From Acrasis kona (lineage: Eukaryota; Heterolobosea; Eutetramitea; Acrasida; Acrasidae), in the NCBI GenBank assembly GCA_026419775.2, contig JAOPGA020001376.1:1-64000 (forward strand): a stretch of DNA of 64,000 bases, in the 5' to 3' direction. Every line of letters begins with the position of its first letter. Position 1 is the first letter of the stretch. The notes under the pieces are model-generated. The model had not been told where the DNA came from, ran no database searches, and saw nothing but the letters and a program-made list of their open reading frames with translations. A program made the position numbers and the translations under genes. Positions 1-64,000 of this stretch are shown piece after piece.

Positions 1-435
1 AAATTTTCACCTGGCATGATGTGGTGGGATACAATTATAGCTCAAGCAACGAGTGACAGCGTCTCCATACACATAACCAACCTGGTCCATAATAATCTTT
101 ACGTCACTCCATAGTAATCTTCATTATCACATCACATTCTATCAACACATCGAAAGTGACATAATTGTTAGAAAAAACCTTTCGTAGAGAGACAAAGAAA
201 GAATTGTCCGAGAGGGGCATGAGCAGAGAATCCATTCGATGTATCATTGCACGTCAGTGTCTACAAAAACCTGAGAACCTCTGCAAGCCGCATGTAATTG
301 TGGAGGAAAACGACATCAGCCCGTCCATTTAACTGGCAAAACATGTATTGGAGTTGTGAATAGACGGCGAGATGCGCTTGATTCCAATCCTTCTCTTGCT
401 TATTGAAAATACAAATAAAACAATTTATTAACTAC
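1..435. other. Intergenic, no gene seen
   Basis: No reading frame longer than a few dozen codons with coding character, no tRNA and no clear repeat is visible here. It leads into the palindrome cluster and is probably eroded repeat DNA like the following 9 kb. Confidence 0.4.
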
Positions 436-680
436 ATTTTCATTCCTCATTTCACATCCCATTAAAAGTAATTGGACCTAAAAACGATGTCCTCGTTCGC
501 TCCTCAATAAAATATATTTGAGGCCCTCATTTCACACCCTATTAAAAAATAATTGGGGTCCTCGTTATTAAATAAATGAGGTCCTCATTTATGTACCGTG
601 TTTGTCCGTAATGAGGACCTCATTTTCAAAAATGAGGTCCTCATTACTACCTCGTTTCTACAAATTGGGGTCCTCACAAC
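436..680. repeat. Cluster of hyphenated palindromes GAGG(N)CCTC
   Basis: Three perfect copies of AATGAGG-A/T-CCTCATT lie at 574-590, 610-624 and 631-645. Degenerate versions lie at about 518-530, 551-568 and 664-675. A longer direct repeat (CCTCATTTCACA, then an A/T tract, then AATTGG) starts at about 443 and again at about 525, giving a unit near 80 bp. Function is unknown. The arrangement resembles a satellite or subterminal binding sites of a DNA transposon. Confidence 0.7.
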
Positions 681-716
681 ATGAAAAATGGGGTGCTAGT
701 TTTCTGTACGGGAAAG

Positions 717-880
717 ATAAAATAAAATAAAATAAAATAAAATAAAATATTTATTACCCAATATGGGCCCGAGACATCAGAAACTTTGACGATATACGAT
801 ACCACTGTCCTGTTTTTCGTACTCAAAGTCTTCGTGGGCTGTACTATTGCTCTTTCTCTTCGGTCTAGTTGATTCACTAC
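717..880 (-). repeat. 3' end of a dispersed element with (AAAAT)n tail, copy 1
   Basis: A run of AAAAT pentamers (717-750) is followed by ATTTATTACCCAAT and then sequence that reads on the minus strand as a short conserved peptide ending around KVSDVSGP. A second copy with the same tail, the same junction and a related peptide (KASDSSDP) lies at 30781-30960 in the same orientation. A short-unit tail at the 3' end is typical of non-LTR retrotransposons, so this is inferred to be a 5'-truncated LINE-like insertion. Confidence 0.6.
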
Positions 881-1319
881 CGTCCTTTGATGTCGTTTTC
901 CCTTTTCCCTGCTCAACCGGAGTGGTTGGCCCGTTAATGTTGTTGACCGCAGTCACCATTTGGGCGGCCAGAGCTTTGATGCATTCCATCTGCTCTTTAA
1001 AGGAGAGGTCCATTACGTCAATCTTTTCCACTACCTTGTCGACTTAATGTCAGAAAGAAGGCAGCAGAGTACTACTCTAGGGAAACAACCTGTCACCTCA
1101 AACATTTTGTCTGAAGAGAGAGGAAACAAGCGAAGAAGAACTGATTGTGGCGCACCCAACTCACAAGTACTATTTACACAAGAATATTCACAAAGCACGG
1201 ATCAAAATACAAGAGATTTTGAGGTTGATGGTGATGATTTTGACCTACATTCGGAACCTGATACAACAGAGGCCATGGTGGAATCATCTTCTGAATCGGA
1301 TGCTACGGTCGCAAAAATT

Positions 1320-2076
1320 CAAAAGAGAAGAAAAACCAGGATCCCAGTGTGGCACACAATTGTCCTTGCTTCTTGTTCTACAAAGTACACTTCAATGTCT
1401 GCCTTCTTAATGGCATTAATGTGTACCTCAAGAGGAATTACAACATCTTTTGCAAATATACTGACATCATTCTTGTTTCACAAAAAAAGTAAATTTCAAT
1501 ACATGACGTGAAGGAACTAGTAATTATATTGCAATTATTGCACCAGAACCGTCTCTGATGCAAATGTTCACACCAATACCACCTTGATCAATATGCCCTC
1601 CTGTGAACGTAATATGGACTCCATGGTATCCTATTCTGTAATCTAGTCTACCTTGGACGGTTACGGTGATTATTGACTTTCTGGCAAATCTCACATTCTT
1701 TAACAAATTCTAAACGCTTTTTCATAGCATTCTATATACCGCTATAAGAACCTTACAAATAAATGGTGGCGGAAATAATTTATGTGCTGTATAATTGAGA
1801 GTGGTTGTTTCTTCGAGGTTGAATATACATTGTGCCATGATCTTTAACCAACTGTTGAACGTTGGGATCTTCCAGATATTTATTTGTAGAAATGTAACTT
1901 GTGTTGAATGTGGGTGCTTGTAAAGTGGTTAATGAGGTTGTCTTAATCTCTGATGAGTTGCGTGTGCACAATCTTCCAGTTGTCAACTCCTCTGTGGGGC
2001 CAGTCCAGTCGCCAATATCCAGTTTCCAGTTGGTGTTAAATAAATTTGACTTTAATATACTAGTGATAGACTCCAT
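1320..2076 (-). pseudogene. Decayed retroelement pol fragment with integrase zinc-binding half
   Basis: Minus-strand frames are open in pieces (98 codons at 1780-2076, 60 codons at 1524-1706) and interrupted between them. At about 1680-1735 a frame reads KKRLEFVKECEICQKV, which has the spacing of the second half of an integrase HHCC zinc-binding site (V-x2-C-x2-C-Q-x-x) seen in Ty3/gypsy-type and related integrases. The first H-H half is not intact. The 5' 98-codon stretch is unrecognised. I read this as a broken mobile-element gene; the family call is tentative. Confidence 0.35.
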
Positions 2077-2151
2077 CTTTTTTTGTAGTAAAGTTACTTA
2101 ACATTCAATTTTTTGGCCGACTTAACAAGCTGTATATAACTGTATATAACT

Positions 2152-3579
2152 ATGTTGAGGACACAGAACACAACCGATGTGTTTTACATCATTTTACAGT
2201 TTGTGCGTAATAACAATCATCTTATAAACATTCTGTCATCTCTTAGATTTGTGTGCAAAAGAATGAAAACAGTGCTGTACCACCACCTGCAGTACATGTC
2301 ATTGCATGAGCGGAGCAAGTTTGTACATTTCTTAAAGTGTGATAAAGCTGTGGGTTTGATTTTAGATATTCTTGATATTGAGAAAAGTAATCGGACTGAC
2401 TGCTTTTTTCTTGTTGTAACACCGTTCCGATATGAGAGATTGTTTTCAAGGTGTATTAGTGGCAGACATCAAATTTTTGTAATGATTGACATTGAAAGGA
2501 TGCACTCCAATAATGTTGCGATGATGTGTGCTGATGCAATTGACTCAAAAGAGAGATTTTGCAGACATCCATTCACAACTACCTATAATGGTCATTCTGA
2601 GGATGCCTTCTACAATTCTGATAATGATCACCCTTTGATAAGAATCGTAAATGATTACAAGAAAGATGTCCATCCTTATATGATAGATGCAGTATGTCAG
2701 CTAGTGAAATTTAATAAAGAAAATAAACAAAACCTGGCGACTGGCATAATTTTGGCTAAAGGTGTCATAATTACGCCTAAACATTTTGTGAATAATAGAA
2801 AGAGTAGATACTTTTTAAAAGGATATAAAACATCACCCAACCTAGTTAGAGATATACCCCTTCCCCAGTTGAATATGAGAACCAAGGTCAAGGTTTTACA
2901 TAGGAATAAGGTCAAACAATGGGAAGTTTCGAGTATCGGACCATTGGTGCCTACTGGATCAAGGTACAATCCAACTGACACTAACGCGTCAGTAAACACA
3001 AGCCAGTCCGACATTGGTTGGATGGAGTTTGAGCCTGAAGATAACAATCCATACTACCCAGAGGTAGAGCAGTACTTGGTACCTTCTGACATTCAGGTCC
3101 AAGATGGGGACTTTTTGATGCTAGTCGGATACCCTGCAAATGTTACCAAAAAAACTTTGGCTGAGCGATACAAGGGATTTGGTACAGTGCCAAGCAAAGC
3201 TGAACTTCAAACTATTTTTAAATTTGGAGAAAAAAACATCAGCTTTGGGTACGCAACTGCCTGCAACAACAACATCATTACTGGCCATTTGGATTCTCAC
3301 CCTGGTATGAGTGGGGGCATGACTCTACTTTTAAAGCATGGGCAGGCTCATTTTGTTGGTATGTACTGTGGTGCTCCAGCAACTGGAACCATATCGAGGG
3401 ATTTTGGTTGCACAATCATGTCTGTACACCATCCAGCATTTTGCGCAGTATATGCTACAGCGGTATTACCGAGAATCAAAAATGGATCAAAGTGGATGGA
3501 AAGAGTACTACCATACTTGAAGGCCCATGAGAATCTTCTTGCAAAGTTCGACGTGACAGTATCTCAATATAAAAAGTAA
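2152..3579 (+). CDS. F-box-like / trypsin-fold serine protease fusion protein
   Basis: An intact 475-residue frame with no intron. Residues about 8-50 have the pattern of an F-box (FYIILQFV, then SSLRFVCKRMKTVLYHHL). Residues about 185-440 look like a chymotrypsin-fold peptidase: GIILAKGVIITPKHF places the catalytic His at 211, QSDIGWMEF offers the Asp at 287, and HPGMSGG places the Ser at 387. No signal peptide is seen, so a cytosolic or nuclear location is likely. An F-box would normally dock to SKP1 in an SCF ubiquitin ligase, so the fusion may couple substrate capture to proteolysis; that is inference. Two tandem TGTATATAAC boxes lie just before the start codon. It is the only intact gene in the first 9 kb and could be a host family member or cargo of a mobile element. 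Confidence 0.6.
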   Translation: MLRTQNTTDVFYIILQFVRNNNHLINILSSLRFVCKRMKTVLYHHLQYMSLHERSKFVHFLKCDKAVGLILDILDIEKSNRTDCFFLVVTPFRYERLFSRCISGRHQIFVMIDIERMHSNNVAMMCADAIDSKERFCRHPFTTTYNGHSEDAFYNSDNDHPLIRIVNDYKKDVHPYMIDAVCQLVKFNKENKQNLATGIILAKGVIITPKHFVNNRKSRYFLKGYKTSPNLVRDIPLPQLNMRTKVKVLHRNKVKQWEVSSIGPLVPTGSRYNPTDTNASVNTSQSDIGWMEFEPEDNNPYYPEVEQYLVPSDIQVQDGDFLMLVGYPANVTKKTLAERYKGFGTVPSKAELQTIFKFGEKNISFGYATACNNNIITGHLDSHPGMSGGMTLLLKHGQAHFVGMYCGAPATGTISRDFGCTIMSVHHPAFCAVYATAVLPRIKNGSKWMERVLPYLKAHENLLAKFDVTVSQYKK

Positions 3580-3824
3580 TAAAAATAACAGGGTTAGATA
3601 AAACGAGATTTTATTGTAAAAACAGGGGAGATAAAATCTCAACAACACACTGGTGGTTGCAAGTACTGTCTGATGATGACAATTGGAAGAAATGTTCAAA
3701 ATTTTGGCATAGGCTTTGCATAAAGGGTAGCGAAAAAGGGGCTTAAAGTATAATGTTGACCTGTTCATTACACCTGATTAAGAGTTAATAACTCATTATT
3801 ATAAATTTGCTTCTTACTGTGTGT

Positions 3825-3940
3825 ATTGTCGATTTCAGCATTCCGTACCCATTTAGGCTTGAGGCTTTGAAGGGTAAAAATAAAGGTCTTTTAAAGAATT
3901 AATCAAGCCTAAATGGGTACGGAGTACTGAAATCGACAAT
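3825..3940. repeat. Inverted repeat with 38-bp arms
   Basis: The arms 3825-3862 and 3903-3940 are reverse complements with only two mismatches, separated by a 40-nt A/T-rich loop. The outer end is ATTGTCGATTTCAG and the inner end is CATTTAGGCTTGA. It could be a miniature fold-back element or a strong RNA hairpin downstream of the protease gene. No clear target-site duplication is visible. Confidence 0.85.
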
Positions 3941-4129
3941 AACAATCAATCAATCAAAATAATGACAGGTTTAAATAGCAGTTCCAAAACATTTACAGTT
4001 GTATTACCTTTGTTGTAATTTATGTATAATATATCAGCCCGAAAAAGAAGTTGTTTTTGGAGGCATAACCTAGAGCATCGGAAAACACCAATCAACCTTG
4101 ACTCGCCCTCGTCACTCTTAGAAGAGCAG

Positions 4130-4543
4130 TCTTTTTTTGATTCTTCTGCCCCTCTTCGATACCGAGGTATGGCCCGGAGAGTGGTGTAGATCCGATTCAG
4201 AAGATTCGACCGGAGTATTTTGTTTGACTTCCTCGTTGTCATCTTCCATTCCTTCTTCCATTACTTCTTCATCGTCTTGGTGGTCTTGGAAATCTTCTTC
4301 TTGGGGTTCTTCTTGTGGATTGACTTGGAGAGAATGCTTTGAGATGGCTAGCGGTCTCTGTCAGGAAAACTGGGTGATTTTTGTTGTTGAAGTCTCTTAC
4401 AACTTCCGCGGCTAGATCTTGATCTTTGATAGCATGTTTGATTTGTTTGTTTAATTGTTTGAAGAGATTTTTGGTTCTCAGCTTTTTGTAGATGGATTGT
4501 CTCTTAAGTCAGGAATCGTTGCCAAATTCTGAAATTGCACTCA
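4130..4543 (-). pseudogene. Broken gag/ORF1-like coding relic
   Basis: A minus-strand frame opening MSAISEFGNDS meets a stop after 11 codons, continues with a basic helical stretch (KNLFKQLNKQIKHAIK) and shifts frame near 4310 into an acidic run rich in E, D and Q, followed by SKRGRRIKKR. The basic-then-acidic layout is common in retroelement ORF1 or gag proteins, but no diagnostic motif is present, so the family is unresolved. Confidence 0.35.
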
Positions 4544-4606
4544 TATTAAGTTAAGTAGGAGGTAATATTTGTTTACAATGTATTGGGAAGAGAATTTTTT
4601 AAAAAA

Positions 4607-4765
4607 CCACTTAGCAAGTGGAAAAATAAGTAAAGGTAGACGTAGGTAGAGTATGGAGAAAAACCACTTATAAAGTGGAAAACATTAGAGTTGTGGAAAA
4701 CCACACCTGGTGGAAACCAATAGATTAGTAGATAGAGTCGGATATAAAAACCACTCATAAAGTGG
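4607..4765. repeat. Series of short hairpin motifs CCACT-N5-AGTGG
   Basis: Closely similar stem-loops lie at 4607-4621, 4664-4678 and 4751-4765, each flanked by AAAA on both sides. A variant pair GTGGAAAACCAC / CCACACCTGGTGG lies at 4693-4713. Spacing is 45-57 bp. There is no open reading frame of note. Confidence 0.75.
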
Positions 4766-4971
4766 AAAACTTCCTTATAGATAGTAAATAGTATTGTAGG
4801 TTATATAGGATTGGAAGAAGAATACCAATTGTTTAGATTGCAGATTGAATGATTGCTGTTTGCCTGGATATGTCAGTGAATATGTAAAAATGGGATTCTT
4901 ATCTTTTATTTTTTGGAATACTTAAGGAGATCTTTTTGATGGTGAATTGTGCAATAGATTTGTGAATTGAT

Positions 4972-5353
4972 TCAACATTTTAAAAATAAGATTCTTCTTG
5001 GGTGGTTAGATGTCATGTCGACATTAAAGTCTCCTGTAACGATAATGACATGACCAGCTTTGTGGGTGGATTTCATCCAAACTTCTACGTCTTTTTCTAT
5101 CATTAAGCATTCTTTCTCCGAAGTAGAATTGTCTGGATTTGTGGGTAGGTAAACGTTAATTATTGATGTTATTCTGTTGTTAATGATGGCGACAGTCTCT
5201 TGTTTTGGGAATAGTCTTCTTTTGACAATGTGTTCGTCTTTTGAAGAGATTCTGGACTCTTGGATTGTGAATATTTTAGCTTCAAGATGTGTCATGGTAT
5301 TAATTATGTCTTAGGAGTTTTCCATTGATATTCCTTGAGAGTATAGTAGTCAT
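4972..5353 (-). pseudogene. LINE-type endonuclease (EEP fold) relic
   Basis: Minus-strand reading starts at an ATG at 5353 with ILSRNINGKL, the opening motif of apurinic-like endonucleases, then breaks. From 5295 it continues with IFTIQESR (metal-binding Glu region), INVYLPTNP and VIIVTGDFNVD, the GDFN signature of the exonuclease-endonuclease-phosphatase fold used by non-LTR retrotransposons. A stop follows at 4972 and no reverse transcriptase is found beyond it, so the element is truncated. A second copy of part of this domain lies at 13226-13292. Confidence 0.75.
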
Positions 5354-5522
5354 ACCAACTCAGGGGAAGAGAAGGTGGATGTGTGGCGAGACCCGACTTA
5401 ACACCGTTTTACGGTCAACCCCGAAAAAAAATGGAATCACTATATTACTAACGCTCAAGTCAATCATAACATTCAAGATAATCACTGAAGTGGCGAAAAA
5501 ATCGAATTTTATTCATTTTGAA

Positions 5523-6640
5523 TTACAATTTCTTGTAATCTTCGTACAGCTTGAATATATCTCTTCTAATGGCCCTTTTTTTCATTCTAGAGACCAGGTC
5601 CTCCATCTCTTTCTTCTGTTGTTGCTCATATTTTTGATTCTCGTCGTCGCTATCAATTTCAATAACCTCGATGACCCTTTGAGGCAGCGGACCTTCGTCG
5701 CTTGGACTAGGTAGTGGCGAATCATTGATAACCGTGATGGGGCTGTCCGGGTCGTTAATCACCTCGCTAGAATGGCGAGTCACTTCACTAGTAGGTGTTG
5801 TTTTTGGCGGTGCACAATACTACTCGGTGTTATCATCGCTTGAATGAACCAGACCTCCCTTTTGAAAATGGTTACTGGCCAGAGCAGCTAGAGCGGATTT
5901 GGATAGCTCTTGCTCTTTGGGTTGCCCTCTGTGCACAATGTTCGGTGGTTGTGGAAAGGGTGCGTTGTTGGTGGGAGCTGGAGTCTCAGAGTAGTTAGTA
6001 ATTGGTGTGGCGGTCCTGGCTTGATGCTCTATGCGCTGTTCCGTGGATGTTAGTTCTTGCATCTCTTGCACTTCTGTTGTCAAGTATAGTACCGTTTCTT
6101 GCTCCAACATAATCTCGAACAATTGAAAGAGTCTTAGTGAACAATTCTGGTGATCCTGACGGCTCAGCCTTTAATCTTGACTCAATGTATTTTTCGACAT
6201 TGTTGTTCATTACAAAGTCTCGGGTGGTTCTCAACTTTTTTTTTTTTCTTCTTTCAATTCCTTTGCTTTTCGAACTTCAGCTTTTGTTGTCGCTTAGCCT
6301 CCTTGGCAGCCTCTACTGCTTTTCTTTTCTGCAAAGCTTGTTCCTTTTTCTCTAACTTGAGCCTCTTCTTCTCTAAAGCATCGTCCAATTTTCTCTTTTT
6401 CTCTCTTGCTTTCTGCTCAGCTAATTCTAGCTATTGGAAGTCACGGTCAGTTCTTGACAATCTCTCCTCAGCTCTACAACTTGGTTTTGGATTTGGAGAT
6501 GCCTCTTTTCTTGACAAGATGATGGTGGGAGTATTGTCCAATGGACTAGTTGGACTAGGTTCTGATTTTCTAAACCTTTTAGGGGAGCTGTCAAGTCGAC
6601 CTGCCCTTCATATCTGAAAATCTCATCAGACATGTCACTG
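5523..6640 (-). pseudogene. Decayed ORF1/gag-like gene upstream of the endonuclease relic
   Basis: Successive minus-strand frames are open in blocks (6427-6633, 5995-6234, 5820-6122, 5523-5783) that overlap and change frame, with charged coiled-coil-like text rich in E, K and Q and acidic serine-rich linkers (IEIDSDDENQ). Its position directly before the endonuclease relic on the same strand fits ORF1 of the same non-LTR element. No zinc knuckle is seen. Recognition rests on context and composition only. Confidence 0.4.
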
Positions 6641-6952
6641 TCTGGAGATGGAAAAGAACACTGAGTTTGCTCTTGGTCGGGTGAATCTAGTAGATTATTG
6701 CTTGGTGCTTGAGTGGAGGATTCCAGTGGATTGTTGACTTGAGCACTGTCGACTGGTGGATCGACTGTAGTAGCTGGTTCTTTGGGGGATAAATGAAATG
6801 GATGAAGAATACTGATTAGAGTAAGCGTGTGTTAAGAAGTAGGTTCAATAAATAACATTCAAAGCTCATATTGTTTACGGTAGATTAATTAAATCTTTGT
6901 AAAACATGGTTGAGTTGATGACGTATCGTTGCATAGGGTGGTGTGTATAATT
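6641..6952. other. Repeat-derived spacer, no gene seen
   Basis: The first half continues the open minus-strand text of the relic at lower coordinates without a clear motif. The second half is A/T-rich and leads into the fold-back element. Confidence 0.35.
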
Positions 6953-7376
6953 ACAGTGTTCACTGGAAGACTTCAGTCTACCTCCATTAGAATATATCAT
7001 CATGGGTGACACGTTAGTGTACACTGGAAGACTCTACTAAATAGTCNACCTCCATTAGATCATTCATAGGTGACACTTACACAATATAGCCCCACTGGAA
7101 GACTTTAGAGTGCAGGGCCTGTCCCTGCTATTAAATTTGGTTCGGCTATCCATTTAATGTCAGTACCTATGTTTATTATTGTGTATGAATCTAATAATTA
7201 TTAATGGAGGTAGTCGTGGTATGGACTTCCAGTGATTGAATCACCCATTATTGAAAAGAAAGTAATCGTTGTTTGTGGAGGTAGACTATTTATTAATGTC
7301 TTCCAGTGATTGTTGTGTCACCCATGATTATATTCTAATGGAGGTAGTCGTGGTATAGACTTCCAGTGAACACTAA
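6953..7376. mobile_element. Fold-back element with three tandem modules in each inverted arm
   Basis: Each module runs CACTGGAAGAC, then CTACCTCCATTAG, then GGGTGACAC. In the left arm modules start at 6961, 7022 and 7093. In the right arm the reverse-complement ends (CCAGTG) lie at 7229, 7303 and 7363. The outermost ends match over about 15 bp (AGTGTTCACTGG against CCAGTGAACACT). The central spacer of about 100 bp has no gene and holds GCAGGGCCTGTCCCTGC at 7113. Long modular inverted arms are the hallmark of Foldback/Galileo-type elements. One ambiguous base is at 7047. Confidence 0.75.
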
Positions 7377-7640
7377 CTGCAAACTGTACACGTGTACACA
7401 TCACCCACCATGAGGTCAACTTGATCCCCTTTTACAATCTTTTGTACATGAAGATCAGACAGATTCCCGAAAAACCGAAAGTTACATCATTGTGTAGCCC
7501 TTGATGAGTAGAGCATGATTTGTTTTTGAAGTATCGAGCGACAGTCATTTCTGAGTGAGATATCTCGGTTTTTTATTTTTCAGAAATTGTTTTTACTTTT
7601 CAGATATCCGCTGCAACGTTATTAATTTGTAAGACATTTT
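7377..7640. other. Spacer between fold-back and piggyBac relics
   Basis: A/T-rich sequence without a supported reading frame. It could contain the 3' terminal region of the neighbouring piggyBac relic, but no terminal repeat could be matched by eye. Confidence 0.35.
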
Positions 7641-7646
7641 TAGCAA

Positions 7647-9060
7647 TTACAAAAAAATAGATTGATCCTTTAGATTGTGTTTTATTGATTTGTGTTGGAA
7701 CGGTCTCTTCTTGCTGCTTGATGACTCATTATGAACTCGTTGGTGAATATGGTACTCATCAAAACATTTCTTATGCAATGACTTATCGCATTGTTCGCAC
7801 TTGTATGTAACAGAACTGTTGGTTTTACAGAAGGCACATCGCTTTAATCTGTCGCACTTCACTAAACGGAATGATACTTAGCCACGGAAAGCTGTCATTG
7901 ACTCATCGATACCAACAACATGAGCAGGCCTCCAAAATTTCCGAGAAGTTTTGTTCATCTTTTCTTCATCCAGTCGGGATCAAAATGAAGGTACTTGTGA
8001 ACTAACCTCCATTTATCTCTGCTAATCAAGGACTTTATAACTCGGTTACCGTACATTGTTGTCTGTTATTTGCTCCCAATATTGATCGATACGAGGATAC
8101 GGGTGAAGGCCCATAATGGTAGTTGATGCGATATATCCCCATAACATGACAGATGTAATGACTTGTTTCACTGGACGGGAAGAATGATTAAAAGTCTCCC
8201 TCCAATTGTTAAATGTTTCGACTTTAGGTGCACTTCGTATAACATCGGACACCTCATCGTCTGGAACAAAATCATCTTCACCTGGTTGAACAAGTGGTTC
8301 CTCACCATCATGAATATCTTGGTCTTCGCCATTATCGTCGAGACTATCAGTTGTGATAAGTTTATCTGCCTCCGTCATTGTTCGTGCACGTTTGTACGTA
8401 CCATTCTTTTTGATTTCGTCACGATATTTGCGATAGTCTTTTTGTTGCTGTTTAATGTCGTCCTCCATGCTGTATGTCGCGTAAAGATTGGACTGTTCAA
8501 TAAGGTGTTTCTCTACATCTTTGTCAATAAACAACCGAAGAAACTCCACACTTTGCTCAATTCCCTCAGGTAAATTTTGTGGTCCAAAACTGTTGTCCTG
8601 TAGAGGTCCAGAGGGGTTGATGGTTATTGGAGGCAGAGGCACTTGATTCCATTTTATAAACTGGTCTTCTTTGTCCTCTCTATTGTTACATTTCAAAGGG
8701 TCTCACTTGCACTGATCGTCACAGATTGACCCATTCTTTTTACAAACACAAGATTTGCAAGTACATCTTTTCTGTTTGCAGTTAACTTTTGGTCTTTGTA
8801 GAGCAGCGCCAACATCGTCGTTAGAAATTAACAGTTGTGGTGCTTGCTGCATTTTGTGCCAGTCCTTTGTTGTTCTCCTCTCGAATACTGACAGCCTCAC
8901 TTGCCAAGCTAACATTGGCGGAACCTTCCATTGCATTTTCTTTCTCAGAGAACACTTGTTGCAGTGCTTGTTGTTGGTCCTCTGAAAGTGTGGTGTCGTT
9001 TTCTAAAAGTACTACGTCCGTTCTCCCATGTTGCTCTGATGCTTTCTTTTTTCGTTTACC
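7647..9060 (-). pseudogene. piggyBac-like transposase relic, catalytic core deleted
   Basis: Reading on the minus strand: a basic, glutamine-rich N-terminus; a Cys cluster CTCKSCVCKKNGSICDDQC interrupted by TGA right after it (8706); then the N-terminal part of the piggyBac transposase domain (SVEFLRLFIDKDVEKHLIEQ, YIASTTIMGLHPYPRIDQYW). Next come VIKSLISRDKWRLVHKYLHF and VGIDESMTAFRG, which carries the first catalytic Asp. A stop follows and the frame resumes directly in the C-terminal zinc finger (RCAFCKTNSSVTYKCEQCD). The rest of the catalytic core, with the second and third acidic residues, is absent. At least two frameshifts and two stops show it is dead. An ambiguous base is at 9090, just beyond the end. 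Confidence 0.75.
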
Positions 9061-9109
9061 GCGTTTGTTTTTCTACATATTGGTTAGTNCTGGTTTACAA
9101 AAAGCCTTT

Positions 9110-9705
9110 CTAGTAGTGTCCGAACACCCACGAGGTAGAGACAGGGAAGAGGAAATTTAATTCTATAATATAAGTGTTTTTCTGTGAATCTATTCGAGGC
9201 GTCAATAATACCCAGTGGTTGGGAGTGCTGGAAGGTTTTTCTTCAGGTTGCAGTCTAGATCTGTGTGGTTGAAGAATCCAGTGATCGCATTGTGACAGAG
9301 GTTTCTTCTGGACCTCTGTGGATGAAGTGGATGTTGTTATCCTTGGTGCGTGTTGGTGTCTAGTGGGTGTTCTCGACGGTGTGGGGCTGACCTTGAACTT
9401 GTATGTTAATGGGTACTCTAATAGAGCCGAAAATTTCATGTCAGGAAATATTGCAGGTATGTGGTGACATTTTAGCTTATGTCCTCGAATGATTTGTTTG
9501 ATAGCTCTACTTCGTGTTCCAATAGTTCCTGTACGAAGTCTTTGGTCACGCACTGTAAAAGTACGTCGAGTGTTTCTTGATTTGTGAGCTTGTTACGTAG
9601 CGCCCACACTGAAAAGTCCTCTATGAATTTAGGGACTGCCGAGATGTCAACTTTGGGTTCAAGAGCGATTTTTTCGGCCTTCCTTGCGCTTGGTTAAGTA
9701 CTTAA
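9110..9705 (-). pseudogene. Gag-like relic with a C-x2-H-x8-H-x4-C knuckle
   Basis: A minus-strand frame at 9475-9700 reads as a helical capsid-like segment (VPKFIEDFSVWALRNK, then LDVLLQCVTKDFVQELLEH). In another frame, about 9220-9310, CHNAITGFFNHTDLDCNLKK resembles the Cys-His knuckle that ends the gag of some gypsy-type elements. Stops and frame changes separate them. It is probably an LTR-retrotransposon gag; the assignment rests on pattern only. Confidence 0.45.
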
Positions 9706-10068
9706 TAAGGATTAATTACCTTATTGTTCAATGTTTAAATGATTAAAAGAAGTCTCGAATTTAAATACTATTATATATTGTTTATTGTCCTTTGTTGATA
9801 TTTATAATCGTATAATGTTTGTGGTTGTATGTTACGTGTAGAAGCGCGAAATATCTGTTAATTATGAGTGGAATGTAACCATCTAATTGTGTCATTTGAC
9901 GGGTTTGTACTTTTGAAGTGATGTAACTCTTCTTAACAAGTAGGACCTTTCCTCTTCCCACTACGCATACTCAATACCTGTTGCAACGCTCTGATTGACC
10001 TTGTCGAAAAAAGTTGTAATGTCGAAAAAACATCATTGGCCGATAAAGTTGAACTTTGTTTTTGAAGC
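9706..10068. promoter_or_regulatory. Upstream region of the carboxylic acid reductase gene
   Basis: About 360 bp with no coding frame, A/T-rich in its first half. Two GTCGAAAAAA boxes at about 10002 and 10021 lie 50-70 bp before the start codon and may be promoter elements; this is inference from repetition and position. Confidence 0.35.
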
Positions 10069-13000
10069 ATGAACTTTTCCGTCACAGCATGGATATGCGA
10101 TAACTGTAACAAGGGGATTCTATCTGGAGAACTACACTACAAATGTCCAGACTGTGAGGATTTTGAATTATGCAATGAATGCTATTTAAGTTCAGTCCAC
10201 AATATACATAACATGTATCCAGAAAACAAAACAAGGGTCGAGCTATTGGATGTAATCAAAGGAGATTGTTTTAATCTAACCATACAAAACGCTTTCAAGA
10301 ATTATTTGAAGAGGCCATGTTTTGGAATAAAGAACAACAACAAATATCAATGGATATCATACGAGGCCATATACAACAAAATTCTGAATACTTCAGCTGG
10401 TCTTGTAGCAGCTAACGTAATTCCAAACAAGCTTAATGAGCAAAGAACATTTGTTTGTATTTGTTCTCGTAATAGTCTCGAATGGCTTATTGTTGATTAT
10501 GCGTTGTTGCATAAGGGAGTTGTTCCAGTTCCAATACATTACAACATGTCTCGAATAGAGATATTGGATATTATAAGATCCACTAACACAAAAGCTGTTA
10601 TCTGTTCATCTGAGTTTGTTGACATATTTTACAGTATTCTAGATATACTAGATCACATCGTTGTTATGGATAGATGTGACAAGAAATTAACTACAGTAAC
10701 AAGCAAGACCCTTTTTTTATCAGATTTAGAGAACGATGGATCAACTAAACCTCACATGAGTAACATTATACCAATTACACCTAGTGATATACTTACTCTG
10801 ATATATACCTCTGGTAGCACTTGGAAACCAAAAGGATCTGTTATATCGGATGGCGTGTTCAGCTCATCTATCTGTGTGTTAGCACAGGGACACATATCAA
10901 CCAGATTCTCATTTCTACCATTTTCTCATATGGTAATATAATCATTCGTACAAATGACTTACATTTAGACTGAGAGAAATAATATTGCAATGTCCATTTG
11001 TAATGGATGTAGGATCGCTATCTTTCAAGGTAACATGGACTGTATTTTTGAGGATATGTACATCGTGAAGCCAACAGAGGTTGTCTCTACACCACGTTTG
11101 TTCCAAGTGATGTTTCAAAATTACACGAAAACGTTAAACAATGGAGACCAGAATGCATTCAAAACAATATACGAATCTACTGGTGGTATGGTCAAGAGCA
11201 TTGTGATCGGTGGTGCACCTACCCCCGCATATGTTATGGAATTTATTTATAAATGTTTTCAAGGTTGTGATATTGTGGACGCGTATGGTTCTACAGAATG
11301 TGGCGGGATTATGGTAAATAATCGCATATGCGATGGGGTTGATTATAAAATAATAGATGTGGCGGAAATGGGTTATACATCTAATAATAAACCGTATCAA
11401 AGAGGAGAGCTATGTATTAAAACTAACAGTGCTTTTTCAGGGTATTACAACGATCGAAGACAAACTCAAAGTTTATACACAAATGATGGCTACCTTCGAA
11501 CTGGTGATATTGTAGAGCACAGAGGTTACAGACATTGTGTTATTATTGATCGCATTAAAAGCATTTTCAAATTACTACAAGGAGAGTACATATCTCCTGA
11601 AAGGTTAGAAGGGTTATATTCTAGTATCTCGCTTATAGATCAAATATATATTTATGGTAATAGCATGAGACCGTATATAATAGCTGTTGTTGTTCCCACT
11701 AAAGGCTGTCATGATGACATCAACAATAGAATCTTGTGCCATATGAGGGAGGTAGCAGAGATCAACAAACTCCAACCATATGAGATACCACATGGACTTT
11801 TAATTGAATACAATTCTTTTACAATTAGTTCTGGGATGTTGACGAGCACTGGTAAGACTTCAAGAATAAAATGTGAGCAAATCTATAAGGCACGTTTAGA
11901 GAATTTGTATGAAGAGTTGGCTATCCAGGATCATATTAAAATACTACGATCTTCTAGTATGGTCAATGTAATAGATTCATTGCACGCTGCTAGGATGTCA
12001 AATTTAATTAACAAAAAATACAATTTGAAGTTATCACCAGCAGATATTTTGAATTATGACATGGATGGTAGAAAACAATATAATAATGATACTGTAATCA
12101 ATTGGTCTGACGAGACAAAGCTTGATATACCAATCAACTTTAAGGAGAAGAGCGCGACAATGTTGTTGTCTGAACAAACTATGGTTATGGTGACGGGCTG
12201 TACTGGATTCTTGGGGTCATACCTGTTGTCACGAGTACTTGATAAAACATCAAGTTCTTGTAAAATTGTATGCCTAGTAAGGGCTCAAAATAATGATGCA
12301 GCTTTTGAAAGGACACAAGAAGTAATGGAGTACTATCAAAATTGGAAACAACAGTACAAAGATAGAATGATTGTTCTGGCATCTGATGTTTCCAGTGATC
12401 GATTCAATTTATCTAATGAAGATTATAATACTTTGGCAGAAGAAGTAGGAGTAATATACCATTGCGCATCTGAAGTGAATGGCATGAAAAGTTATTCGCA
12501 GTTAAGGGCCAATAATGTGCAGAGCACTGTTCAAATACTAAAATTCTCAAATGCAGTTAAACAAAAAGTGGTACATTACATCAGCACCATCGGATCTATT
12601 CCGAATACTACGATTAATCAAGATCAAGATCTATATCACTGGTTAGATGGCACAAGTGGTTACAATAGTTCCAAATGGGTATCTGAGCAACTTGTTCTTT
12701 CAGCCAGAGAGAAAGGTGTTCCCTCCACCATTATACGACTTGGTAGTATAGGTCCAGATGTAGAAAAACGGGTGTTTAATAAGAGAGACTGGATTACGTT
12801 ACTAGTTCAATGTTGTTTGAGATTGAAATGTTATCCAGAAACAGATTCACAAAGATTATATATTCTGCCAGTCGATGTTACTGTTGATGTTATCCTGGAG
12901 TTGTCGCAGCTGCTAGAAGCTACTCAAAGAAGCTATAACCTATTTAATAAGAATGGGATCTTGTTAAGCTCTTTGTTCGAAGCGATGTCGAGTATAATGC

Positions 13001-13209
13001 CAATGAGACATATTTCATACTATGATTGGTTTCAATTGTTAAAAAATGATCAGGAATCATCTGCAGCTATAATTTTGTTTGAGAACGGTCTGCCTGAATC
13101 AGATATTTGTGACCACAGCAATCAAGTTTTAGAAGATATGGTGCAATTGGATAAATATTCTGATCGGAGCAGTGTATACATTAGTTTGCTTGTTACCAAC
13201 GTGTTGTGA
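10069..13209 (+). CDS. Carboxylic acid reductase (ZZ zinc finger - adenylation - carrier - reductase)
   Basis: Two exons, 10069-10932 and 10969-13209, with a 36-nt GT-AG intron, encode 1034 residues. Domains in order: a ZZ zinc finger at residues about 8-50 (CDNC, YKCPDCEDFELCNEC, His pair). An AMP-forming adenylation domain follows (about 60-615), with core motif YTSGSTWKPKG at 247-257, DAYGSTECG and YLRTGD, and FKLLQGEYISPERLE typical of long-chain acyl-CoA synthetases. The phosphopantetheine carrier has its Ser in VIDSLHAARM at about 625. An NAD(P)-binding thioester reductase comes last (VTGCTGFLGS at about 696-705, YNSSKW further on). This is the order of carboxylic acid reductases, which turn a carboxylate into an aldehyde using ATP and NADPH after phosphopantetheinylation. 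The ZZ finger is not usual for the family. Trp252 replaces the near-invariant Gly of the adenylation motif, a single-base change that could impair activity. Confidence 0.85.
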
Positions 13210-13225
13210 TCGATATGCTAGCCGG

Positions 13226-13292
13226 ATTTTATCCAGACTTCTACGTCTTTTTCATGAAGCATTCTTGTTCCGAAGTAGAATTGTCTGAGACG
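13226..13292 (-). repeat. Second fragment of the LINE endonuclease
   Basis: About 67 bp match 5068-5141 closely (GACTTCTACGTCTTTTTC, then AAGCATTCTT, then CCGAAGTAGAATTGTCTG) with small indels and the same orientation. It lies just downstream of the reductase stop codon, so a LINE fragment of the same family may form part of that gene's 3' end. Confidence 0.75.
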
Positions 13293-13459
13293 AAGCAATT
13301 ATGGCAACATACGCTGCGTTTTATGATTTATACGTCAAACACCTCCTGAGTAGTAAACGTTTGTGATACCTATCTCAGCCACACTGAGCTAAATTAAAGT
13401 AACACAAACACCTCACTCCAAAGAAAAAGGCTTCTCCCTTGGACAATTATGTACAGATA

Positions 13460-14354
13460 CTAAGCAGTATTATAATTAAAGGACAATGAGAACTCAAGAA
13501 TGTTAAAATATCCATCAAGACCATTACTATTATGGAGTCTTTTATTAGATAAATTCTTAATAATATCTTCTTGATGCTTTACAAGTTTGTTCTTTTTGGT
13601 GTATCCATCTGATTTGGTTATCAAGTACCTTGAATTATAAACAGCCACTTGTAACACAAAGAAAAAGTATGATCTCGTCCAATTCTTGCAATCATGTGTT
13701 CCAAAAGGAGAGTAAGCGCCCATCTTAACATCAAAATTATAAACTCTACGATTCATATAAACAAACTGTTCATCGAGTGCATTGTAGCTCTTTGTAATAG
13801 GAGACATATTGGTTAGATAATTTGACTGTGATTCAATGCCAGCAGATATGGCACATATTGTCTTTTCAGGATTTGTCAAAAAACAACTACTCTCATCTTC
13901 AGGAGGTTGACTTTGTACTTGTGTTCTTTGTCTATTGAACACTCTACTATTTTTATTAGTAAGCAGCAAGAAACAAATGTTCTTGTGCTCTTCTGTTAGC
14001 TTTTGTGCAACGGTGATGGTCGCAAATTGATTCATTGCACCTACAACAAAATTACGATCGGAAGGTAACAAGCCGAGATTGACAAGATCCAACAGAATGG
14101 ACGCATTTTTATAGATATCAAAATTTTCCAAATTGAGAGAAGCCACAAATGTAATCTTCATCAATAAGAAGAAATCGCGTTTGAGAAAAAGTCTCCACTT
14201 TGCTTCTTCTACCATATCCAGTTTCTCTGAAACAAGCCATTGTTTTAAATACATTCATGACCTGAGAAGGTCTACGATAAAAAAAAGACTTGTAGTTTTT
14301 TTTGAATAAATTTGTAATCAAATTGTAAACATCAAATAATTGTCCAAACTTCAT
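13460..14354 (-). CDS. Unrecognised protein, possibly frameshifted at its 5' end
   Basis: The main minus-strand frame (264 codons from 14254) has coding character: mixed hydrophobic helices (FFLLMKITFVASLNLENF), then a polar linker with two Cys, then a basic tail. An upstream frame starting at 14354 (MKFGQLFDVYNLI) runs into it but in another phase. The overlap lies beside runs of A8 and T8 where a one-base slip would join them, and no GT-AG pair of the right length fits. Either the protein starts at 14254, or the gene has a frameshift or a sequence error. No family is recognised. Confidence 0.45.
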
Positions 14355-14474
14355 TCTTCGCTTTCAAAAAGCACAATTTTTCAAAGTTAGATGTGCGTGT
14401 AGATTTAAAACCCATCATACCTCCGTTAGGGCCATACTCAACGTTTTCCTAACGTTCGAATTTCCATCAACAAT

Positions 14475-15099
14475 TAATCAGATAATGGAAAAGAGTTTCT
14501 CAATTCTGCCACGAAACAGGTATGTGAGAAAGCCGGAGTAGAACACAAGAAGGCTTTCGCTTATAACCACCACGCGAACGGTTTAGTATAAATTCAAAAC
14601 AAAACAATTAGAAAATGGAATTATCATGGAAAGTTCACAGGGATGTGGTGCCATCTTTGATTCATAAGATGAGAATCGACAAGTTTGTAAAGACCAAGTA
14701 CCATAAAAAGACAGACAAATATGAACAAAATGAAGTAGTCATGTTACGTAACCCAAAGAAAAGGAGAAGTTTTGTATGAAGGCCCCTATGAGGTAATTGG
14801 TAAGATTGATGTAAACGGAGAATACATCATTCGTAGTAGTTACGAAAAAGAACTCAAAGTGTCAGCGAATTTCTTAAAAAGAGTCAAATAAGCAGAAGGT
14901 GCTACTTTAAAAGATGAACCAGTATACAAAGAATCCGATAATCATGAAGATATGACAGATGAAAATGGTATTGATAATTTAAGACAAAGCTTTGTGCCTA
15001 ATACAGTTGAACAACTTGATGCTGTTTCAACTCCTCGTCAAAGAACTCTGAAAACAATTACAGAAGCAGAATATGGTACTCTGAGGAGTAAGAAATAAA
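14475..15099 (+). pseudogene. Ty3/gypsy-type integrase relic (core and C-terminal domain)
   Basis: Plus-strand reading at about 14479 gives SDNGKEF, the motif around the second catalytic Asp of retroviral-type integrases, and then HHANGLV followed by TAA exactly where the third catalytic acidic residue (Glu of NGxxE) is expected. Further on, EVVMLRNPKK, a frame change near 14755, then YEGPYEVIGKIDVNGEYIIR is the C-terminal domain of gypsy integrases. A second stop sits at 14889, after which an acidic tail stays open to 15099. The rest of the element is missing, so this is a dead pol 3' end. Confidence 0.75.
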
Positions 15100-15713
15100 A
15101 ATAAATATTTGCTGTGTTTATAATTGATTATAAAAAGTGATCAAGTTTCTCTTTTTGACGTTAAAGACGAGATCTTTCTAACTGTGTGATGTTGAAAGTG
15201 TAAGAGGGTTTCTACCAATAGATTTTGGTTTCCCTGCGTCCTGTGTTGATTATGTTTAGAGTCACCGAATTTTAGAATCTCTTTAGACATCATTGTCTTG
15301 CCCCTTTCGTCCCAGGATTGTAATTATTAATTATAATAGAGAACAACATCAAGTGAACACCAGCATGTTGAGATAGCAGTAGGACAAATGCTCTAGAGGA
15401 TCTTTTTGAATCCCCTTGTCCGGTATCGCATGTACTTTTCTCTCCAATATCAGATTCTCCTTTAACCCAGCCGAAAAAGAAAAAGAGGGATAATGGCACA
15501 ACTTCAGCTAGAACTGAAATCACCAGCGAGTCAAGAATGATGCGGATGATTTCTAATGATCCATCTTTAATGGAGTGTTCCAGAAGAAGCAGACGCATAT
15601 CAAATTATTGTTCGTTTGGTGTCGAGGAACAGGACACAGCAGGGTAAAAAAAATTTCCGTCAATTTCCAAACAATTTAGGACCTTTGACATACACTCATG
15701 GGGAAATCACGAA
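15100..15713. other. Intergenic, possible LTR remnant
   Basis: About 600 bp after the integrase relic contain no convincing gene; a 102-codon minus-strand frame (15290-15598) lacks recognisable features. By position it could hold a decayed long terminal repeat, but no second copy occurs in the window to test that. Confidence 0.35.
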
Positions 15714-15793
15714 GCATTGATGGTTTAGTGGTAGAATTGGACGTTGCCATCGTCTATACAGGTTCGATTTATTAGAAATTCCCCGTCAATGCA
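15714..15793 (+). tRNA. tRNA-Gly(GCC)-like sequence with abnormal T arm
   Basis: The 7-bp acceptor stem is perfect (GCATTGA with TCAATGC), the D arm TGGTTTAGTGGTAGAA is that of eukaryotic tRNA-Gly, and the anticodon arm GGACG-TTGCCAT-CGTCT displays GCC. The T arm is broken: after GGTTCGA there is ATTTATTAGAAAT, able to form its own small hairpin, before CCCC, and the T stem cannot pair over five bases. No run of four or more T follows closely. It is probably a pseudo-tRNA or a tRNA-derived repeat unit. Confidence 0.6.
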
Positions 15794-15847
15794 AATTTCT
15801 TGAATAAATGCACACTATAAACCTCGCAAAAAAGAACAGTTTGGTTG

Positions 15848-15918
15848 CATAACGGACGTTGCTTTTGCCTGTATTGTGACCGAGCAACATTTATTGATCC
15901 CGTCAATGCAACTTTTTA
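15848..15918 (+). repeat. Second tRNA-like unit sharing the odd 3' end
   Basis: About 125 bp after the first, this copy keeps GGACGTTGC and the ending ATTTATTGATCCCGTCAATGCAA, closely matching the 3' end of the unit at 15714. Its ends pair as GTTGCAT / ATGCAAC and a T5 run follows. D and anticodon arms are not recognisable. It is best read as a diverged tandem copy of a tRNA-derived repeat. Confidence 0.5.
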
Positions 15919-16093
15919 ACAATTCGGCTTAGAATCTACGTAGTAAAAGTTAAAAAATAATAAGCAGTATCGTAACAGTTTGAATTATACGAGCATCTTA
16001 AAAACTCCAACACTTAGTGACTGATTGTAAAAACCAGATCCAGTCCTAATAAAAAGTTGAAAATCTTCAGCTTGTAACACTAAAACTTATATA

Positions 16094-17638
16094 ATGGTCG
16101 AAGGTGTCAAAGATGGTGAACAGGCTTCAGCAGCCCATGTTATTTCTGTCGAGGAAGAACCGACGATAAACATAAAAGACATGGTCCATAATTGCAAGAC
16201 TCTAGCAGAACAATCATCATCTGGTATTGCTTTTGCATCAAAAATATTCTTAAAAACCGTTGGCGACGTCAAAGCACAAATCAAACATGCCCAATACCAG
16301 TGCTCTTTACAATACATTGAGATATTCGAAGAGCTAAAAAAGAGAGAAAGAGAGTTGGAGGAAAGAGAGAAAACTCTAGAGCTTGCAAAAACCATTGTAA
16401 AAGCTGAACGTGTTACATTGAACATTGGTGGAGAAAAGTTTATAACTTTAGCGTCCACATTAACAAGCGATTCCTCTTCTGTCTTTTATAACATGTTTTG
16501 TATGGGTGCTGCTGTTGATTTTGGAAAAGAAATCTTTATTGACAGACGCCCAGATATGTTCAAAATTATTCTAGAACACTTGCGTGGCAATTACGTTGTT
16601 CCTGAAATAAATCGGTTAAATTCTGACCAGCAATACAAGCTGGTTGAAGAAGTTAAGTTTTATAGAATTTCATCAATGTACCATTTGTTTGATTCTTCTG
16701 GAGATAAGTTGATGTTGTGTCGTCAGGGCTACCTTGTGAGATTAGATCTGAAATATGGTCTTACCACTCATTATAAGCTCCAAATTAATGATAGGTTCAA
16801 TATGATACGAATGCTGTCAGATCATGAGGTGATTGTAAGCACCAATCAAGTAGTTTATGTCATCAATCTCAATGATCCACAAAATCATACTGTCATATAT
16901 GACGTCAATTTTTCAGTAGTTCCTGACCGTGTACTTCCTCGTATACTGGCCATCGACGTACTTTGTGATGACAGGATACTAATAGTTACAAATTTTAAAA
17001 TCATCTTTCTAGCAAGAGTAGATAAACGAGAGTTGTCATACTTTGATAACATTTGCGAATCATATGTTCCCTATGGAAAATGTCTTCTTTATAGAGAGAC
17101 AATCAAAAAGCAGGACGAAGACATGGACGAAGATGATGATGATGAGGATATTACACCAGTTGGATCAAAAACGAAGATAATGATATATGATCCCTTCATC
17201 AATAGTACTTCATTGTTTATGCAGGAGTCAGTTTTAAAAGAACTTAACAGCATCGTGAATGCATCCAAAACCAAAAACTCTTTTATAATAGCTGACAGAG
17301 AAGTGATTCATTATTGGACAAAAAAGGGTTTAAGCGACGCAGAAATGGGTATTACCAGAAATCATGCAGCTAGATGTTTGCTAAGAATCACTGAAAACGA
17401 TTTTATAAGTGGTGGAAAGGATGGTTGTATTCACGTTTGGAGCGTTTCGAGCGAACAACCGGTGTTGTCCATCAAACCACATGCAAATGCCATCAAATTT
17501 ATGGAGAAGACCGAATACAATAAGGTTGTAACAGCTGATGACAGCAGAGTCATGTTGTGTAACATTGAGACGGGAGCTTGTGATGTAGTCTACGATGGCG
17601 TGACTGAAGCGATTGATGCCGTGGTCCTTATCAAATAA
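16094..17638 (+). CDS. BTB/POZ (KCTD-type) protein with WD40-like repeats
   Basis: Single exon, 514 residues. A charged helix (residues about 76-106, KKRERELEEREKTLE) is likely a coiled coil. Residues about 110-205 are a T1/KCTD-type BTB domain: VTLNIGGEKFITLASTL, FYNMFCMG, FIDRRPDMFKIILEHLRG, VEEVKFYRI. From about 210 to the end the sequence is beta-rich with degenerate WD40 repeats, the clearest being SGGKDGCIHVWSV near residue 437. The layout resembles SHKBP1/KCTD3-type proteins, which often act as cullin-3 adaptors. An acidic Asp-rich loop lies near 345. Known function does not go beyond family level. Confidence 0.75.
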   Translation: MVEGVKDGEQASAAHVISVEEEPTINIKDMVHNCKTLAEQSSSGIAFASKIFLKTVGDVKAQIKHAQYQCSLQYIEIFEELKKRERELEEREKTLELAKTIVKAERVTLNIGGEKFITLASTLTSDSSSVFYNMFCMGAAVDFGKEIFIDRRPDMFKIILEHLRGNYVVPEINRLNSDQQYKLVEEVKFYRISSMYHLFDSSGDKLMLCRQGYLVRLDLKYGLTTHYKLQINDRFNMIRMLSDHEVIVSTNQVVYVINLNDPQNHTVIYDVNFSVVPDRVLPRILAIDVLCDDRILIVTNFKIIFLARVDKRELSYFDNICESYVPYGKCLLYRETIKKQDEDMDEDDDDEDITPVGSKTKIMIYDPFINSTSLFMQESVLKELNSIVNASKTKNSFIIADREVIHYWTKKGLSDAEMGITRNHAARCLLRITENDFISGGKDGCIHVWSVSSEQPVLSIKPHANAIKFMEKTEYNKVVTADDSRVMLCNIETGACDVVYDGVTEAIDAVVLIK

Positions 17639-17912
17639 ATTTTAATTATTATAAAACATTGTGATCTCTCAGCCTGAATTCTGTAGGTCCCATCTCTTCT
17701 GTTGTTGTGCTAATTATATTAAAAAAATAATTTAATACTGTCGACACAACCAGTAATATAGAAGGATTTGATAGATTCAAGGATGCATCGTTTTCTTTTA
17801 TATTTTAAAAATGTATGATCTTCTCTGTTTCGTCTGGATTAGCTCCACTAGAAGTTCTTCTCGAGAAAATTGACATCTATCCGTTGTAAGAAACGTCAAA
17901 CATCACACTCCC

Positions 17913-20756
17913 ATGTCAGAGACAGCAGAGGTTTGTTCACCATTTATTATTAGAAGCTTTGTGAAGTTCTTGCCACAAAACACAAATGATAACATATTTA
18001 CTTTTCATGACTGCTTGAGGACAATCACATTCAATAGTGCAACAGGTGAACACGAGTTTAGCTACGATAGAGTGTTTAGCCCAACAACAACCTCCACAGA
18101 AGTCGCAGATACTATTTTTGCAGGTGCTTCCACAGCGCTAACAAAAGGTTATCATGCTACTATTGTTGCAGATGGTGGACCTAAATCTGGCAAAACTAAA
18201 ACCATGTTTGGAGAGGAATTAGATGGAATTTTCCCGATGTTTGTGAAATCGCTTTTTGAAAGTATCAAAAGCATCAAGGAGTCTTGTCTGCTTTCCTTTT
18301 CATGTTATGAGATTCGCAGTGAAACCTCTGCAATAATTGACCTTTTGAATGATAATTTTGATAGAGCCAACTCAACCTTGGAGGTCGAACTTACAAACGA
18401 GGAGACCAACAACATTGAAGTCGTCAACATCCACAAAGAGGACGTTGATGAGGCAGATGAAGTACTATTTTTTCTTAAAAGAGCTTTATCAAGAAGAACC
18501 TTAAACCAATCCACTGTATTTGTACAACTCTATTTGAACCAAAAAGATGATGAGGGTGATGTGACAAGCATCTTCACTGCTGTTGATTTAGAGTCTTCCA
18601 ACAACCAGGACAATCAACGTTCAAATGGTTCTGATGTTTTTAGAGGAATGTCAACCGCCATTCTACGAGGAGACCAAGACTATCACTACTTTGAAACACC
18701 ACTGAGGGCACTTCTATTCTCCCGAGTATATAACAATTCCCTACCGATGGTGATCATGAATTGTTCTCTAGATGTGGATCAATTAGAAACGGTCACAATT
18801 CCCTCGTTAAAAATAATGAAAGAAACAGAAGTAATCGCAGTAGGCGCAGTGGTCAATGTGAGCGATGAAACCGTCAAAACAACTCTACAAACATACTCAG
18901 AACTAGACTATGAAGATTCTGACGAAAAGTTGAGTGCGCTCAGAGAAGAGAAGGACAGGTTAGAATCGAGATGCAACGACCTTAGTGTGGAACTGCAACA
19001 AAAGTCAAGTGAAGTCGACCGCTTATCCATCAATAAGGAAGTCGTGGCCTCCGAATTACAAATTCTTCGCGACCGCGTCAGAGACATGATGAAAAACTTC
19101 AAAAGGGCACGCACGCTAACCATCTTACCAGAACTTGAAATGTTCAAACAAGAAATGATTAATTCTACTTTTGAGCAGATTGACCGAAAGTTAGTCAGCA
19201 TGAATCAAAGTTCATCCGTCAATGCAGATAATCAAAAACTACGTACCATGTTACAAGAATCTCTAAAGAATGTAAACCAACTAACCGAGCAATTACGTAA
19301 CAGCAACGCAAGAAACGATACATTGAGAGAGGAAATTGCCAAACTGAAGAGATCAAGTAAGGTCCAATTAAGTGCCAGCGCTACAGAAAACGATTCCATC
19401 ATAACCCAACTTTCCGATCAAGTAATTGTAAAAGAAGAATTAATAGTACAATTGAATTTGAAGTCAAGCGAACTAGAGATGGAGAACTTGGAATTAAAAT
19501 CGAAATTACAAACCATTGCTTCAGAACACGAAGATAAGATTCAGTTATTGAAATTCGAACACGAGACCATTACAAAAAATGCAAAGAGCAGAAGACAACG
19601 ACTCAACTCCGAAATCGAAGAATCAAAAAGAGAAGAATCAAACGTTGAAAAATTACAATTAACGAAAACAATACATGACCTGAAACGCCAAGCGGAAGAA
19701 TTCGAAAATGCATCGAACGAAAAATCAAAACAAATTCAAGAAATGGAAGAACGATTTTCGGAACTACGATTAGAAAACACATTTTTGGAAAAAACAATTG
19801 AGGGATTACGCGCCGAAAAGGAAACTTTACAAAACCAATTATCTTCAAGCAAGGCCCGTGTTGCAGAATTAAGATCGAAAAATTCAAGCATGGGAAACCT
19901 TAAAAAGTTCAGGGTGGTCGAAAATGCACATTCACAAAACACAACAGCTTCCTCACAATCTACATTACATCCATCCTCTGCTTCATCTCCCTCTTCACCA
20001 ACAACATCATCTCCACCAAGCGTCAACGTAATTCCTCCTCCACAAATACAAATATCCGCACAACCACCACAATCAACCACGACTGCTCCATCCATACAAA
20101 CCGAGGAAGGTACACCCTCACAGACACAGACACGTTCCATTTCAAAATTACTTCAAGTCAACCGAAATCAAACTTTACAAAATAATGCAGCACAAACATT
20201 ACAAGTTAATGCACATCAACCTACCAAAACCAGAAATATAAAGGCACCCAGAAAGAGTATGGCTCTAGTAGTCAGGCCCGACGAAGTGATCGCAATAGTC
20301 AACAGCGTAGAAGGAAGAAACGGATCCGTCAGAAGACTGGCATCAGATGCAGTCAATCCACAACCCATTCAAAAAAAGAGTCATCATCAAATGAGCACCA
20401 TTCATATTTTGGACGGACCGGAGGCTATGAATCATAAAGTCTTGTCAAAGGTTGGTTACCTTCTCAAGGAGGCGGATCGCTTCGGAACATGGAATAAAAG
20501 ATTCTTCAAATTTGACAAGGAAGATGGGCGATTCCGATTAATGTACTATCATTCCGCAGAATGTAAAAAACTAATAAGAGTGATTGAGCTGAAGGGAGCC
20601 TCCGTGTTGCCTGCAAGTGAAAAGGAAAATGCGAACCGCGTTGCTTGCTTCCAATTAAAGTGCATAGGAAGACCTGTTTATTTATGTGCTCAAGATGCTA
20701 GTGGGCGAGATGAGTGGGTGAGCTTCTTGTTGTGGGCCATTAAGCAGTCAACATAA
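17913..20756 (+). CDS. Divergent kinesin-like protein with coiled coil and C-terminal PH domain
   Basis: Single exon, 947 residues. Residues 1-310 follow the kinesin motor fold: FSYDRVFSPTTT, then a P-loop GGPKSGKTKTMFG (about 88-100). The switch I position reads LNQSTVF (197-203) instead of NxxSSRSH, and switch II reads DLESSN (225-230) instead of DLAGSE. The nucleotide-response elements are therefore degraded, and the motor is probably slow, non-motile or only a binding module. Residues about 335-660 are long coiled coil (dimerisation). A Pro/Ser/Thr/Gln-rich linker follows to about 830. Residues about 838-945 are a PH domain (KVGYLLKEADRFGTWNKRFF, DEWVSFLLWAIK) suited to phosphoinositide membranes. 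It converges on the actin-like gene, with 5 bp between the stop codons. Confidence 0.75.
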   Translation: MSETAEVCSPFIIRSFVKFLPQNTNDNIFTFHDCLRTITFNSATGEHEFSYDRVFSPTTTSTEVADTIFAGASTALTKGYHATIVADGGPKSGKTKTMFGEELDGIFPMFVKSLFESIKSIKESCLLSFSCYEIRSETSAIIDLLNDNFDRANSTLEVELTNEETNNIEVVNIHKEDVDEADEVLFFLKRALSRRTLNQSTVFVQLYLNQKDDEGDVTSIFTAVDLESSNNQDNQRSNGSDVFRGMSTAILRGDQDYHYFETPLRALLFSRVYNNSLPMVIMNCSLDVDQLETVTIPSLKIMKETEVIAVGAVVNVSDETVKTTLQTYSELDYEDSDEKLSALREEKDRLESRCNDLSVELQQKSSEVDRLSINKEVVASELQILRDRVRDMMKNFKRARTLTILPELEMFKQEMINSTFEQIDRKLVSMNQSSSVNADNQKLRTMLQESLKNVNQLTEQLRNSNARNDTLREEIAKLKRSSKVQLSASATENDSIITQLSDQVIVKEELIVQLNLKSSELEMENLELKSKLQTIASEHEDKIQLLKFEHETITKNAKSRRQRLNSEIEESKREESNVEKLQLTKTIHDLKRQAEEFENASNEKSKQIQEMEERFSELRLENTFLEKTIEGLRAEKETLQNQLSSSKARVAELRSKNSSMGNLKKFRVVENAHSQNTTASSQSTLHPSSASSPSSPTTSSPPSVNVIPPPQIQISAQPPQSTTTAPSIQTEEGTPSQTQTRSISKLLQVNRNQTLQNNAAQTLQVNAHQPTKTRNIKAPRKSMALVVRPDEVIAIVNSVEGRNGSVRRLASDAVNPQPIQKKSHHQMSTIHILDGPEAMNHKVLSKVGYLLKEADRFGTWNKRFFKFDKEDGRFRLMYYHSAECKKLIRVIELKGASVLPASEKENANRVACFQLKCIGRPVYLCAQDASGRDEWVSFLLWAIKQST

Positions 20757-20761
20757 AAATA

Positions 20762-22300
20762 TTAAAAGCATTTACTAAATACAATGTTCTTTGGACCTCT
20801 TTCTTCGTATTCTGCTCTTTGTATCCATAATTGTTGAAACGTTGGAAGTGATGCTAATATGGAACCTCCTATCCAGCAACTGAATTTTCGTTCTGATGGG
20901 TCCTTGACTTTCATGGTTGGGTGGTTGGTGTTGACTGCTGCTGATGCGTTGGGTGCTCTGTTGAATAAAGTTTGTGTGTTGTTGAGTGCAGGTGCTGCAT
21001 TTAGCTCTTTGCTTAATCTGTTCTTCATACCTTCGAACATTGTTGAGCCACCTGATAGCACTATATTTTTTGCAAGCAACTTTTTGATGTGGTCGTCGCA
21101 CTTGTTATATACATGTAAAACGGCTTGGTGTACCCCCAGAGTTTTTTCTTGATGTTTACCTACCATGGATGGATTAAACAACGCCTCCGTGCACATGAAA
21201 GCTTCGTTCGATATTGTAATGGTTTTTCTATCAGGGAGCATGTATTCCCGCTCTTGTATTGTGTTCCTATCAACATCGTAATTTAAAGAAACTGCGCACA
21301 ATTTCTCTTTGATATCTGTACATATTTTGTGGTAGTATAAACTTGAATAATTCATTTTGATAGCGGCGACTCCTGTCTTTTTTGACAATCTAGCTTTCAA
21401 CATGTCTTTCATATATTCAGTGAGGTCAGCGCCTCCAAAATGAGCCCTGTGTATAGCGTGGTTTAGTGCAAATCCTTCATATATTGGCACAGCTTGCGTT
21501 AAATGGTGACCAACATCCAACACTAGACCTGTAGTCCGCCCTTGAGCGTACAATGAAAGAACTGGTTGTAGCGAGAAATACAAACCAGGTACCTTATATT
21601 TTTCGAAGAACATTTCAGCCATTCTCTCTCTATGATCTTTCCCGTTCTCAGAAGCTTCAGAAAGCAATATTTTCTGATCCTCTGGAGTGGTATTAATTTT
21701 TGGATGAGAGAAGACTGCATCATAAATTTTTTCCATCTTGTCCCAACTTTCTACCTCCACTTTACCGAATTGAATCGGATGGACCAATTCGCTATATAGT
21801 GCTTCGTCTCTGTAGGAGCCTAACTTTGATACTTGACCGAAATTTTTAATGCTATTTGCATTGAATGAGAACGAAAGTGCCGATGATGAAATGGATCCAT
21901 TACTTCTATCTATTCCAAGCGCTTCATCTCCAATAAGATTCCACTCTAACTTGGTGTTGCTTGATCCAGCACTATCATCTGACTTGTCCTGTCCTCTGCT
22001 GATCATTGCTAATCTTTTTTTATCTAGTCTACTCTTGCCAATATAACTTTTAATATCATCCTTATCACTCACCGAGTCTTCATCCTTGGGTGGCGAATCA
22101 TGAGCCAACACTGTTGGAACTATATGTCTAGGAGAGTCTTCTCCAGCAAATCCTACTTTCATCATTCCACCTCCATTGTCTATCACCAGAGGCCTGTTTT
22201 CATTGTCCACACCCATACGGAGGTCGGCGTCCATTGTTACAAATCTCGGTTGATAAAAAATAGGCGCGGATGCAGAAATGAAATCAGACAATGAATTCAA
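20762..22300 (-). CDS. Divergent actin-family protein with large insertion
   Basis: 512 residues (about 490 if translation starts at Met23, which fits actin better), against 375 for actin. Actin hallmarks: DNGGGMMKVGFAGEDSPR near residue 41, RTTGLVLDVGHH at 255-266, MLPDRKTITISNEAF, SGGSTMFEGM, WIGGSILASLPTFQQLW and the classic C-terminus KCF. About 90 extra residues (67-160) sit where the DNase-binding loop belongs, and about 25 more precede the C-terminal subdomain. In the second phosphate loop the actin DSGDG is DVGHH: the Asp that helps place the catalytic water is His. Polymerisation and ATP hydrolysis are therefore doubtful. It does not match a standard Arp class by eye. Confidence 0.8.
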   Translation of the reverse strand: MNSLSDFISASAPIFYQPRFVTMDADLRMGVDNENRPLVIDNGGGMMKVGFAGEDSPRHIVPTVLAHDSPPKDEDSVSDKDDIKSYIGKSRLDKKRLAMISRGQDKSDDSAGSSNTKLEWNLIGDEALGIDRSNGSISSSALSFSFNANSIKNFGQVSKLGSYRDEALYSELVHPIQFGKVEVESWDKMEKIYDAVFSHPKINTTPEDQKILLSEASENGKDHRERMAEMFFEKYKVPGLYFSLQPVLSLYAQGRTTGLVLDVGHHLTQAVPIYEGFALNHAIHRAHFGGADLTEYMKDMLKARLSKKTGVAAIKMNYSSLYYHKICTDIKEKLCAVSLNYDVDRNTIQEREYMLPDRKTITISNEAFMCTEALFNPSMVGKHQEKTLGVHQAVLHVYNKCDDHIKKLLAKNIVLSGGSTMFEGMKNRLSKELNAAPALNNTQTLFNRAPNASAAVNTNHPTMKVKDPSERKFSCWIGGSILASLPTFQQLWIQRAEYEERGPKNIVFSKCF

Positions 22301-22699
22301 ATAGTTTTGAGGTAGACAATAGACAAGTGTTTGATGAATAAGCTTTTTATAAGATATACGATGTCAAAAATCTTTCAATAACTAAGGCATACACATTAGC
22401 TAATAGAGATGCTATTTACACAAAAACCAGTATCTATTATCTTGGATGAATAAAGTACGATTCATTTTCATGAGATTTAGTGGATAATATAAGATGTGAT
22501 TTTTTTGAATTTTAAGCCTCGGGGGCAAAGGAAGGAGAATTTAGTTATACCATTTGGGGCCTCATTAGATGTTTTCAGACATTGTCATCCTTTAAATGGG
22601 TTCATTTACTGTCGTAGTATACACCCTTATTTATGGTATCAAGATAACGGACATTTCGACGTGTGTCAACATCAACTGCTGTTTAAAAAATATTGTCAG
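22301..22699. promoter_or_regulatory. Bidirectional spacer between actin-like and ADF-H genes
   Basis: The roughly 400-bp head-to-head region must drive both genes. The frame running into the ADF-H gene from 22496 is open but its text does not look like the rest of that protein, so it is treated as 5' untranslated sequence. Confidence 0.5.
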
Positions 22700-25606
22700 A
22701 TGGACCATACCGACTCCGAAGGACCTGCTACACAAGATTTGGCCGTGGTGGTAAACTCTGAAGTGCAAAGTGAATCCACAATCCACAAGGAGCCAAATAT
22801 TGAGCACCCTGAGGATATTGTTTCGTCTGACAAAGACCATGCCCCTGAGGAGTGTGCAGAAACTGATATATGCACGGAGTCGAATGCTCAGGAGGCAGAA
22901 GAACAAAAAGCAGATGTTGATGATGGGCCAACTCCCGCTGTGGAAGATTCCACTGCAGATGGAGTTGACGGCGAATCGCACGAACCATCTGCCATTGACG
23001 TATCAGTTGAGCCTGAGAATAAAGTGGATGAACATCAACAGGTACAACAGCCAGTCGAAGAAAATTTAGTGGAACAGAAAATGAGTGTTTTTAAAATGGG
23101 AAGGTCCAAAACCATTTTGGATACACCAATGAAGACTCTTAAAGTTAAATCAACCCGTGCTAGATCTAAACTTGTTCCTTTGGTATGTTGTGTTTGTTTT
23201 TCTCTGCTTACATTATAATAGAGTAACATTTTGGATAGTGTCAACGAGATGCACAAGAATGCTAATACGTTCAGCGCAAATGCTGAGTCCACACCTGAAC
23301 CAGAGGAAACACCCCAAAAGCCAATAACTCCCGCGAACAAAAATGCGATTAAAGTTGAATTTAAAATTAATGATGACGGTTACATTATGGCCGACGTAAG
23401 TCTTGGTGGAAGAAAGATGGAACACAAACCTTCATCCTCAACTGCTCCAGTACTAGAAGGTTCTTCATTTAACGCAATGTTGAAAAAGCACTTGCTATCA
23501 CCAAACTTGAGGAAGGACAGAAGGTCTCAATCAGTGATTGTATTGAGTCCATCACAACAACTCAAGATTTTGAATCAAGATACAGAGTTTAAGGAAGCAC
23601 TACTTGATTTAAATAACAGCTCTACCCCAACGGATTGGATCTTATTCAACTACACTGACAATCTTTCAATAAAAGTATCTGCTCAAGGTTCCGCAGGTCT
23701 CAACGAACTCAAGTCACACTTTGAACCATCTCAAGCCCAATATGCTCTTTTAAAGGTATATGTGGACGAGACAGGTTATGGTGGTTCACCGAAAATTGTT
23801 TTCATTTCATGGGTCGGACCTGGAGTGACAGGTAAATCAAAAGGAAGATCAGCACCACATCGTGCGCTCCTACTAGAGGCCTGTTCAGATTATGTCGGTA
23901 TTGCAGGAGAGTACCCACTCAACGACACAACAGACACTCTTACACACGAGGGAGTGATCGGCAAGTTGACCGGTTTAAAAGGAAAAGATACCAGCGCAGA
24001 CTCACCACTCATCACCAGATCCAATACCGCAACACCCACTTCAAGATCATTTGGTGGTCGCGACTCAACCCTACAATATGACACTAATGTGGACGAAGCC
24101 ATAAAAGGTTTGGGTGGTGAAAACATTCGTTGGGTCATGTTAAATTACACGCCAGACGATCCATACAAAGTATGCGTCGCCCATACAGGAGATAAGGCAA
24201 CGACCCAACAGTTCGCACCCTTAATGAACGAACAAGACATTTTCTTTGTCATCATGAGACTAGGCATCGGAGATGGAGTCAAGGCAGCAGTCATCACCTA
24301 CGTCGGAGTGAACGCACATGGATTCTCAAAAGCGAGAAGCGCCGGACACAGGGTGAATTTATACGAACACTGCAAAAAGTTAATTTCCATCAGCGGAGAG
24401 TTTGCCCCACAAAACCTCGAAGATTTAACCGACGCGAACATTATCAATAAAATCCTGGGAGGCGCGAACGAAGATGCCAAATCCGAATCAAGCACACCAA
24501 CCGCTGCCACACCACCTTTCCGAATGAAACAACCAGACATCAAGATCGAAAATTTAGATCAGTTCAGCGGAGTCTACAAGGACATTGACTTTAAGGGAAG
24601 GCAAGAAGTAATGGAAGCAATCAACAAATTAGTAGAGTCACAATCGGACATGAACACTCAAATCGAGCACCTAAATGCAAGCAATTCAGAAATTCTAGTT
24701 CCATATGTCAAACTATCCATAGGGGGTCCTAAATTCAGAACGATCACCGTCACCGAAACTGATTTCGTCGGCAACACTGGTGCATTGGTCGATCAAAAGT
24801 GGCGCGACGCACATTTAGAACCCAAAGATAGTTTCTTTGTATTTTTAGCCGTTGTAACGAGCGAAGCAGGTTATGGACTGGCCACCAAATGGGTTCTCGT
24901 ACAATGGATCGGACATCTCGTCAAGAGATTAGCAAGAGGTCAGATTGGAGAGTTACGTCAGACCGTACTCAACCTATGCACCGGAATCGTCAATGTCTCC
25001 GGAGAATTACAGGGATGCACCCTACCAGAGCATCTGACCTTACCTCTTGTACAAGAAAAACTAACAGGTAGCTTAGTCAGAGGAGATAGCATGAAACTAG
25101 AGAGGAGACAATCAAAGTTTCAAGGATTTGGTAAGGAAAAGAAGAGCGAATTGGTTTATAAAGACATTGAGCAGATTAATGCGGCTATTGACGCTGTAGT
25201 AAGTGAGAACAGAGAGTGTGATTGGTTGGTAATTGGCTATGTGCAAGATACAATCGATTGTATCGAATTAGTAGCTAAGGGCAAAGGCGATTGTAAAGAA
25301 TTCGAACGATTCTTGAAACCTGATCAAGTTTGTTTTGTGTTGATGAGCATTATGCATGCTACTGGTTACCACCGTGATTTTGCTCACTTGTGGAAACCTT
25401 ACTATGGTATGATTTTGTGGAAGGGTGCAAAGATTAGTTTGTTGGAGAAGGGTTTGACTGGTCATCACTTTAATGCGTTCCAGAAACATACCATTCAGTA
25501 CTTGACCAAAAAGAACACGGCGTTGCAGGGCAGTCATTATCAAGCGGAGACTTTGGAGGAGCTCACGATGGAGAGAATCAAAAAGACTTTTAGATTGTTT
25601 GATTAA
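22700..25606 (+). CDS. Protein with four tandem coactosin-type ADF-H domains
   Basis: Exons 22700-23182 and 23222-25606, with a 39-nt intron (GTATGT...AATAG) joining L-V-P-L to S-N-I-L; 955 residues. The first 160 residues are acidic and low complexity (E, D, P, Q, T), then basic. Four ADF-homology repeats follow, recognised by a W-x4-Y strand, a central FFVIMRLGIGDG-like strand, KxxxITYVG / VFISWVG and a helix ending in GEF/GEL. They cover residues about 278-400, 440-560, 605-770 and 820-950. Single ADF-H proteins of the coactosin class bind F-actin; four in one chain would be a multivalent binder or bundler (inference). It is divergent from the actin-like gene, suggesting joint expression. 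Confidence 0.8.
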
Positions 25607-25784
25607 AAAATGTATTTTCTTTTACAATCCCATAATCTGATTGAATTTTATTTTTAAATTGTGCAATTGTATCATTAGTGGTGACAAGTAGGATGATGAC
25701 ACGACTACGACGATCTGTAATACTGAAGACATTAAAATCTCTAATCTCATGCTAAAACTGAGAATTGTATAGTTATATTTTATA

Positions 25785-26578
25785 ATGAGTCAACGACAAG
25801 GTATGGTTGTCCGTGATGAGGACGAGAATGTACAAATGTTCTATAAGGCCCTGGAGTTGTATGTTTTGTGTATGTTATCTTTTTAATTTTGTTTAGAAAT
25901 GGCCCCTCTCCTGGTAGTCTTATTGTCTTAAATAGAGAAAAGGAAGCAGCTGAGTTCAGTATCGCTACTGGTCTTTACGGTAGCTTCAGAACCAGAAAAA
26001 CTAATAAATTCGGCTCGAGAGATTGCGCACGGATAGGTCCCAGCTCTTTATGCTTTTGTGGACACCACTTGACTAGCCACGATTTGAAAAACATAAACGT
26101 GAAGTGCAAGGCATGTTCCTGCTCTAAATTCGAATTTATCCCATCCAGACCAGAGGAGATTGGAGAGCACTGGCTCCCACTAAGAGACAATTGTACGTGT
26201 CAAGATCAAAATACTCTCACCTTTTAGTTGATGCGGATAGCTGGAGCTGTAAATGCCGCTGCAAGCATAGTCATAAAACCCACTCTACAAAAGGGATGAA
26301 GAAATGCAACGAGGTAAATCAATAATACTTCATCAATCTCACGAAAGTTAGAAGCAATGTGGATGCAGAGGATTTACTAGTAATTTCTTGTGCGTCGTGT
26401 GTGATGAACATTGGGAGGAGCACGACACAATTTTTGAAAATGTAATCGTATCTCGTTTGGGTCAATAAATTCTAACATGACTTAGGAGAAGGAGAGAAGA
26501 TTACAGGGACTACCTGTTGGTAGAAATTATATACCATTTGAGCAGATTCCGCATCTGAAAAACATGGTTTTCAAGTAG
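25785..26578 (+). CDS. FAM221-family protein
   Basis: Five exons: 25785-25855, 25897-26192, 26228-26313, 26352-26441 and 26486-26578. They are separated by introns of 41, 35, 38 and 44 nt, all GT-AG with matching phases, giving 211 residues. The Cys/His-rich core has CFCGHHLTSHD, CKACSCSKFEFIPSRPEEIGEHWL, then CKCRCKHSHKTH and CGCRGFTSNFLCVVCDEHWEEHDT, the order of the FAM221A/B family. The C-terminus ends LPVGRNYIPFEQIP. Family members are of unknown biochemical role and tend to occur in ciliated eukaryotes, so a link to a flagellate stage is possible but inferred. The small exons make this gene the best local test of splicing. Confidence 0.85.
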
Positions 26579-26618
26579 CAAGATTTATTGTCACTTGTAA
26601 TAATCATTTATTGTACAT

Positions 26619-28817
26619 TCACTCCTTTTGTTTGATAGGCGAACGCCTCATAGCACCAATCATAATTTTGGCAATCAAGATTAACGTGACAAAGTATAAA
26701 TAAAAACCAAGAGGACTAACCAGAACAGTATACCTTCCATAAACTCTTACAATACGGCACCAAAAAAAGAAGAAATAAACAAATCCATTCGTAACTAGAA
26801 TGGATGATCCCAATTTGATCTTTGTTGCACTTGATAGCTGACCAGAGTGGGCACCTATTGTGTACAACAATAAAGGAATATACGTAAAGAACATTGTGAT
26901 ACAGCTATACTGTAAAGTAGGATCTGCAGTAAAGATACGCTCTACTTCTATAGATTCACCTTGTGCATACTCCAACAACACAGTGAACAAGCTGCGTTCT
27001 TTTGTGGAGGATAATATGGTAATGTGATCAAAACAGATCAGACCGAATCTACCATCTGTTATTTCTCCAACAACCCACGGCCCAAATAGCATGTACAATG
27101 AAACAAGACAAAACGAATAATACAAAAGCGGAGATTTGGCCCTCATGTTGATAACTCCATCCCAGTAAGATGGCGCACTCAACACCTTGTATTTTCGTGC
27201 TATTGGCAACCAGAATACAGCTAAAAGAGAAAATATTGATATAAAATATAACAAAAAGAAAGTAGAGCGGGCTAATTGAGTGAAGTTTGTAAACAACATC
27301 AGTTTTGCGAGTAACGTAGGTCTGTTGACACTGTAGGAAGATACATGTTCAACTAGAGGCACGCATTTGGAAATAATCTTATCTTTTTCATATTCAATTT
27401 CAACGCACACAACACTGGCATCTGAGAGTTCATTATCATAAAGAGGAAAACGATAAACATTTTTAGTGACCGCACTCAACCGTTCGTGCTGTACATCTAT
27501 TGTCTTTTTATTATCAACCACTAACCTTGCAGATATGATCTTTTGTACATCAGGAAACAATAATATCTGTATCAAATTTACGCTCTCCAATTTGTTTTTA
27601 TAATAAGCTTTCTCATGTTTCGACAAGTACAATGGATCTTTTATATTGGTAATCAACATAATGGGCTCTTCAGAATTTTTGTTGTAAAAACCATCACTAA
27701 AAGTCAACACACCATTATCAATAGCGTATACCCTAAACCTTCTATTCTGCTTAAAGTCGCCAACTTCAGCCTCCAAATGATTACTTATAGGATGAACCGC
27801 GACCATACTAGGAATCAAGTTGAATATTGTGTGTAGATGACCAGATAAATAAGCAAGACAATTATACTTCCCTAATACCTCGTACAATAAATCACTCGTT
27901 GCAGTAACTACTGATTGTGGATAATGTCCAAACACAATGTTGTTGTCAAAGCCCGATAATCTTGTATCCAATGACTTTGACGTCGCATCATTAAACACTC
28001 CAAAGAAATTCAAAGGAGAAAATAAACCAGGACGAGGAGATAAATCAACACCAACAAAGTTGTAAACTTTATTAGGACCGAGTTTGTATTGAAAACTAAA
28101 AGTATGCTCCGGTTGCTTTTTATTAGAGAAGAGTTGTTTACCGCCAAATGTACTGTGTGTCTCAAAGTAATGATCTTGTGCAAAATTTCCAACACCAAAA
28201 CGATCGTGATTACCTCCAATGTCATAAACAAATACATCCTTGTGACTAATCTCATTGTTTTTGAACATTGGGTGAGGCTTTGAACCAATGAGTTGATTAG
28301 CCTTATGTGCTGCGCTAAAATAAATATCCCACTCGCGTTCTGATTGATAGGTTCGGTGTATGTTTATTCTTTTGTCAAAAATATCCCTTGAGGGAGGATG
28401 AGCCTTTTTAAGGTTGGGACTTGAATTGGTTAAATCTCCAGTGATTATGACAAAAGCAGGTGATATGTTTTGTATAGTTGTTGTGCAAAAGTCAGAAAAG
28501 TCCTTACTCCGAGTTGTACATTCAACATTGTCTTGTTCACAAATATGAATGTCTGAGACGTGAACGAACCAAAATAACTCATCAGGATTGTATGGCGATA
28601 GGTCATGTATTACTGAGTTGTGTGTTACATTTTCAATTGGAAACAGTGTGAATATTGGATTGATGTATAATCCAAAAAGTTGTATGACTACAATCAATGT
28701 TAGTACTGCCCCTATAGTTTTCTTGTACTCAAGTACCATTGTTGCGCAATATCTAAAGACACGTGTTTCGATTTTTATGACCAACCAACCATTGTTGCAT
28801 TTTTTGTAAGATTCCAA
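26619..28817 (-). CDS. TMEM62-like membrane calcineurin-type phosphoesterase
   Basis: 732 residues from 28817; Met27 (28739) is an equally good start, just before the first hydrophobic segment (IGAVLTLIVVIQLFGLYI). Metallophosphoesterase motifs follow in order: HVSDIHI (Asp89, His91), ITGDLTNS (Asp128), IGGNHD, FGHYPQS and SGHLH, so all metal ligands are present. A beta-rich domain comes next (about 370-520). The C-terminus has about five membrane helices (FFLLYFISIFSLLAVFW, LYYSFCLVSLYMLF and others). This is the TMEM62 layout, with the catalytic domain probably facing the lumen or outside. The substrate is unknown. Its 3' end is about 40 bp from the convergent FAM221 gene. Confidence 0.85.
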   Translation of the reverse strand: MESYKKCNNGWLVIKIETRVFRYCATMVLEYKKTIGAVLTLIVVIQLFGLYINPIFTLFPIENVTHNSVIHDLSPYNPDELFWFVHVSDIHICEQDNVECTTRSKDFSDFCTTTIQNISPAFVIITGDLTNSSPNLKKAHPPSRDIFDKRINIHRTYQSEREWDIYFSAAHKANQLIGSKPHPMFKNNEISHKDVFVYDIGGNHDRFGVGNFAQDHYFETHSTFGGKQLFSNKKQPEHTFSFQYKLGPNKVYNFVGVDLSPRPGLFSPLNFFGVFNDATSKSLDTRLSGFDNNIVFGHYPQSVVTATSDLLYEVLGKYNCLAYLSGHLHTIFNLIPSMVAVHPISNHLEAEVGDFKQNRRFRVYAIDNGVLTFSDGFYNKNSEEPIMLITNIKDPLYLSKHEKAYYKNKLESVNLIQILLFPDVQKIISARLVVDNKKTIDVQHERLSAVTKNVYRFPLYDNELSDASVVCVEIEYEKDKIISKCVPLVEHVSSYSVNRPTLLAKLMLFTNFTQLARSTFFLLYFISIFSLLAVFWLPIARKYKVLSAPSYWDGVINMRAKSPLLYYSFCLVSLYMLFGPWVVGEITDGRFGLICFDHITILSSTKERSLFTVLLEYAQGESIEVERIFTADPTLQYSCITMFFTYIPLLLYTIGAHSGQLSSATKIKLGSSILVTNGFVYFFFFWCRIVRVYGRYTVLVSPLGFYLYFVTLILIAKIMIGAMRRSPIKQKE

Positions 28818-29023
28818 TCAAAACACATGTCCAGGTCCTTTTTAGCATCGCATGGAAATCATGCTGAAAGCACTGCTTTTTTTGTGTAAGGTTTTACAAG
28901 ATAAGTCGCCCGTTCAATCCATGATCAGTCAAACAAATGATAATAATTAAAGGTTTATGTTTATTTGAAAAACATCGTTGGTACTAAAACATGTTATTCA
29001 TAATGATGAAAAAAGTAGTTTGA

Positions 29024-30727
29024 CTAATCTTGCTCTTCATCATGCATTCTTTGCCTCTCCATCCACATCTCAAAATGTTGTGTTCCATACTCGTAAACTT
29101 CGTGTTCGCACGTTCCATTGTATGATCCATAGATTCCAACGAATCTAGTGTCTATGCGATACTTTCCATCTGGGTGATCTTTTCCTTCAGGTGTACAGAA
29201 TTGAAGTGGATGTTGTTCTAATATCTCGCCTCTCTTGACAATAATTTTATGTTGACGTGCATTTTGTAGAGCAGACTTTATACATGACTTGTTAATCACT
29301 TTACAATCTTTAAATACTTTAGCTACCCATCCCTTAGATACAATTAACCCTGACCCAAGAGGCAATAGACGGCCACTGTCTACTTTATTGGATGCTGTTC
29401 CAGTGAATATATGAACACTTTTAGATTTGTATTTATATAACATATTTTCAAGTCCCTGCTGATCAGAACAACTAGATGGTCCAATTATTACTGTCCAGTC
29501 ACTTTTTGTTTTTCTACCAATAGCACGCAGAATAGACTCATCACTATTTGCTTCATCTACTCTCTTTACATCAATACTAATGGATGGACTATCTGCGACA
29601 ACCCTTTCTTTTATTTTTACTTTTGCTTCATCTTCCTTCTTGAAAGATGATAAAGAGAAGTAATGTGGACAATGACCAATGTCAAAGTATTTNTTTTGTG
29701 GATAGAAGGACTTGATATCATCAATGTCTTCTTTTTTGTAGTACCGATGATATGATACCATGGACTCTAAATACGATCTAAATCCATGGGGCTGCATCAC
29801 ATCTACTACAGAATAAGCTTTTGAGCACCTGTCAATCAACATTCTATCAAACATTTGTGGAGCACTATAACAACCAGAAACTTGAATATTGAGTTTACTC
29901 GCAATGTCAAGAAAACAACGAGGAACATCAAGATCGTAGTAGTGATCTTCGGCTTGTTTTTGAATTGGTTCTTCACACAATGACTCAAAGTTTATTAATA
30001 ATTTAAGAGCGGGCTTACTAATTAACACGCCTGCGCCACCAAGAAATCTATCACTCTCTGGATAATTACACATACCAAGGAACACTGGTTTTTTATGTAA
30101 ACCTCTGGAGTTGTGATAGGCAATTGCTCTGTACATGTTTAAAGGAATTACAAAGGAGTCGTCATCCGCGACAAAGAACCACCGCACGTCTTCATCTTCT
30201 CTTAATACAGCTGTCTTGTACATGTTCTTCATTGCATAGTAGAATCGGTATTGTGCGGACCAATAATCGTTTTTGCTTCCCTTTACCTCGACAATGTTTG
30301 AATTTCCGAACCAATTCTTGTAGTTTGAGCGTAGCGAAATGTCTTTTGGTGTGGTTGTGACAATAAAGTTATTTTCTGGTTTGAAAAAAGTCATCCAAGC
30401 GGAGTAGGAATGTCTTGCCTTTTCTTCTAGCTTTAAAGATCCCGAAACCATTGATAAGTAAACTTGCTCCTCTCTAACACCTATTTGATTGTTTTGCTGT
30501 TCGGTGAACTCTGGGCAGTCTTTGTTTGGTATATTCTCAATTTTACGCTGGCTATCTGAATTTGTATCGTGATCGAGAACTTGCTCTTCTATCCGTCCAT
30601 TACCAACTCTTTCAATGTGTGGTCTGCTATTGTAGGTATTTAAGATGAAAAAATAAATGGTAAGCGTAGTCACAAATATTACGGCGATCGAAAGAATTAT
30701 AGGTCTAAAACGCTTCAGCTTTGACAT
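29024..30727 (-). CDS. GT31-like (fringe/C1GALT type) glycosyltransferase, copy 1
   Basis: 567 residues, intronless, type II membrane layout. Residues about 9-29 are a signal anchor (IILSIAVIFVTTLTIYFFIL), then a polar stem. The catalytic domain (about 90-330) has YWSAQYRFYYAM, FVADDDSF with the DxD metal site at 188-190, and FLGGAGVLIS as in fringe and core-1 galactosyltransferases. A further C-terminal domain of about 200 residues is unrecognised. It probably works in the Golgi with a nucleotide sugar; donor and acceptor cannot be read. One codon contains N (29693). A nearly identical copy lies at 33439-35391. Similarity stops at the start codon, and a retroelement tail begins 50 bp upstream. 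Confidence 0.75.
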   Translation of the reverse strand: MSKLKRFRPIILSIAVIFVTTLTIYFFILNTYNSRPHIERVGNGRIEEQVLDHDTNSDSQRKIENIPNKDCPEFTEQQNNQIGVREEQVYLSMVSGSLKLEEKARHSYSAWMTFFKPENNFIVTTTPKDISLRSNYKNWFGNSNIVEVKGSKNDYWSAQYRFYYAMKNMYKTAVLREDEDVRWFFVADDDSFVIPLNMYRAIAYHNSRGLHKKPVFLGMCNYPESDRFLGGAGVLISKPALKLLINFESLCEEPIQKQAEDHYYDLDVPRCFLDIASKLNIQVSGCYSAPQMFDRMLIDRCSKAYSVVDVMQPHGFRSYLESMVSYHRYYKKEDIDDIKSFYPQXKYFDIGHCPHYFSLSSFKKEDEAKVKIKERVVADSPSISIDVKRVDEANSDESILRAIGRKTKSDWTVIIGPSSCSDQQGLENMLYKYKSKSVHIFTGTASNKVDSGRLLPLGSGLIVSKGWVAKVFKDCKVINKSCIKSALQNARQHKIIVKRGEILEQHPLQFCTPEGKDHPDGKYRIDTRFVGIYGSYNGTCEHEVYEYGTQHFEMWMERQRMHDEEQD

Positions 30728-30780
30728 GTTTTATCATCCACGACCTTTTCATCTGTCTTGTTGCGGACAGTCAACCAGAA

Positions 30781-30960
30781 TGTAAAATAAAATAAAATAA
30801 AATATTTATTCCCCAATGTAGCCTACACATTATGTAGGGTCCGAGCTGTCAGAGGCTTTGACACTATATACGGTATTTATTTTTTCTTCGTGTGACTCTT
30901 GGCTGATCCATCGTTGAGATTGGTCTTCTTGGTTAGGTCAATTGCATATCGTTACAGCTT
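30781..30960 (-). repeat. 3' end of dispersed element with (AAAAT)n tail, copy 2
   Basis: AAAAT pentamers at 30783-30805 run into ATTTATTCCCCAATGT and the KASDSSDP-encoding segment, matching 717-880. The element lies just 5' of glycosyltransferase copy 1, so it may now supply part of that gene's promoter or leader. Upstream on the minus strand, decayed coding text continues to about 31150. Confidence 0.6.
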
Positions 30961-31326
30961 GGATGTGCTCGCTTTTGACCTCCATTCGGGTTTTCGACCT
31001 CCTGGTGCCTCACTCCCGTCCCCAGTTACCTCCTCATATCCTCAACAAACTTCGCCTGGCTCCATTTGCCCCGTCAAATTTGCCGATGGCCAGCGTTTGG
31101 ACATACGCACCATTTGTGGAATCAGTAACCTCATTATTACCTGATCACCTAATCCTCTAATCATAGAATGAATTATTCATCAATTTGAACTCAATAAATT
31201 CTTTTGTTTATGAAGCCTGCTGTGGTTTTTAAAAATATCTAGGCAAATCAATTGTGTGAACGGTTAAGCCTCTTCCCACAACAAGTGTTTTTTTGGAATG
31301 TTCCGTTAGTGCCGAATTGTAGCCTG

Positions 31327-31632
31327 TTATCCTCGGGGCAATTGTCTAAATATAAAGAAAGGAGCACCATCCAAAATTTTGTAATCATGAGAGATGCTTC
31401 TTATATTTCCTTCTAGTTCTACTATGTCGTCCGCAGCGGTTGGATTGTTTCTTGAAGTGCTGTTGTATTTGCTAATTAACTTGCGAACATTTGATCCAAG
31501 GTGAAGAACTCGTCTGAAACGCTTGAACATGTCCCAAACTTTTCCGTGTACTCTAGTAAGGTTACATTTTCTATCTGATCTTTCGTTGTCTTTGATGCTG
31601 TGTCCCCTGACCCACTTTATCCGAATCTTCAA
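31327..31632 (-). pseudogene. RNase H domain relic of a retroelement
   Basis: A 101-codon minus-strand frame opens with IKWVRGHSIKDNERSDR, which matches the final RNase H motif (W-V-x-G-H-S, then N-E-x-x-D). The rest is a basic C-terminal extension without recognised features. There is no reverse transcriptase upstream in frame. It is on the same strand as the (AAAAT)n tail 0.5 kb further on, so both may be parts of one 5'-truncated LINE carrying RNase H. Confidence 0.55.
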
Positions 31633-31639
31633 AGTCTTT

Positions 31640-33350
31640 TTTTGTACAAGACACAGGAAGAACCTAGCTTATGCAAAGTTCGCATTAATTGTGGTGCACA
31701 TGTTCCTGGGGATTCGAATTAGGGTTCCGCAGACAATCGTCTCTGCTGAGATGCACGGTGTTCTTTCATTTCTTGTATATTAAGGACTATTACAATCCCA
31801 GAACAAAAAGCCATCAAATTTTTGGAGCCCTATTTTTATCTTCTCAGTCGGTTACAGCAAACGAGGGAAGCATTCCACAAAACAACACAAGTTTTCGGAG
31901 AGAACGTGGATCTATTTGCCCAGTGCAACAACAAGGTACCCAAGTTTTACTCGGAACAATGCGGCGGTGGAAGCGTTCACACAAATATGGAATGCCGACA
32001 AGGTCTTCTGCTATGTATAAATCACATTCCGCGAAAAGCTTTATTAGAAATTATTTACCATGTATACAAGAATCTTCGGATATGGACATGTGCGATCATG
32101 GCAGTCGGAATGAGATGTACGGTACGTGGATCGGAATTAGCCAACATCTCTTTGTTGTATTGAGTTATGTGAACGCATTTGTTTCTTGTTCGAAAAAACA
32201 CATTCACACATATTACTGTGTCTCAAGTCCAGTCATCTCAAGAAGTGCTCTCTGTCGCTGTACAGAACTTACCGGTGAAGAACAGAGTTCATTGCCCAAA
32301 TAGCATTGGTAACAGAGATTTGGCTTGGCTGGAGGTAAAGATGAAAAATTTAAATTTAAATTTGATTTTTCCGGATGGTTGCGAGGCATTAGATGAAGTT
32401 TGCAAGAAACTCAGTATCCTACCGATTATTTGGGGAGTGTGACAAAGCCTCAGAAATTTGCTCCACAAAGTAGTTTACAAGACGACAATGGAGTTGACAA
32501 CAATGATGAAGATGAATTGTGTGGCGACAACCTTTTCGGCCCCACTAAAACCGTCCACTCCATGAACACGGAGATTGGTGACATTAAATCCATGATGCTC
32601 TCCATCTCAGCATCCGCACTACAACAACAACAGCATTAGCAACAACCAAATACTACACGTCTTGGACTTCTCGTCTGTTGAATACAATTTTTCCTCCTTC
32701 AACTCGCCCTAGTCAAGACGGAAGCCACTAATAAGGCTGCAAAATCTGTTCTTAAGAAGGCCGACATGAACTTTACCTTCAAAAGACTTCGCGAAGCGTG
32801 TTTTGACAGAGGAGCTCAAGAAGTATAAGTTGGACTCTAATCCTGATTTCAAGCAACAACAAAAACAACAACAGAACAACAAGAAGGATGACACTCCCAT
32901 AGGGAACAAGAAGAAGAATTCCTTTTAGGACGGAAGAGGTCGAGAGGGAGGTAACAATTCTTCCACATAGGACAATCAACGACTGCTCCATACCAGTTCT
33001 GATCTTGAAGTTAGAGCTTCGAGGTGGACGAGTGTCAAGGAATTAGAGAGCATGGGCAAAGTACCCGGTGGCGAGATCGATTCTCAACACAATTCGTTAT
33101 GAAATTCGTCTTTTCACAAACAATCTGATCGTGAAGAACAAGGGTCGGAACATGAACTTCACAGAGGATCAACCACCCAAGTTTTGAAACAAGGAACGCT
33201 TACATTGATAAAGCGTGACAAGTCAACTGATTAAAGTGAGGAACGAACTTCTGGATTATGGTAGTGTCGGTTTTAATAACACAGGATATTTAAAGGAGTT
33301 ACAAGAGCAATAATGGTGATAAAGAAATTATTGTGGGATGGGTGGGTAGG
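31640..33350 (+). pseudogene. Decayed coding debris, probably mobile-element derived
   Basis: Plus-strand frames are open in overlapping pieces (31689-32303, 31822-32163, 32179-32442, 32400-32639) without a common phase. From 32457 the text is coding-like: acidic (DNNDEDELCGDN), then Q-rich, then VLKKADMNFTFKRLREACFD broken by a frameshift at about 32810, then KKYKLDSNPDFKQQQ. This resembles a gag or ORF1 protein. No catalytic motif is found. It fills the space between the two glycosyltransferase copies. Confidence 0.35.
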
Positions 33351-33438
33351 GTTATGTTTATGTATGTTAAAATAAAGGCCTTTTCACTATTTATTTGTCG
33401 TAGAACATGTTATTCATGTATGAAGAAAAGTGGTTTGT

Positions 33439-35391
33439 CTAATCTTGTTTTTCATCTCTCATTCTTTGCCTCTCAATCCACATCTCAAAATGTTGTGTTC
33501 CATACTCGTAAACTTCGTGTTCACATGTTCCTTTGTATGCTCCATAGATTCCAACAAATCTAGTGTCTATGCGATACTTTCCATCTGGGTGATCTTTTCC
33601 TTCAGGTGTACAGAATTGAAGTGGATGTTGTTCTAATATCTCACCTCTCTTGACAATAATTTTATGTTGACGTGCATTTTGCAGAGCAGACTTTATACAT
33701 GACTCGTCATCAATTGCTTTACAATCTTTAAATACTTTAGCGACCCATCCCTTAGATACAATTAACCCTGACCCAAGAGGCAATAGACGGCTATTGTCTA
33801 CTTTATTGGATGCTGTTCCAGTGAATATATGAACACTTTTAGATTTGTATTTATATAACATATTTTCAAGTCCCTGCTGATCAGAACAACTAGATGGTCC
33901 AATTATTACTGTCCAGTCACTTTTTGTTTTTCTACCAATGGCACGCAGAATAGACTCATCACTATTTGCTTCATCTACTCTCTTTACATCAATACTAATG
34001 GATGGACTATCTGCGACAACCCTTTCTTTTATTTTCACTTTTGCTTCACCTTCCTTCTTGAAAGATGATAAAGAGAAGTAATGTGGACAATGACCAATGT
34101 CAAAGTATTTATTTTGTGGATAGAAGGACTTGATATCATCAATGTCTTCTTCTTTGTAGTACCGATGATATGATACCATGGACTCTAAATACGATCTAAA
34201 TCCATGGGGCTGCATCACGTCTATAACAGATTTAACTTTTGAACATCTATCAATCAACATTCTATCAAACATTTGTGGAGCACTATTACAAGCAGAAACT
34301 TGAATATTAAGTTTACTCGCAATGTCAAGAAAACAACGAGGAACATCAAGATCGTAGTAGTGATCTTCGGCTTGTTTTTGAATTGGTTCATCGCACGATG
34401 ACTCAAAGTCTACTAATAATTTAAGAGCTGGCTTGCTGATCAACACGCCTGCACCACCAAGAAATCTATCAGAATATGGATAATTACACATACCAAGGAA
34501 CACTGGTTCTTTATGTAAACCTCTGGAGTTGTGATAGGCGATTGCTCTGTACATGTTTAAAGGAATTACAAAGGAGTCGTCATCCGCGACATAGAACCAC
34601 CGCACATCTTCATCTTCTCTCAATACAGCTGTCTTGTACATGTCTCTCATCGCATAGTAGAATCGATATTGTGCGGACCAATAATCGCTTTCGCTACCCT
34701 CTACCTCAACAATGTTTGAATTTCCGAACCAATTCTTGTAGTTTGAGCGTAGCGAAATGTCTTTTGGTGTGGTTGTGACAATAAAGTTATTTTCTGGTTT
34801 GAAAAAAGTCATCCAAGCGGAGTAGGAATGTCTTGCCTTTTCTTCTAGCTTCAAAGATCCCGAAACCATTGATAAGTAAACTTGCTCCTCTCTAACACCT
34901 ATTTGATTGTTTTGCTGTTCGGTGAACTCTGGGCAGTCTTTGTTTGGTATATTCTCAATTTTACGCTGGCTATCTGAATTTGTATCGTGATCGAGAGCTT
35001 GCTCTTCTATCTGTCCATTACCAACTCTTTCAATATGTGATCTGCTATTGTAGGTATTGTTTGGTGGATTCTCAATTGTTTGAGGGCTGTTCGATGAATT
35101 CTGGGCCTTCTCTGTTTGGTTAATTACGGTAGGTACGGTATCGTGATCGAGAACTTGCTCCTCTATCCGTCTATTACCAATTCTTTCAATGTGTGGTCTG
35201 CCGTTGTAGGAGTTCAAAACAAAAAAATAAATGGTAAGCGTAGTCACAAATATTACGGCGATCGAAAGAACTACAGGTCTAAAGCGCTTCAGCTTTGGCA
35301 TTTTTTTTTCTACGTTTTTATCAATGTTAACCATAGTTATAACAGTGCAATTCTGCGGTGGAACTGACAACAAATTAGATATTTTCGACAT
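33439..35391 (-). CDS. GT31-like glycosyltransferase, copy 2 with lengthened stem
   Basis: 650 residues if started at 35391; the start matching copy 1 is Met31 at 35301 (MPKLKRFRPVVLSIAV), giving 620. It has the same layout as copy 1: signal anchor, stem, GT31-like catalytic domain with ADDDSF and GGAGVLIS, and the same C-terminal domain. The two copies are near-identical from start to about 50 bp past the stop. The stem holds two versions of a roughly 23-residue unit (HIERIGNRRIEEQVLDHD and HIERVGNGQIEEQALDHD) where copy 1 has one, so it grew by internal duplication. The divergent HAD gene begins 90-180 bp upstream. Confidence 0.75.
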   Translation of the reverse strand: MSKISNLLSVPPQNCTVITMVNIDKNVEKKMPKLKRFRPVVLSIAVIFVTTLTIYFFVLNSYNGRPHIERIGNRRIEEQVLDHDTVPTVINQTEKAQNSSNSPQTIENPPNNTYNSRSHIERVGNGQIEEQALDHDTNSDSQRKIENIPNKDCPEFTEQQNNQIGVREEQVYLSMVSGSLKLEEKARHSYSAWMTFFKPENNFIVTTTPKDISLRSNYKNWFGNSNIVEVEGSESDYWSAQYRFYYAMRDMYKTAVLREDEDVRWFYVADDDSFVIPLNMYRAIAYHNSRGLHKEPVFLGMCNYPYSDRFLGGAGVLISKPALKLLVDFESSCDEPIQKQAEDHYYDLDVPRCFLDIASKLNIQVSACNSAPQMFDRMLIDRCSKVKSVIDVMQPHGFRSYLESMVSYHRYYKEEDIDDIKSFYPQNKYFDIGHCPHYFSLSSFKKEGEAKVKIKERVVADSPSISIDVKRVDEANSDESILRAIGRKTKSDWTVIIGPSSCSDQQGLENMLYKYKSKSVHIFTGTASNKVDNSRLLPLGSGLIVSKGWVAKVFKDCKAIDDESCIKSALQNARQHKIIVKRGEILEQHPLQFCTPEGKDHPDGKYRIDTRFVGIYGAYKGTCEHEVYEYGTQHFEMWIERQRMRDEKQD

Positions 35392-35481
35392 ACTTTACAA
35401 TCCTAAAATACGACTAAGTCCTGTTTCAGGCAGAGAGGCCTAAATGCCTGACTTGTACTTCTGAAATTTATTTGCTTTACA

Positions 35482-36374
35482 ATGAAGTTCGGAACATTAT
35501 CGGACAAAAAATTGGGTGACCACAAATTCATTGAAGGCATGACTGTATCCAAACCTCAGAAGACGAGCAAGATATTGTTCCTAGATTTAGATGATACACT
35601 CTATCACAAAAGCTCTGGAGTTGCTAGCTGTGTGTCTCAAAGAATTGGACAATACCTTCGTGAGGTGTTGAAGATTGAAGATGCCGACAAGAAGGCGTAC
35701 GACCTTTATCAACAATGGGGAACAACACTAAAGGGGCTTTTGGAAGAGGTTTGACGTGCATAATAACATGCTATCTTACAATTCAAAGGGCTATGATATT
35801 GATCCCATTGAGTTCTATAAATACGTACACTCGGGATTCGACATTGACGATAAGATTACTAAAGACGACATTAAGCTTCAAAATCTACTTATAAAGCTCA
35901 GAAAAAGTCACCCAGTCGAGTCTTTCGATTTTAAAATCTTCATTTTCACAAATGCTGATAGGCGACATTGCTTCCGTTTTGTTGACCACTTAAACGTTTG
36001 TGATAATCGTTCACAGTCTGATATATGATTAGATAAGACAGCTTGTTGATGGTTTCATCTGCTTTGAGGACATGCTTTTGCTATGCAAACCTCATCCCGA
36101 TTCTTTCCATGCTGCTTTGAAAATGGCTCTAAAAGTAGAATACCAAGAGGCTGTTAGACAACACGGAGAAGCGAATGTAGGAAAATGGTGGGAAAACTGG
36201 GAAGTGTACTTTGCTGACGACAACATTAATAATGTCAAAGCAGCAATTGATTACGGGTGGAAGGTTGTCTGGGTACAAGAGTCAGGAAACAGCAACGTGG
36301 AGGGAGTAACTCAAGTGCGGAGCATTCTTGAAATTGAGAACATTTTCCCCGAATTATTCAACGCCAGCCAATAA
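35482..36374 (+). CDS. HAD-family hydrolase, pyrimidine 5'-nucleotidase (SDT1) type
   Basis: Three exons (35482-35748, 35789-35995, 36033-36374) with introns of 40 and 37 nt give 271 residues. HAD motifs: FLDLDDTLY (nucleophile Asp35, acid Asp37), FIFTNAD (motif II), KPHPDSF (motif III Lys) and YFADDNINNVKAA (motif IV acidic pair). The cap between motifs I and II is the small helical type of SDT1/PHM8-like nucleotidases (LYQQWGTTLKGL then YDIDPIEFYKYVH), which dephosphorylate pyrimidine or other nucleoside monophosphates. A cytosolic role in nucleotide salvage is likely from the family. All catalytic residues are present. Confidence 0.85.
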
Positions 36375-36460
36375 TAAATAAAACACATTCCATCACTTTT
36401 AAACAACATCTTCATTGTATCAAAAACAAACGATTATTAATTAAGTTTATTGTTTCATCA

Positions 36461-38702
36461 TCATATTTCTTGTGGATAGATTGAAGGTTCAATTTCAATC
36501 CTCCACTCGTCCAAGTCTTCTAGGTTACAAGACAGTCGATCTCCAAATTCACTCACACTGACTGTTGTTGATTGCTGATGAGAATCTGCGTCACCAATTT
36601 GATGAGGAGTGTCAATATGAGGGCCTTCAATGAATTTATTAATGTATATTTCAGTCCATTCATTATTAAACCTAACACATCTATCCCTCACATCTTGTGA
36701 ACATTCCAAAGAGCACAAATTTTGTAACACTTCGAAATAATCAACATGTTCTTGATCTTGTTGCTGAGGATTCAAAATAGCAAACATTTCATCGTTTATT
36801 ACCTCTTCAACAACCAATATCAAATGTTGTTTGATTTTACAATTATATGTCCAACGCAACAAGTAATACAAGGAGTGGATGCAACTGTTTCTAGGGTCAT
36901 CAAGACTAGTCAAAGTCATATACAAGACAAAAATAAGACAAGTACGGTACAAATCAATACAATAATCTTCAAGAAACTCTTCGTGACAAACAGATTGGAT
37001 TTGGCTAATAATCATTTCAACACACTCCAGCAACAAACCTTGAAGACCAATATAATAAGATAACAACAATTCATCGGGTCCCTGGTCACAATTTGTTTCA
37101 ATAATTTGTTGAATGTACTGATGTGCCTCGAACATAGTTCTTATCACATGACCATCTACTAAAGAACTTTTTGAGAAATGTAAAGCATATTGAGGAATGG
37201 AATTAACTAATAAAATGGAAAGTTTAACACACAAAGATCTTAATTGAACACCTTGGTCGTTATAGACATCACTAACAGTCAACCCAACAACATTATAGTA
37301 ATGAACAATATCAGAAACAATATCAGGTAAGAATACATTATCAGTCATTTGAATACTAAATGTGTTTTCTAGGAAAGGTTGTATAGAATTCTTGAGTGCA
37401 AGGTGATACAGAACTTTTAATATTTCGGTTGCAATTCCATAATGCTTTCGGGCGGTCATGACGTCCATGATATGTTCTTGTTGGGCATCATATTGTGTCA
37501 TTAAATAAAAACTTCTTTTTAAAGTAAATAGCATTGCTCTGGTGTTGATGCCTGGTTTGAACTGTCATTGTTAACAATGCATTGAAAATGTCTTCTTACG
37601 CTTTTGACGGTAATGTCAATGTTAGGGTCTGAGGTAATGAAACGTTCTAGGATAATCCTGAACAATTGAACAATGTGTAGAATAATGTCAATCAACTCAT
37701 CTTGGTAGTTGCAGCACTGTCTAAATAATTCGATAAGCATGTAAAGTACTTGATGTTGGTCAACGGCTTGAATGAACTCATTGTATGATGACTATAAATT
37801 GTTTATTTTGAAATGTTGAAATAATACTTACTGTACACTGGAGAGTTCTTAGTAAGCAGAGTATTATTTTGATGATCAAGGGTGCGTTAAAATATTTCTT
37901 TACAAAATTATTTTGTTGTGAACTCAACTTGACGTGAAGTTTGATCATGATGGAACAAAGTTTCACAAATTCACAAATGTTTTGAGTCGAGATTTCATTA
38001 GACACATCTTAAAGTTAGAGAGAGTATATAAACGAAGAGGCTTACCATCCTTCAATATCAGGTCAAAGTATTTGTATAGTCGTTTGATTCCCCTAAAGTG
38101 AGATGGTAGTTTTCTCATCTCAACATTATTACTATAGAATGGATATTGTACAGAGCATAATTGTGAGTGGTTGTTTGGAAGGCAGAATCGAGTAAAGTAT
38201 GATCTAGATAATGTCAAGGCATGAAATCATTAGTTACTTACAATTCAGATATTACTTCTTCTAATTCTCTTATGTCATTCACATCCCATACTTCGTGTGG
38301 TCCCTTGCTTAAGACTAGATTGGAAATCTTATTCACGAACTGTTTGCATCCTAAAATGGATGCAATAGAGATTGTAGATTTTATACGTGAAGAACAATAA
38401 AGTGATTGTGTTACATCTGAACGAATTCTCTTATTGTCTTCAAACTCTTGTCTTGCTGAAATCTCATTCTCAACTCTCTCATATTCAGAAGAAAGTTCCT
38501 CTAAATTGATGTCGCTTTGGCGCAACTCTTCGTTCATTCCTTCTAATTGGTACTTAATTGTGTCTACCTCGCCCTCTAGTTCTTTGGTAGCTAATTTGAT
38601 TACATTATAAAAGTTTCTTGGATTCTTAAGATGATCAACGTCAGTTTTTGTTATCTGACCAGGAATTGCTGGAGGAGGTCTACTTGGTGGAGGTAATTCC
38701 AT
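36461..38702 (-). CDS. Helical-repeat protein of unknown function, proline-rich N-terminus
   Basis: Five exons on the minus strand (38702-38242, 38203-38046, 38007-37832, 37791-37600, 37561-36461) with introns of 38, 38, 40 and 38 nt; phases agree throughout, giving 695 residues. It starts MELPPPSRPPPAIPG, a possible SH3-binding stretch, followed by a coiled coil (about 35-95, ELEGEVDTIKYQLEGMNEEL). The rest is alpha-helical with Leu/Ile-rich helices like an ARM/HEAT-type solenoid (KIILCLLRTLQC, LIELFRQCCNYQDELIDIILHIVQLF). I do not recognise the family; the layout recalls scaffold proteins of the cytoskeleton or membrane traffic, but this is speculation. Confidence 0.75.
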
Positions 38703-39502
38703 AACTTTGTTTGTTTGATTTTATATTAGGGAATTTTCTTTTTTGGAGGTGTTAATTACAAAAATATAGGGAGGTGCACAACACAGTGTGCTACAAGATA
38801 TTTGGTGGACTCGAAGCCCCTCCACAGTGCAGTATGGCCATATGGAGAAGTCTTTGTTCACTAGTCTTTTGATGAAATTGTAAAATCAAGACTGACAAAA
38901 ACCGACCATCATCAATTTAATGCAAAACACTCATATCCCTTTCAAGGCGTTCCGGTTAAAAATGTTTCTTTTACTTTCTCTTTTATGCCTTGTTTTGATT
39001 GCAGCGACTCGATGTAACATTTCTTCACAGATTATACTGACAGTATCTTATGTGTTGCGAGTATGTTGGTCTAAATCACTCTATACGGGTCTTCCTGCTC
39101 AATCTCTTATAATTGTTCGTTGATGTACATGCTCTTCTCCATTCCTTTGAACAAACTACTAGTCCTTTTGATATCCACCACTATAAAAATATCTTAAGTG
39201 AACTCAAAAGAGGACATTAATGTAATGTTATGTAATGTTAACATACAGTTATGGGAACCTTTTTTATGCGAAAATAAACTTAGAATAGTTCTATTTACAC
39301 TTGGCAATCCCATTTAGAAGTGCCCTTTAGAACAGTGTGTTCCTTGCCGAATGGTCAACTCATAACTGTTTCAGAGTCAATGTTGAATGCTTGGTTGATT
39401 GTTTTATTTTCCTTCAACCTCATTGTTCGGACTTTTCAAAAAATAAAGAAACTCGTTACAGCCTTCGATTCATAACAATATTTTCAGCGAGGAGCCGTAA
39501 GC
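38703..39502. other. Intergenic before RPB1, with one doubtful small secreted ORF
   Basis: About 800 bp. A 67-codon plus-strand frame (38920-39123) contains a good signal-peptide-like run from Met15 (MFLLLSLLCLVLIAATRC), but it ends soon after with no recognisable mature part. It is either a tiny secreted protein, a first exon or chance. No other gene is visible. The stretch must include the RPB1 promoter. Confidence 0.35.
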
Positions 39503-42500
39503 ATGAGTCAAACATTCACGTTTTCGAACGCCGAGGTGAGGTCAATATCCAAACTTCAGTTCGGTATTCTTAACCCAGACGAAATTGATAAAATGTCCGT
39601 ATGTCAAATAGATACAGCCGAAACGATGATGAATGGAAAGCCCAAACTTGGGGGTCTTCTTGACCCTCGTTTAGGTTCTATCGATAGAAAATTAATGTGC
39701 GCGACTTGTGAGAGCAACATGAATGAGTGCCCCGGTCATTTTGGAAACATTAAACTCACGAAACCCGTTTATCACGTTAGTTTCCTGGATACAGTAATGA
39801 AAACACTACAGAGCGTGTGTTACCACTGCTCACTCATAAAATCGGACGATAGTAATAGATTGTTCAGAAAAGCAAAAAAAATTGTATTACATAAAGCTCG
39901 GTACAAGGAGGTTGTGAACATTTGCAAAAAAGAAAAAAGATGTAATGTAGGAACCGGAGCAGCCGAAGGAGATGCCAACCAAGAGCCAAAACCCGACCAA
40001 CCCGACGGGTTCGACTGGTCATGGAGGTTGCGGAGGCGATCCAACCACGAGATCAAACGAGAAGGCTTAAAGCTGTTCGCAACATTCAAGACCACAGGAT
40101 CGGATCAGCCAGCAAAGAGCGAAATCACACCAGAACACGCTTATAACATTTTAAAGCGCATGAGCGACGAAGATATTATAACTTTGGGTTTCAATCCTGA
40201 TTATGCAAGACCAGAATGGATGATTACCACTCAAGTGCCAGTTCCTCCCCCACAAGTGCGCCCATCCGTCCAACGCGGAAGCAGCTTGAGAAGCGAGGAC
40301 GACTTGACCTACATGTTGGCAAACATTGTGAAGAGCAATGCTGATTTGGCCAGACAAGAAGCTCAAGGACAAGTACAACATCAAATCGAAGAAAAGTGGT
40401 TCATGTTACAGTACCATTGCGCAAGTATCGTCAATAACGAATTACCTGGCATTCCACCGGTCAGTCACAAGAATGGACGTGCCATGAAGGCCCTTCGTGA
40501 AAGACTCAAAGGAAAGGAAGGACGCATTCGTGGAAACTTGATGGGTAAGCGTGTTGATTTTTCTGCACGTACGGTCATTACCGCCGATCCAAACATTGCC
40601 ATCGACGAGTTGGGAGTGCCTCGTAGCATCGCCCTCAATTTGACCGTACCTGAGATGGTCACCCCATATAACTTTGATCGCATGGTCAAGTTGGTTCATA
40701 ATGGTCCTTTGGAACATCCTGGTGCTAAATACATTGTAAGAGAGGATGGAACCAGGATTGATTTGCGTTTCGTTCGCAAGTTGACCGACGTGCCCATCGA
40801 GTATGGAATGAAAATCGAAAGACACATGCAGGACGGAGACGTAGTGTTGTTCAACCGTCAACCCAGTTTGCACAAGATGAGTATGATGGGTCATCGCATC
40901 AGAGTGATGCCTTACAGTACTTTCAGAATGAACTTGTCCGTCACGACGCCCTACAATGCTGATTTTGACGGAGATGAAATGAACATGCACGTTCCACAAA
41001 GTATGTTGACACGAAGTGAGTTGATCGAGCTCATGATGGTACCCAAGAACATTGTTTCGCCACAAGCCAACAAACCAGTCATATCGTTGGTGCAGGATAC
41101 ATTGTTGGGATCCAGTCGCATCACCCGCAGAGATGTCTTCTTGGAGAGGGATCTAATGATGAACTGTTTGATGTACATTGATGACTTTGATGGAAAGATA
41201 CCCATTCCAGCCATCCTCAAACCAAGACCATTATGGACCGGAAAACAATTATTCAGCATGATCATACCCGACATTAATTTGACACGTTTCGCATCCGGCC
41301 ACGACGACAAATTAGACAAGCCAGGTTTCGCAGAAGATGATGACATTTCGACCAATGACACCAAAGTGTTGATCGAACAAGGATTACTTTTATCCGGAAT
41401 CACCGACAAGAGCACGCTTGGAAGCGGAGGTGGAAGTTTAATTCACGTCGTGTGCATGGACAAGGGAGTGGAACAAGGAAAAAAGTTTTTGGGATTAGCC
41501 CAAAAGGTGGTCAACCATTGGCTGCTCCACACCGGATTCACGATCGGAGTTGCGGATACCATTGCCGATAAGGACACCAACAAACACATTGAAGACACCT
41601 TAGAAAAAGCAAAACAGGGAGTGAGAGCTTTGGTCCAAGAGGCTCAAAACGGAACTCTAAAATTAGAACCTGGTCGAAGCGTTCAACAATCTTTCGAATC
41701 ACAAGTCAACGCGGTGCTCAACACGGCAAGAGACAATGCAGGTAATTCCGCACAAAAATCACTTTCGCACAAAAACAACATCAAGGCCATGGTCACCGGT
41801 GGAAGCAAAGGAAGTTACATTAACATTTCACAAATCATTGCTTGCGTGGGTCAACAAAACGTCGAAGGAGCTCGCATTCCCTTCGGATTCAGAAATCGAT
41901 CCTTGCCCCATTTCAGCCAAGATGATTCCGGACCCGAATCAAGAGGCTTTGTTGCCAATTCTTATTTGCGTGGATTACGTCCCGAAGAGTTCTTCTTCCA
42001 TGCTATGGGAGGAAGAGAGGGTTTGATCGATACGGCAGTCAAAACCTCCGAAACTGGTTACATTCAAAGAAGGTTGATCAAGGCCATGGAGGACGTGAGC
42101 GTGCGTTACGACGGAACGGTGAGAGATAGCATGGGAAACGTGGTCCAGTTCTTATACGGAGAGGATGGAAACGATGGATGTAAAATCGAATTCCAATCCT
42201 TAAATTTATTGACCATGGGAGAGAAGCAAATCAGACAAGTCTTTTTGCATTCGTTCCACAGAGAATTCTTGACCAAACAATCTACACATTTATCGAATCG
42301 TCACATGGACATTGACGATGGGCATTTGCCAGTGGCATATGCAGTAAGAGCCGTCGATACGTTGCCCAACGAAAACGAACCCGATGACGATCACGAAGAT
42401 TCATGTGAAGATTACATGGACGCACATGTATTGGAAGAATTGTTCCATAGCGCAGATGCAATGGATCTCATCAGAGAGGAATACGAAGAAATCGTGAAGG

Positions 42501-44887
42501 ATCGTCATTTGTTACGTAGAGAAACACTTCCATCAGGAGATACCAAAATTCCAATGCCCGTCAATCTGACTCGAATCATTCTGAATGCACAAAAGCAATT
42601 CGACATTAAATTATCGGTTCCTTGTGAATTATCTCCCATCACCATCATAAAGAGCGTGAGGGAATGTATCGATAAGTTAGTCGTGGTGAAGGGCGACGAT
42701 GGATTATCGATCGAAGCTCAAGCGAACGCAACCATTCTAATCGGCGCGTTGATGAGAAGTACGTTTGCTTCTAAAAGGGTCATGAAGGAATATAGATTGA
42801 CGCCAGATGCCTTCTCGTGGGTGATGGGCGAAGTAGAATCTAGATTCCATCTTGCTCAGGTCCAACCTGGAGAAATGGTAGGTTCGTTGGCTGCTCAATG
42901 CATAGGAGAACCTGCCACTCAAATGACTTTGAATACTTTCCATTACGCTGGTGTCAGTAGTAAAAACGTTACTCTCGGTGTACCTCGTCTCAAGGAATTA
43001 ATCAATGTTGCCAAAAACATTAAAACGCCTTCGTTAACTGTCTTTTTGAAGGGCACGGCTCGTTTCGATAAGGACGAAGCCGAACGCGTGAGAAGCGAAT
43101 TGGAATACACTACGCTCGGTACGGTCACACAAGCAACCGAAATCATTTATGATCCCGATCCACAAAACACCGTGATTGCAAGGGATCAAGAATTCGTAAA
43201 TGAGTATTGGGATTTGCCCGATCGTCAAGATAAGAGCGAGAACTTATCGCCATGGGTATTACGTTTTGTTTTGGATAAAAAGGAAATGGCCAATATGACC
43301 ATGGCACATGTAGCCAATCGAATCGATGCAGAATTCGGTGGAGACGTTAGAACAATCTTTAGCGACGATAACGCTCCCGAATTGGTTTTGTTGGTGAGAA
43401 TCACCAAAGATGACTCTGGTGGAAAAGCAGCTGCTGAGGAGGAACAAGATCACGATCAAACTGTTGAGTTCTTGCGTCGCTTGGAAACACAAATGCTTAA
43501 TGGAATGTTATTGAGAGGAATACCAGATATCAAGAAGGTGTTCCAACGCAAGAATGAAGCGTTCCAATACAATCGATCGGGCCAACACAAATCAAAAGCA
43601 ACGGATGAGGACTCTGAGTGGATTTTGGATACGGAGGGAATTAACATGTTGAGCGTGTTGGCTCATAAAGACGTCGATCCATTACGTAGTTTCAGTAATG
43701 ACATTAATGAAATTGCAGATGTTTTGGGTATCGAGGCTTGTCGTAATTCTCTCATGAAGGAGTTACGTAGGGTGATTGAATTCGATGGTAGTTATGTCAA
43801 TTATCGCCATTTGGCCATTCTATGTGATGTCATGTGCCAGAGGGGTCAGCTCATGGCCATTTCTCGCCATGGAATCAACAGAACGGATACAGGTCCGTTG
43901 ATGAGGTGTTCGTTCGAAGAAACTGTCGAGATTCTGATGGAGGCAGCTACCTTTGCTGAAGCTGATTCTCTCAAAGGAGTCAGCAGCAACATTATGGTGG
44001 GTCAGCTCGCTCCCATAGGAACCGGTTGCTTTGATTTGCACTTGGATGAAGCTTTGCTCAAACATGCAATCATTCATGAATCCAACACTAGTTTGTTGGA
44101 TTACTCTGGTATGGGAAATGCTTATCCAAGAACTCCTATGGGACTATACACCCCACATATCAACGACGACATTAATTCACCAGCGTATCCTTATTCACCA
44201 GCTGGCACTCCTTATGGAGATAGTAGCTTCTCGCCCATTGCTCCCAGTCCATTCGATGAGTACTCGCCCAGTCACAGCGGATTGGCATCGCCTCTCATGG
44301 GTGGAAGTAGTCCCATCGGTGGTAGTGGATACTACTCGCCAGCAAGTCCTGGAGGCATGGAGCATGGTCGTGGAACTTATTCTCCACTTAGTCCCAATTA
44401 CTCACCAGCAAGTCCTGGTGGAACGTACTCGCCAGGAACTTACTCACCAACCAGTCCCAGTTACTCCCCTACCAGTCCAAGCTACTCGCCCACTAGTCCA
44501 GCGTATTCTCCCACTAGTCCTGGTCAAGGTGCCTATTCACCAACGAGTCCTAGCTATTCGCCAACCAGTCCCAGTTACTCTCCCACCAGCCCAAGCTACT
44601 CGCCAACCAGTCCGGCTTATTCGCCTACAAGTCCAGCCTACTCGCCCACTAGTCCAGCTTATTCGCCAAGTAGCGGTGCTGCACATGCATCGCCAGTATC
44701 GCCAGCGTATTCGCCTTCGAGCCCTGCTTACTCGCCAACTAGTCCAAGTTATTCGAGAACGAGCGGAGCTTATTCGCCAACTAGTCCAAGTTACTCACCT
44801 GGTTCGACTGGTTATTCTCCAAGCAGTCCAAGTTACTCTCCTTCGAGTCCATCACGATATGCGAATGATGATGCCGAGATGAGTTAA
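39503..44887 (+). CDS. RPB1: DNA-directed RNA polymerase II subunit RPB1
   Basis: One intronless frame of 1794 residues. The clamp zinc site [16 protein letters not shown] lies near residue 67 and the active-site NADFDGD at 485-491 coordinates the catalytic Mg. The bridge-helix region has [24 protein letters not shown] and the trigger loop has [21 protein letters not shown]. The C-terminal domain from about 1565 contains a dozen exact YSPTSP(S/A/G) heptads and about ten degenerate ones, and ends in an acidic tip (NDDAEMS). One repeat reads YSRTSGA, losing Pro3. The tail is shorter than the human 52 repeats and close to yeast. Length and motifs show a complete, functional core gene. Codon choice looks more GC-rich and regular than in neighbouring genes, as expected for high expression. 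Confidence 0.98.
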   Translation: [1794 protein letters not shown]

Positions 44888-44929
44888 ATAAAAATTTGGA
44901 TTTGTGAGAATGAATTTTATGAATTTTTT

Positions 44930-45280
44930 TTAATAATTTCCAATTTCTTTTCTAAATTCTATTCTTGACTTGATGTGGGGCGCAATGAGGCTTTTATCTT
45001 GTTTTTTTAATATTCTCTTTCTTGTGTTGACGAACCAGTTAGAAATTTGTTTTGGATTTAAACCTGTTTGTAGACATAGCATATTCTTTTCTTCTGATGA
45101 GGGGTATGGATTACTTTTATGATTTTCGACCCATTCTAGCAGTATGCTTCTTTCTCTAAATGTAACTTCCTTGTTCTTTAGTATGACTGGCTCCCACAGC
45201 ACTGCCCTCTGCTGTAGCTCTTGTTCAACTTCTTTTAGCCACTGCCTAGCTCTAGCATCCATCTTGTATTCTGCTTTCAT
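44930..45280 (-). CDS. TALE-class homeodomain protein, short
   Basis: 116 residues, tail-to-tail with RPB1 (42 bp between stops). Residues about 38-98 form a homeodomain with FRERSILLEWVENHKSNPYPS, where Asn-Pro-Tyr-Pro marks the three-residue TALE loop extension, and recognition helix ISNWFVNTRKR with the invariant Trp, Phe, Asn and Arg. No MEIS or KNOX domain is present, so it is a minimal DNA-binding protein, or its 5' end lies upstream. A nine-codon upstream ORF (45303-45277) overlaps the start codon as ATGA. With one base fewer in the A6 run the two would fuse in frame. Confidence 0.85.
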   Translation of the reverse strand: MKAEYKMDARARQWLKEVEQELQQRAVLWEPVILKNKEVTFRERSILLEWVENHKSNPYPSSEEKNMLCLQTGLNPKQISNWFVNTRKRILKKQDKSLIAPHIKSRIEFRKEIGNY

Positions 45281-45303
45281 TTTTTGGTGTCGCTCGTCAT
45301 CAT
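45277..45303 (-). promoter_or_regulatory. Upstream ORF overlapping the TALE start codon
   Basis: ATGATGACG... ends in TGA that shares ATGA with the homeodomain start at 45280. Such stop-start overlaps can permit reinitiation and lower translation. It may equally mark a one-base indel in the A6 run. Confidence 0.4.
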
Positions 45304-45444
45304 TGTTTTGTCAATTTATAGTATTTTTGACGTGGGGTGATGCCTGTCAACACTTTTTGATACATTATTGTGTATAATGATTGTAATAATCCTACAAATA
45401 AACATCTAAATTTAGATTTCAATAACACAAAAACAACCACAACA

Positions 45445-48400
45445 ATGACGGAACACAAGAGGTCCACCTCTATAACTAAAAGATTAGGATTAACACAAAT
45501 CAAATTTTCCCCCTTCGTTAAAAGCTCTGCAAACCTAAAGAAGGGAACCGAAACCAAAAAGAAGGAGAAGGAGACCGAAATCAGGAACAGAGTGAGAAGG
45601 CAGAGCGTGTCACTCGAGACATCTGATGAAATCAGGTCATTACCACTCGACCAATTCCTTAATGAAGATGATGCACCAGAAGACAGAACAAGACGGATAC
45701 CATCACAAGTAAATCACAACATGAATATACTTAACATTACATTAGGAACGGACGGCATACAAACACGCTATAAAAAATGTATATTTACCACTTAGGTCCC
45801 AAATAGACCATTCATCATTTACCAATACTGTTCTATTGAACCCACTCAACGATAACGACCATTCGGTTGCGTCAGTCCTTGTTGATACGTTGGGCGAGGC
45901 ATTTCCATGGTCTTGTCAACCAAACCAACCTGGTAATTTCCAAAGCACATGGGACGAACTACACGAAACATGTTTCGGACGGAAACCCGTCGACATCACC
46001 ATTGAGGATTTAGAAAAGCGGCTATACACCGTTGATTCCGATAGAGACTTGTTTTACAAATCAAGTAATTTCAAAGTACGTCCATCCTTCATCCCATGCA
46101 CATACTAATCACTTCCGATTCAGAATCGACAAGAATACGAAGATTGGAAGACTGATCAAATACAAAGCATCAAACAACTCATCAACACCGTAAAGCAACT
46201 AAGAAAAGATTCGTTCATGTGCCAAATCAACATTGTAGTGAGCGAAGTCACTTTCGACCAAGTCCAACAATTACTAAACAGTACTTACATTTTCCATCGC
46301 CATTTTAACATTTTTAGAAAACATTTCCGAAATGTATTACAAAATCGTATCAGATAAAGAAATACCAAAAGAAAAGGCACTTTACTCCAAACCCGTAAAA
46401 ATTTCACATTCGGAAGATTCGACAGAGTCTGATTTCACTTGCACAAAGCTCACTTTCAATCTAAACGAACCCCAGCAAGAACTACGAATCAGATTCTATT
46501 TCAAGTACATGCTCCGGAGTACATTCATCGGTCAGATCGAAATCGAAATACAAGATCTCATATCAAAGATCAGACCACCCAATGCGACATGGGGCGCTCG
46601 GCATTTAAATTTACTTTACTCCATCAAGAATGTAGATCGAGTAGAAGTCGGAACTGCCAAAATACACTTATCGCTACAATTCGAACATTTTCCACCGGTA
46701 TCACCTTGCGATGAGATTGTACCCAAAAAATCAGAACCCATTCACTATCATGCATTGTTCGACATTTTAATGTCACGAATGGTATCTTCCATCAAACCAG
46801 CTAACATTATCGATAAGAGCAAAACGGGCGAATTGGGTCAATCGCCATTCAATTTCTATCACATGTGGATCATGCAAGAATTCGTAACGTCGTATGGAAT
46901 TAGCGAAATTACAAAGCGGTTGACCATTTTGAAATGCTTATCGGAGAGAATCGACTTGTTGGTTCCCTACCTGGATTACTTTTATCAAAACATTGAGTTC
47001 ATTCATGCAAATGACGAGATGCATTTCGCACATGTCACCAAATCAGATTCCGAACAATTGGATCGCATCATGAGCACGTTGGGAGATAAAGTAGAGTCGT
47101 TACTACGCAAATTCAAATCCATTTTCGCACAAAATAAACCCAATGGTGCCCTTAGGGCATTGGTTCGTGTTTATGAATTTGTGTTGATGGAACAAAATGG
47201 AATTTCGGCACAACATTTTGAAGATCGAATCGAAAAGATTGTACAAAAGGCCATACTGGATGATTACAAATCAATGAAGCCAACCGTTTTGAATCAAGTC
47301 GACCAGTTGACCAACATTTGCGTAAATGTAGAAAAGGCCATTTCGGACATTCGTTGCTTCCAAAATGTATTCGAAATGATGGCCGACTTTAGATTGACAG
47401 CATTAGAAATTTATTACAATTCATTTGCAAAAGATGTGGACAAGGTGCTCAAAGAACACAAAGAACCCACGGGACACGACATGTTGAACCTATGTTCACA
47501 AATCATCGAACTAAACGCTCAGGTACAAGAGTTATACGACGACGAAGATTTGGAAGATGTGAAGATTTTAAATGCCGATAAAATCAGTACGGGATTTGCC
47601 GAAAAATACATTCAAGAATTACACGTACAGTTACAAAAGTGGATGATACAAGCGGTGGCTCAAGATGACTTTAATCCAATGTACGGCGTATTGCATTCGA
47701 GCAGCGTAGTTGATTTATTCACTGCCGCTAATCAAATGTTGGAGTTTATGAGCAATTCCATATTCGTTGGAGCGGAGACTCTATCTCAATTTGCGCAAGT
47801 ACTGAGCGACGTCACCGTTGATTACTCACGTTACTTGAAGAACAAGTGTATAAGCGAATCAGAGTGTCAACAAGAATCATCTCCGAGTCAAATCATGGCC
47901 AGTCCGAGCACTCATCACAAGAAGGGTATTTTATCAACTTTAGATTTTAACAAATTGGTGCCCACTCTAAAATCAAATGCTGCCGACGAAGATGATTCTT
48001 GTCCCAAAATCGCTCCCATGAGAATCACGAGACAATTTATAGTAAAGGTTAATAATGTAGCTGCTGCCAAAACTCAATTAGAAGCATTGATCGAGAATTT
48101 GGAAGATACGAAACATTATTATGTACCAGATGAAGATACAGAGGAAGAAACTGATATTATTGAACACGACAGCGATGATTCAGAATTGGAAAGTACGTCT
48201 TGTAGTGACCTGACGAGCACCAACAGCAGCGCAACGACCCCTACTACTAACCATCACTCATTTATCAAAAAGAAACCAAATGCTACTTCTCCACAAGATG
48301 ATCAAGACGACACAAATACCGAAATAACGCCTCTACAGAGTGCATTCAGTAATTTAAACTCTACGCTCGACGAACTCATTATTTTGATATCGACTCAGTT

Positions 48401-50282
48401 CCAACAATACATACACATTGCAATGAGAATGGCCATTGGAGATATGAGAGATTTTCATTACAAGGGGCTATCGGAGCAACAAATTTTATCACAATTAGGT
48501 CCACGTGTAGAATCGTTACTTTATAATCGCCTCATGACTCCGTTCATGAGTCCCCATTTAGAGCTCCTATCTCAATCTCTCTACCAAGATGCATTCAATC
48601 AAGTTTTACAAAAAATTTATAAATTGTTCATGACGGAAATGGCTGGACTCATGTTACCCAATGTATACATTAATGGCGAACAATCGAATCAGATCAGAAA
48701 GGGATTGAAACCACATCAAGTCTACTTGATGAAATATACATTGGATCTGATCGATAGTTACATGGCGGGAAGTTCCGATAATGGACTTTCGCGCAGCGTG
48801 ATGGAAAAGGAAGCAAAGTTACTCAATACGCTTCTGAAGCTCTATAATAGACCTACACAAGATATCATCAAGTTATATCAAAAGTATGGCGAGTATCCAA
48901 CCTTAAATACTACCAGCGTGACGAAGGATTATCATCTGGTTGCGTTATTAGCGGTGAGAGCTCGTAAAGATAAACAAGCTGCTCATTTCTGCGAACAACA
49001 TATGGCAGAAGCAGAGGAGAGAAGATTGGCGCAGCGATATCGATTACAACCTGATGTAGATGGCAAGCCACTACTTTTAGCATCAGAGAATTGTTCTAAT
49101 AGAGGAATGTTGGTAGGAATGTGCCACTTGACGCGCACACATCTCTTATACGAAGCTGGTAACAATCCATTGGTATTTAGTCGAGTAGGACGCGCTGCTC
49201 CTCATTTACGCAACAGCACGTCCATGGTATCGGCTGCAACCGCTAGAATCGATCTAGAGGATTTGGTTCGAATGGCTCGTAACAATAATTTACTCGGTAA
49301 AGGTCTACATGTTTACTTTGATAACCACAAGGGTAACAAAGGTGACTTGAAGGTGTTTTTTGGTAAAAGCAAAACAAGAGATTTATTCTATGAGCAAATC
49401 ATAAAGGCCGTAAGGGAATTGAACATTTGTCAAATTGCTGAGCAACCTAAATTTGTGTTATTTGTAAAAAACAATCAACCTGGTGACCAACCTTTTATTG
49501 GTTCATCATTATCCAACATTAGCACTTTATCTTCTTCTCCGTCTTCTTCTTCAGTTCCTTCTGTGGCTCGTAGTAATGTAAGTCAAGTACCAGAATTCCC
49601 TACTCTGGATTTAGATGAGTTGAGCGACGATCCGGAGCACGACCTAAGTGGTAGTAGGAGAATGAAAACGAGTGATGCTAGTACGGACGATGACGATACC
49701 ACTCAAAATACATCTGCGCTAGATGACGAAGATACTTCATTAGGAGAAGATGACACCGATACAGATGAAGTAACTAACGGTAGTTTTGATTTGAAATTGA
49801 AATCATTAATCTCTCCAGGAAGCACATCAGCGACGCCCACAAAGAGCGTTACTTTGAAAGTACCCAAGCACAACAAGACGTCGAGCATGACCGAAACATC
49901 TTTGAAGAAGTTGAGAGAGAAGGGAGATATGCAGTCGTATTTTAATCATGTGTTTAAGGCACTGGTCGGAGAAACAGTTAAGGTTTATGTACCAGCGGTC
50001 AAGATGGAGAAGATTAAGGAAGGAAGAAAAAAGATTGTAAAGGAAACAGAAGGAGCGTTGTTTGTTACGGATCGATATGTTTGTTTTTCTGATGTTGCCG
50101 ATGATTCTGTGTGTAGTGTTGTTGGGTTACAGACCATAACTTCCGTAAAAACTAAAAAATGGAAATTAGTCCACAAGAGGTTGGTGCTGCAAACAAAGAG
50201 CGGAGAAAGGTTTAAATTCTCTATTGATGGCAATAAGCAACTAAAGTTAGTGTATGAAGCCATCAAAGGCAATAAATTGTAA
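45445..50282 (+). CDS. Munc13/BAP3-like tethering protein with C2, MUN-like and GRAM/PH-like domains
   Basis: Four exons: 45445-45708, 45746-46075, 46124-46280 and 46318-50282. Introns of 37, 48 and 37 nt have consistent phases; the product is 1571 residues. The basic N-terminus is followed by a C2-type domain (about 230-375: FMCQINIVVSEV, then FYFKYMLRSTFIGQIEIEI). A long helical region (about 400-1340) has the features of the MUN/MHD region of Munc13, BAP3 and UNC13D, which open syntaxin and tether vesicles. Acidic Ser-rich loops interrupt it near 620-680 and 1350-1410. The C-terminal part (about 1445-1565: VGETVKVYVPAV, GALFVTDRYVCFSD, KRLVLQTKSGERFKF) looks like a GRAM or PH-like lipid-binding domain. 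A role in membrane-vesicle docking is inferred from the family. The upstream ATG at 45370 would add 25 residues. Confidence 0.7.
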
Positions 50283-50324
50283 CATTTTGTATCGAAATAT
50301 TTTTAGTTTACCAGAATTTTTGTC

Positions 50325-51122
50325 ATGGGAACATTGTATACAGAGGAACGGGAATGTCCATCCGATAAATGCAAACATAAAAATCAAAAGCATTATCATT
50401 GCTTTGGAGAACCCAATTTTTGTGAAAAAATATTTTCAACCAGGCAACTATTTCATCAACACCTTCACATCGCCCACAGGCAACACACAATACTCGGCAA
50501 GTTTGAACCGATTACGTGTGAGAAAAAAAATACGTGCGACAAGTACTCTAGATATTCTGATCTTCCGTCGGGTAAGCATGATAAAAGACATTATCACTGC
50601 TCGCATTGTGAAAAAACATACTCGACGAAAAGGGACATCGACAACCACACTGTAAAAAATCACTACGACGAATTAACAAAACAGACGAAAAGAAAAAGGA
50701 GGCGCATCAAATCGAGAAGAGAGGAAGAAATCGACGACGAAATGCAAAAAATAGACGAAGAGGAAGAGGAAGAACATAGTGAGGTTGTATCGGTTACGAT
50801 AAGAAGAAGAAGACGCACAGAAAAACTTCGTGAGGAAGCGCCACGGGAAGTAAGTAGCAGTAGCGAAGAAGAGTCAGAAAAACCAAACACTATTCACGAC
50901 GGTGCAGAACCGTTCACAGATGGTGCTTCTGGTCCTCCTGATGATGTAGATTTTAGCGAGGAGTTTTTACCCGCCGACAGTGCGAAGGTTATCATACATA
51001 GTACCGAACGCGGCGGGTACGACCCATCTGATGAAATTGATTTTAGTGACATGTTGGAAACTACAGATGGAGCGGACATGATCTCAAAGAATTCTGATGA
51101 AAATGACGAAGACAACATGTAA
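50325..51122 (+). CDS. C2H2 zinc-finger protein with acidic C-terminus
   Basis: 265 residues, intronless, 42 bp after the Munc13-like stop. Zinc-finger features: YHCFGEPNFCEKIFSTRQLFHQHLHIAH (C-x6-C spacing, unusual) and YHCSHCEKTYSTKRDIDNHTVKNH (a standard C-x2-C-x12-H-x4-H finger at about residue 88). A strongly basic stretch follows (KRKRRRIKSRR near 130), probably a nuclear signal, then acidic serine-rich segments with repeated DPSDEIDFSD / PPDDVDFSE motifs that look like activation or docking motifs. It is probably a nuclear DNA-binding regulator; targets are unknown. Confidence 0.7.
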   Translation: MGTLYTEERECPSDKCKHKNQKHYHCFGEPNFCEKIFSTRQLFHQHLHIAHRQHTILGKFEPITCEKKNTCDKYSRYSDLPSGKHDKRHYHCSHCEKTYSTKRDIDNHTVKNHYDELTKQTKRKRRRIKSRREEEIDDEMQKIDEEEEEEHSEVVSVTIRRRRRTEKLREEAPREVSSSSEEESEKPNTIHDGAEPFTDGASGPPDDVDFSEEFLPADSAKVIIHSTERGGYDPSDEIDFSDMLETTDGADMISKNSDENDEDNM

Positions 51123-53100
51123 CATACAAATAGTCCTGTTGTGGTGATTTTTGGTGCATTGTGTTTACAACTAAGTAATAACTTGAAATCTAAGATCATT
51201 GATTCTCTCCACACAATTGAAGGTGTCATCGACCTGGATTGAACCTAAGATTAGAATAAATCAAATACTGTTCTTGATTGTTGAGTACATATGTTGTTTG
51301 CATTTAGAGTCATGTAGGTTAGACAAGAGTTTATTGATTGTGGAATAATATAAAACAAACAATACATGATTAACAATGGTGGACGATACGCTTGCTTGCT
51401 TTTAATTGACTTGGTATTTAGCAATCTCTTTTGCAGCATATGCAGGTCAATTTAGCCTTGTTTATGTTATACTAACTATTTTCCAACAATTTCCTAGCGT
51501 CTTGACCATCGTCTGAACTTTCACTGCCTTTCTTAGGTCTACCCGCAACAAATACGCTGCTTTTATACCAAAATGACGATATGATTGTTTCATGATAGTA
51601 CAAAATGCCAACAGAAAGTGCCCCTCTCTTAAAACAAACGCATTGATACTTCGTATAAATGTCCAGAATGCATCCCGGTGGACTGCTATGCATCAATGAA
51701 CCATAAATTTCTCCCAGGAGAGGTGTTCTCCACATTGTTTGCCGTCACTGGAGTAGTAACAAGAAACCTCATCTCCATTTTTGTATACCTAATAAAATTT
51801 ACTCTTTAGATACTTGGTCGTAGATTTTTTACTAACAAATACATTCTCTAAATCTTTAGTCCTAATTGTCCATAGCTAATCACGGTCAGATTGTTCTCTT
51901 ACTCACTGCTACAAAACTATACGCTCAACCATAGCTTGTCAATAAAAGCGAATGAGATGCATCCCCATCTTTCCTAATGAAACACCCGTCTCGTTTATAA
52001 TAGATGTATACCGATTGCTTGTACTACCTACTCATAGTTGTCCTAACTTATTACTGTTATAATATTTTATTGTATCTTACTTACCGTTATAGCCACAAGA
52101 TAAAGTTTTCCTTCATTGTCTAACGTTCATTCTCGCGCTTATTTGTACTATCGTTATCCTTCTGCTTTCCTTTGTTCAATGTTGCTGATAGAACAACTCG
52201 ATTGCAGGCTCCACAACTCATCCAAAATCTTTTTTTTCTAGAACCCGTATACGACGATATTGCTCTACTAATTGCAAGAGCAACAAATTACACCAGAGAA
52301 TACTTTACAGCCAGTATAATGGAAATATAATGTGAGATTATTCCAAAGTTTGGCAAGACACATTAAAGACCTTTTTCAATTCAAATTGAGGATTTGGTTG
52401 TTATAATTCGTAGTAACGAAACGTTCACAGGTTATCTACGCCTAGTCATGAGAACAATTTAGCCACTACTAGAGGGCTTCAAAGACCAGGGTATTAAAAG
52501 TTGCTATTGAAACTGCTTTTGCTGATCTTCGATAATGTTTTGATACGCGTGAAATGACTGATTATGTTGTTAATTAAAATTTCGAATCGATTGCATGTGG
52601 TTCCCCACTTCGGCAAACCAACAAGAGTTTGCCAAATTGTTGTAATGGGAAACGAATTGTGACACAATAAAGCTGAGTCTTCGAAGAATGACCAATGGTT
52701 CCAGAAATTAGACAATCCTGAGGGTAGCGTCGAACCCAATATAAAAAGAATCATAATCGCTAAAATCAGGTGCGACTCCACACTCTCGATAGTATATACT
52801 TCGGATACTGCGATGACAACATCGAGGGAAAGCATCTTGAAATCCAAAAAAATCCAACGTTCGTAATATAGCAGATGTTACCTCGTATTGAGTCGAAATC
52901 TTCATTTGTGAAAATGTTATTCATTGGATAGTATACAAACAAGTGTTTGTTCTATACACTTTCAATCGCCTCTAATTATAATATGTTGTGCTTTCGGAAC
53001 TTAACGCGCTCCGACCAATCATCATTGCACTCAATTATCACGTCAAGGACAACATCGGCTATATCTCAGAACGTTGACACAACATTCAATACTTCGGTAT
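51123..53100. other. Gene-poor stretch with eroded coding fragments
   Basis: About 2 kb. On the minus strand 51472-51870 reads in pieces as coding-like text (YKNGDEVSCYYSSDGKQCGE; then FWYKSSVFVAGRPKKGSESS), but phases do not join and no family is recognised. A minus-strand piece at 52494-52905 (KISTQYEVTSAILRTLDFFG, then a glutamine-rich helix in another frame) is also broken. Both look like decaying genes or element remnants. No tRNA or clear repeat is seen. Confidence 0.4.
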
Positions 53101-53128
53101 TAGACAAAATTCTATTTCTAAATCAAAT

Positions 53129-53578
53129 TCAGCATAACGCAAACAACAACATCCATTGTATTGACAAATCAAATTGGTTTTTTAAGGACTCTGATTTCAT
53201 AATGTTGTATAGCACAGCAACCGAATCAGCTTCGTTCGTATTTGTAATTACTTCGACAATTTTACTTGAGTATTTGACTGCGAATCTTTCTATGCCTGTA
53301 TTATTAGCAAGGTTCCTTAATATTCGCAGCAATGAACTATCTTTTGAGTAGATGCACTCAACTATTAATTGCTCAATATGTTCTGATTTGAGTATTATAA
53401 GACTATTTTTTGGGACTAGACATAGATTGTTAAGCAAAGCGACTAATGTCTTATCAGCTTCCTCTGTGTTGTCAACTAGTAGATCTACAATAACTGGTAT
53501 CAGTTTTGAAAAGCAAACATCAGACTGATATTGCTCGTGTGTTGTAACTAAATTAGAATTTATGTAGGTTGGCGTCAC
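53129..53578 (-). pseudogene. Armadillo-repeat fragment without start codon
   Basis: 149 codons with ARM-type helices (KTLVALLNNLCLVPKNSLIIL, then LRILRNLANNTGIERF) ending at a stop at 53129. The frame begins after an in-frame TAA at about 53597 and has no ATG near its start, so the 5' part is missing or lies in an exon I cannot find. It is probably a truncated gene copy. Function is not inferable beyond a protein-binding fold. Confidence 0.5.
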
Positions 53579-53981
53579 AAAAATGATGCATTAACTTCGA
53601 CATACAAATTTCACCACTACACCTTAAACATGTTCGCCAAACATCAGATTGTACAGTAACTTTATAAATGGCGTTGGTTAAGTTGGTGTCAGTTATGTCT
53701 TTGTAAATAATTGTTTGTATATAAAGTTTATATTAGCTATGCATTGTATATCAACACTCAATTTTCTCAAAAATAATGCTGACACCGTTAGAAGATCAAC
53801 ATTCGCTCTATTTTGTATATTTTTACAGAGGTGATTAATAATGTTGTTTTTACTAAAAGAATCTCGTTTTTATTTTATTACCCGGGTTGGATTGATTACA
53901 ACAGGACTTTGTGTAATCTCCGTTACAGTTGGGAGAATCCGGGGTATCTTCATGTCAATCAAAGCGGTTAAAACAGAGAAA
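53579..53981. other. Spacer upstream of the secreted Cys-rich gene
   Basis: About 400 bp. The frame from 53841 is open into the next gene, but its text before Met48 is not convincing protein, so it is taken as promoter and leader. Confidence 0.4.
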
Positions 53982-54482
53982 ATGAATTTTGTTCGCCTCC
54001 TTGTTGTTGCCGTTCTATTGTTTGTTGGAGTACAAGGATACAGCTTAAAAGTCGTGAACAAAGTGAACCCATGCTCTGGTCGTTCATACTGTACATTAAA
54101 AATGTTCTATACTGGATACCAGCAAAAAGATTTGTGCCTAGGTATTCTTAACTTTGATTTGTGATTGACATTTTTAGGTGCAACAATGACTTTTGATGGA
54201 AGCCAAATCCCAGGTACAGGATTGGGTATTCAAGAGAATGGTATGTACTGCCGTAGCCATGGAGGAGAGACTGGTTGTATAAATCCAGATAATGCCGGAA
54301 TGCAATTAGTCTTGAAAGGAGGCAGTTGCAATAATATACAATTGAACGATCCATTCTATTGTGGTAAATACCCACCCAATGCCAAATCGGTTCTTGATGT
54401 GCAGATGAGTGGTAGTTGGCCAAACTGCGTAGCCACCATCTACAGAAAGGGAGGTGCTCCTGGATGCCAATCTCGTTGTTAA
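53982..54482 (+). CDS. Small secreted cysteine-rich protein, unknown function
   Basis: Exons 53982-54141 and 54178-54482 with a 36-nt intron give 154 residues. The start is chosen at the Met followed at once by a signal peptide (MNFVRLLVVAVLLFVGVQG, cleavage probably after VQG or GYS). The mature part has about a dozen Cys, often in short spacings (NPCSGRSYC, CRSHGGETGC, GGSCNN, PGCQSRC), suggesting a compact disulphide-bonded extracellular domain. Gly, Asn and Pro are frequent. It could be a lectin-like, antimicrobial or cell-surface protein; no family is recognised. Confidence 0.7.
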
Positions 54483-54623
54483 ATGCAACTAACGCATAGA
54501 ATAAATTCTTTTTTGTAGAAGAAATATAATGTTTTTATGGTGCATCGATTTACATATTCTGTGGACTATGATTTACATATCTAAGATTTATATTTATATT
54601 ATGAAATGTCTGCAATATGTGTA

Positions 54624-54705
54624 GCCTCTATGGCCCAATGGATTATCATTATAAGGCGTCGGCCTACGGAGCCGGAGATCCTGGGTTCGATCCCCAGTGG
54701 AGGTA
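54624..54705 (+). tRNA. tRNA-Arg(ACG) with enlarged D-loop
   Basis: Acceptor stem 54624-54630 pairs with 54698-54704 (two G-U wobbles). The anticodon arm TCGGC-CTACGGA-GCCGG shows ACG at 54666-54668 and has a normal 7-base loop, so there is no canonical intron. The T arm CTGGG-TTCGATC-CCCAG is perfect, and a T7 run follows within six bases. The D-loop is 18-19 nt; the usual GGATAAGGC is split by eight extra bases (TATCATTA) that make a small TTAT/ATAA hairpin. This is either an expanded D-loop or an intron in an unusual place. Confidence 0.85.
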
Positions 54706-54941
54706 TTTTTTTACATGCCAACAACATCTGATTGTTGTAATTATTGATAACCTAAGAGAAGAACATCAAGAAAGGATGCGTCATACATAGTTCTGGGGAA
54801 CTTCGCATGAACTAGCCAGTATAAAAGGTAAACTTAATAATATTTGAACAAACGTTAAGAAACAATATTGATCGTGTACACCATTTACCTTACGCGTCTA
54901 TACGATTCTCGTACATAAAACTCAAACACACAACAAAGCAG

Positions 54942-56242
54942 ATGTATTTAATACGTCAATCAGGCCTTCCTGAGATTATAAATGAAAACATTGACCCATT
55001 GGAGTATATTGATGAGGATGTCATGGTAGAGGCCAAGGCTAAGCAAGTTGCAGAACTATTGCAAAATTCGAAGCATGCAGTTATATATACTGGTGCGGGA
55101 ATAAGCACAAGTGCAGGTATACCTGACTTTAGAGGTCCAAATGGTTTTGTCACATTTTTATTTTTTTTTCTGAATCATAAATAGGTGTATGGACTCAAAG
55201 AGAAACAGGAGCAAAAATCGATCATTTCAAACCATCACCTTATCTTCTCCCTACAATAGCCCATCAAGCAGTTAAGACCCTTGTTGAGCTTCAAATGGTA
55301 TGTCCGAAAAAATAACTAATTATTCATTCTAATGAGGTCAAACATGTTGTATCCACTAATTGCGATGGGCTTCATATCAAATCTGGTCTCAACCAAAATC
55401 AATTATCAGAAATTCATGGTAATTCTTATTTGGAGGTTTGCGCTGATTGCGGTAAAAATCATTGGAGAGATTATGCAGTTCGTAATAACTGGAGTAGCCA
55501 TAAACATGAAACTGGAAGAAAATGTGAATCGTATAGATGTGAAGGCAACCTTTTAGATACTATAGTTAATTTTGGTGAGGATGAACTCGAGGGGCCATGG
55601 AATCAGGCTGTATTAAATATGAATAAAGCAGATCTTGTAATTGTACTTGGTAGCAGTCTCCGCGTAAGACGCTCATGCGAACTACCCGTAATGTGTCTCG
55701 AAAACGAAGGGTCTAACCTTGTTATTGTTAATCTTCAAAAAACTCCCTCTTATGATAAAGCGAAATTGAATGTACATTGTAGGACTGATGATTTCATGGG
55801 TCTATTATTTAAATATCTTGAACTGGATATTCCAAGTTATGTCTTCGATGTTACTTATGAATTTGGTATAGAAAAGGTCGATGACAAAAGTAGGATTTTT
55901 GTTCGAGAGTGTGGCCAGGACAAACACATAGCTTCTGTTGTTGATGAAGTGCTTTTTAAAGTATCTTTGGGCGCCCTTGAACTGGATCATAAGATGCGTA
56001 GTAGATGGCATGAGACGGAATATCAATTCTTAATAGACGAGCCAGAATTGGTTACAAAAATAAATGTAGATTTAATGATGAATTTCAAAGAAAAGGAGGG
56101 TGTGTCCAATATTTGTTCTCTCGAGATCGATCCTGTACCGTCGCCTTACTTTTGTGTCAAGTTCCGAATCCAAAGAGATTCCGTCACTGGAGAAATGACC
56201 GTCGAGAGAGTTGAGGAGGGAGGTTTTTGTTCAATATGTTGA
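54942..56242 (+). CDS. Sirtuin (SIR2 family, SIRT6/7-like) with C-terminal extension and CaaX-like end
   Basis: Three exons (54942-55143, 55185-55297, 55337-56242) with introns of 41 and 39 nt encode 406 residues. NAD-binding motif [23 protein letters not shown] spans the first splice site. STNCDGLH replaces the usual TQNxDGLH, the catalytic His is in [11 protein letters not shown], Zn ligands are CADC and CESYRC, and GSSLRV follows. The order and GVWT suit the SIRT6/7 branch of NAD-dependent deacylases acting on chromatin. Residues about 275-406 form an extension not known from that branch. The protein ends FCSIC, which fits a CaaX prenylation signal. Its last 100 bp and 3' end are duplicated at 57647. 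Confidence 0.85.
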
Positions 56243-56327
56243 GGTTATAAACAATAATAATTTTATGATTTTTACATTTCAATTACTGTGGCATCTTCCA
56301 TACTGACCAACTCTGTGTCGTCCCTCC
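56141..56327. repeat. 187-bp junction duplication, left copy
   Basis: Covers the sirtuin C-terminus, its stop codon and 85 bp beyond. It matches 57647-57818 almost base for base. The left copy keeps the sirtuin frame and ends in what corresponds to the last codons of the TMEM63 gene. Confidence 0.95.
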
Positions 56328-56544
56328 ATTCCTTGCTTTATTTAACTTTAAAGTTAATCTTTGCGTTTGTAAATTAAATGTTGACTGTATGCTCAGCTTC
56401 AATTGCCTTCGGGCTTTCCGTAGGTGGGGCCTACTGTGAAGTTACTTTTGCGTGCTTTCCGTGGATGGATCCTACTTTTCGGTTGAACTTTTAAAGTTCA
56501 TGTATAAAAAATTCGATTTATTGTTGCATTATAAAGTTACTACG

Positions 56545-56730
56545 ACGTTGAGGTGAGCTAGCTCTAACGTGGAGACACATATTATTATTGCGACGTTTGG
56601 CTGTGTTGACCATGAACGTGGAGTATATATGCATCAAGTTTAAGGTTTATTCTGACGTTGAGGTGAGCTAACTCCAACGTAGAGACACACTTAAATTACT
56701 ACGACAACGTTTGACTGTATACCTAAACGT
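56545..56730. repeat. Two-fold A-B array of hyphenated palindromes ACGTT...AACGT
   Basis: Four units: A1 56545-56570, B1 56593-56619, A2 56655-56680 and B2 56707-56730. A units share ACGTTGAGGTGAGCTA and B units share ACGTTTG-CTGT. Each begins ACGTT, ends AACGT and is followed by GGAGA or AGAGA (GGAGT in B1). The A-to-A and B-to-B periods are 110 and 114 bp. B2 crosses the stop codon of the orphan gene. Iterated sites like these could bind a protein or fold in the transcript's 3' end. Confidence 0.85.
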
Positions 56731-57589
56731 GGAGATAAAAGTAGCCGTCCTCCTGAGGTCGAGTTGACTTCCTTTTACAAGGGTTAACAACACTAATATT
56801 CATTTTTTCGAAATTCATATCTGCTGTAATATCGGTCTCTTTCGCTTCTTTGAATTCGAGTTTTTTCCTATATTGATTCGAAAGAGCGTTCAAGATATCT
56901 GTCAACATGTCTTCTTTAGTTCTGCGTTCAATCCCTCCAACACCCATGCTAACATTGGAAAGGTTGTTGCAGCTAATTACTTTACGTAGTATGGACAAAA
57001 GGGTATTAGAATTTGCGTGAGTAGCTTTAATAGTTTTATTTTCGTGTTCTTTGATAATATGATCATTTATATTAGTGTCAATAATTGATGCGGTGTGGCA
57101 TTCCGGGCAGAAATAAACCGGTTGTGATGATTTGTTAGATTTGATGTCTCTTATTTCAAATTTTTCATCATTGTATTCAATACTGCCCATAGTTAATTGA
57201 GAAAATTGCTTGTAGAACAATTCGTGTGTGTTAAAAATTTTTTCTTTCTGTTTGTCGCAGACGATACGCTCCCAATTTTTTGACTTTAATGATGCTCTGG
57301 AAAGCCATATTAGCTTTTCTAGGTGCCCTTCGTCAACATTAGATAGGTATTTCTTGAATTTTGAATCAATAATAGCACAATCTACAACGCATACATATTG
57401 TACGATATCTTTAGTTAAAAAAAATCTTTCCAAGTATTCTAAAGTATCGGATGTGAGGTCGTTATTGAAAAAATTTAAAATGTATTTTGTGTTGTCTTTG
57501 AGCCCGGAAGCTGCTGTTAAAATTAAAGTGAAAGCGTCTTCGTCTTTAAGGGATTGGTTTCTAGCATCTAAAACAACAGGAACAGTCAT
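56723..57589 (-). CDS. Orphan protein with one C2H2-like zinc finger
   Basis: 288 residues, intronless, the only gene in the insert. The N-terminal two thirds are mixed alpha/beta (TKYILNFFNNDLTSDTLEYL, IVQYVCVVDCAIIDSKF, HLEKLIWLSRASL) and match no family I know. Residues about 159-181 carry YFCPECHTASIIDTNINDHIIKEH, a C-x2-C-x12-H-x4-H finger. A Leu-rich helix (SNTLLSILRKVISC) and a charged C-terminus follow. A nucleic-acid-binding role is inferred from the finger alone. The frame is intact, so it is probably expressed or a recent arrival. Confidence 0.65.
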   Translation of the reverse strand: MTVPVVLDARNQSLKDEDAFTLILTAASGLKDNTKYILNFFNNDLTSDTLEYLERFFLTKDIVQYVCVVDCAIIDSKFKKYLSNVDEGHLEKLIWLSRASLKSKNWERIVCDKQKEKIFNTHELFYKQFSQLTMGSIEYNDEKFEIRDIKSNKSSQPVYFCPECHTASIIDTNINDHIIKEHENKTIKATHANSNTLLSILRKVISCNNLSNVSMGVGGIERRTKEDMLTDILNALSNQYRKKLEFKEAKETDITADMNFEKMNISVVNPCKRKSTRPQEDGYFYLHV

Positions 57590-57646
57590 TGTTGGTTTTT
57601 CCAGTTGAGTACGTTACAAGTTAAATATTTAAATATTTGAGATCAA

Positions 57647-57818
57647 TCGCCCTACTTTTGTGTCAAGTTCCGAATCCAAAGAGATTCCGTCACTGGAGAA
57701 ATGACCGTCGAGAGTTTTTGTTCAATATGTTGAGGTTATAAACAATAATGATTTTATGATTTTTACATTTCAATTACTGTGGCATCTTCCATACTGCTCA
57801 ACTCTGTGTCGTCCCTCC
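57647..57818. repeat. 172-bp junction duplication, right copy
   Basis: Equals the left copy apart from a 15-bp deletion in the former sirtuin coding part (after GTCGAGAG) and scattered single changes. It contains the genuine 3' end of the TMEM63-like gene, whose stop is at 57763-57765, so here the gene is intact and the sirtuin end is a remnant. Confidence 0.95.
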
Positions 57819-60454
57819 TAGTCATCAACTCTGCAGCTTCATATTCAATTTGACTCCTGATTCTAGGATCAGTTTCCATGGAGTATGGAGATAGGTAACT
57901 CTCTTTGAACTTATCCAGATATTGAACATTAATAGAGTCAGCATCATCTGACTTTTGTGAGATTAAAGGAAAAGTAGGTGACTTGCTGTCATCATACTTT
58001 TTCTCGACTACATCTAATCCGCTCCTGTACCTAACCGTCCATATAATTGAATAAATAAAAGTTATTATCAACAACAAGGATAAAACTGATGTATGCATGT
58101 ATGTATATGGACCTGATCGAGCAAAATAAATCACCATAAATGTTTGGAATATTAGTAAGCTGACCATCACAAGCACTGTAACAAGTTTTGTCTTTTCTCT
58201 GTAAGCCCACAAGTCCTTTATGACCTTGTGTGATGCTTTGGAGTTTTTATCATATAATATTGTAATGTTGTGTCTATCAATACAATACTTTGAGATGGAG
58301 TAAACGAGACCAACAAAAAGAATTAAGGGAGAGAAAACAGAATAACTAATCGCAATTGCGAAAAAAGAAATCAAGAATGAATATTCAAATCCGCTGTCAA
58401 ATTCAGCGACATTTGTTGCCTCTTCCTTTTCTTCCTCTGTAATAGCATCTAAAAATTAAAATCTAATTTTTAAAATCAAAAAACTTACAATGTGACCTGT
58501 ACAAGTATCTAACAAACGATGTGATACGGAGAACGTCAGCAGTGTTGCCGAGCAGAACATATTGAATGGAATAAATCAAGAAGAAGGCACCAGCAGCAGG
58601 TAAGAATATTCTATACAAGACTTCCTCAAAACTATTCTTCAAGGTTGACTCGATGATGGAATTTATAGACAATTGTAACAAGGAAGGAAGAATTAAAGTG
58701 GTCAGACACAAGTACACATACAACCGCATCAAATTAATTCTATGAATTTGACTCTTGCTCTTATATCTCTCGATACCACTCAAGTAATATAGAATCAGAG
58801 GAAGCACGTTTGACAAGATCACCAACAACAATGTAGGAATGTACTGAATAAGAAGGTCACCAACCACATTTTCTCTAAATTTCTGGAAACGAGTGTACAA
58901 CCAACCCTTAAAAGTTTAAGATTTTAGCAAAATAAATTCTACTTACATTACTCATCCAAGCAGAAAATAAATTTAAAATGGATAGTGGACTTGTGAAAAA
59001 TATTAACAAAACTGCAAGAATAGCGTGGACAAAGAATACACGTAAGTTTCGACTCCTGGATCTAATGTTATAATTTTCCCATATAATGTCATCTGGCTCC
59101 CTTGCACGGAATACTCTAAATTTTAGTCCATTGGAATTCAAATATTTTCTTCCATTGTTTCCTGATTTTACGCAACTAACAACAGAGGATATGTTCTAAT
59201 AGGTTACATCAGACACGGTCAACACAAAAATATTACCTTAAAGATTACAAAAGCACTTCCCGTACTAGTCAATGGTACTTCGTTCAGATCCTGTATCTGT
59301 TCCCGTACCGTTTGTTTGCGATCCTCAAGATGTGATAATTGGTCAACCCGAGATGAACAACAACCAACACCTTTAAAACAAGAACAAGTTCTGGGTCTTT
59401 TACCAGTTTTTTCGATCACAGCTTCAACATGTCTAATTTTATTTTCAATGTCATTCAACTTTCTATGCAGTACAATCTTTTGGCTCGTGTCTAACACTAT
59501 TCTCGCACTATAGATCTGACTTGGGTATAACTGTTCGAAGGCTTCTCTTAACTTCTCATTATCAATTAAATCTTTTGGTAGTCCGGATACTTCTGCTGTG
59601 AAATTACTGACCCGACCATATATGGTCTCATCTTTGTTGTATCGGAAGGATCCAGACCCTCTTTGAACAAAAGTAGCAGAGTGGAACCTGTTCAAGAAGA
59701 ACAAAAAAACAGCACTATTAATTTTAAAAAAAATGTGTCGAGATGTTGAGCTCACCTAAAAAGAACAGTCAAAGTGACATGTGCCCATAATTTATGGTAA
59801 CTGTCTTGAACCGAAACGACAGTGGCTCTCACAAGGAAATAATCTGCTGCTTCAGTATAGTTGCGAGACCCTAATTTGATTAATGTTAAAAAAAAGATTA
59901 TGTATTACCATAATTTAGGTTGCTAGGTAGGGTAGGGCTTCCAGTTAAATGTATTGGCAGTAATATTGTTAAAGCCAGAAAAGTACAAATGGATAGGGCT
60001 AGTAACATCTAATTGATGAGTTTTCGGTTTCCAATAATTAAAATACTTGTTTTGAGAACCACATGTAAACTCCTGCCTCTTGGCCGTATGTTGCCCCAAA
60101 CTTTTCATACTCAGAAACACTAAATAGCCATTTATATATCCTACTTCCGAACCTCGTAAGAGGGTTGCTGGGTGGCGACAATTCTTCAAGTTGAATTGAA
60201 TCTAATTCAGCATCACTTTCACTGATCGACCGTTTGTTTCTCTGGTTCTGATGGTGTTAAAACTATCTATTATATATACAAACCTTATATAAAGCCGTTC
60301 TTCGGTAGAACACAAAAAATATAAATAAAGCAATAAAGAATATAATACTATCCAAGGTCACCACAAACGTCAATCCAAAAGTGCTGAACGGTAGAGCTGG
60401 TATCTTGAAGCCGGTGCTGTTGTTCGATGTACCATTGGTGGCAACACTTGACAT
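57763..60454 (-). CDS. TMEM63/CSC1-family mechanosensitive cation channel
   Basis: Eight exons on the minus strand: 60454-60284, 60247-60047, 60008-59909, 59870-59756, 59714-59237, 59195-58947, 58907-58499 and 58448-57763. Introns are 36, 38, 38, 41, 41, 39 and 50 nt, all in phase, giving 802 residues. The layout is N-terminal membrane helices, a cytosolic region (YGRVSNFTAEVSGLPKDL, then the Cys-rich CSCFKGVGCCSS loop and SAFVIFK) and REPDDIIWENYNI before the core helices. EFDSGFEYSFLISFFAIAISYSVFSPLI matches the conserved FDFGYEYA region of OSCA/TMEM63. These dimeric channels open on membrane tension and conduct Ca2+ and other cations, as expected in a cell facing osmotic stress. The start at 60454 is the first ATG before the first membrane helix. 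Confidence 0.9.
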
Positions 60455-60583
60455 GTTCCAAAGCAAGTGGTTGATTCAACTTTTCGCGGATTGATTGACA
60501 CACATCAAAAAACAATTGTCAAGATATCACACCAAATTAATAGAAGAACAAAAAACTGGTTCGAATAATAACATTTATATAAC

Positions 60584-61251
60584 TCAATCCTCTTGCATTA
60601 TATCATCAATATTAATTTCTTCCACAATTTCATTTTTAAAGATTGGTTTACTTTCAAAGGGATTTGAGGCCATCTCTACGTCCGAAGGTGTAATATTATG
60701 TGGTCCTCTTGTCTTCTCGTAAGCCTCTTTTATAATTAAATTTGGGTCTTTATAAAGTACAATTTCCCTGTTAATTAGTATGACCATATACACAAAGCAA
60801 CTTACTGTGAAGGTTTTTTTACTTTCAAGAAATGAGAAAGTATGTTATGGGGGAGAATGCTTGTAACATGTTTGAGGTTTTCTTCTTTTATTATTTTTGG
60901 TATAATCTCTTCGGTTTTCTTCTCTTCGACTGGGGGTGTATATAACATTAAAGCTTTTTGTTGTTTCCTGTGAGACCTCGAAAGACTCGTTGGTGAAACC
61001 GAAGATGTTGGTGGTGATACACTGTGGCTTATTGTTTTGGGAGCTTTGTTTATAATAATATGGGGTGGTAGAGGGGGTGATTTTTCATAAGTAATTTGGG
61101 TGGAGCTTCCGTTGTTCAATTTTAATTCTGATATACGAAGGGATAACTCCTCCGAAAGATAACGTTTATGCATTCTGAAGCAATCGATATCATCCTCACT
61201 TTCAAGTCCGAACTCGGTACTATGTAACCTCTTCCGATGAAGCAATGACAT
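60584..61251 (-). CDS. Unknown protein, Ser/Pro-rich, divergent from FAD synthase
   Basis: Exons 61251-60806 and 60767-60584 with a 38-nt intron (GTAAGT...AACAG) give 209 residues. The start at 61251 (MSLLHRKRLHSTEF) is preferred over the open frame upstream, which overlaps the divergent gene. The basic N-terminus is followed by a charged helix (HKRYLSEELSLRISELKL), a Ser/Thr/Pro-rich middle (SPPTSSVSPTSLSRS), a Lys/Glu stretch and an acidic end (EIVEEINIDDIMQED). The LSEEL helix recalls small nuclear regulators, but no family can be named. Confidence 0.6.
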
Positions 61252-61303
61252 TGTCTGTCCTTTTTTTAGAGTTTGTAAGTGATTCCGGTTGGTTGATTTG
61301 TTG
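61252..61303. promoter_or_regulatory. 52-bp divergent promoter
   Basis: Only 52 bp separate the two start codons. The sequence holds a T6 tract and GTGATTCCGGTTGGTTG but no recognisable TATA box, so leaders must be very short or the transcripts overlap. Confidence 0.5.
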
Positions 61304-62167
61304 ATGGGAGAAGAAACATCGTGGTGGAAACACAGCGACGCTTTGGCGTTTGTGGAACAAGAGCTTAGGTTAATACGAACTAACATACATGACAAAGAAA
61401 AAAATGTTTGTGAATCAGACATTCCGATCTTCGATAAGGTGAAATTATCAGTGGACATTATCACACAGGCTTTCGATAAATACGGTTATCTTGCGCTCGG
61501 TTATAATGGGGGTAAAGACTCTATAGTCTTGGTCAATCTTGTTATAATGTCCTTGATACATCAAGCAAAAAGAAATCGTGCAGGTGAACATTCGCAATGT
61601 ACCCCTCATGATGTGGAGATTGCATTTCAACAACTAAGGGAGAAAGTTTTGTGCTTCCACTTCTTGTCAAGTGATTCTTTTGTAGAGATGGACGAATTTA
61701 TTCAATCCTCATCAAAACTGTATGTAAGCACGTTGTAAAAGCAACATTATAACACAACCAGGTATAATGTACAAGTGATGCTTGTTGATGGTACGAAGGG
61801 GTACAAATGTGCTCTCGAGGAGATCGTAAGACAATATCCACAATTCAAAGGTGTTCTGATGGGCACAAGAAGAATTGATCCACATGGTGAGAACATGCGC
61901 TACTTTGAACCTACAACTAAGGGTTGGCCAGATATGATGAGGGTATCCCCCGTATTGGAGTGGGATTATTGTGACATTTGGCACCTTCTTCGCGGGTTGA
62001 GTATACCTTACTGCTCTTTATATGACAGTGGATATACATCACTTGGGTGTACCAAAGACACTTTACCAAATCCCCTCCTCAAAAAAGACAATGGAGAATA
62101 TACACCAGCGTATACATTACTAGATGGATCGATGGAGAGGGCAGGAAGAAAAGGGAACCAAATTTAA
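61304..62167 (+). CDS. FAD synthase (FMN adenylyltransferase, PAPS-reductase-like fold)
   Basis: Exons 61304-61719 and 61762-62167 with a 42-nt intron give 273 residues. Motifs of the eukaryotic FAD1/FLAD1 C-terminal domain: LALGYNGGKDSIVLVNL (pyrophosphate loop), GVLMGTRRIDPHGENM, PTTKGWPDMMRVSPVLEW and DIWHLLRGLSIPYCSLYDSGYTSLG. It transfers AMP from ATP to FMN to make FAD, in the cytosol or organelle. There is no molybdopterin-binding domain, so it is the fungal-type single-domain enzyme. The frame from the non-ATG codon at 61289 is not needed. An alternative donor three codons later would break phase. Confidence 0.92.
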
Positions 62168-62419
62168 ATTATATAAAGTTTTGTTCGAGTACTTTCATTG
62201 CAATGTACAAAAGTTGGTATCCATCATACAAATCAACATCACTTAAATCGTCAAATTCAATTGAATTAAATTCATAACTAGAAATGTTTTTTATTTCTTT
62301 CAATCTCTTTCCCTGCTTTTAAATTTGTATTCAAGACACACCCGATGTCACAACCGCACATAACGTACCTGTTCATTGTAACGAAGTGTGATCTTTGAAG
62401 TTTTCCGCATTCTTACAAA

Positions 62420-63919
62420 ATGTCCAAACAGATGGGGTTCTCACCATACTCTTGCCAGCCCTGTAGAGCGTCCCACAAAAAATGTGACAGGACCCTGCCA
62501 TCATGCGGATGGTGTGCAAAGAGAGGAAAAGAGTGTCAGTGGGAGGCTACACCTAGATATCTACTCGGATTAAGGAATGAGATTAGACAAAAAGAAAAGA
62601 ATAAGAAAAGCACCAAAAATCACAACTTATTTATACTTTCTGAGCTGGTTCAAATAAAGGAAGTTTCTTCCATTCTAATGAACGTCATGCCCCTACTCCC
62701 CCCATCAACTGTAGCAAGTCTTTATCAACAAATAATAGAGGATCATGGAGGAGGTGTTGCAGATGCATCCAAAGGTGAGGTTGCAGCACCGGAAAGTCCG
62801 CCATCAAACATTGAGAGAGCTTACATAAATTTATTCATATCCTACTGCTGCATAGGATCCTCCGAAAATAAAATAGCCACAGGGAACTATTTTTACTACG
62901 AAGCTTTGAAAGTGTTCAGCTTGATGGGAGTAAATGTTTTGGAAGTTGAGGAGCCAATCGCTGATTATCTCGAGGCATGTTGTTTTGCTCATTTATGTTC
63001 GTACTATATACACAGTGGGGACATGTCCTCCGCCAGTACATGCATACAGAAGGTATGGCGCTTCATAGAGATTGTTGATAGGACTGGGTTGGATTTGGAT
63101 CAGCCAAGTAGATCAAGACATAACTTTTTGACGCATCGCTGTTTCTGGAACGCAGCCATCATCAACAATTCAGTTGACTGCCAAATGTTGGTCAAGTTGT
63201 TTTTGAGATTGAGTTTCCTCGACTTTGCATACTTTTACCCACATTTGCCTTTTGACCATTCGTATACATGTTTTATCGAACGACTCGGGTCGGACATTAG
63301 GAGTGGTCGACATTCGGAAGTACTTTCCCTTGAGACACTATCAAAGTGCATGGACTTTTTTAGAATCAGCGAAAGAAATTTTTTGTCAACATTACTACAA
63401 TATGCTTCACATGGTTACCGTATTGATTTATTGAGGCAGAACACTACCGAATTGACACCAGAAATAATAGAATCTGCCAACAGCGTTATAAATTGCATCA
63501 ACTTGGACAAATATACAAAATATCCTGTTTGGCAGCCGATTTTGAGTTCTACGAAAGTTCACACGGAGTTGTACAACCTCGCCACAACAATTGAGCAAAG
63601 AGAAACATTGCTACCCATGCTTTTAAAAGAACGTACATTTTTGACATCAGCGCAAAAGAAATATAACATTCAAGAACAATCCTTCACAAACATACTTTTA
63701 TATTTAAATCACATCATTGAAGGTAATGAGGATGAATATGAGGACACATTGCGAGAGTTTGATATTGTTTCGGACAACCTTTCACAAGGAGTCACTAACG
63801 AACCGGACTTTGCGTTGGAACAACAAGACGAACTTATATTACCGCCATTAGATGAAATTGAATTTCAAACAGAGGAGTCGAGAGACATTAATAAATTTCT
63901 TGATGCGCTGTTTATGTAA
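62420..63919 (+). CDS. Zn2Cys6 binuclear-cluster transcription factor
   Basis: 499 residues, intronless. The N-terminus has the cluster C12-x2-C15-x6-C22-x6-C29-x2-C32-x6-C39 (SCQPCRASHKKCD ... CGWCAKRGKEC), identical in spacing to fungal Gal4-type factors, followed by a basic linker (RQKEKNKKSTK). The rest is helical, as in the regulatory middle region of that class (INLFISYCCIGSSENKIATG, EACCFAHLCSYYIHSGDMSSA), and ends with an acidic stretch (LPPLDEIEFQTEESRD) that may activate transcription. Such factors typically sit in the nucleus and control metabolic genes. They are abundant in fungi and rarer in amoeboid protists, so ancestry is worth checking. Confidence 0.85.
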   Translation: MSKQMGFSPYSCQPCRASHKKCDRTLPSCGWCAKRGKECQWEATPRYLLGLRNEIRQKEKNKKSTKNHNLFILSELVQIKEVSSILMNVMPLLPPSTVASLYQQIIEDHGGGVADASKGEVAAPESPPSNIERAYINLFISYCCIGSSENKIATGNYFYYEALKVFSLMGVNVLEVEEPIADYLEACCFAHLCSYYIHSGDMSSASTCIQKVWRFIEIVDRTGLDLDQPSRSRHNFLTHRCFWNAAIINNSVDCQMLVKLFLRLSFLDFAYFYPHLPFDHSYTCFIERLGSDIRSGRHSEVLSLETLSKCMDFFRISERNFLSTLLQYASHGYRIDLLRQNTTELTPEIIESANSVINCINLDKYTKYPVWQPILSSTKVHTELYNLATTIEQRETLLPMLLKERTFLTSAQKKYNIQEQSFTNILLYLNHIIEGNEDEYEDTLREFDIVSDNLSQGVTNEPDFALEQQDELILPPLDEIEFQTEESRDINKFLDALFM

Positions 63920-64000
63920 ATAAAGATTTATTACACAATTTATATTCTTGATTTCTTCCGAAATTTATGATCCAAATATTCTACTCTTTACTACTTTGTG

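Follow-up and report, generated by a model that had tools for sequence, protein, structure and literature searches.

Results

The junction of two convergent genes is duplicated around a 1319-bp block

We analysed a 64,000-nucleotide stretch of the Acrasis kona contig JAOPGA020001376.1 (positions 1 to 64,000 of the forward strand, hereafter the window). The RPB1 sequence encoded in it is closest to three JGI records (85, 71 and 69% identity) and, among named organisms, to Willaertia magna (58%) and Naegleria gruberi (57%), which points to a host that is probably a heterolobosean or a near relative of one. Two convergent genes frame the locus described here. On the plus strand, the 3′ exon of a sirtuin-like gene occupies 55316–56242 (Pfam SIR2, E 9.2e-7), preceded by one or more upstream exons from about 54942. 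The sirtuin-like protein has 627 relatives at E ≤ 0.001, the best at E 3e-85, and was aligned over its length with five relatives, including the C-terminal region, where conservation is weak. On the minus strand, the last exon of a TMEM63/CSC1-like gene lies at 57763–58455 (Pfam RSN1_7TM, E 3.3e-7). The sirtuin-like frame stops at 56242 and the TMEM63-like frame at 57763 on the minus strand, and both genes are intact. A tRNA-like sequence at 54624–54704, which by eye resembles an Arg tRNA (anticodon ACG) whose D arm has a few additional bases, was called neither by ARAGORN (bacterial code) nor by Rfam at gathering scores.

The 187 bp at 56141–56327 recur at 57647–57818 as a copy of 172 bp. The alignment has a single gap of 15 bp and 168 matches in 172 positions, and the two copies were also picked up as the repeat families D1 and D2. 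The left copy consists of the sirtuin 3′ end, a 29-bp spacer and the TMEM63 3′ end, and the right copy has an in-frame loss of 15 bp after 57713. Between them, exactly at their borders, sits a block of 1319 bp (56328–57646). A preliminary description of this DNA, made from its letters, had proposed such a block between junction copies of 187 and 172 bp with a 15-bp loss, as well as sirtuin and TMEM63 ends converging about 30 bp apart, and both proposals were borne out. It had also held that the left copy preserves one gene and the right copy the other. This proved correct: the sirtuin-like gene uses the tail in the left copy and the TMEM63-like gene the tail in the right copy. In the unused sirtuin tail of the right copy the 15-bp loss leaves the same stop to be reached, and the unused TMEM63 tail of the left copy is open as far as its stop. 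Since both convergent gene ends are present within each junction copy, the junction must at one time have been uninterrupted, a conclusion that requires no outgroup.

We did not accept that the duplication might reach farther to the left, to about 56107, since scores as good were obtained with 39 of 600 randomly chosen anchored pairs. Self-comparison of the window for direct repeats (at least 40 bp, at least 80% identity, less than 8 kb apart) returned only one further set of pairs, which belongs to a tandem gene pair at 28985–35306; these two genes, glycosyltransferase-like by eye, are 95% identical over 1.66 kb and lie 2.76 kb apart. The duplicated junction around an inserted block is real and well delimited.

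Searches of the organism's own genome covered an assembly of 37.35 Mb in 1021 contigs. The queries 54930–56327, 56780–57650 and 57819–60800 did not reveal the full locus at any second place in this assembly. A physical empty site was thus not found there, which answers the suggestion in the preliminary description to look for one. A 3′ piece of the TMEM63-like gene (57799–58026, about 220 bp) recurs at C378:115–341 and C816:64766–64985 with 91–92% identity. The ends of contigs C378 and C816 overlap by 1401 bp at 99.8%, and the end of the recurring piece falls within the duplicated junction, 12–19 bp short of its right end.

Two explanations of the duplication can be weighed at this point. The first is an assembly chimera, in which two haplotypes were merged and the junction copies are alleles. 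Both copies encode intact tails of both genes with the 15-bp gap in frame, as alleles would, and the assembly of 1021 contigs includes some near-duplicate contig pairs. However, the divergence between the copies is 2.3% (4 of 172 positions), compared with 0.21–0.89% between the members of three near-duplicate contig pairs (five segments aligned), a weak comparison in that four differences are few and the pairs may be alleles or unmerged contig ends. Moreover, no N lies nearby (the three in the window are at 7047, 9089 and 29693), and a false join would still require reads running from the junction into the repeat element with which the block begins. The higher divergence suggests that the duplication is probably older than the near-duplicate contig pairs and does not reflect a simple haplotype merge, and we consider a chimera decidedly unlikely. 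The second explanation is a DNA circle carrying junction and block, which integrated through one homologous crossover and left direct repeats of the shared stretch behind. A circle would account for a long direct duplication without special ends, and the presence of the TMEM63 3′ fragment (58026–57799) on C378/C816 as well would fit it. Yet it needs a prior event that placed 187 bp of the junction on the circle, and junction and block were found together nowhere else in the assembly, which makes this history quite unlikely.

The block is a composite of a truncated repeat and single-copy DNA

The preliminary description had treated the block as unknown DNA. It is a composite of a truncated dispersed repeat and about 860 bp of single-copy DNA, and its left third is a transposon-like fragment. 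Searching the assembly with 56100–57900 gave 25 matches including the query itself, most of them within 56322–56795 and two of them the TMEM63 pieces, and 56780–57650 matched only itself. The repeat part (56328–56787 on the plus strand, the end being approximate) is a truncated copy of a nearly palindromic element, whose centre of symmetry lies about 25 bp from the start of the copy. The element's terminal sequence occupies 56761–56783 and is followed by TTAA at 56784–56787; the single-copy part spans 56788–57646. The window therefore holds one half of the element, with an inner boundary that is internal and an outer end at 56783. The fullest copies in the assembly, on C760 and C115 (L012 and L015, homologous copies of one site), measure about 1.1–1.2 kb, are nearly palindromic and extend past the point where the copy in the window starts. 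They begin with TTAACCTTGTAAAAGGAAGTCAACTC and finish with the reverse GAGTTGACTTCCTTTTACAAGGTTAA. Genome-wide, the terminal sequence occurs nine times at up to three mismatches, against zero for a reversed control.

Iterated palindromes in the block had been reported in the preliminary description. The iterated units do exist; they are internal repeats of the dispersed element and are found in its other copies too. The short perfect palindromes that it had listed as a feature do not exceed chance. With a minimum length of 10 bp, the repeat part contains two where 0.5 are expected, a count reached in 96 of 1000 simulations, and the gene part contains three where 1.3 are expected, reached in 149 of 1000. 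A palindrome enrichment was accordingly rejected.

We then considered which kind of transposon the repeat could represent. TTAA adjoins both termini in L012 and L015, which stand for one site, with no empty site seen. PiggyBac-type transposons and their non-autonomous relatives follow a TTAA rule, and the piggyBac transposase family yielded 66 match rows genome-wide, 18 of them in frames of at least 400 codons, of which 14 have no stop inside the match. At six transposase loci compared out of these 66 rows, some of them cut by contig ends, the best agreement with the repeat termini left 7–9 mismatches of 22, and a script detected no TTAA-flanked inverted pair at any of the six. The element thus resembles piggyBac-type transposons in the TTAA abutting the termini of its fullest copies and in the presence of the transposase family in the genome; it differs in that the block holds half an element only and in that none of the six transposase loci shares its termini. 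Because matching termini were absent at all six loci, we assign the repeat to the TTAA kind only provisionally. At L021 (about 4581–4814) and L022 (about 4672–4903), the terminal sequence of the repeat is joined to what appears by eye to be a LINE-like 3′ end.

Nine partial copies have an inner end that could be located. Five of these ends lie near the centre of the palindrome, at about 6, 25, 58, 65 and 121 bp, the first placed partly by eye (11 bp by alignment), and four lie farther out, at about 231, 320, 392 and 438 bp. In our judgement this bias toward the centre is unconvincing, and breakage at the centre stays speculation.

The single-copy part carries an orphan open reading frame

A frame of 288 codons is open on the minus strand at 56723–57589, with its start codon only 57 bp from the right junction copy. 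About 20 codons at its 3′ end belong to the repeat element, so that the C-terminus consists of repeat sequence, which the preliminary description had missed. This overlap suggests that the insertion of the element probably took place at the 3′ terminus of the gene or close by. The open stretch in 56785–57646 amounts to 276 codons, compared with a maximum of 239 codons in 5000 dinucleotide-preserving simulations, and the frame is unlikely to be a chance product. Its codon score is 0.109, or 0.12 when the repeat part is excluded, within the range of 0.075–0.185 of 12 long frames of the window, from which the codon model itself was built. Two exons outside the model score 0.089 (sirtuin) and 0.134 (TMEM63), and one frame on the strand opposite the orphan also reaches 0.066.

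No protein relatives of the frame were found at E ≤ 1 among the 464 candidates of the protein search, and its own genome gave nothing beyond one match at E 0.27. NCBIfam returned no match. A viral origin was not supported either, with no relative confirmed in IMG/VR, where the search reaches close relatives only, and no PHROG found. A single intact orphan zinc-finger gene had been described here. The orphan open frame stands, and the finger, a candidate at about residues 152–191, is a weak call: the match to zf-CHY (E 0.08) scores 13.8 bits, below the cut-off of 31.3, and a ZFAT finger matches the finger-like stretch at E 0.0067 by sequence comparison. The predicted structure, with a mean pLDDT of 34.8, was uninformative.

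The block ends are not those of a transposon

The left end of the block falls inside the element and the right end in unique DNA. At the left joint the junction reads ...CCCTCC and the element ...CTACATTCC, with one shared base; the right end reads ...AAATATTTGAGATCAA, followed by the junction copy, with no poly(A). Inverted repeats at both block ends are absent. There is one terminal sequence only, at 56761–56783 and thus inside the block, and a pair of 21-nt sequences near the block ends is only 76% complementary. The TTAA of the element likewise lies within the block, and the target duplication is 187 bp and not short and fixed. We rejected insertion of the whole block as a transposon, as the block lacks paired ends and neither of its two ends belongs to a transposon.

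Further copies of the insert with flanking duplications had been proposed as a check. Pieces of the element occur in 14 other contigs, of which we scanned 12 loci (all but C16 and C148) for flanking direct repeats of at least 40 bp at 80% identity or more. None of the 12 is flanked in this way, and about nine of them are independent given the homologous pairs L012/L015, L020/L023 and L021/L022. In the entire scan of 190,761 bases from 16 sources, the window included, the present locus was the only block with a flanking duplication. A candidate second case in L016 (8490–8579 and 9354–9441; 90 bp, 90%, with a 774-bp gap) was rejected, as its parts are by eye pieces of a LINE-like retroelement. 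The absence of long flanking duplications at the 12 other loci argues against a habit of making them that is borne by the element. The alternative of a new insertion mechanism, which the preliminary description had raised, found no support, with a block that lacks matching ends and starts inside an element, and with 12 scanned loci free of long duplications.

Retrotransposition of a 5′-truncated element, with 3′ transduction of the adjoining gene and an unusually long target duplication, would be in line with several element copies that share one end and differ at the other, with a truncated start that shows minimal microhomology, and with the terminal sequence following an apparent LINE 3′ end in C242 and C948. 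The fullest copies, however, have inverted repeats and TTAA at both ends, unlike a retroelement. In addition, poly(A) is lacking at the right end of the block and a copy of the source gene is lacking in the assembly. We therefore regard this route as very improbable.

Discussion

The first option of the preliminary description, repair of a staggered break with capture of a gene, is the best-supported reading of the locus, and we consider it probable that the junction broke with long staggered ends that were filled in and joined through a captured fragment. We infer that the ends were staggered and filled in, that one step sufficed and that the element already stood beside the captured gene. 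The convergent junction would have broken so that its two ends were offset by about 187 nt, either through a nick in each strand or with long overhangs. Fill-in of both overhangs would then have produced a full junction copy at each end, and end joining would have linked these ends via captured chromosomal DNA consisting of half the palindromic transposon-like element and the adjoining gene. All of this would have happened in one event, with the element already beside the captured gene beforehand; speculatively, the donor fragment may have come from breakage at the centre of the palindrome. Such a single-step history appears likelier than a tandem duplication followed by an insertion exactly at its border, since the copies directly adjoin the block on both sides, and a separate later insertion would have needed luck to strike that very point.

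The host has two Ku loci above the cut-off, presumably Ku70 and Ku80, in a search that among the end-joining genes covered Ku. As for a donor, dispersed copies of the repeat part exist in the genome, and none was found for the gene part in the assembly. Microhomology at the left joint amounts to 1 bp.

These observations also bear on replicative template switching, termed MMBIR or FoSTeS. Here replication would have jumped from the junction to the donor and returned 187 bp behind, copying the block on the way. The same product is expected, and the one base shared at the left joint agrees with such a jump. Template switching predicts, however, that the donor is kept in place, and no donor of the gene part exists in the assembly; its second joint, on the right, can be read only with that donor. 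This alternative to break repair is unlikely.

Break repair with direct duplications has parallels elsewhere. In 2014 Vaughn and Bennetzen reportedly described tandem duplications that arise in patch-mediated repair of double-strand breaks. The likeness lies in a direct target duplication, from less than 100 bp to kilobases, that is not made by a transposon and is ascribed to repair of adjacent nicks. The differences are that here a captured block of 1.3 kb parts the copies and that the host is a heterolobosean-like protist and not rice. In an extension of that work on rice, tandem duplications drop from 70% of events to 5% by 200 bp, with a maximum of 4.9 kb (PMC7971508). Fill-in of protruding ends and end joining yield direct duplications of this sort (PMC8355091; PMC5730883).

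Capture of mitochondrial DNA at breaks resembles the present case in that a fragment is captured passively at a staggered break with a target duplication on both sides. It differs in its insert, which is mitochondrial, and in the length of the duplications, 1–11 nt in 17 of 71 numt events (PMC2567098). Other captured inserts have duplications of 4–21 nt (PMC2671141) or 8 nt (PMC5244254). Beside the captured-insert cases compared here (1–11, 4–21 and 8 nt), 187 nt is long, which counts against the repair reading, as do the absence from the assembly of a donor for the gene part, the failure to find a physical empty site and the single example in the 190,761 bases scanned. In grasses, gene-bearing fragments serve as filler DNA at breaks next to transposons and land at non-collinear positions (PMC3445842). 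The gene-bearing filler at a break and the non-collinear site are shared with our case, whereas the target break in grasses is tied to a transposon insertion, and here a piece of the element travels with the filler. No like case in a heterolobosean came up in the literature searched by title and the start of the abstract, which says little, as the searches did not name that group.

Most likely, the locus arose by break repair of an ordinary kind that captured a gene, and it is instructive as such. We also considered that palindromic half-copies, broken at their symmetry centre, launch flanking genes through a very wide stagger and without a second transposon end. This is extremely improbable; if it were true, a family of palindromic elements would move host genes with no need of a second transposon end. 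Under the repair reading, the locus is a natural record of the apparent patching of a break with a gene-bearing fragment, in a group of protists far from the plants and animals in which such repair has been studied. Further cases in this genome, if found, would offer a gauge of how much genes in compact protist genomes move by repair as compared with transposition.
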